The notes under the pieces: model-generated
Databases searched by the model: none
What the model was told of the DNA's origin: nothing
What the model saw: only the letters and a program-made list of their open reading frames with translations
Assembly (NCBI GenBank): GCA_015490795.1
Contig: WFXD01000124.1
Coordinates: 1 to 32,453, forward strand
Source: Gammaproteobacteria bacterium
GTDB taxonomy: Bacteria > Pseudomonadota > Gammaproteobacteria > Chromatiales > Chromatiaceae
DNA: 32,453 bases
Direction of reading: 5' to 3'
Shown here: positions 1 through 32,453 of the stretch, in pieces
How the letters are laid out: every line of letters starts with the position of its first letter
How positions within the stretch are numbered: the first letter of the stretch is position 1
Translations under genes and position numbers: made by a program

Positions 1-2
1 AT

Positions 3-1043
3 ATCCCGGTTCATGCAGACCATGCCATTGTCTGGCGCGATGGGCATCTCTACCTGCTGGATCAGCGCGTTCTGCCACTACGGACTGAGTTCATCCGGCT
101 CGATACCGGGGAGGAGGTGGCCAATGCCATTCGCGACATGGTGGTGCGTGGCGCCCCTGCAATCGGCATTGCGGCCGCCTTTGGTGTGGTTGTTGCAGCC
201 CGCAACGGCTGGGAGAGCGGAGGGGCAGACTGGAAGGCGGCTATGGCGGCTGATTTGGCTGCGTTGGCCGCATCACGCCCCACAGCAGTCAATCTGTTTT
301 GGGCGTTGGCGCGCATGCAGAAGCTGATGGATAAGCTGGGTGCCGATGATCCAACTCCAAGGCTGTTGGCGGAAGCCCAGGCCATTCATAAGGAGGATAT
401 TGCAGCCAACCGTATCCTGGGGGATCTGGGGGCAGCGCTGATTGCGGAGCCAACTGCCGTCATTACCCACTGCAATGCAGGTGCCCTGGCAACTGGCGGC
501 TACGGCACGGCACTGGGGGTGATTCGCAGCGCATTTGCCACAGGGAAGATCCAGCGGGTCTATGCGGATGAGACCCGCCCCTGGCTGCAAGGCTCGCGCC
601 TCACAGCCTGGGAGCTGCATCAGGAGAGCATCCCCGTTACGCTACTGGTAGATGGCGCGGCAGCCAGCCTGATGGCGCGGGGTGGCATCGGCTGGGTCAT
701 CGTGGGTTCTGATCGCATTGCTGCCAATGGTGATGTTGCCAACAAGATTGGCACCTATGGGCTGGCCGTGGCGGCAAAGCAGCACGGTGTCAAAGTGATG
801 GTTGCGGCGCCCACCTCGACCATCGACATGTCTGTGGCCAGTGGCGCCGATATTCCCATTGAGTCGAGAGATGCCGCAGAGGTGCTCCGTTGCGGGGAAA
901 AACAGCTGGGTACGCCCGGCGTGGATGTCTGGAATCCGGTGTTCGATGTGACCCCTGCCAGCATGGTGGATGCGATTGTGACGGAGAGGGGGGCTGTCCT
1001 CCGGCCAAACGCGAAAAAGATGGCAAAATTAATGGCAGATTAA
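3..1043 (+). CDS. mtnA: S-methyl-5-thioribose-1-phosphate isomerase (5' end cut by window)
   Basis: This enzyme isomerises the aldose 5-methylthioribose-1-phosphate to the ketose 5-methylthioribulose-1-phosphate in cytoplasmic methionine salvage. The frame is open from base 3 without a convincing start, and the residues before the GTG at 117 ([15 protein letters not shown], then [10 protein letters not shown]) are the usual N-terminal part of MtnA, so the true start lies just outside the window. The family motifs [18 protein letters not shown], with the catalytic Cys, and [19 protein letters not shown], with the catalytic Asp, are both present, and the C-terminal [10 protein letters not shown] segment is normal. 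It lies directly upstream of gyrA, as in Pseudomonas. Only a short, weak hairpin (around 1050-1066) separates them. Confidence 0.93.
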
Positions 1044-1147
1044 TCTCAGGCGGCCTGAAAGCCGTTTTAAGACGTTTTAACTGTGCAGGGCTATCTCAGG
1101 GTGTGTTAGACTTCCGCTTCCTTATTTAAGCATCAGCTGAGACATTT

Positions 1148-3715
1148 ATGGCCGAATTCGCCAAAGAAGTTTTGCCGGTCAATCTTGAAGATGAGATGAA
1201 GTCCTCCTACCTGGAGTACGCCATGAGCGTCATCGTAGGGCGCGCACTTCCAGATGTAAGAGACGGGCTGAAGCCGGTACATCGCCGTGTGCTCTATGCG
1301 ATGAGTGTATTGGGCAATGACTGGAACAAGCCATACAAGAAATCAGCCCGTGTCGTGGGTGACGTTATCGGTAAATACCACCCGCATGGTGACACCGCCG
1401 TTTATGACACCATTGTGCGCATGGCGCAGCCCTTTTCCATGCGCTACATGCTGGTGGACGGGCAGGGCAACTTTGGCTCGGTTGATGGTGATGCCGCCGC
1501 TGCCATGCGTTACACCGAAGTGCGCATGGCCAAGATCGCCCACAGCATGCTGGATGATCTGGACAAAGAGACGGTCGATTTTGCTGCCAACTATGATGAA
1601 TCAGAGCATGAGCCAGTGGTGCTGCCTGCCCGGGTTCCCAATCTGTTGGTCAATGGCTCTGCCGGTATTGCCGTCGGCATGGCCACCAACATCCCCCCGC
1701 ACAACCTGACGGAAACCGTTGATGCCAGTATTGCACTGATTGACGACCCGGAGATCAGCATCGAAGGGCTGATGCAATATATTCCCGGGCCTGATTTCCC
1801 AACTGCCGCACTGATCAATGGTGCCCGTGGCATCCATGAGGCCTACCACACCGGCCGTGGCCGCATCTACATGCGCGCCCGTACAGAGATCGAAACCAAC
1901 GAGGCCACAGGCAAGCAGACCATCATTGTCCACGAGCTGCCCTATCAGGTAAACAAGGCGCGCCTGCTGGAGAAGATTGCCGACCTGGTCAAAGAGAAAC
2001 GCATCGAAGGGATCACCGAGCTGCGCGATGAGTCCGATAAAGACGGCATGCGCATGGTTATCGAGCTGCGCCGGGGTGAAGTGGCCGAGGTCATCCTGAA
2101 CAACCTCTTCCAGCAGACCCAGCTGCAGAGCGTTTTTGGCATCAACATGGTGACGCTGGTCGATGGTCAGCCGCGGTTGCTGAATCTGAAACAGGTGCTG
2201 GAGTATTTTATCCGCCACCGGCGCGAGGTGGTGACACGCCGAACCATCTATCTGCTGCGCAAGGCGAGAAGCCGGGCGCATGTGCTGGAGGGGCTGGCAG
2301 TGGCGCTGGCCAATATCGACGAGGTTATCGCGCTGATCAAATCGGCTGCCAACCCGGCTGAGGCAAAGGCCGGGCTGCTGGCCCGCCACTGGAGATCGGG
2401 TGCTGTGGAGGCGATGATCGGGCGCGCTGGAGCCGATGCCTCACGCCCTGAAGAGCTGGCGGCTGAATTTGGCCTGACCGAGCAGGGCTATCGGCTCTCT
2501 GAGGTTCAGGCCCAGGCCATCCTTGATCTGCGTCTGCACCGCCTCACAGGGCTTGAACAAGACAAAATAATCAGTGAATACAGTGAGATAATAGAAAAAA
2601 TCAAGGATCTGCTCGATATTCTCTCCAGCGCTGACCGCTTGATGAGCGTGATCCGTGAAGAGCTGTGCAGCATCCGTGATCAATTTGGCGATGAGCGCCG
2701 CACCGAGATTATTCAGAACAGACTCGATCTCAGCCTGGAAGATCTGATCACCGAAGAGGATGTGGTCGTCACCCTCTCGCACGCCGGCTATGCCAAAGCC
2801 CAGCCGCTGGATCTCTATCAGGCGCAGCAGCGTGGTGGCAAAGGCAAGTCAGCCACCAAAACCAAAGAAGAGGATTTCATCGACCAGCTGTTTGTGGCCA
2901 ACACCCACGATACCGTGCTCTGCTTCTCCAGCCGGGGCAAGATCTACTGGCTGAAGGTCTACGAGTTGCCCCAGGCGGGGCGCGCCGCACGCGGCAAACC
3001 CATGATCAACCTGCTGCCGCTGGAAGAGGGCGAGCGCATCAATGCGGTACTGCCGGTGCGGGAGTACTGCGATGACAAATATGTCTTTATGGTCAGCAGC
3101 TCGGGCACGGTCAAAAAGTCCCGTCTGACTGACTTCTCCCGTCCGCGCGCCAATGGCATCATTGCCGTCGATCTGCGTGATGATGACCAGCTTGTTGGGG
3201 TAGCCATTACAGATGGCAGCAAGGATGTGATGCTCTTTACCAGTGATGGCAAAGCGGTGCGCTTTGATGAGCGCCATGTTCGGCCCATGGGACGCACCGC
3301 CTGTGGTGTTCGCGGCATTCGCCTGGCGGAAGGGCAGAAGGTCATCGCCCTGATCATCGCGGATGATGGCATGGTGCTGACAGTTACCGAGAATGGCTTT
3401 GGCAAACGTACCCCGATAGAGGGCTACCCCGTCCACGGCCGCGGCGGCATGGGTGTCATCTCTATCCAGACCAGTGACCGCAATGGCGCGGTGGTGGGTG
3501 CCGTACCTGTGCAGCAGCAGGATGAGATCATGCTCATCACCGATGGCGGCACTCTGGTTCGAACACTTGTCGACAATGTCTCCATCGTTAGCCGCAACAC
3601 CCAGGGCGTGAAGATGATCAGCCTCACCAAAAAGGAGAAGCTGATTGGCATTGCGCGCATTGAGGGGCTGGACGATGACGCATCGCTGGAGCCGGATGCA
3701 GAGAGCGAAGAGTAA
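1148..3715 (+). CDS. gyrA: DNA gyrase subunit A
   Basis: Breakage-reunion subunit of gyrase, which introduces negative supercoils with GyrB. The 855-residue protein has the N-terminal winged-helix and tower domains, with the catalytic Tyr at residue 122 in [11 protein letters not shown], and the C-terminal beta-pinwheel with repeated blades. In the quinolone-resistance region, residue 83 is Thr and residue 87 is Asp. Thr83 is natural in some gammaproteobacteria such as P. aeruginosa, where E. coli has Ser. The GyrA box reads QQRGGKG rather than the usual QRRGGKG, while the following [12 protein letters not shown] is typical. The ATG at 1148 has only a weak ribosome-binding site, but the start [21 protein letters not shown] fits the family. 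The C-terminal tail is short and acidic. Its position ahead of serC matches the Pseudomonas gene order. Confidence 0.98.
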
Positions 3716-3740
3716 CAATGCAGCGTATCGGCAGGGCACC

Positions 3741-3781
3741 GAACGATAGAACGATACTAATATAGATCAAAATAGACCAAA
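3741..3781. repeat. Two short tandem repeats in the serC leader
   Basis: GAACGATA occurs twice back to back (3741-3748, 3749-3756). It is followed after five bases by ATAGATCAAA and ATAGACCAAA (3762-3771, 3772-3781), a 10-base tandem with one mismatch. The block ends about 20 bases before the serC start, in the only gap between gyrA and the amino-acid operon. It could hold the promoter or a regulator site; I see no convincing -35/-10 pair. Confidence 0.5.
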
Positions 3782-3801
3782 CCTTAAAGCGGAGAACAAT
3801 T

Positions 3802-4884
3802 ATGGCGCGAACCTTTAATTTCAGTGCTGGCCCGGCGGTACTGCCCGAAGAGGTTCTTCTTCAGGCACAGGAGGAGATGCTGGATTGGCACGGCAGTGGC
3901 ATGTCGGTGATGGAGATGAGCCACCGCGGTAAAGAGTTCGTATCCATTGCGGAACAGGCAGAAGCAGACCTGCGCGAGCTGATGGCGGTGCCGGACAACT
4001 ACCAGGTGCTGTTCCTGCAAGGCGGCGCCTCCAGCCAGTTTGCCATGGTGCCTTTGAATCTGCTACAAGGGAAGGGGAGCGCCGACTACATCCATACCGG
4101 TGCCTGGTCTAAAAAGGCGATTGCCGAGGCGAAAAAGTTCTGCGAAGTGAATATTGCCGGCAGTGGCGAGGCCTCTGGTTTCACAACGATTCCCGCCCAG
4201 GATGAGCTGAACCTCAACCCGGATGCCGCCTATCTGCACTTTACCCCCAACGAGACCATCGGAGGCGTTGAGTTTCCATACCTGCCCGATGCAGGCGATG
4301 TGCCGCTGGTGGCCGATATGTCCTCCAATATCCTCTCCCGCCCGGTGGATGTCTCGAAATATGGCATCATCTACGCGGGTGCGCAGAAGAACATCGGCCC
4401 CGCCGGTCTGACCGTTGTCATCATACGTGACGATCTGATCGGCCATGCCGCCGCCAAGACCCCGGCCATGTTCGACTACGGCACACTGGCCGGCGCCGGC
4501 TCCATGTACAACACGCCGCCGACCTATGCCTGGTATCTGGCGGGTCTGGTCTTCCAGATGCTGAAGCGCAAAGGGGGGCTGGCGGCCATGGCCGAGACCA
4601 ACCAGCGCAAGGCAAAGGCACTCTACGATGCGATTGATGGCTCCGACTTCTATGCCAACCCGGTCGATACAGGCTGCCGGTCACTGATGAATGTGCCCTT
4701 TACCCTGGCCAATGCAGAGCTGGATGCCACCTTCCTTGCCGAAGCCAAGGAGGCGGGGCTGGTTACCCTGAAGGGGCACCGCTCGGTGGGAGGCATGCGC
4801 GCCAGCATCTACAACGCCATGCCCGAAGAGGGGGTGCAGGCCCTGATCGACTTCATGGCCGATTTCGAGAAGCGCAACGGCTGA
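3802..4884 (+). CDS. serC: Phosphoserine aminotransferase
   Basis: A pyridoxal-phosphate enzyme that transfers an amino group from glutamate to 3-phosphohydroxypyruvate, giving O-phosphoserine. It also acts in pyridoxine synthesis in gammaproteobacteria. The 360-residue length is standard. The N-terminus [15 protein letters not shown] and the PLP-binding [10 protein letters not shown] with Lys196 identify it, and [16 protein letters not shown] is the usual C-terminal substrate-binding segment. The ATG is preceded by GGAGA at a suitable distance. It is the first gene of the amino-acid operon, and serA starts 28 bases after its stop. The gene order gyrA-serC-...-pheA is the conserved one, so the function is not in doubt. 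Confidence 0.97.
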
Positions 4885-4912
4885 TTGAAGACCGGCGGGG
4901 AGGGTAAAAATA

Positions 4913-6076
4913 ATGCATAAAATATTGACGCTGAATAATATCTCGGTAGCCGGGCTGGATCGGCTGCCACGGGATAGCTATGAGGTCGCCTCTGAAATCG
5001 CCCACCCGGATGCGATACTGGTGCGCTCCTTCAAGATGCACGACATGGAACTCCCTGAAACGGTAAAGGCGATAGGCCGTGCCGGGGCGGGAACAAATAA
5101 CATCCCGGTAGAGGCGATGAGCAAACGTGGCGTGGTGGTATTCAATGCGCCCGGCGCCAATGCCAATGCGGTGAAAGAGCTGGTGGTTGCCGGCATGCTC
5201 ATCGCCGCACGGAACATTGCCCAGGCCTGGCTGTATGCTCAGGGGTTGAGCGGTGATGATGCCGCTATCCACGCCCAGGTTGAGAAGGGCAAAAAGCAGT
5301 TTGTAGGTTTTGAGCTGCCGGGTCGCACCCTGGGTGTCATCGGCCTGGGCGCTATTGGCGTACAGGTTGCAAACGCTGCCCACGCCCTGGGTATGAACGT
5401 GGTCGGCTTTGATCCCACCATCTCGGTGCAGCGCGCCTGGCAGCTGGAGGCCGGGGTCGAGCAGGCGGTTAGCGTTGATGATCTGCTCTCCAAGGTGGAT
5501 TTTGTCTCTGTCCATGTCCCGCTGGTGGAGGAGACCAGGCATCTGATCAATGCGCAGCGCCTGAAGCTGATGCGCAAAAGCGCCGTCGTGCTCAATTTTG
5601 CACGGGATGGCATTGTGGATGATGATGCAGTCTGCGCCGCCCTGGATGAGGGGCGCATCTATGCCTATGTCTGTGACTTCCCCACCAACCTGCTAAAGGC
5701 GCACCCCCGGGTGATTGCGCTGCCGCATATTGGCGCCTCAACCGGCGAGGCTGAGGACAACTGTGCCATCATGGTTGCCAATCAGGTGCGTGACTATCTG
5801 GAGAATGGCAATGTCCGCAACTCGGTCAACTTCCCCGAGATCAATCTGCCACGCACGGAAGGGTACCGCATTGCCATCGTGAACAGCAATGTGCCCAACA
5901 TGGTGGGGCAGATCTCCACCGATCTGGCGCAGGAGGGGTTGAACATCATCGACCTGCTGAACAAGTCCCGTGGTGATATTGCTGTTACACTGCTGGATGT
6001 TGACCGGATGCCCTCACAGGCCACACTGGATCTGATTCAAAATATCGATGGCGTACTCTCAGTGCGCAGCCTGTAG
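4913..6076 (+). CDS. serA: D-3-phosphoglycerate dehydrogenase, short ACT-domain type
   Basis: This enzyme oxidises 3-phosphoglycerate to 3-phosphohydroxypyruvate, the first step of serine synthesis and the reaction just before SerC. The 387-residue protein has an N-terminal substrate domain with AGAGTNNIPVEAM (58-70), a Rossmann domain with GVIGLGAIG (141-149), the catalytic Arg in NFARDGIV (Arg231) and the catalytic His in LPHIGAST (His272). A C-terminal ACT domain follows (about 315-387), which in this family often senses serine. In the place where E. coli SerA carries its catalytic Glu, this protein reads CDFPTNLLK with no Glu. Other members of the GAGTNNIP subgroup also differ here, so I read it as a subgroup trait. 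Its insertion between serC and pheA is unlike the Pseudomonas order. Confidence 0.92.
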   Translation: MHKILTLNNISVAGLDRLPRDSYEVASEIAHPDAILVRSFKMHDMELPETVKAIGRAGAGTNNIPVEAMSKRGVVVFNAPGANANAVKELVVAGMLIAARNIAQAWLYAQGLSGDDAAIHAQVEKGKKQFVGFELPGRTLGVIGLGAIGVQVANAAHALGMNVVGFDPTISVQRAWQLEAGVEQAVSVDDLLSKVDFVSVHVPLVEETRHLINAQRLKLMRKSAVVLNFARDGIVDDDAVCAALDEGRIYAYVCDFPTNLLKAHPRVIALPHIGASTGEAEDNCAIMVANQVRDYLENGNVRNSVNFPEINLPRTEGYRIAIVNSNVPNMVGQISTDLAQEGLNIIDLLNKSRGDIAVTLLDVDRMPSQATLDLIQNIDGVLSVRSL

Positions 6077-6099
6077 CGATAGATAACCTGCCGACCCGT

Positions 6100-7185
6100 A
6101 TGAGCGACGACGAACAACTCCAGGCCATCAGAGAGCGGATCAACTCGCTGGATGAAGAGATCCAGCAGCTGATCAGCCAACGCGCCGAGGCGGCCCAGCA
6201 GGTGGCGCAGATCAAGCTGGCCGCAGACAGCCAGGCAAAGTTCTACCGCCCGGAGCGCGAGGCGGATGTGCTGCGCAAGGTGAAGGCTCGAAACCAGGGG
6301 CCGCTGGACGATGAGGAGATCGCCCGCCTCTTCAGGGAGATCATGTCGGCCTGCCTGGCTCTGGAAGAGCCGATGAAGATCGCCTTTCTTGGCCCGGATG
6401 GCACCTTCACCCAGGCGGCGGCGCTGAAGCACTTTGGCCACTCGGTTCAGACACAGCCAGCTGGCTCGATCTCCGAGGTCTTTCGGGATGTAGAGTCCGG
6501 CGCATGCCACTATGGCGTTGTGCCAGTGGAGAACTCTACCGAAGGGGTTGTGACCCACACCCTGGATATGTTCCTTAGCTCACCGCTACAGATCTGCGGC
6601 GAGGTCTCCCTGCGTATCAATCATCACCTGCTGAGTGTTGCCGATGCGATAACAGAGATAGAGACCGTCTACGCGCATCAGCAGTCGCTGGCGCAGTGCC
6701 GGGGCTGGCTGGATCGAAACCTGCCTCACGCTCAACGGATAGGCGCCGGCAGCAACGCCGAGGCGGCAAAGAGGGTTGTTGCAGATCCCCAGTCCGCAGC
6801 CATCGCCAGTGAGGCGGCTGCCGAGATCTATGGATTGAAGATGCTCTCTCAAAGCATCGAGGATGAGCCGGGCAACACCACCCGCTTCCTGGTCATTGGC
6901 AAGCAGGAGGTGCCCCCCTGTGGCGAGGACAAAACCTCCCTGCTGCTGGCTACCCGCAATGTGGCGGGCAGCCTGCACCGCCTGCTGGGACCCCTGGCAG
7001 AGCATGGCGTGAGCATGACACGAATCGAATCCCGCCCCTCTGGCCGGGGCAAATGGGAGTATGTCTTTTTTGTGGATATCGATGGCCATAAGGATGACGA
7101 TAATGTGGCGCAGGTGCTGGAGAGCCTGAAGGCCGAGGCGCAGATCTGTAAAATCCTTGGCTCCTACCCAACTGCGGTGCTTTAA
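6100..7185 (+). CDS. pheA: Bifunctional chorismate mutase / prephenate dehydratase (P-protein)
   Basis: The protein converts chorismate to prephenate and then to phenylpyruvate for phenylalanine synthesis. It has three parts in 361 residues. An AroQ-type helical chorismate mutase occupies about 1-90 (AIRERINSLDEEIQQLISQRA, then YRPEREADVLRKV). Prephenate dehydratase follows at about 93-270, with PDGTFTQAAA, VPVENSTEG and the catalytic GNTTRFLVIG (Thr261). The ACT domain at about 278-361 carries ESRP (310-313), the usual phenylalanine-feedback site. The ATG at 6100 starts 23 bases after the serA stop and follows CCGACCCGT, with no strong ribosome-binding site. The fused form and its place before the aminotransferase match the supraoperon. 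Confidence 0.97.
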   Translation: MSDDEQLQAIRERINSLDEEIQQLISQRAEAAQQVAQIKLAADSQAKFYRPEREADVLRKVKARNQGPLDDEEIARLFREIMSACLALEEPMKIAFLGPDGTFTQAAALKHFGHSVQTQPAGSISEVFRDVESGACHYGVVPVENSTEGVVTHTLDMFLSSPLQICGEVSLRINHHLLSVADAITEIETVYAHQQSLAQCRGWLDRNLPHAQRIGAGSNAEAAKRVVADPQSAAIASEAAAEIYGLKMLSQSIEDEPGNTTRFLVIGKQEVPPCGEDKTSLLLATRNVAGSLHRLLGPLAEHGVSMTRIESRPSGRGKWEYVFFVDIDGHKDDDNVAQVLESLKAEAQICKILGSYPTAVL

Positions 7186-7243
7186 TCTCCTTATATAGCA
7201 ATCTTGTGATTTGCTCTTCCACCCTGTTTAATCTGCCATATCC

Positions 7244-8374
7244 ATGCAAAAAACCGTTGATAACCCGTTTTTAAAACACGCTGCCCCAGGCATCTCAGGG
7301 CTGCACCCCTATATCCCCGGCAAGCCGATCTCTGAACTGGAGCGTGAATTCGGGGTAACCTCTCCGCTCAAGCTGGCATCCAATGAGAACCCGCTCGGAG
7401 CCAGCCCCAAAGCGAAGGCTGCCGTGGCCGGCCTGCTGGATGAGCTGGCGCTCTACCCGGATGGCGGCGGTTTCGAGCTGCGCAACGCACTGGCGGCATT
7501 CCACGACACCGGGGCCGAGGCCATCACGCTGGGCAATGGATCGAATGATGTGCTGGATCTGATTGCCCGCACCTTTTTGGCGCCCGGCTCCGAGGCCGTT
7601 TTTTCTGAATATGCCTTTGCGGTCTATCCCATCTGCACCCAGGCTGTGGGGGCGGTATCCAGGGTCGCGCCGGCGCATGATGGCGCGGCTGGCCCAAGGT
7701 TTGGCCACAACCTGAAGGCGATGCAGCAGCAGGTGAGCGATAAAACGCGCGTCATCTTCATTGCAAACCCAAACAACCCCACCGGGACCTGGCTGCCAAA
7801 AGAGGAGCTGCTGGCATTTATTGATGATCTGCCCTCTGAGGTGATCGTGGTGGTTGATGAGGCCTATACCGAATATGTGGAAGAGGAGGCCTACCCCGAT
7901 GCTACGCAGTGGTTGGACGACTATCCAAATCTCATTGTGACCCGCACCTTCTCCAAGGCGTACGGATTGGCCGCGCTGCGGGTCGGCTACAGCCTCTCCC
8001 ATCCCGATGTGGCAGAGCTGCTGAACCGGGTCAGGCAGCCCTTCAATGTCAATGCGCCAGCGCTTGCAGCGGCAGTTGCCGCACTGAGGGATCAGGGGCA
8101 TATCCGGCAGTCGGTGGCGGCCAATCGTGCGGGCATGGCACAGCTCACCGCCGGGTTTAAGCGGCTGGGGCTGGACTATATCCCTTCGGTGGGCAACTTT
8201 GTCTGTGTCGATGTGGGGCGTTCAGGCGCAGAGGTGGATGCCAGACTGCTGCGTGAAGGCTGCATTACCCGCCCGGTTGGCGGCTACGGAATGCCCCGGC
8301 ATCTCCGTATCACGGTAGGTCTGGAGGATGAAAACCGGCGGCTGCTCGAAACCCTGGAGTCTGTACTGAAATGA
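7244..8374 (+). CDS. hisC: Histidinol-phosphate / aromatic aminotransferase (HisC family)
   Basis: A fold-type I PLP aminotransferase of 376 residues. The conserved LASNENPLG (44-52), NPNNPTGTW (175-183), VVDEAY (203-208) and the PLP lysine in TFSKAYGLAALRVGY (Lys238) are all present. HisC enzymes transaminate histidinol phosphate, and many also accept aromatic keto acids or prephenate. The copy in this chromosomal position is the one considered an aromatic aminotransferase in Pseudomonas ('hisHb'), and its neighbours pheA and tyrA support that role here. Whether a second hisC exists in the histidine operon cannot be seen. Its stop overlaps the tyrA start in ATGA, so the two are translationally coupled. 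Confidence 0.92.
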   Translation: MQKTVDNPFLKHAAPGISGLHPYIPGKPISELEREFGVTSPLKLASNENPLGASPKAKAAVAGLLDELALYPDGGGFELRNALAAFHDTGAEAITLGNGSNDVLDLIARTFLAPGSEAVFSEYAFAVYPICTQAVGAVSRVAPAHDGAAGPRFGHNLKAMQQQVSDKTRVIFIANPNNPTGTWLPKEELLAFIDDLPSEVIVVVDEAYTEYVEEEAYPDATQWLDDYPNLIVTRTFSKAYGLAALRVGYSLSHPDVAELLNRVRQPFNVNAPALAAAVAALRDQGHIRQSVAANRAGMAQLTAGFKRLGLDYIPSVGNFVCVDVGRSGAEVDARLLREGCITRPVGGYGMPRHLRITVGLEDENRRLLETLESVLK

Positions 8375-9231
8375 AGATAGCGCGCCTGGCCATTATTGGT
8401 GTTGGATTGATTGGTGGCTCCCTGGCGCAAGCCCTGCGTGAAGCGGATGCCGTGGAGGAGGTGGTTGGCTGTGGCCGCGGAAAAGCCAACCTGGAGAAAG
8501 CGCTGGAGCTGGGCGTTATTGACCGCTATACGCACGATACAGGCGAGGCGGTTGAGGGTGCCGATATGATCTTTGTCGCCGTGCCGCTTGGGGCGATGAG
8601 GGCAACCTTTCAGGCCATGCGGGGGCACCTCTCACCCCATGCCATCATCACCGATGGCGGCAGCGCCAAGGCCAGTGTGGTAAGGGATGCCGGTGAGGCC
8701 TTTGGCGAGCTGCCGCCCGATTTTGTCCCAGGCCACCCCATTGCCGGGACAGAGCGTAGCGGTGTTGAGGCCGCCTTCCCAACGCTGTACCAGAATCGCC
8801 GCGTCATTCTCACGCCGCTTGACACGACAAACCCGGAGGCACTGGCCAGGGTGGAGGCCATGTGGCGACTCTGCGGTGCCGATGTGACACAGATGGGGGT
8901 TGAGCATCACGACGAGGTGCTGGCGGCCACCAGCCATCTCCCCCACATGCTGGCCTTCAGCCTGGTTGATACCCTGGCGCAGATGGATGAGCACAGCGAG
9001 ATCTTCCGCTATGCGGCAGGCGGTTTCAGGGATTTCACCCGCATCGCCTCCAGCAGCCCGGTGATGTGGCGGGATATCTGTCTGGCAAACCGGGATGCCC
9101 TGGGCGGGATGCTGGAACATTTTACGGCTGAACTGGCCCACCTCTCTGACATGCTGCGGGAAGGCGATGGTGAGCGCCTGCTGGAGATATTTGAACGCGC
9201 CAAGAGCGCCCGTGACCGATTTACAGACTGA
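8371..9231 (+). CDS. tyrA: Prephenate (or arogenate) dehydrogenase
   Basis: NAD(P)-dependent oxidative decarboxylation of prephenate to 4-hydroxyphenylpyruvate, or of arogenate to tyrosine. The 286-residue protein has a Rossmann fold with IIGVGLIGGSLA at the N-terminus, the catalytic His in PGHPIAGTERSG (His122), and the helical C-terminal dimerisation domain with TSHLPHMLAF and AAGGFRDFTRIASSSP. It is a stand-alone dehydrogenase, without the chorismate mutase of the E. coli enzyme and without the C-terminal fusion to AroA found in Pseudomonas. It overlaps hisC by four bases (ATGA). Whether prephenate or arogenate is preferred cannot be read from the sequence. Confidence 0.95.
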   Translation: MKIARLAIIGVGLIGGSLAQALREADAVEEVVGCGRGKANLEKALELGVIDRYTHDTGEAVEGADMIFVAVPLGAMRATFQAMRGHLSPHAIITDGGSAKASVVRDAGEAFGELPPDFVPGHPIAGTERSGVEAAFPTLYQNRRVILTPLDTTNPEALARVEAMWRLCGADVTQMGVEHHDEVLAATSHLPHMLAFSLVDTLAQMDEHSEIFRYAAGGFRDFTRIASSSPVMWRDICLANRDALGGMLEHFTAELAHLSDMLREGDGERLLEIFERAKSARDRFTD

Positions 9232-9264
9232 TCAACCAAGCCTCTTTTCAGGATTACCAAAAAA

Positions 9265-10581
9265 TTGAACCCATCCAATACCATTTGTTTCAATGTAAAA
9301 CCGGGCGGCAAACTACAGGGTAGATTGCGCGTCCCGGGTGACAAGTCCATCTCCCACCGCTCCATTATGTTTGGGGCATTGGCAGAGGGCGTCACCCATG
9401 TAACAGGCTTCCTCGAAGGGGATGATGCCCTGGCCACCCTGAATGCCTTCCGCCAGATGGGCGTTGGCATTGAGGGGCCAGAGGGTGGCCGGGTGACCAT
9501 CCACGGCGTAGGGATGCAGGGGCTGAAGGCGCCCAAAGGGCCGCTGGATGTTGGCAACTCCGGCACCTCCATGCGGCTGCTGTGCGGCCTGCTGGCAGGG
9601 CAGGGGTTCGAGGTGACGCTTACCGGCGACAGCTCGCTGTCCGGCCGCCCCATGCGGCGGGTAACAGCACCGCTGGCGGAGATGGGTGCCAATATTGAGA
9701 CAACGGCAGCAGGCACCGCGCCGCTGGTGATCCATCCGGTTGAGCAGCTACAGGGTATCGATTATCAGATGCCGGTGGCCAGCGCACAGGTAAAATCCTC
9801 TCTGCTGTTGGCCGGGCTCTATGCCCAGGGCCAGACCAGCACCACAGAGCCTGCCCCCACCCGTGATCACACAGAGCGCATGATGCGCGGCTTTGGCTAC
9901 GATATCCAGCGAGAGGGTGCAAAGGTGACAATCACGGGTGGAGGGCGCTTTATTGCGTGCGATCTGGATATTCCTGGCGATATCTCGTCAACCGCCTTTT
10001 TTCTGGTGGGGGCGGCTATTGCTGAAGGGTCAGATCTGCTGCTGGAGCATGTCGGCATCAACCCCACACGCATCGGCGTAATCAACATACTGCGTGAAAT
10101 GGGTGCGGATATTGAGGTGCTGAACGAGCGCGATGCGGGTGGTGAACCCGTTGCCGATCTGCATATCCGCTCCAGCAGACTAAAAGGGATTAAAATCCCT
10201 GAAGATCAGGTCCCCCTGGCGATTGACGAGTTCCCCGTGCTCTTTGTTGCGGCGGCATGTGCCGAGGGGGAGACCATCCTGACCGGAGCCGAAGAGCTGC
10301 GGGTAAAGGAGAGCGACCGTATCCAGGTGATGGCCGATGGCCTGGTTGTGCTTGGGATTGATGCGCAGCCCACGCCAGATGGCATGATCATCCAGGGTGG
10401 ACAGCTCAAAGGCGGCACGGTGGACAGCCACGGTGACCACCGCATTGCCATGTCATTTGCCATTGCGGCACTGCGCGCCTCGGGTGAAATCACCATTACA
10501 GACTGCTCCAACGTGAACACCTCATTCCCCGGATTCGTCCCGCTTGCAGCCGGGGCGGGTCTGAATATCACCGCATCATGA
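9265..10581 (+). CDS. aroA: 3-phosphoshikimate 1-carboxyvinyltransferase (EPSP synthase)
   Basis: Transfers the enolpyruvyl group of PEP to shikimate-3-phosphate, the sixth step of the shikimate pathway. The 438-residue protein has [10 protein letters not shown] (24-33), [10 protein letters not shown] (97-106), [42 protein letters not shown] and ELRVKESDR. The overall pattern is closer to the CP4/Bacillus type (class II) than to E. coli AroA, but Gly is kept at residue 100, where CP4 has the Ala linked to glyphosate tolerance. The start is a TTG at 9265 with CAGGA about 11 bases before it; no ATG or GTG lies in frame between the upstream stop and the conserved N-terminus. It follows tyrA by 33 bases and overlaps cmk by four. 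Confidence 0.96.
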
Positions 10582-11255
10582 CTCCCGTTATCACCATCGA
10601 CGGCCCCAGTGGCTCCGGTAAAGGCACCATCAGCCAGCTTGTAGCAGAGCGTCTGGGGTGGCATCTGCTGGACAGCGGCGCAATCTACCGTGTATTGGGG
10701 CTGGCCGCTGACAGAGCAGGCATCACTGCGCAACAGCCCGCCGAGCTGGCGGCACTGGCTCGAAGCCTGGAGCTGAGCTTTCAAGGGGGGCGCGTGCTGT
10801 TGGGTGATGAAGATGTCAGCCAGCTGATCCGCACGGAAACGGCTGGAAATGCCGCATCAAAGGTGGCAGCTCTGCCACAGGTGCGAACCGCACTGCTGGA
10901 TTGGCAGCGCGCCTATGCCAAAGTGCCCGGCCTGGTTGCCGATGGGCGGGATATGGGCACGGTTGTCTTCCCCGATGCCGCAGTCAAGATTTTTCTTACC
11001 GCAAGCGCGCAAGAGCGCGCATTAAGGCGTTATAAGCAGTTGAAAGGGAAGGGTTTGGATGCTAATCTTGCCCGTCTGGTCGCTGAAATCCAGGAGCGCG
11101 ATGATCGCGACCAGAATCGCAGTGTGGCTCCACTCAAAGCGCCGGCCGCAGCGCTGGAGATAGAGTCAACCTCGCTGTCGATAGAAGAGGTGCTGAAACG
11201 GGTCCTGGAGAGGGTATATAAAACCTACCCGGGGCTTGCGGTTCCAGCAACCTGA
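10578..11255 (+). CDS. cmk: Cytidylate kinase
   Basis: Phosphorylates CMP and dCMP using ATP, recycling pyrimidine nucleotides. The 225-residue protein has the P-loop GPSGSGKGT at 9-17, the CMP-binding LLDSGAIYR, the [12 protein letters not shown] motif and the LID-type region [16 protein letters not shown]. Length and motifs are standard. The ATG at 10578 overlaps the aroA stop in ATGA, so translation is probably coupled. It precedes rpsA, an arrangement conserved across gammaproteobacteria. Confidence 0.97.
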
Positions 11256-11364
11256 AAAGGGGGCTTATGGGGAGGAGTATCCCAAAGCCAATTGTTAAAC
11301 TACAACCGTTTGTCCATGCGCTGTCGGACAGATGCAAATGCGGCACACCAGGAAAATCAAACCC
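11256..11364 (+). promoter_or_regulatory. rpsA leader region, candidate S1 autoregulatory leader
   Basis: The 109 bases between cmk and the S1 start contain the small dyad CTGTCGGACAG (around 11321-11331). The only ribosome-binding candidate is AGGA, 11 bases before the ATG. In E. coli, S1 represses its own mRNA through a folded leader that lacks a good Shine-Dalgarno sequence. The weak site and the dyad fit that pattern, but I have not folded the RNA and see no certain promoter. Confidence 0.35.
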
Positions 11365-13038
11365 ATGACCGAAAGTTTTGCAGAACTATTTGAGCAGAGT
11401 ATTGCCAATACTCAGCTCCGTACAGGTGCCATCGTTATCGGTACCGTCATTGACATCACCTCTGATAATGTCATCGTTAACGCCGGGCTCAAATCCGAAG
11501 GTGTAATCCCCAAATCCCAGTTTCTTGACAGCGATGGCCAGCTTGAGGTGGCGGTCGGCGATCAAGTGGATGTTGCACTGGATGCCGTTGAGGATGGCTT
11601 TGGCGCAACCCGCCTCTCCCGTGAAAAGGCCAAGCGTGAACAGGCCTGGCGATTCCTCGAGAAGGCTTCAGAAGCTGAAGAGACCGTTATTGGCCGCATC
11701 AATGGCAAAGTCAAAGGTGGATTCACGGTCGAACTGGGTGAAGTCCGCGCCTTCCTGCCAGGTTCCCTGGTCGATGTCCGCCCCGTGCGTGATACCGCCT
11801 ACCTCGAAGGCAAGGATCTTGAATTCAAGGTGATCAAGCTGGATCGCCGCCGTAACAATGTCGTCGTATCCCGCCGCGCGGTTGTGGAGTCCGAGTACAG
11901 TGCCGAGCGCGAAGCGCTGCTGGAGAGCCTGCAAGAGGGTATGGAGATCAAAGGCGTCATCAAGAACCTCACTGATTACGGCGCTTTTGTTGATCTGGGT
12001 GGTATTGATGGCCTGCTGCATATCACGGACATGGCCTGGAAGCGCGTCAAGCATCCTTCAGAGGTGGTTGAGATCGGCGATGAAGTTAACGTTAAGGTGC
12101 TGAAGTTTGACCGTGAACGCAGTCGTGTCTCTCTCGGCCTGAAGCAGATGGGTGATGACCCATGGGTAGCATTGGCACGCCGCTACCCAGAGCACACGCG
12201 CCTGTTTGGCAAGGTGACCAACATTGCCGACTACGGCTGCTTTGTTGAGATCGAAGAGGGTGTTGAGGGTCTGGTTCATGTCTCAGAGATGGATTGGACC
12301 AACAAGAATGTCCACCCATCCAAGCTGGTTCAGCTGGGTGATGAGGTCGAAGTCACCGTGCTGGATATCGACGAAGAGCGTCGGCGCGTATCCCTTGGCA
12401 TGAAACAGTGCCAGGCCAACCCATGGGATGAGTTCTCCAACAACTTCAAGAAAGGTGATCACGTCACCGGAAAAATCAAATCCATTACCGATTTTGGTAT
12501 CTTTATTGGGTTGGATGGCAACATTGATGGGCTGGTTCATCTGTCAGACATCTCTTGGGATGAGGCCGGCGAAGGCATTATTCGTAACTACAAGAAAGGG
12601 CAGGAGATTGAAGCCGTTGTCCTCTCTGTGGACCCCGAGCGTGAGCGTATCTCGCTGGGCGTCAAGCACCTTGATAAAGACCCCTTCTCCAGTTATGTTG
12701 GTGCCAATGCCAAAGGCAGCATCGTAAAGGGGGTAGTGAAAGAGGTTGATGCCAAAGGTGCGGTTATTACCCTGGGCGAGGGCATTGAAGGTTATCTGCG
12801 TGCATCCGAGCTGTCCCGTGATCGCGTGGAGGATGCGCGATCAGTATTGAAGGAAGGTGAAGAGATCGAGGCAAAATTCCTTGGTGTTGACCGTAAAAAC
12901 CGCACCATCTCACTTTCTATCAAGGCCAAAGATGCCGATGAAGAGACATCTGCCATCAAAGGCTATGCTTCTGCAGCTAAAGCTGGAAAAGCGACCCTGG
13001 GTGATCTGTTAAAAGAGAAAATGGGTGAAAAGGGCTAG
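11365..13038 (+). CDS. rpsA: 30S ribosomal protein S1
   Basis: S1 binds mRNA and helps the 30S subunit unfold and position it. The protein is nearly collinear with E. coli S1. From the ATG at 11365 ([12 protein letters not shown]) it is exactly 557 residues, the E. coli length; an upstream in-frame ATG at 11332 would add 11 unrelated residues and is rejected. Six S1 repeats follow in order: the first two bind the ribosome ([13 protein letters not shown]-type motifs) and the last four are OB folds such as [41 protein letters not shown] and [20 protein letters not shown]. The basic C-terminal tail is short. It lies between cmk and ihfB as in most gammaproteobacteria. Confidence 0.98.
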
Positions 13039-13117
13039 ATAACTACTCCTGATCCCTAAGTGGCATATAGTACATGGGGCAGCTGTGCTGCCCCAATACC
13101 TAGACAGGGAAAACGAA

Positions 13118-13429
13118 GTGACGAAATCAGATTTAATTGAAGCCATCGCCAAGCAGCAGAGTCATCTCCCATCTCGTGATGTTGAGCTTGCTGTTAAATG
13201 TATCCTTGAGCAGATGAGTCAAGCACTAGCCTCTGGGGAGCGCATTGAGATCCGGGGATTTGGTAGCTTTTCGTTACATTATCGTCCGCCACGAACGGGG
13301 AGAAACCCAAAGACAGGGGAGTCCGTTGCGCTCTCTGGGAAATATGTGCCCCACTTCAAGCCTGGCAAAGAGTTACGCGAAAGAGTAAATTCAAATGCCG
13401 GGCGTGAGATCCAAACAGATTCAAAATAA
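13118..13429 (+). CDS. ihfB: Integration host factor subunit beta
   Basis: DNA-bending nucleoid protein that pairs with IHF-alpha. The sequence from [17 protein letters not shown] through [19 protein letters not shown] and [12 protein letters not shown] to [17 protein letters not shown] matches E. coli IhfB closely, including the intercalating proline in the NPKTG arm. The start is taken as the GTG at 13118, because AGGGA lies seven bases before it and MTKS is the family N-terminus. An upstream in-frame GTG at 13085 would add 11 unrelated residues. The protein is 103 residues, slightly longer than the usual 94, with an extra polar C-terminus ending REIQTDSK. It is the last gene of the supraoperon and is followed by a strong terminator. 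Confidence 0.96.
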
Positions 13430-13447
13430 AATACAGTAGTCAGGATC

Positions 13448-13483
13448 AAAAAAACCGTCCAGGTCTGCTTGGACGGTTTTTTT
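13448..13483 (+). terminator. Rho-independent terminator of the supraoperon
   Basis: A perfect 7-bp stem CCGTCCA / TGGACGG (13455-13461 and 13470-13476) encloses an 8-base loop and is followed by seven T (13477-13483). Seven A precede it, so the stem extends by A-T pairing and the element may work in both directions. It lies 19 bases after the ihfB stop. Confidence 0.95.
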
Positions 13484-13495
13484 GTTTTACTCTAG

Positions 13496-13536
13496 AAATC
13501 AGTTGAGCCGTTTTCGCTATGGCTCAACTGATTTTT
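13496..13536. terminator. Second long hairpin just before pabB
   Basis: A perfect 14-bp inverted repeat (AAATCAGTTGAGCC at 13496-13509, its complement at 13521-13534) with an 11-base loop, ending in five T (13532-13536). It sits 12 bases after the ihfB terminator and about 35 before the pabB ATG. It could be a second, bidirectional terminator or an attenuator-like leader structure of pabB. Its arms recur after pabB (see the repeat entries). Confidence 0.7.
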
Positions 13537-13540
13537 CTAG
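13521..13540 (-). repeat. 20-bp repeat, left copy flanking pabB
   Basis: Read on the minus strand this is CTAGAAAAATCAGTTGAGCC. It matches 14948-14967 on the plus strand at 18 of 20 positions, so the two copies face each other across pabB like terminal inverted repeats. A third, slightly shorter copy (13492-13509, plus strand) forms the other arm of the hairpin. Confidence 0.6.
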
Positions 13541-13570
13541 GTTTACTCCAGCCAAAGGCAATTCAGTAAA

Positions 13571-14935
13571 ATGAGTAAACCCCTGCGGCAACAGCTCCCA
13601 TATCACCCGGATAGTGCACTGCTGTTTGCAACAATACGGGAGATGCCATGGGCGGTATTCCTGGATAGCAGCCGCCCATTCATCGATCAGGGTCGCTATG
13701 ATATTCTGGCTGCGGCCCCTGTGGCCACACTGGTCACTCAAGGTCAATATACCCGGATTAAAGAGCAACGGGGTAGCCGCATATCAAAAGAGGATCCTTT
13801 AGCCCTTCTGCATTCACTCTTGCAGCCAAAGCGTGCCGGATTTCCAGATCTGCCTTTTTGTGGTGGCGCCATTGGCTATTTTGGCTATGAGCTTGGGCGG
13901 CGTTTTGAGCATCTGCCTGCTATGGCAGCTTACCCCGATCAGTTACCGGATATGGCCATCGGGATCTATGACTGGGCCCTGGTGGTTGATCATCAAAAGC
14001 AACAAAGCTGGCTGATAGGGCAGGGGCAGAGCTGCTCTGCCAAAGAGAGATGGAACGACCTGGTTGCCCGCTTCAGCCAGCCGGCAGACAAGGCTGATCA
14101 AGCTGTTTTTCATGTGCAGGGGGAGATCAGAGGCAACATGAGCAAGCAGCAATATGCCGTGGCTTTTGACAAAATCCAACGCTACATTTATGACGGAGAC
14201 TGCTACCAGGTAAACCTTTCCCAATGTTTTTCAGTACCTGTAAAGGGTGATCCCTGGGTTGCATACCAGGCATTGCGAAAATCCAATCCGGCCCCTTATG
14301 CTGCCTATCTCAATACACCATCTGCCCAAATTCTTAGCTGCTCCCCTGAACTTTTTTTGCAGGTGCATGGCAATGTGGTTAAAACCAAACCCATTAAGGG
14401 GACAGCGCCCCGCGGAGCGGATCAGGAAGAGGATGAGCAGCTGATTCAACAGCTCATCCGCAGCCATAAAAACCGGGCTGAAAACCTGATGATTGTTGAT
14501 TTGCTGCGCAACGACCTGGGCAAGGGGTGTAAATTTGGCACGATCCAGGTGCCGGAGCTGTTTAAGGTCGAATCCTTTGCCACGGTGCACCACTTGGTCA
14601 GCAGCATCACCGGAATGATGGCAGATGACATGGACGCCGTCAGCCTTTTGCGCAGCTGCTTTCCCGGTGGGTCCATTACCGGGGCACCCAAACACAGGGC
14701 CATGGAGATCATCGATGAGCTGGAGCCTCACCGCAGGGGGGTCTACTGCGGGTCAATGGGCTATATAGGCTTTGATGGAAATATGGAGACCAATATTGCT
14801 ATCCGTACCCTGACGGCCTCTGGGGAGAATATCCACTTCTGGGCTGGCGGTGGCATTGTGGCCGACTCAGTGATGGAGGAGGAGTATCAGGAGATACGCT
14901 ATAAAGCAGCAGCCATGTTTGAACTTTTAGGCTGA
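13571..14935 (+). CDS. pabB: Aminodeoxychorismate synthase component I
   Basis: Makes 4-amino-4-deoxychorismate from chorismate and ammonia, the latter supplied by PabA, for p-aminobenzoate and folate. The 454-residue protein is a chorismate-binding enzyme. The catalytic motif PIKGT is at 274-278, with the lysine typical of PabB; anthranilate synthase TrpE has PIAGT. Other family motifs are SCSPELFL, NRAENLMIVDLLRNDLG, PGGSITGAPKHRAMEIIDELE, GVYCGSMGYIGF and AGGGIVADS. The N-terminal domain (1-180) is of normal size. The ATG is preceded by AAAGG about 12 bases upstream, a weak site. It is separated from ihfB by two hairpins and is probably its own unit. No pabA or pabC is adjacent. Confidence 0.94.
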   Translation: MSKPLRQQLPYHPDSALLFATIREMPWAVFLDSSRPFIDQGRYDILAAAPVATLVTQGQYTRIKEQRGSRISKEDPLALLHSLLQPKRAGFPDLPFCGGAIGYFGYELGRRFEHLPAMAAYPDQLPDMAIGIYDWALVVDHQKQQSWLIGQGQSCSAKERWNDLVARFSQPADKADQAVFHVQGEIRGNMSKQQYAVAFDKIQRYIYDGDCYQVNLSQCFSVPVKGDPWVAYQALRKSNPAPYAAYLNTPSAQILSCSPELFLQVHGNVVKTKPIKGTAPRGADQEEDEQLIQQLIRSHKNRAENLMIVDLLRNDLGKGCKFGTIQVPELFKVESFATVHHLVSSITGMMADDMDAVSLLRSCFPGGSITGAPKHRAMEIIDELEPHRRGVYCGSMGYIGFDGNMETNIAIRTLTASGENIHFWAGGGIVADSVMEEEYQEIRYKAAAMFELLG

Positions 14936-14947
14936 AGCCCCTTTGAC

Positions 14948-14967
14948 CTGGAAAAATCAGTTGAACC
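14948..14967 (+). repeat. 20-bp repeat, right copy flanking pabB
   Basis: CTGGAAAAATCAGTTGAACC lies 12 bases after the pabB stop. It differs at two positions from the minus-strand copy at 13521-13540. I see no target-site duplication outside the pair. Confidence 0.55.
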
Positions 14968-15171
14968 TGCTACCCAAAAAGCGGGCACAGGTGCGAATGC
15001 CTGATACACTCAATCTACAGAATTTTCCATATTTTGGTCTCACCGTATGGGTGATACGGCTTCGTTTAAAATATATGAAAAAAGGGTGACCGATAATTCC
15101 ACTCCACGATTACAGCCCTCCTCCTCTCGGGCGGGTTGGAATGGATTTGCCGTGCCACCATCTGCACTGCC

Positions 15172-15201
15172 CTTGAATTTCCTCCGTACCTCCCCCAGCT
15201 T
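15172..15201 (+). promoter_or_regulatory. Sigma-32 heat-shock promoter of clpB
   Basis: CTTGAA at 15172-15177, preceded by CC, and CCCCCAGCTT at 15192-15201 are separated by 14 bases. This closely fits the RpoH (sigma-32) consensus of CCCTTGAA, a 13-15 base spacer and CCCCAT. The clpB ATG is 35 bases downstream, with GGAG at 15223-15226. The rest of the 300-base gap after pabB (14936-15171) holds the 20-bp repeat and a weak 6-bp hairpin at 15043-15059; I see no gene in it. Confidence 0.85.
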
Positions 15202-15235
15202 AGTCTTATAATTCACTTTTTCGGAGCAAACCGCT

Positions 15236-17833
15236 ATGCGAATGGAGCGACTAACCAGTAAATTCCAACAGGCCCTGGCCGATGCCCAGAGCCTTGCAGT
15301 AGGGCGTGACCACCAGTTCATAGAGCCCACCCACCTGATGCTGGCGCTGCTGGACCAGGAGGGCGGAACTGTGCGCCATCTGCTGACCCAGGCCGATGTC
15401 AACATCAACCAGCTGCGCTCCGGGCTGCACCAGGCACTGGATGGCCTCTCCAGCATTGAAAACGCTACGGGGGATCTGCACATCTCCAACGAGCTGAGCC
15501 GCCTGCTGAACCAGAGTGACAAACTGGCCCAGCAGCGCAAGGATCAATACATCTCCAGCGAACTTTTTGTGCTGGCAGCGGTTGCCGGTCAGGGTGAGCT
15601 GAGTGATCTGTTGCGGGCTTCGGGCGCAACCCAGCAGGTCATTGAGAAAAACATTGAACAGCTGCGGGGTGGCCAGAAGGTCGATGACCCCAATGCAGAG
15701 GATCAACGCCAGGCGCTGGAAAAGTACACCATTGACCTGACGGAACGCGCCGAGCAGGGCAAGCTGGATCCGGTGATCGGCCGGGATGACGAGATCCGCC
15801 GCACCATCCAGGTGCTACAGCGCCGCACCAAGAACAACCCGGTGCTGATTGGTGAACCGGGCGTCGGCAAGACGGCCATCGTCGAGGGACTGGCGCAACG
15901 TATCGTCAACGGTGAAGTGCCTGAGGGGCTGAAAGACCGGCGTCTGCTCTCGCTGGATATGGGTGCGCTCATAGCGGGCGCCAAATTCCGGGGCGAGTTT
16001 GAGGAGCGGCTCAAAGCAGTGCTGAGTGATCTCTCCAAACAGGAGGGGCAGGTGATCCTCTTTATTGATGAGCTGCATACCATGGTTGGCGCAGGCAAGG
16101 CCGAAGGTGCCATGGATGCGGGCAACATGCTCAAGCCCGCCCTGGCGCGTGGCGAGCTGCACTGTGTTGGCGCCACCACACTGGATGAGTATCGCCAATA
16201 TGTGGAGAAGGATGCAGCGCTGGAGCGGCGCTTTCAAAAGGTGCTGGTGGGAGAGCCTTCCGTAGAGGACACCATCGCCATCCTGCGTGGCCTCAAGGAG
16301 CGCTACGAACTGCACCACGGGGTGGATATCACCGACCCGGCCATCGTTGCCGCAGCCACTCTGTCACACCGCTACATCACGGATCGGCAGCTGCCGGACA
16401 AGGCGATTGACCTGATCGATGAGGCGGCCTCCCTGATCCGCATGGAGATCGACTCCATGCCAGAGGAGATGGATCGGCTGGAGCGGCGTCTGATACAGCT
16501 CAAGATTGAGCGCGAAGCGCTGAAAAAGGAGAAGGACGAAGCCTCCAAACGGCGACGGAATGACCTTGAAGAGCAGATCGAAAAGCTGGAGCGCGAATTC
16601 TCAGACCTGGATGAGATCTGGAAATCCGAGAAGGCCGCGCTACAGGGTACCGCCCATATCAAAGAGGAGCTGGAGCGCGCCAGAATCGAGCTTGAGACGG
16701 CGCGCCGCGCGAGCGACCTGTCGCGCATGTCCGAGCTGCAATATGGTCGCATCCCGGAGCTGACAAAGCAGCTGGACATGGCAACGCAGGCCGAAATGCA
16801 GGAGATGAAGCTGCTGCGCAACAATGTCACGGAAGAGGAGATTGCCGAAGTGGTCTCCAGATGGACCGGCATCCCGGTCTCCAAGATGCTGGAGGGGGAG
16901 CGCGAAAAGCTGTTGCAGATGGAGACAAACCTGCGCAAAAGAGTGGTCGGACAGGAGGAGGGCATCCGTGCCGTAAGCGATGCCATTCGCCGCTCACGCG
17001 CCGGCCTGTCAGACCCCAACCAGCCCAATGGCTCCTTCCTCTTTCTGGGGCCAACCGGCGTGGGCAAGACCGAACTGTGCAAGGCGCTGGCCGAGTTTCT
17101 GTTTGATACAGAAGATGCCATGGTGCGGATCGACATGTCAGAGTTTATGGAGAAACACTCAGTGGCCCGGCTGATTGGTGCCCCCCCCGGCTATGTCGGG
17201 TATGAAGAGGGCGGGCATCTGACCGAGCTGGTGCGCCGCCGCCCCTACTCAGTCATCCTGCTGGATGAGATCGAGAAGGCGCATCCTGATGTCTTCAACG
17301 TGCTGTTGCAGGTGCTGGATGACGGGCGTCTGACCGATGGCCAGGGGCGGACGGTGGATTTCCGCAATACCGTGATTGTGATGACCTCAAACCTCGGCTC
17401 TGAAGTGATTCAACAGATGATGAACGGTGTCAGCGCAGATGAGACCGAATCCCATTATGCCGAGATCAAAAAGGCCGTAATGGAGGTCGTCACCCAGCAG
17501 TTTCGTCCTGAATTCATCAACCGGCTGGATGAGATCGTGGTCTTTCATCCGCTGGGCAGCGAGCAGATTCGCGCCATCACAGAGATCCAGGTTGGCTACC
17601 TGAAAGAACGACTCGCGGATCAGGATATGGAGCTTCGGCTCTCTGTGGAGGCGATGGATCAACTGGGTGAAGCGGGCTTTGATCCGGTATACGGTGCGCG
17701 GCCACTAAAGCGCGCCATTCGCCAAAGGCTGGAGAACCCACTGGCCCAGGAGATACTCTCAGGCCGGTTTGGGGTGGGTGATGTGATCGAGGTGGATGCC
17801 GGTACGAATGGCCTTACCTTTACCCGGTTGTAA
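15236..17833 (+). CDS. clpB: ATP-dependent chaperone ClpB (disaggregase)
   Basis: Hexameric Hsp100 ATPase that pulls proteins out of aggregates together with DnaK. The 865-residue protein has the N-terminal Clp repeat domain (1-145), the first AAA+ domain with Walker A GEPGVGKT (206-213) and Walker B VILFIDE, the coiled-coil M domain rich in Lys/Glu/Arg (about 400-525), and the second AAA+ domain with GPTGVGKTE (near 605) and [16 protein letters not shown]. The C-terminal D2-small domain has [13 protein letters not shown]. The start [11 protein letters not shown] is the family N-terminus and has GGAG upstream. The sigma-32 promoter predicts heat induction. A perfect 15-bp hairpin follows the gene. 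Confidence 0.98.
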
Positions 17834-17846
17834 ACGGAGTGAAGCG

Positions 17847-17894
17847 AGTGATCCGCCAATATACTTATTGGCGGATCACTGCGTTCTGTTTTTT
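17847..17894 (+). terminator. Hairpin terminator after clpB
   Basis: A perfect 15-bp stem (17847-17861 and 17866-17880) with the 4-base loop TACT follows the clpB stop by 13 bases. Six T occur at 17889-17894, eight bases beyond the stem, so it is not a textbook terminator on the plus strand. The gene on the other strand ends at 17898, so it may block transcription from both sides. Confidence 0.7.
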
Positions 17895-17897
17895 GGA

Positions 17898-18392
17898 TTA
17901 ATAGGTTACAACTACAGGGAAATGCATCTTGGTGCCAGGCCAACCCTGGGTTGACTTGACCGGTGCATCGGTCAGACCCCGGCCCACGATAAAGGCAGAG
18001 GGGATGATCTTGCCAACGGAGCTACAGCGGGCGCTGCCGATAAAGTCACGGCCATTGGCAAGGTCTGAAGCCAATATGAAGCGCAAGCCGTTACCCGGAA
18101 TCTTGACCTTGACTCTACCGAGTGGACGGCCGTTGGCGCCATAAGCCACGCATCGGACAACCGCCGTCGCCCGAAGGGCATTGTTGAACACCAGCACGGT
18201 GTTGACGATATCCAGATCAGGATGCGGCCTCAGCACGGCCTGAAGCTCATCAGCGTTCCGGCTCACCTCTACCTCCGCCACTGCAATCTGCTCAATGGGC
18301 TGAACCTCCACCGCCGCAACCGGTGCCGCAATGGCCATTGCCATCAACACCCCAAAGTAAATCACAAAATTCTTCCGCATAAAGTCGCTCAT
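17898..18392 (-). CDS. Small secreted protein of unknown function
   Basis: A 164-residue protein I do not recognise. It has a clear Sec signal peptide: MRK, a hydrophobic core FVIYFGVLMAMAIA, then APVAA with likely cleavage after Ala27. The mature part of about 137 residues has only two cysteines (Cys81 and Cys123), which could form a disulfide in the periplasm. It contains several beta-strand-like segments such as NTVLVFNNA, TAVVRCVAYG and GRVKVKIPG. No lipobox and no further membrane segment are seen. The ATG at 18392 is supported by GAGGAGAG upstream on the minus strand. It is divergent from the DUF6502-like gene across a 183-base region with two matching palindromes, so the two may be co-regulated. 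It ends convergently with clpB. Confidence 0.75.
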   Translation of the reverse strand: MSDFMRKNFVIYFGVLMAMAIAAPVAAVEVQPIEQIAVAEVEVSRNADELQAVLRPHPDLDIVNTVLVFNNALRATAVVRCVAYGANGRPLGRVKVKIPGNGLRFILASDLANGRDFIGSARCSSVGKIIPSAFIVGRGLTDAPVKSTQGWPGTKMHFPVVVTY

Positions 18393-18445
18393 ATCACTCT
18401 CCTCGATTTATTGAATGGATCAAGCCTGTATAAAGGCCGTAAAAA

Positions 18446-18497
18446 CGCGGGAAATATTCCCTCGTTTTGTGGATAATATGCGGGAAATAATCCCGCG
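18446..18497. promoter_or_regulatory. Pair of matching palindromes between divergent genes (operator candidates)
   Basis: Two near-identical dyads share GCGGGAAATA: GCGGGAAATATTCCC (18447-18461) and GCGGGAAATAATCCCGC (18480-18496). Their centres lie 33 bases apart, about three helical turns. They sit between the divergent secreted-protein gene (start 18392) and the DUF6502-like gene (start near 18576). This is the arrangement expected of a two-site operator for a dimeric regulator. No repressor is known for it. Confidence 0.55.
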
Positions 18498-18530
18498 TCA
18501 ATGGTATATTCTTTAAAAAATGGGTTTTGG

Positions 18531-18554
18531 GGGGGGATGTGGTCAACACCCCCC
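18531..18554 (+). promoter_or_regulatory. GC hairpin overlapping a possible start codon
   Basis: Six G of an 8-G run (18529-18536) face six C at 18549-18554. Between them TGT can pair with ACA around the loop GGTCA, with one bulged A. The stem swallows the in-frame ATG at 18537 and lies 21 bases before the preferred ATG at 18576. It could control translation of the DUF6502-like gene. No T-run follows, so it is not a terminator. Confidence 0.45.
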
Positions 18555-18575
18555 GTGCAGTGGCAAAATGAGCGC

Positions 18576-19442
18576 ATGGTAAAAAAAGCAAGTGAGTCAA
18601 AACCGGGGGAGCCACCTGAATCGCTGATTGTGGCGTTGCGCACCCTGCTGAAACCATTGGTGCGGCTGCTGCTTGCGCATGGCATTACCCTGCCAACACT
18701 CACGGCGCTTTTGAAATCCCTCTATGTAGAGGTGGCGGAGCGGGAGTTTCCCATCCCCGGCAAACCACAGACCGATAGCCGGATCAGCCTGCTTACCGGC
18801 ATGCACCGTAAAGATATTCGCCGCTTGCGCCATGAACCGGCAGATGATGATGTCGTCCCGGCCTCAGTGGCCGTCGGCACACAGCTGGTTGCCCGGTGGG
18901 TTGGAGAGCCGGAATATCTGGATGCGGACGGATCACCCAAAGCGCTGCCCATTCGCAAGACTCAAGGGGGTGAGGCAAGTTTTGAGCAGCTTGTAGCCGC
19001 AGTGGCGCGACAGGATCTGAGGCCGCGGGTGGTCCTGGATGAGCTGTTACGGCTGGGTGTTGCAGAGGTCGATGGCAACTGTGTCAGACTGAACACGGAG
19101 GCATTCATCCCCAAAAAAGGGTTTGACGAAAAGGCCTTCTACTTTGGCAAAAACCTGCGTGACCATATCGCCACGGGGGTCCATAACTTGCTTGGCGCAG
19201 CGCCGCCCCTGTTTGAGCGTAGCGTCTCCTACCACAGACTCAGCAAAGCCAGCGTGAAAGAGCTCCATGAGATGGCCGATCAACTGGGCATGCAGGCGCT
19301 CAAGGCCATTAACAGCAAGGCTATGGAGATGAAGCACAGGGATGAGAGATCTTCCGGCGAAAAACAGCGTATCAACTTCGGGATCTATCTCTACATCGGA
19401 GATGATGATTCAGCGCCACAGGAGCAGCTCAATGAGAAATAG
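18576..19442 (+). CDS. DUF6502-like protein, possible regulator
   Basis: The sequence resembles, from memory, the DUF6502 family. From the ATG at 18576 it is 288 residues. The hallmark N-terminal stretch has ALRTLLKPLVRLLLAHGITL followed by LLKSLYVEVAEREF, then KPQTDSRISLLTGMHRKDIRRL. This last part reads like a helix-turn-helix and suggests DNA binding, though I cannot prove it. No signal peptide or membrane segment follows, so the protein should be cytoplasmic. The C-terminal half (FGKNLRDHIATGVHNLL, then a helix-rich segment) is typical of the same family. The frame is open from an ATG at 18501, with others at 18537 and 18576; none has a good ribosome-binding site. I prefer 18576 because the preceding residues are low-quality and a GC hairpin covers 18537. 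It overlaps the lipoprotein gene by 11 bases. Confidence 0.75.
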   Translation: MVKKASESKPGEPPESLIVALRTLLKPLVRLLLAHGITLPTLTALLKSLYVEVAEREFPIPGKPQTDSRISLLTGMHRKDIRRLRHEPADDDVVPASVAVGTQLVARWVGEPEYLDADGSPKALPIRKTQGGEASFEQLVAAVARQDLRPRVVLDELLRLGVAEVDGNCVRLNTEAFIPKKGFDEKAFYFGKNLRDHIATGVHNLLGAAPPLFERSVSYHRLSKASVKELHEMADQLGMQALKAINSKAMEMKHRDERSSGEKQRINFGIYLYIGDDDSAPQEQLNEK

Positions 19443-20703
19443 AGCCATACTGCGGCTGCTTCTGCTGGCCGCCCTGCTTATCGTCGCGCTGGCTGGTTGT
19501 GCTTCCCAAACGAAGGATAGCTGGTCGGAGAGCCTGGCTCACAATGCCGGAGGGGAGGAGGAGAGTGACGGAATTGGCGGAACCGGCCTGCAACCCGAAG
19601 AGGGCGATGGCCTTGGAGGGACTGGCATCATCGGCCCCATCTCCGGGTTTGGCAGCATCATTGTGAATGGCATGCATATCGGCTATCCGCCCGATATGGT
19701 CATTGGCCTGAACGGAGAGCCTGCCTCAACGCAGGCATTGAAAATGGGGCGCATTGTTGAGGTGCGCGCCCTTCCCGTTGCGGGTGAACTGGTCGCCCAT
19801 CAGATCGAGGTGCTGGATGCTGTGATCGGCCCGGTTGAAGCGGTCAACAGGCAGGATGGCAGCTTGCGCGTCTTGGGTCAGACCGTCTATCTGGACAGAG
19901 AGACCGTACTCGCATCCGGTCTTGATATTCAGAACCTCAGGCCGGGCGAGCTGCTGCGGGTGAGTGGACTCCACCTTGCTGATGGCGCTCTGGTTGCCAC
20001 GCGCATGGAGCCAGCAGAGCCTGGCGTCGGCTGGTTTGTAACCGGCCTGGTGAGGGATCTTGCGGAAGATGGCTTCTCTATCGGTGGGCTACAGGTCAGA
20101 CGTGGCACCGCATGGCCCGACAAGCTGCGGGATGGACGCCTGGTACTGGTGCGAGGGGAGCAGGTTGACGGCCGCTTCCTGGGAAAAAAACTGCTGGTGA
20201 AACCGGATACGCCATTTAATGGCATGGTAGAGCGGCTTGTGATTCAGGGTTATCCGAGGCCGGCAACGCATGCTGGCGCACTGCGCATTGGTAACCTGCA
20301 GATGGATATGCCTGTGGACAGTGCGGTTAAAGAGAGCAACCTGCGTATGCCGCTGATTCACCAGCGCATACAACTAACGGCGCACATTGCGCGTAACGGG
20401 AGCGCCCATGCCAGGCGGATGGTCACCATCCGGCCGGCCCCGGCAGCCGCCATTGGCAGACTGCTTCCGCCGATCAAGCGGCCTGCTACCCCCAGGCCCA
20501 GCCTGAAGTGGAATCGAACACCGGATCAGGGCGTACCGAAGCCACCCCTGTCCGATCGTTTGATCAGGCCGCCGAGCTCCCCGATTAGACGCCCGGCACC
20601 TCTAAGAGCGCCTTCAAATCCAAGGCAACTCCCAGAGCTGAGGCCACCTCCAATTAACAGAAGGCCGCCCGCCTCTGTGGTGCGCCCTGCTATTTCATTC
20701 TGA
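19432..20703 (+). CDS. DUF5666-like lipoprotein with Pro/Arg-rich tail
   Basis: A 423-residue predicted lipoprotein. The start at 19432 gives a signal peptide MRNRAILRLLLLAALLIVA ending in the lipobox LAGC, with Cys23 as the lipidation site. CAGGAG lies seven bases upstream; the longer frame from 19342 would bury the signal and is rejected. After the lipobox come two DGIGGTG/DGLGGTG repeats and GPISGFGSIIVNG, the entry motif I associate with DUF5666 proteins. Several beta-rich repeats follow (VEAVNRQDGSLRVLGQTVYL, RVSGLHLADGALVATRM and others). The last 90 residues are disordered-looking, with about 25 Pro and many Arg. It overlaps the DUF6502-like gene by 11 bases, so the two are coupled. 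The function is unknown; an outer-membrane or periplasmic role is likely. Confidence 0.78.
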   Translation: MRNRAILRLLLLAALLIVALAGCASQTKDSWSESLAHNAGGEEESDGIGGTGLQPEEGDGLGGTGIIGPISGFGSIIVNGMHIGYPPDMVIGLNGEPASTQALKMGRIVEVRALPVAGELVAHQIEVLDAVIGPVEAVNRQDGSLRVLGQTVYLDRETVLASGLDIQNLRPGELLRVSGLHLADGALVATRMEPAEPGVGWFVTGLVRDLAEDGFSIGGLQVRRGTAWPDKLRDGRLVLVRGEQVDGRFLGKKLLVKPDTPFNGMVERLVIQGYPRPATHAGALRIGNLQMDMPVDSAVKESNLRMPLIHQRIQLTAHIARNGSAHARRMVTIRPAPAAAIGRLLPPIKRPATPRPSLKWNRTPDQGVPKPPLSDRLIRPPSSPIRRPAPLRAPSNPRQLPELRPPPINRRPPASVVRPAISF

Positions 20704-20729
20704 CCCCGACAGGCTCCTGGGTTCAAACT

Positions 20730-20764
20730 AAAAAGGGCGGTAACACCTTGAGTGTTACCGCCCT
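20730..20764 (-). terminator. Terminator between DUF5666 gene and nifJ
   Basis: A perfect 13-bp stem (AGGGCGGTAACAC at 20734-20746, complement at 20752-20764) has a 5-base loop. On the minus strand the stem is followed by five T, so it is a good terminator for nifJ, which ends at 20795. It may also serve the convergent lipoprotein gene, though the plus-strand T-run is poor. Confidence 0.85.
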
Positions 20765-20794
20765 CTGTTTCTCCTTAGCTACAGGGTTTTCAGG

Positions 20795-23700
20795 TTACTT
20801 CTCCTTTTTGCCTCCATCAGCAGCCATGTCGGCCAAATAGCTGTAGAGCTCAAACTTCTTGAGCACATCCTTCTGCGCCTCCTCCTCGTAGCGTGCTGCG
20901 GCTTCGGGGTTGATACGCTCCAGCATGGCAAAACGCCCCTCGGTCTCGGTGAACTCACGCAGTGGCCGTGAAGGTGGCTTGGAATCCAGTTTCAGCGGAT
21001 TCTCACCCTTGGTGGCCTTGCGAGGATCATAACGGAACAGCTGGGTGTGGCCGGTCTCCATCGCCAGGGTCTGTGAGGTATGGTTGGAGGTCAGCAGGTT
21101 GATGCCCTGGGCAATACAGGGTGAGTAGGCCAGGATGATGGAGACGCCGTCATAAGACTCGGCCTCCTGGAAGGCGCGCAGGGTCTGGATATCTTTGCCT
21201 TTTGCACCATAGGAGACGGAGGCGACATAGACGTTGCCATAGCTGATTGCCATCAGCGCCAGATCCTTCTTGGCATCGGGTTTGCCACCTGCGGCAAACT
21301 TGGCAACTGCGCCTTTCGGGGTCGCTTTGGAGTTCTGACCGCCGGTGTTGGAGTAGGTCTCGGTATCCAGCACCAGGATATTGACGTTACGGCCGGAGGC
21401 GAGGACGTGATCCAGACCGCCGTAGCCGATGTCGTAGGCCCAGCCATCGCCGCCAATGATCCAGACGCTCTTCTTGGTCAGGTGGGTGGATAGCGATTCA
21501 AGGCGGCGTGCCTCATCGCTCTGGATGTTGGCCAGCACCTTGCGCAGATCCTCAACCCGTGCGCGCTGCGCTTTGAGGCCGGCATCGGTACTCTGGTCGG
21601 CAGCGATGAGTGCATCCACCAGCTCAGCGCCAATTTGGTCACGCATACTGACTATCAGCTCATGCGCCTGCCTGGCCTGCATGTCGTAAGAGAGGCGATA
21701 ACCCAGGCCGAACTCGGCGGTATCCTCAAACAGTGAGTTACACCATGCAGGGCCGCGGCCATCTTTATTGGTGGTGTAAGGGGTGGTGGGCAGGTTGCCA
21801 CCGTAGATGGATGAACAGCCGGTTGAGTTGGCGATGACCATGCGGTCACCAAACAGCTGGGTTGCCAGTTTGATGTAAGGGGTCTCTCCACAACCTACGC
21901 AGGCGCCCGAGAACTCAAACAGTGGCTGTAGCAGCTGTGAACCCTTGAGGGTGCTTGTTTTGACATCGGTGGTTTCCACATCGGGCAGCGACAGGAAGAA
22001 GTCCCAGTTTGCACGCTCTTGCTCATGATAGGCGCGGTCGGTCACCATGTTGAGCGCCTTGCGGGTGGGGTCGTTCTTATCGACTACGGGGCAGATGTCC
22101 ACGCAGAGGGTACAGCCGGTGCAGTCATCCGGGGCAACCTGATAGCTGATGTGGGTGTCTTCGGCGAAGTCTTTGCCCTTCACCTTGACGTGCTTGAAGC
22201 TCTCAGGGGCATCTTTAGTCAGCTCCGCAGGGAAGACCTTGCTGCGAATGGCGGCGTGTGGGCAGACCATAGGACACTTGCCGCAGTGGGTGCAGAGATC
22301 CTCTTCCCACTTTGGCAGATCAAGCGCCAGCTCACGTTTTTCATAAGCGGCGGTGCCCAGCGGCCAGGTGCCATCGGCGGGGATCTTGCTGACTGGCAGC
22401 TGGTCGCCACGGTTGGCGATGATCTCGGCGATGACCTCCTGGACAAACTGAGGTGCATTGTCTGAGACCGGCAGGCGCATCTCAAGGGTGCTGCTGACTT
22501 TAGTGGGGATGGTTACTTCATGCAGGCCGGCCAGTGTGCGATCAATGGCGGCATAGTTGGTCTCCAGAATCTTTTTGCCTTTTTTGCCGTAGGTCTTCTC
22601 GGCGGCCTGTTTGATTTTCTCAATCGCCTCATCGCGCGGCAGGATGCCGGAGATGGCAAAAAAGCAGGTCTGCATGATGGTGTTGATGCGACGTCCCATG
22701 CCGGTCTCTTTGGCAATGGCGTAGGCATCGACCACATAGAATTTGATCTGTTTCTCGATCATCTGCTCTTGCATGGTGCGTGGCAGGGTCTCCCAGACCT
22801 CGTCCGCGCTGTGCTGGGAGTTGAGTAGGAAGGTGGCGCCTGGAGCCGCTTTGTGCAGCATTTCGAAACGCGCAGGGAAGTTGGGCTGATGGGCGCCGAT
22901 GAAGGTTGCCTGTCCATCGCCTACCAGGTAGGGCGAGCGGATCGGCTTGGGGCCGAAGCGCAGGTGTGAGACGGTAACCGCACCGGCTTTTTTGGAGTCA
23001 TACTGAAAGTAGCCCTGGCCGTAGTTGTCGGTCTCTTCACCGATAATCTTGATAGAGTTTTTGTTGGCGCCCACGGTGCCGTCTGCCCCCAGGCCGTAGA
23101 ATACCGCACTGGTGATGCCTTTGGCTGAGTCAGGCAGAAAGCTGGCATCATACTCGATGTGGCTGTTGGTGAGGTCATCAATGATGCCGACGGTAAAGCT
23201 GTTTTTGGGGGTATCTTTTTTCAGCTCATCAAAAACGCCCTTGATCATGGCGGGGGTGAACTCTTTGGAGGCCAGGCCGTAACGGCCTCCGACCACTCGT
23301 GGCATCTCGCTGATCTCGCCATTGGCGGCAGCCTGGGCGATAGCGGTCACCACATCCTTATAGAGCGGCTCACCTTCGGCGCCTGGCTCTTTGCAGCGAT
23401 CCAGGGTGGCGATTTTTTTGGCACTGGCGGGGATGGCCTCCAGCAGCAGCTTGGCAGAGAAGGGACGGAACAGGCGAACCTTGACCAGCCCTACCTTTTC
23501 ACCCCGGCGTGTCAGGGTCTCAACGGTCTCTTCGATCGCCTCATTGCCTGAACCCATGCAGAGGATGATGCGTTCTGCATCCTCGGCGCCGACATATTCA
23601 AACAGCTTGTATTGACGGCCTGTGTGTTTGGCCAGGCGATCCATGCAATCCTGAACGATCTCAGGAACGGCCTCGTAGTAGGGATTGACGGTCTCACGGC

Positions 23701-24385
23701 CCTGGAAGTAGACATCAGGGTTCTGCGCGGTGCCCCGGATGACAGGGGTATCCGGGTTCAGGGCGCGGGTGCGGTGGGCGCTGATGGCCTCTTCAGAGAT
23801 CATGGCGCGTACAATGTCCCTGCTCAGCTGATCGACCTTGTTGACCTCATGGGAGACGCGGAAGCCGTCGAAGAAGTGGACGAAAGGAATGCGGCTCTCA
23901 AGCGTGGCACACTGCGCAATCAGTGCAAAGTCCATCACCTCCTGTACGGAGTTGGAGCTGAGCATGCCAAAGCCTGTCTGACGGACGGCCATCACATCGC
24001 TGTGGTCGCCAAAGATCGACAGCCCCTGGGCTGCCAGGGCGCGCGCCGAGACGTGGAATACGGTAGGTGTCAGTTCACCTGCCACCTTGTACATGGTGGG
24101 GATCATCAACAGCAGGCCCTGTGAGGCGGTAAAGGTGGTACTCAGCGAGCCGCCTTGCAGTGCGCCATGAACAGCGGCTACAGCGCCGCCTTCACTCTGC
24201 ATTTCGATTACATCCGGTACAGAGCCCCAGAGATTTGTAACCCCTTTCGATGACCAATCATCGGAGAATTCACCCATATCCGAGGATGGGGTGATGGGGT
24301 AGATAGCGATAACCTCATTGGTGAGGTGTGCGATATAGGCTGCTGCTTCGTTGCCTTCGATCGTAACCATATTCCGTTCTGACAT
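20795..24385 (-). CDS. nifJ: Pyruvate:ferredoxin (flavodoxin) oxidoreductase, single-chain
   Basis: A homodimeric enzyme that oxidatively decarboxylates pyruvate to acetyl-CoA, reducing ferredoxin or flavodoxin; it can also run in reverse. The 1196-residue chain has all the fused domains. The N-terminal pyrimidine-binding domain has AIYPITPSS and EGGAVAAVHGALQGG. The gamma domain (about 420-620) has SAVFYGLGADGTVGANKNSI. The ferredoxin domain holds two 4Fe-4S motifs, at Cys698/701/704/708 and Cys755/758/761/765. The C-terminal TPP domain has CVGCGETPY (829, 832), Cys857 and GGDGWAYDIGYGGLDH. The start at 24385 (MSERNMVTIEGNEAAAY) has AAAGGG seven bases upstream; the frame extends 20 residues further without support. 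No other nif gene is nearby, so a housekeeping role in anaerobic or reductive carbon metabolism is more likely than nitrogen fixation. Confidence 0.97.
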   Translation of the reverse strand: MSERNMVTIEGNEAAAYIAHLTNEVIAIYPITPSSDMGEFSDDWSSKGVTNLWGSVPDVIEMQSEGGAVAAVHGALQGGSLSTTFTASQGLLLMIPTMYKVAGELTPTVFHVSARALAAQGLSIFGDHSDVMAVRQTGFGMLSSNSVQEVMDFALIAQCATLESRIPFVHFFDGFRVSHEVNKVDQLSRDIVRAMISEEAISAHRTRALNPDTPVIRGTAQNPDVYFQGRETVNPYYEAVPEIVQDCMDRLAKHTGRQYKLFEYVGAEDAERIILCMGSGNEAIEETVETLTRRGEKVGLVKVRLFRPFSAKLLLEAIPASAKKIATLDRCKEPGAEGEPLYKDVVTAIAQAAANGEISEMPRVVGGRYGLASKEFTPAMIKGVFDELKKDTPKNSFTVGIIDDLTNSHIEYDASFLPDSAKGITSAVFYGLGADGTVGANKNSIKIIGEETDNYGQGYFQYDSKKAGAVTVSHLRFGPKPIRSPYLVGDGQATFIGAHQPNFPARFEMLHKAAPGATFLLNSQHSADEVWETLPRTMQEQMIEKQIKFYVVDAYAIAKETGMGRRINTIMQTCFFAISGILPRDEAIEKIKQAAEKTYGKKGKKILETNYAAIDRTLAGLHEVTIPTKVSSTLEMRLPVSDNAPQFVQEVIAEIIANRGDQLPVSKIPADGTWPLGTAAYEKRELALDLPKWEEDLCTHCGKCPMVCPHAAIRSKVFPAELTKDAPESFKHVKVKGKDFAEDTHISYQVAPDDCTGCTLCVDICPVVDKNDPTRKALNMVTDRAYHEQERANWDFFLSLPDVETTDVKTSTLKGSQLLQPLFEFSGACVGCGETPYIKLATQLFGDRMVIANSTGCSSIYGGNLPTTPYTTNKDGRGPAWCNSLFEDTAEFGLGYRLSYDMQARQAHELIVSMRDQIGAELVDALIAADQSTDAGLKAQRARVEDLRKVLANIQSDEARRLESLSTHLTKKSVWIIGGDGWAYDIGYGGLDHVLASGRNVNILVLDTETYSNTGGQNSKATPKGAVAKFAAGGKPDAKKDLALMAISYGNVYVASVSYGAKGKDIQTLRAFQEAESYDGVSIILAYSPCIAQGINLLTSNHTSQTLAMETGHTQLFRYDPRKATKGENPLKLDSKPPSRPLREFTETEGRFAMLERINPEAAARYEEEAQKDVLKKFELYSYLADMAADGGKKEK

Positions 24386-24568
24386 AGGTTTGCCCTTTGG
24401 TTTCAAAATGTTAGGTGATTGCGGCGTGAAGTATCGGCACCGCACCGGTAGAGAAATCGGGTTCTGCCTGGCGTTCTCACAGGTCGAAAGGATGCATAAT
24501 TTACCAGAGGTTATTCAGAAAATGAATTATTTGGTTAAATTTATGCCATAGCGGGCGGAATTTATATC

Positions 24569-25225
24569 CTATCCTCGCAGGCTGATGATCGGCCAGCCCC
24601 GGCTATTGGCATGTTGCGTGAGGGCTTCATCCGGGTCGACAGCGATGGGTCTATCGACCACCTCAAGCAGCGGGATGTCATTGTGGGAGTCGCTGTAGAA
24701 ACAGCTGTCGTCCAGATTGTGCTGGTTGCTGGCCAGCCATTGGTTCAGCCGCTCAATCTTGCCCTCTTTATAGCTGGGGGTTCCCGCGACCTGGCCGGTG
24801 TAGTGGCCATCGACCATCTCCGGTGTAGTGGCAATGAGGTTCGCTACCCCAAGACGCCGGGCAATGGGGGTGGTCACAAAGCTGTTGGTTGCGGTGATGA
24901 TCAGCAAGGTGTCGCCTGCATCCCGGTGCTTCTGGATCAGCTCCAGCCCCGCTGGCAGGATGATCGGCTCGATCCTATCTGAAACGAACTGCTCCCGCCA
25001 GGCATGGAGTGTGTCGGGCGCATGCTCACTGAGCGGCTTGAGTGAAAAGTGCAGGAATTCAAAGATATCCAGTGTCCCTTCATTGTATTCCCGGTAGAAG
25101 TGGTCATTTGCCTGCTGGTACAGCTCAGCATCAACAACGCCCTGTTCCACCAGAAAATCACCCCAAAGATGGTCTGAGTCGCCGCAGAGCAGGGTGTTGT
25201 CGAGATCAAAAATAGCCAGTGCCAA
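24569..25225 (-). CDS. HAD-IB family phosphatase (SerB-like; possibly histidinol phosphatase)
   Basis: A 218-residue haloacid-dehalogenase phosphatase of subfamily IB. Motif I DLDNTLL (near residue 7) has the nucleophile Asp, motif II is in LLIITATNSF, motif III Lys is in SYKEGKIERL, and motif IV is YSDSHNDIPLL. A helical C1 cap lies between motifs I and II. It starts with TTG at 25225; AGGGG eight bases upstream supports this, and the encoded MALAIFDLDNTLL is the family start. The nearest family members are annotated as phosphoserine phosphatase-like. In Pseudomonas the homologue next to rppH has been linked to histidinol phosphatase activity, and that neighbourhood is repeated here. The exact substrate is uncertain. 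Confidence 0.9.
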   Translation of the reverse strand: MALAIFDLDNTLLCGDSDHLWGDFLVEQGVVDAELYQQANDHFYREYNEGTLDIFEFLHFSLKPLSEHAPDTLHAWREQFVSDRIEPIILPAGLELIQKHRDAGDTLLIITATNSFVTTPIARRLGVANLIATTPEMVDGHYTGQVAGTPSYKEGKIERLNQWLASNQHNLDDSCFYSDSHNDIPLLEVVDRPIAVDPDEALTQHANSRGWPIISLRG

Positions 25226-25430
25226 TGTCTGTGCCCCTGAAAAATGAGAAGAATATAAGCTAAACTACTAATTTTACAGAAAAAAATACAGGATGAAAGG
25301 GGGCGTTGGCAGCCCGTTTCGCATTGGGCGTTAATGGCCTAGAAATCAATGGCTTAAGTTGTGCTTGCTCCTGTCCGTCAGGTTGTGGAAGAATCAGGGC
25401 ATCTTAAACCTTTATATAGCAGGTCTTGTG

Positions 25431-25958
25431 GTGATCGATTCAGATGGGTATAGACCCAATGTGGGCATTGTACTGTCCAATCATCAGCGCCAGCTTTTCT
25501 GGGGGCGGCGTATCGGCCAGGAGTCGTGGCAGTTTCCCCAGGGGGGGATCAAGGCACACGAAACCCCGGAGCAGGCGATGTTCCGTGAGCTGGAGGAGGA
25601 GGTTGGCCTCTATAAACATCAGGTGGAGGTGATCGGGTATACCGGCGATTGGCTGCGCTATCGCCTGCCGGAGCGCTTTATTCGACATCACTCCAAGCCG
25701 CTTTGTATTGGCCAGAAGCAGGTCTGGTTTCTGCTGCGTTTAAAGTGCAGGGACAAGGATCTCTGCCTTGATCGATCCGCTAAACCAGAGTTCGATGGCT
25801 GGCGCTGGGTAAAATACTGGCACCCGTTGCGTGAAGTGGTCTATTTCAAGCGCCAGGTCTATTCCCAGGCGCTAAAGGAGCTGGCGCCGCTACTCTTTCC
25901 CGATGGCCCGCCGGCGCAGCGCTGCTCAAATTATTTGCGACAGAACTGCCGCACATGA
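25431..25958 (+). CDS. rppH: RNA pyrophosphohydrolase (Nudix)
   Basis: Removes pyrophosphate from the 5' end of triphosphorylated mRNA, opening it to RNase E. The sequence has the RppH signature [26 protein letters not shown] and the Nudix box [23 protein letters not shown] (ending at residue 60), with [19 protein letters not shown] at the C-terminus. I chose the GTG at 25431 because it begins the family N-terminus (M-IDDDGYRPN in E. coli), has AGG seven bases upstream and gives 175 residues against 176 in E. coli. An upstream ATG at 25359 in the same frame would add 24 unrelated residues. It is divergent from the HAD gene across about 205 bases that hold no gene. Confidence 0.95.
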
Positions 25959-26025
25959 TCTCCCGGTGCGGTGGCTGATGTATGAGACGCTTGAAAACAT
26001 GGGGCCGGATGGGTCGGTGTGCCCG

Positions 26026-26043
26026 GGCAGATAGCTATCTGCC
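26026..26043. repeat. Perfect 18-bp palindrome upstream of lexA
   Basis: GGCAGATAGCTATCTGCC equals its own reverse complement over 18 bases. It lies 68 bases after the rppH stop and 38 before the SOS box. There is no loop and no T-run, so a terminator is unlikely; it could be a protein-binding site. Confidence 0.6.
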
Positions 26044-26080
26044 AAGAAAAACCACAGTTTCCCTTCCCTTTATCCAAATG

Positions 26081-26096
26081 CTGTATACACTCACAG
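26081..26096 (+). promoter_or_regulatory. SOS box (LexA operator) of lexA
   Basis: CTGTATACACTCACAG fits CTG-N10-CAG, the gammaproteobacterial LexA operator. It ends 40 bases before the lexA ATG. Negative autoregulation by LexA is expected. A TATACA inside the box could be the -10 element. Confidence 0.9.
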
Positions 26097-26136
26097 CTAA
26101 GCCTTTTGTTTTTTCCGATCTGGAGGCAGTCTTTAT

Positions 26137-26745
26137 ATGGAGCTCACTCCTCGTCAGACAGAGATCCTGGAGCTGATCCGCTCACACATTGCGGATACTG
26201 GATATCCACCCACCCGTGCTGAGATATGCAGGATTATGGGGTTCAAGTCCCCCAATGCGGCAGAGGATCATCTGCGGGCGCTCTCACGCAAAGGGGCCAT
26301 TGAGGTGCTCTCTGGTACTTCCAGAGGTATCCGCATTCTGTTACCGGATGAGCCGGAAGGGTTGCCTGTGGTTGGCAGGGTCAGATCAGGCAGCTCTCTT
26401 CTGGCGGAAGAGAATATTGAGGGGCGTTACTCCATCGACCCCAACAAGTTTCGTCCCAGGCCCCACTACCTGCTGCGCATGCCGGATGGGAGCATGCAGG
26501 ATGCCGGTATTGCAGATGGAGATCTGCTGCTGATACACCGTACAAAAAAATTCCAAAACGAGCAGATCGTTGTTGTCCGGCTGGATGGCGAGGTGCTGGT
26601 GAGACGCATCCACCAGCACGGGCGCTGGAAGCACCGCATCAGGCTGGAGTCGGGCAGTGCCGGTTTTGAGCCGCTTGATGTCGATACGCGGCAACAGATG
26701 CTGGTGGTTGAAGGTCGGGTGGTCGGATTGATCCGTTCCCTGTGA
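26137..26745 (+). CDS. lexA: LexA repressor, atypical catalytic residues
   Basis: SOS repressor with a winged-helix DNA-binding domain (1-70: TPRQTEILELIRSH, PPTRAEICRIMGFKSPNAAEDHL) and an S24 autoprotease domain (75-202). The protein aligns with E. coli LexA without gaps through residue 157. Ser119 is kept (PDGSMQDAGIADGDLL). At position 84-85, where E. coli is cut between Ala and Gly, this protein has Ser-Gly (GRVRSGSSLLA). At position 156, the general-base Lys of E. coli (EVTVKRL), this protein has Arg (EVLVRRI, codon AGA). Arg156 should weaken or shift the pH of self-cleavage. The ATG has GGAGG ten bases upstream and an SOS box 41 bases away, so repressor function looks intact. It is convergent with the Ppx/GppA gene. 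Confidence 0.95.
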   Translation: MELTPRQTEILELIRSHIADTGYPPTRAEICRIMGFKSPNAAEDHLRALSRKGAIEVLSGTSRGIRILLPDEPEGLPVVGRVRSGSSLLAEENIEGRYSIDPNKFRPRPHYLLRMPDGSMQDAGIADGDLLLIHRTKKFQNEQIVVVRLDGEVLVRRIHQHGRWKHRIRLESGSAGFEPLDVDTRQQMLVVEGRVVGLIRSL

Positions 26746-26781
26746 CCCGGCACGGTTTATAGCGGTGAAAAAGGCTTAGAT

Positions 26782-28290
26782 TTAGTCGTTATAGTCCAGT
26801 GTAAACCCTGCCTTCTCCAGTATGATCTTCTCTTGCTGTAACTCCATTTGGGTTAGCGGGTGCTTCGTTAACCACTCCGCTGGAAAAGCAAGTTTCAAAT
26901 GGTTCTTTTTTACCGCAAGTCCAATGTCGGGCCTTGCTTTGGTGGCGCGGCCACGGTGCAGCAGGGTGGCCAGGCGCAGCAGGATGCAGAGCCGTTTGGC
27001 GCACCCTCTGTCGATGACGGGCAGAGATTCAAATGCATCCAGTGGGAATCTCCTGCGGTGGCCTCGCACCAATACGGCCAGCAGCATCTGCTCCGGGCGT
27101 GAAAAGCCAGACAGATCAGAGTTTTCAATCAGGTAGGCACCATGCTTGTGAAACTGGTTGTGGGAGATGGTGAGCCCCAACTCATGTATGCGTGCAGCCC
27201 AGCATAAAATCTCCAGCTGGCCATCCTGGGTCAGCTGCCAGGGTTGGCAGGCCTGAGCGAAGAGCCTGCGAGCGGTTCTCTCCACACGTTGAGCATGTTG
27301 CAGATCCAGATGGTAGCGTGCGCAGAGTGAATGGATGGAGCGCCCACGCACATCCTCATGTTGGAAGCGTCCAAGTTTGTCGTAGAGCAGCCCCTCCCTC
27401 AGCGCCTGGTCAGAGATCTGCATCTTCTCCAGGTGCAGGGCCTTGAATATGGCAAGCAGTACGGCAACCCCCCCGGGGAACACAGGCTGGCGCTCCTCGC
27501 TAAGCCCGGCAAGAGCCAGTCTGCCTATATGGCCAATGGCGATTAAGGCTTCGCACAGTCGGTGCAGGGACTCCAGCGTAATACCCTCTGTACTCCAGCC
27601 TGCCCGCTGCACAACCTCGTTTATGCTGCGAATGGTGCCAGAGCTGCCGATGGCTGTTTGCCAGCCCAGTTGGCGGTAGAGCCTGCGGATGGGGCGCAGC
27701 TCCAGCGCCGCCGCCAGCTCGGCTGTCCGCATGGTATCAGCCGTTATGACTTCATCGGGAAAATAGCGCTGGCTCATGCTGACACAGCCCATGTGCAGGC
27801 TCTCACGACGCTTGATATCGAACTGCTTGCCAATAATAAGCTCGGTACTGCCACCCCCAATGTCTACCACCAGCCGCTGGTTGCTGCCTGCGGCAAGGCC
27901 GTGGGCAACGCCAAGATAGATCAGCCGGGCCTCTTCGTGCCCTGCAATGATTTCAATAGGGTGCCCCAGTGCGCTCTCTGCCTGGGTCAGAAAGTCGCCA
28001 GCCTGCTTTGCCTGTCGCAGGGCATTGGTGCCAACTGCACGAACAGTGCCCGGCGGCAGCTCGCGCAGCCGCTGCCCAAAGCGGCCAAGACAGGCCAGTG
28101 CGCGTGTCCGAGCCTCAAGCGAGAGCTGCCTGTTTTCATCCAACCCAGCCCCAAGGCGTACCATCTCTCGAATTCGGTCGATGATCTGGATATCATCTCC
28201 CTCTACCCGGACGACAATCATGTGGAAGCTGTTGGAGCCAAGATCAACGGCAGCAATGGTTTTTGGTCTATTGTTGTCTGTTCTGTTCAT
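26782..28290 (-). CDS. ppx: Exopolyphosphatase / guanosine pentaphosphatase (Ppx/GppA)
   Basis: A 502-residue member of the Ppx/GppA family, which hydrolyses terminal phosphates of polyphosphate or converts pppGpp to ppGpp. The ASKHA-fold motifs are IAAVDLGSNSFHMIVV (phosphate 1), LVVDIGGGSTELIIG (phosphate 2) and AIGSSGTIRSI. FPGGVAVLLAIFKAL and LREGLLYDKLG are typical. The C-terminal helical HD-like domain has CWAARIHELGLTISH and QFHKHGAYLIENSDL. The length matches E. coli Ppx (513) and GppA (494) equally, so the choice between them is open. No ppk is adjacent in the window. The gene starts divergently from the AT-rich sugar cluster. Confidence 0.9.
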   Translation of the reverse strand: MNRTDNNRPKTIAAVDLGSNSFHMIVVRVEGDDIQIIDRIREMVRLGAGLDENRQLSLEARTRALACLGRFGQRLRELPPGTVRAVGTNALRQAKQAGDFLTQAESALGHPIEIIAGHEEARLIYLGVAHGLAAGSNQRLVVDIGGGSTELIIGKQFDIKRRESLHMGCVSMSQRYFPDEVITADTMRTAELAAALELRPIRRLYRQLGWQTAIGSSGTIRSINEVVQRAGWSTEGITLESLHRLCEALIAIGHIGRLALAGLSEERQPVFPGGVAVLLAIFKALHLEKMQISDQALREGLLYDKLGRFQHEDVRGRSIHSLCARYHLDLQHAQRVERTARRLFAQACQPWQLTQDGQLEILCWAARIHELGLTISHNQFHKHGAYLIENSDLSGFSRPEQMLLAVLVRGHRRRFPLDAFESLPVIDRGCAKRLCILLRLATLLHRGRATKARPDIGLAVKKNHLKLAFPAEWLTKHPLTQMELQQEKIILEKAGFTLDYND

Positions 28291-28375
28291 CTGTTGAATA
28301 TGAGCTTATGCCGTATCTCTTCAGCTTAGCATTTTGTAGTGGTGATGTTACCGGGTTGACCTTAAACTTGAGGGT

Positions 28376-28450
28376 ATAAAGTGTTGCAGCCAGTGTGGTG
28401 CAAAGGTTGAGCTGCAAATTCCTGAGATGGAGAGTGGTGGCGACCGATAG
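28376..28450 (+). pseudogene. Possible remnant of a Nudix hydrolase zinc-ribbon start
   Basis: The frame from 28376 reads I-K-C-CSQCGAKVELQIPEMESGGDR and stops at TAG 28448-28450. CSQCG-x-V-x-L-x-IP and a DR ending are what I would expect at the N-terminus of Nudix hydrolases of the NADH-pyrophosphatase zinc-ribbon type (MKFCSQCG...IPEGDDR). The open stretch from 28346 has no ATG, GTG or TTG before the Cys pair, only ATA where a start ATG would be expected, so it cannot be normally translated. It lies at the edge of the AT-rich cluster. Homology is by eye and uncertain. Confidence 0.35.
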
Positions 28451-28484
28451 TGAATTAAACAGCTATTCAGGAATCTGTAAATAG

Positions 28485-29522
28485 ATGCGAGAAATAACAA
28501 TTTGCAATAGAAAAGTGGGTGAAAATCACCCACCTCTGGTTATAGCTGAGTTAGGCATTAATCATGGTGGCTCATTGGGTGTGGCATTCGATATGGTTGA
28601 TGCAGCCGGCAGGGCAGGGGCTGAGGTCATCAAACACCAGACCCATATTGTAGAAGATGAAATGTCCCCGTTGGCTAAAACTATTTGCCCAGGCAATGCT
28701 GGTATTTCCATCTATGAAATCATGGAGAAATGTGCATTAAACGAAAAAGATGAGCGCATGCTCAAAGAGTACATTGAGTCTAAGGGTATGATTTTTATCA
28801 GCACGCCATTTTCCAGGGCAGCTGCTGACAGACTAAACCGCATGAATGTATGTGCATATAAAATCGGCTCTGGAGAGTGCAATAATTATCCACTGCTAGA
28901 GCATATATCAAAATTCGAGAAGCCGATTATACTAAGCACAGGTATGAATACCATCAGTAGCATCAGGAAGGCAACGGATATATTTGACAGGAACAGCATT
29001 CCATACGCATTACTGCATACCACTAATTTATATCCGACACCACCACATCTGGTAAGGCTCGGAGGGATGCAAGAGCTTCAAAAAGTTTTTCCAAATGTTG
29101 TAGTGGGCCTCTCAGATCACACAACATCCAATTTGGCATGTTTTGCAGCAGCAGCCCAAGGCGCATCAATTCTGGAAAGGCACTTTACAGACCGAATGGA
29201 TCGCGATGGGCCAGACATTATTAATTCAATGGATGAAGCATCTCTTAAAGAGCTTATTCATGGAAGTGCTGAAATACATAAAATGCTGGGCGGCACAAAA
29301 TCTGCTGCTCAAGAGGAAAAAGTAACAATGGATTTTGCATTTTCAACTGTTGTTGCAATAAGAGATATCAAGAAAGGCGAGCACCTAAACAGAGATAACA
29401 TTTGGGTAAAAAGGCCAGGTGTTGGAGCAATTAGTGCAGAGCATTTTAATGATCTTATTGGTAAAGTGTCGTCAAAAGACATTGATTGCGGCATGCACCT
29501 CGATTGGCAGGATTTCGCATAA
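28485..29522 (+). CDS. neuB: Nonulosonic acid synthase (NeuB family)
   Basis: Condenses phosphoenolpyruvate with ManNAc or a 2,4-diacetamido-mannose derivative to give sialic or legionaminic acid. The 345-residue protein has the NeuB TIM barrel with [18 protein letters not shown] (Glu22), [14 protein letters not shown] (Lys50), [54 protein letters not shown] and [16 protein letters not shown]. The C-terminal SAF/antifreeze-like domain has [20 protein letters not shown]. These motifs are of the Neisseria NeuB ([12 protein letters not shown]) subgroup rather than the E. coli K1 (VKFQTF) one. The upstream ribosome-binding site is weak (AGGA 12 bases away). NeuC follows after one base. Sialic versus legionaminic acid cannot be decided from this gene alone. 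Confidence 0.93.
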
Positions 29523-29523
29523 C

Positions 29524-30666
29524 ATGAAAAAGAAAATTGTGTTTTTAACCGGTACCCGAGCTGATTTTGGAAAACTGAAATCACTCATCAGTGCATCACA
29601 AGAGCTGGATGGCTATGAAGCACATATTTTTGTGACAGGTATGCATCTAAACCAAAAATACGGGAAGACAATAGATGAGATTTATAAATGTGAATTCAAG
29701 AATGTTTATCCGTTCATAAACCATGACCGGGCAGACTTAATGGACAGGGTTTTATCCACCACAATCAATGGATTTTCACGTTATATAGCAGAGATCAATC
29801 CGGATTTAATCATCGTCCATGGTGATCGTGCCGAAGCGCTTGCGGGAGCAATTGTTGGAAGCCTGAATAATATACTCGTTGCTCATATCGAGGGCGGTGA
29901 AAAATCTGGAACAATAGACGAATTGATTAGACATGCTGTATCAAAAATGTCACATATTCATCTTGTAGCCAATCATGATGCAAAAAAACGGTTGTTGCAA
30001 TTAGGGGAGCGAGGGCAATCCATATTTGTCATTGGCTCTCCTGATCTGGATATAATGGCATCAAACACACTGGCAGATCTGGATTCTGTAACCTCTTACT
30101 ATGATATAACATTCGATAACTATGGCATCCTTCTGTTTCATCCTGTAACAACTGAAATTGACTGCTGGGAAGAGCATACCAGAGAGGTTGTTGATGCTAT
30201 TATTGAGAGTGAACTAAACTATATTGTAATCTATCCAAATAATGATCTTGGGTCTGAAATCATTATAAAAGGCTACAAAAGGTTCCAGAATAATCCTAAA
30301 ATAAAAGTATATCCATCTTTGCGGTTTGAGTACTTTTTAGTTCTTCTTCATAACTCAGATTTTATTATAGGAAACTCTAGTGCAGGCATTCGAGAAGCAC
30401 CATATTACAGCATCCCAACAATTAATATTGGGACGCGTCAGCATGAAAGAGGCAGCGCCCCAACAATAAGGCACTGCAACTATAAAAAAACAGAGATTCT
30501 TGATTTGATTGCCAAAACCAAAAGAGCGAGCCAAGCTGCTGCTAAAGATAGTGCAACCTGTTCCTTTGGGTGCGGCAATAGCACAGAGCTATTTATCAGC
30601 CTTTTAAATAGCGGTGTATTCTGGAATCTCAGAAAACAAAAATTATTTCAGGATCGTGATTATTAA
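29524..30666 (+). CDS. neuC: Hydrolysing UDP-sugar 2-epimerase (NeuC/LegG family)
   Basis: Converts UDP-GlcNAc, or UDP-diacetamido-bacillosamine in the legionaminic acid route, to the free 2-epimer plus UDP, supplying the NeuB substrate. The 380-residue protein starts MKKKIVFLTGTRADFGKL, the NeuC N-terminus. It has VHGDRAEALAGAIVGS, AHIEGGEKSGTIDELIRHAVSKMS, IGNSSAGIREAPYYSIPTINIGTRQ and HERGSAPTIRHC, the GT-B-fold epimerase signatures. The longer frame begins at 29419, inside neuB; the ATG at 29524, one base after the neuB stop, is the family start and is adopted. HisF-like follows directly, its ATG touching this stop. NeuC and LegG cannot be separated here. Confidence 0.92.
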   Translation: MKKKIVFLTGTRADFGKLKSLISASQELDGYEAHIFVTGMHLNQKYGKTIDEIYKCEFKNVYPFINHDRADLMDRVLSTTINGFSRYIAEINPDLIIVHGDRAEALAGAIVGSLNNILVAHIEGGEKSGTIDELIRHAVSKMSHIHLVANHDAKKRLLQLGERGQSIFVIGSPDLDIMASNTLADLDSVTSYYDITFDNYGILLFHPVTTEIDCWEEHTREVVDAIIESELNYIVIYPNNDLGSEIIIKGYKRFQNNPKIKVYPSLRFEYFLVLLHNSDFIIGNSSAGIREAPYYSIPTINIGTRQHERGSAPTIRHCNYKKTEILDLIAKTKRASQAAAKDSATCSFGCGNSTELFISLLNSGVFWNLRKQKLFQDRDY

Positions 30667-31425
30667 ATGTTAAAGAAAAGAGTAGCTGCCCGTATTGATA
30701 TAAAAAATGAATTTGTAATTAAAGGGATTCACCTGGAAGGATTGAGAAAAGTTGGGAATCCTAATGATCTGGCAAAGTTTTATTACGATGAAGGAGTAGA
30801 TGAGATATTTTTTATGGACGCAGTTGCTGCATACTATGATCGTAACAGCCTAGAAGAAATCATATCAAAAGCAGCAAAAAACGTATTTGTTCCAATTACA
30901 GTAGGCGGAGGTATACGTACAATTAATGATATAACCAAGGCGCTTGCCAGTGGTGCTGATAAAGTTGCAATTAATACCCAAGCAGTAAGAACACCTGAAA
31001 TAATGGATGAGGCATCAAGAATATTTGGCTCACAATGCATCGTTGCATCAATTCAAGCAAAAAAAATAGCACATGATAAATGGGAGGTTTGTGTTGATAA
31101 TGGTAGAGAGGCTACCGGCCTTGATGTGATCCAATGGGCAAGAAAACTCGAGCAGCTAGGAGCTGGAGAAATCATGATTACATCAATAGATCAGGAAGGT
31201 ACAAAAAAAGGATATGATACAGCACTGTGCAACCGGATTGCGAACACAATCCATCTGCCAATAATTGCATCTGGTGGTGCTGGGTCACCACAAGATATAA
31301 GCCATTTATGCATTAATGCTGATGTTAGCGCAGTCGCTGTTGCATCAATCCTTCACTACAATTTATCAAGTATTAACGCTATAAAATGTGATTTACGCAG
31401 CAAAGGTTTTAATGTCAGATTATGA
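30667..31425 (+). CDS. HisF-like ammonia-using subunit of a sugar amidotransferase system
   Basis: A 252-residue half of an imidazole glycerol phosphate synthase fold. Most HisF landmarks are present, such as TVGGGIRTINDITKAL, GADKVAINTQAV, GSQCIVASIQAKK, TSIDQEGTKKGYD and PIIASGGAGSPQDI, and Asp11 is kept in ARIDIKN. The second catalytic residue of HisF, Asp130, is Gln here (Gln130 in ASIQAKK). Authentic HisF needs both Asps for cyclisation, so this is not a histidine-pathway HisF. In clusters of this kind, HisF- and HisH-like proteins deliver ammonia to a PseA/WbpG-type enzyme. The stop of neuC abuts its ATG and its own stop overlaps hisH (ATGA). Confidence 0.88.
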   Translation: MLKKRVAARIDIKNEFVIKGIHLEGLRKVGNPNDLAKFYYDEGVDEIFFMDAVAAYYDRNSLEEIISKAAKNVFVPITVGGGIRTINDITKALASGADKVAINTQAVRTPEIMDEASRIFGSQCIVASIQAKKIAHDKWEVCVDNGREATGLDVIQWARKLEQLGAGEIMITSIDQEGTKKGYDTALCNRIANTIHLPIIASGGAGSPQDISHLCINADVSAVAVASILHYNLSSINAIKCDLRSKGFNVRL

Positions 31426-32066
31426 GTGCCCCGCTTATTGCTGTAATTGACTATGGTCTTGGTAATGTTAGAAACATGGTAAACGCCTTAAACAAGGTGG
31501 GAGCACAGCCCATCCTAACTAATTCAAAGAAAAAAATACTAAGTGCCGATGCATTGGTGCTCCCTGGGGTTGGCGCTTTTTCACATGGGATGAAGCAACT
31601 AAAAGAACATGCCCTTATTGATGTTATACATAAATTTGCTTCAACAAATAAACCATTCCTAGGTGTGTGTTTAGGCATGCAGATGATGTTTGATAAAAGC
31701 GATGAGTTTGGTGAGACCAAGGGTCTTGGTTTGATCGCTGGAGATATCAAAATAATTAATATTGATTCTACAAAGAGACAAAGGCTCCCTCATGTTGGGT
31801 GGAACAATATTATTGTGCCTGACAATGCCTTGAGCTGGGAGGGGACAATATTGTCTGGAATACAAAATAACGCAGACATGTATTTTATTCATAGCTATGC
31901 AGCTTCCCCTATTTTGCAAGATGTTCTCCTTGCAGTCACTCAATACCATGACTATATATTTTGCTCGGCTGTTAAGAATGGCAATATCTATGGTGTGCAA
32001 TTTCATCCGGAAAAAAGTGCAACGTCAGGATTGCTTGTGCTAAAAAATTTAATATCCCTAGCATGA
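31422..32066 (+). CDS. HisH-like glutamine amidotransferase subunit
   Basis: A 214-residue class I glutaminase that would release ammonia from glutamine and hand it to the HisF-like partner. The catalytic triad is complete: Cys83 in PFLGVCLGMQ, and His195 and Glu197 in GVQFHPEKS. The PGVGAFSHG loop and YFIHSY are typical of HisH. It overlaps the HisF-like gene by four bases, so the pair is coupled. Given Gln130 in its partner and the NeuB/NeuC neighbours, the ammonia is more likely used for sugar amidination than for histidine. The next gene starts about 10 bases after its stop. Confidence 0.9.
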   Translation: MSAPLIAVIDYGLGNVRNMVNALNKVGAQPILTNSKKKILSADALVLPGVGAFSHGMKQLKEHALIDVIHKFASTNKPFLGVCLGMQMMFDKSDEFGETKGLGLIAGDIKIINIDSTKRQRLPHVGWNNIIVPDNALSWEGTILSGIQNNADMYFIHSYAASPILQDVLLAVTQYHDYIFCSAVKNGNIYGVQFHPEKSATSGLLVLKNLISLA

Positions 32067-32076
32067 GATTATTGTT

Positions 32077-32453
32077 ATGAAAAAAGAAAAGCCGCTATAT
32101 GGGTTGCCAGAAGAGGTTTTATTCTGCAAGAAATGTGTTATTTCTAATCAGCGCCCAAGTTCCACAGTTGAATTTAAAGCAAACCCTGATGACAAAAAAG
32201 AGACTATTGATTTTGATGATTATGGAATCTGCTCTGCGTGTAGATACCATGCAGAGAAGGAACTAAATATAGACTGGAATGACCGTGAAGATAAACTGAA
32301 AAGACTGCTTTCTAAGTTCAGAAAAAATGATGGGAGCTATGATGTTATTGTCCCTGGCAGTGGTGGTAAGGACAGTGCATATACCTCACATATCTTAAAA
32401 TATAAGTATGGTATGAACCCGCTTACAGTAACATGGGCTCCTCATCTCTATAC
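32077..32453 (+). CDS. N-acetyl sugar amidotransferase, PseA/WbpG type (3' end cut by window)
   Basis: The first 125 residues are visible. Two Cys pairs, Cys17/Cys20 in FCKKCVISNQRPSS and Cys52/Cys55 in GICSACRYH, look like metal or cluster ligands. The ATP-pyrophosphatase loop VPGSGGKDSAY (SGGKDS at 95-100) follows. This combination is characteristic of the PseA/WbpG/LegA-like family, which turns an N-acetyl group on a sugar into an acetamidino group with ATP and ammonia. The three genes HisF-like, HisH-like and this one are a known functional set in O-antigen clusters. The ATG at 32077 starts MKKEKPLYGLPEEVLF. The exact sugar substrate cannot be told. Confidence 0.88.
   Translation, partial: MKKEKPLYGLPEEVLFCKKCVISNQRPSSTVEFKANPDDKKETIDFDDYGICSACRYHAEKELNIDWNDREDKLKRLLSKFRKNDGSYDVIVPGSGGKDSAYTSHILKYKYGMNPLTVTWAPHLY

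Follow-up and report, generated by a model that had tools for sequence, protein, structure and literature searches.

A LexA lineage with a decayed peptidase active site and a conserved operator

Self-cleavage of LexA is a textbook regulatory switch, and this locus raises the question of what a LexA protein does once the residues of that switch have changed. The window, by which we mean the whole 32,453-nucleotide stretch analyzed here, comes from genome G000 and encodes such a protein, LexA1, at 26137–26745 of the forward strand. In the first-pass annotation this LexA was noted to carry Ser-Gly at residues 84–85 and Arg at residue 156, and to retain Ser119, the DNA-binding domain and an upstream SOS box. 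These observations were confirmed by alignment to E. coli LexA, in which residues 84/85/118/119/156 read S/G/G/S/R, by a match to PF01726 and by the box at 26081–26096. The Arg156 codon had been placed two bases too far, at 26604–26606. The alignment had also been described as free of gaps; in fact it is offset by one residue near residue 67 and, after approximately residue 163, contains an insertion of three residues, although the key residues are touched by neither. LexA1 clears the curated LexA model TIGR00498 of NCBIfam, scoring 189.8 bits where the cut-off is 110.95, and its features are as follows.

26137..26745, forward strand: lexA1, encoding an E. coli-type LexA of 202 residues with a decayed peptidase active site
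26140..26328, forward strand: LexA winged-helix DNA-binding domain, residues 2–64 (PF01726, 92.3 bits)
26365..26724, forward strand: Peptidase S24 domain, residues 77–196 (PF00717, 75.4 bits)
26374..26397, forward strand: former cleavage loop, residues 80–87, G-R-V-R-S-G-S-S (alignment)
26479..26493, forward strand: nucleophile loop, residues 115–119, M-P-D-G-S (alignment)
26602..26604, forward strand: Arg156 codon AGA, replacing the catalytic Lys (alignment to E. coli LexA)

We surveyed LexA-type ORFs from 38 genomes of relatives, 146 genomes of the larger family group, extra regions and a named genome collection, from which the best 80 of 587 confirmed LexA loci were taken. Altogether 140 loci were entered and 139 gave an ORF at the cut used; the dropped locus (L040) has A-G/S/K at the cleavage site and dyad. 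K156 is present in 132 of the 139 loci and R156 in seven, in a sample that includes those best 80 of 587 collection loci. This was the count of Arg156 among relatives for which the first-pass annotation had called, and all seven carriers belong to one lineage: the window gene, its orthologues in five other members of the genus (G001–G005) and the LexA1 of G017, from a sister genus. A maximum-likelihood tree of 110 rows, 105 of them different, places the seven in a single clade with support of 100/99. Among the 132 non-clade rows, 111 exceed 45% identity to E. coli LexA and are termed ordinary LexA1 here, the 21 LexA2-type or distant rows being excluded. Every one of the 111 ordinary LexA1 carries A84, G85, S119 and K156, again with the best 80 of 587 collection loci in the sample. 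Some LexA rows of the family exactly match those of a Sedimenticola MAG, Thiocapsa sp. KS1 and tubeworm endosymbionts, which places the source organism among gammaproteobacteria related to these.

Comparison within the clade indicates how far the active site has changed. Residues 84/85/117/118/119/156 read S/G/D/G/S/R in G000 and G005, P/G/D/G/S/R in G003 and G002, S/D/D/D/S/R in G001, A/D/D/D/S/R in G004 and T/G/D/P/G/R in G017. The Ser119–Lys156 dyad is broken throughout, with R156 in 7/7 and S119G in one member (G017), and the Ala84-Gly85 cleavage site is kept in 0/7: A84 is changed in six, G85D is found in two (G001 and G004), and the window protein has S-G. Both D117 and V115M occur in all seven. 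We aligned the clade with 51 outgroup rows, which carry V82, A83, A84, G85 and P87 at the cleavage loop and are invariant at A84, G85, G117, S119, T154 and K156. T154 is changed in every clade member, and six outgroup-invariant positions (83, 115, 117, 147, 154 and 156) are changed in all seven. Further changes of the window LexA1 at positions invariant in these 51 ordinary proteins include A83R, P87S, V115M, G117D, A147V and T154L.

We also considered a compensating base within an insertion, HGRWKHR, that follows residue 160. This was rejected since a similar HGRWRHR is present in the LexA of G010, which has K156, and the insertion is therefore no clade-specific replacement.

The departures fall in one half of the protein. 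Positions conserved in at least 95% of the 111 ordinary LexA1 number 67, with 24 in the DNA-binding half and 43 in the peptidase half. Changes in at least four of the seven clade members were found at 0/24 of the former versus 16/43 of the latter. Individual clade proteins depart at 10–19 of the 43 peptidase-half positions and at 0/24 in the DNA-binding half; the corresponding departures in 24 intact family relatives are 0–2 and 0–1. Between pairs of the six genus members, dN/dS (finite values, with a few pairs saturated) is 0.06–0.14 overall, 0–0.07 for residues 1–70 and 0.05–0.21 for residues 71–202. None of the seven clade genes contains an internal stop.

An initial AlphaFold model of LexA1, from 11 sequences, was poor (pLDDT 69.7) and was superseded by a model from the 58-row alignment, with a mean pLDDT of 88.2. 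The predicted C-terminal domain superposes on E. coli LexA with an RMSD of 1.3 Å and a TMt of 0.92. The S24 domain is predicted to have an intact fold around an active site that is not intact. What appears to have been preserved is the fold, dimerization being the simplest reason, and not the cutting site.

Next, we compared the surroundings of lexA1, which in the window include two flanking genes.

25359..25958, forward strand: rppH, upstream of lexA1
26782..28290, reverse strand: ppx/gppA-like gene, convergent and directly 3′ of lexA1, in place of the imuA and imuB-like genes of several outgroup genera

On the upstream side, a ptsP gene stands before lexA1 in G005, G014 and G050, as identified by family model; in G001 and G004 the assignment is by resemblance. 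The window has no ptsP in the interval from rppH to lexA1 (25959–26136), and G002 has a C-terminal remnant only (30.3 bits). The occurrence of ptsP before lexA1 in both clade members and outgroups supports orthology by position. On the downstream side, a convergent ppx/gppA-like gene follows lexA1 in the six genus members, the family model having been applied to the window copy only. Several outgroup genera whose LexA1 is intact have imuA and then an imuB-like gene downstream of lexA1. The imuA product of G045 matches the ImuA model NF033429 with 189.8 bits (cut-off 150). The ImuB-like label is less firm, resting on gene position and on PF00817 (IMS), which the 217-residue piece used matches at 25.9 bits (cut-off 23.2); the piece has no NCBIfam match.

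Among the 21 genomes searched, ImuA adjoins lexA1 in eight of ten relatives with an intact LexA1 (G045, G010, G007, G016, G014, G018, G050 and G020). It is absent from G040 and G058, which also have an intact LexA1, and from G011, G012 and G015, and in G008, where LexA2 is the sole LexA found, it lies about 90 kb from that gene. The seven clade genomes gave no ImuA, their sole matches being their RecA proteins at 1e-4 to 1e-3. ImuB-like proteins were found in 6 of 16 genomes (G045, G016, G007, G050, G014 and G020), and none was found in the seven clade genomes or in G010 (69% complete), G040 and G058. The arrangement of imuA and imuB beside lexA is seen in relatives; it was found in no clade genome (0/7). 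Loss of this cassette alone is insufficient to explain decay, because G040 and G058 have no ImuA or ImuB-like protein and keep an intact LexA1.

At its far end the window changes in composition, with 39.8% GC at 28301–32453 versus 57.2% at 1–28300. The products of this end include NeuC (409.6 bits) and HisH (213.6 bits), both over their cut-offs, a NeuB-like protein (370.9 bits, just under cut-off) and a WbuZ/HisF-like protein (under cut-off). It is probably a horizontally acquired surface-sugar locus.

The promoter of lexA1 contains the following candidate site.

26081..26096, no strand assigned: SOS box CTGTATACACTCACAG, of CTGT-N8-ACAG type, identical in six species of the genus

This box differs by one base from that upstream of E. 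coli lexA, CTGTATATACTCACAG (L083), and the corresponding box of G017 is CTGTATACACTAACAG. In the promoter alignment of the six species, 16/16 box columns are invariant versus 44/114 of the others (Fisher p 1.2e-6), and with G017 included the figures are 15/16 versus 28/114. By this conservation, lexA1 has kept a candidate SOS-type operator in its own promoter. The conservation could be partly that of promoter sequence, because the box includes a −10-like TATA stretch.

The picture at the other genes is different. In none of the clade genomes (0/7) do the 200–260 bases upstream of recA contain a CTGT-N8-ACAG or a GAAC-type box. Among the relatives, the recA upstream region of G040 has the CTGT box CTGTATGAATGTACAG, which would maintain selection for cleavage there, those of G007, G008, G011, G015 and G045 have GAAC-N7-GAAC, and those of G012, G014, G020, G050 and G058 have neither. 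Upstream of recN and uvrA (250 bases), neither box was found in 12/12 genomes tested; intact-LexA1 relatives are among these, and therefore the two genes are not discriminating. The small size of the regulon predates the clade, since intact-LexA1 relatives have no recN or uvrA boxes and G014, G050, G058 and G020 have no recA box. At the SOS genes tested (recA, recN and uvrA), we found no operator for LexA1.

The first-pass annotation had also suggested looking for a second lexA, and one is present in G000 (G000:C3:61548-62135). Its product, LexA2, scores 156.6 bits against TIGR00498, shares 31% identity with LexA1 and has A-G/S/K intact. LexA2 is found in five of the seven clade genomes: G000, G001 (which has two), G002, G003 and G005. 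No LexA other than LexA1 was found in G004 (94% complete) or G017 (95% complete); recA is present in both, and they may have no LexA-controlled SOS response. We examined 16 LexA2-type genes, picked from the LexA2 side of the tree with the more distant L028–L030 left out. GTTC-N7-GTTC or GAAC-N7-GAAC lies upstream of 16/16 of these, and CTGT-N8-ACAG upstream of 0/16. GTTCN7GTTC is listed as the Caulobacter SOS box in a table of a review (PMC9578287). A GAAC-N7-GAAC box also lies directly upstream of the start of an integron integrase gene in G000 (C76; L290 343-1377; TIGR02249, 468.9 bits). From its sequence, this integron is probably under LexA2 control.

We propose that the LexA1 of this clade is most likely a fixed natural non-cleavable (Ind-) LexA, a relic repressor of a lost imuA–imuB cassette that persists as a constant autorepressor. 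The observations behind this proposal are the sequence changes, their occurrence in a single clade, the conserved operator, purifying selection, the lack of any ImuA or ImuB-like match and the presence of LexA2; from them we infer the absence of cleavage, dimerization, DNA binding and the order of events. LexA1 would fold and dimerize like LexA and bind the CTGT-N8-ACAG operator in its own promoter. Self-cutting would be abolished by the combined changes in both loops (cleavage and nucleophile) and at the Lys general base. Unable to cut itself, LexA1 would therefore stay on its operator whatever the DNA damage; it would repress its own gene at all times and, probably, a small number of targets constitutively. 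The ancestral LexA1 would have repressed a lexA-imuA-imuB(-dnaE2) mutagenesis cassette. Loss of the cassette would have removed selection for inducibility, and the peptidase site would then have decayed with repression still selected. Surviving damage induction in the genus would go via LexA2, with its intact Ser-Lys dyad and GTTC-N7-GTTC operator.

Across the clade taken together, LexA1 is very unlikely to cleave itself, given D117, the altered T154, the loop changes and the lack of a nucleophile in G017. The impairment of self-cleavage anticipated in the first-pass annotation is thus strongly supported at the level of sequence. The accompanying prediction, that the threshold of the SOS response as a whole is raised, finds no support: the clade recA, recN and uvrA upstream regions have no CTGT-N8-ACAG box, and an intact LexA2 is present in 5/7. 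LexA1 is a LexA by descent and domain content, and we do not term it an SOS repressor because, as far as sequence tells, it fails the defining features of self-cleavage. At least one LexA1 target besides lexA1 has probably been missed, since a repressor of itself only should hardly stay under purifying selection.

A further reading is compatible with the non-cleavable relic and goes beyond it, namely that LexA1 has been repurposed to regulate new targets independently of damage, perhaps in answer to a new input such as a modification or ligand, as proposed for the LexA of Synechocystis (PMC7567884). We regard this as possible, if doubtful on balance. It would account for purifying selection on both halves of a protein whose own promoter is yet the sole clear target. 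CTGT-N8-ACAG is over-represented in G000, with 84 occurrences versus 16 for the reversed control, perhaps as an effect of codon usage. Matches on either strand to a stricter pattern, CTGTNTAN5ACAG, number 6–21 in each genome of the genus and 6 in G017, versus 1–5 in five relatives; the reversed controls give 0–3 in the clade genomes and 1–2 in the five relatives. G000 and G005 also have in common a CTGT-N8-ACAG site approximately 65–70 bases upstream of flgG, between flgF and flgG (C78:14611 and C123:8014; L213 2001-2016 and L228 2001-2016, respectively). The flgG product of G000 matches TIGR02488 with 374.1 bits, and the site is a possible LexA1 target or a chance occurrence.

The positions of the strict sites tell against new targets. 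In G000, 14/16 of those outside lexA1 lie inside ORFs of at least 60 residues, and we rejected an expanded LexA1 regulon; the other two lie between genes, upstream of one for an AAA-type ATPase and of flgG. An automatic count placed 56/63 strict sites within ORFs (in G001, G002, G005, part of G017 and five relatives), with some lexA promoters miscounted as inside. Re-listing these sites by looser rules, in G001, G002, G005, the five relatives and all but one site of G017, showed no shared target besides lexA1. Only lexA1's own site sequence, with one change in G017, recurs in all seven clade lists.

One rival, close to the prediction of the first-pass annotation, is a slow or high-pH LexA protease, in which Arg156 would serve as a weak general base and LexA1 would go on repressing the SOS response at a raised threshold. 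E. coli LexA with K156R cleaves slowly at best, and at high pH, and Ser119 and Gly85 are both retained in G000, G005, G003 and G002. Because both are kept in the window protein, residual alkaline cleavage activity is possible there. Across the clade, this reading is improbable: D117 and a changed T154 in 7/7, A84P in two members, G85D in two and S119G in one describe a site that is not maintained, and the three clade promoters tested (recA, recN and uvrA) carry no box. With both the active site and the cleavage loop decayed clade-wide, complete loss is likelier than a slow protease.

Alternatively, LexA1 could be cut or degraded upon damage by another protease, either an S24 enzyme acting in trans or Clp/Lon, and induction would survive. 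Candidates for the former are LexA2 and a further weak S24-like match in G000 (C86, 29.7 bits). We consider this decidedly improbable, as the cleavage loop is itself degraded (A83K/R, A84P and G85D), which would hamper cleavage in trans as well, and no other LexA was found in G004 or G017. A dying gene or an assembly error, to which the relaxed peptidase half might point, is scarcely credible and was set aside: the sequencing error that the first-pass annotation had named as a possible refutation is very unlikely because R156 and D117 recur in six further assemblies, so that seven agree, dN/dS is approximately 0.1, the operator is kept and none of the seven genes has an internal stop.

We compared the non-cleavable relic with known LexA systems. 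The nearest natural case that we found is the LexA of Synechocystis sp. PCC 6803, which has Gly-Gly at the cleavage site and Asp in place of Ser119, and for which a role as SOS switch is thus doubted; it is reported to regulate non-SOS genes (PMC7567884, PMC3091678). It too is a natural LexA with a changed dyad and cleavage site. LexA1 resembles non-cleavable LexA of this kind in that, judged by alignment, these parts are changed and the DNA-binding domain is kept. The changes themselves differ, however, with Lys156 replaced by Arg, Gly117 replaced by Asp and a site of S-G, P-G, S-D, A-D or T-G in the clade. Unlike the cyanobacterial protein, the clade LexA1 is E. coli-type, has a conserved E. 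coli-type operator and is often accompanied by a second LexA.

LexA with G85D is non-cleavable and is known as lexA3, with an Ind- phenotype. G85D is also the mutation in structure 1jhf, according to the title of that entry. The likeness of the clade to the E. coli Ind- mutants lies in G85D in G001 and G004 and in R156 in 7/7. In contrast to these laboratory mutants, the clade is a fixed natural lineage with many more active-site positions changed. In E. coli, the single change K156R has served to give an uncleavable, SOS-deficient LexA (PMC5760743).

In P. putida, LexA2 directly controls an operon of the lexA2-imuA-imuB-imuC/dnaE2 type (PMC3901139). The relatives resemble this in having an orthologous lexA1 followed by imuA and an imuB-like gene, whereas the clade has no ImuA or ImuB-like match and its lexA1 stands alone against ppx. 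Leptospira interrogans likewise has two LexA proteins in one genome; both are depleted after UV, and its LexA2 retains Ser and Lys (PMC3789691). Genomes with two LexA proteins and lexA-imuABC operons are thus already known (PMC3789691, PMC3901139). In the literature searched, which left out most subscription papers, we found no proteobacterial LexA that naturally has no Lys156.

In this clade, a lineage would have fixed the Ind- state of the laboratory, often beside a second LexA with a different operator. We further suggest, tentatively and as a little short of an even chance, that an E. coli-type LexA turned once, clade-wide, into a damage-blind regulator strongly selected for non-SOS targets or inputs, and that LexA-controlled SOS has gone in G004 and G017 though recA and a LexA-family repressor persist. 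A LexA annotation that passes TIGR00498 does not equate to an inducible SOS response. The LexA1 clade would thus provide a natural test of how a switch is dismantled, of which part goes first and of what use remains for a repressor that can no longer be switched.
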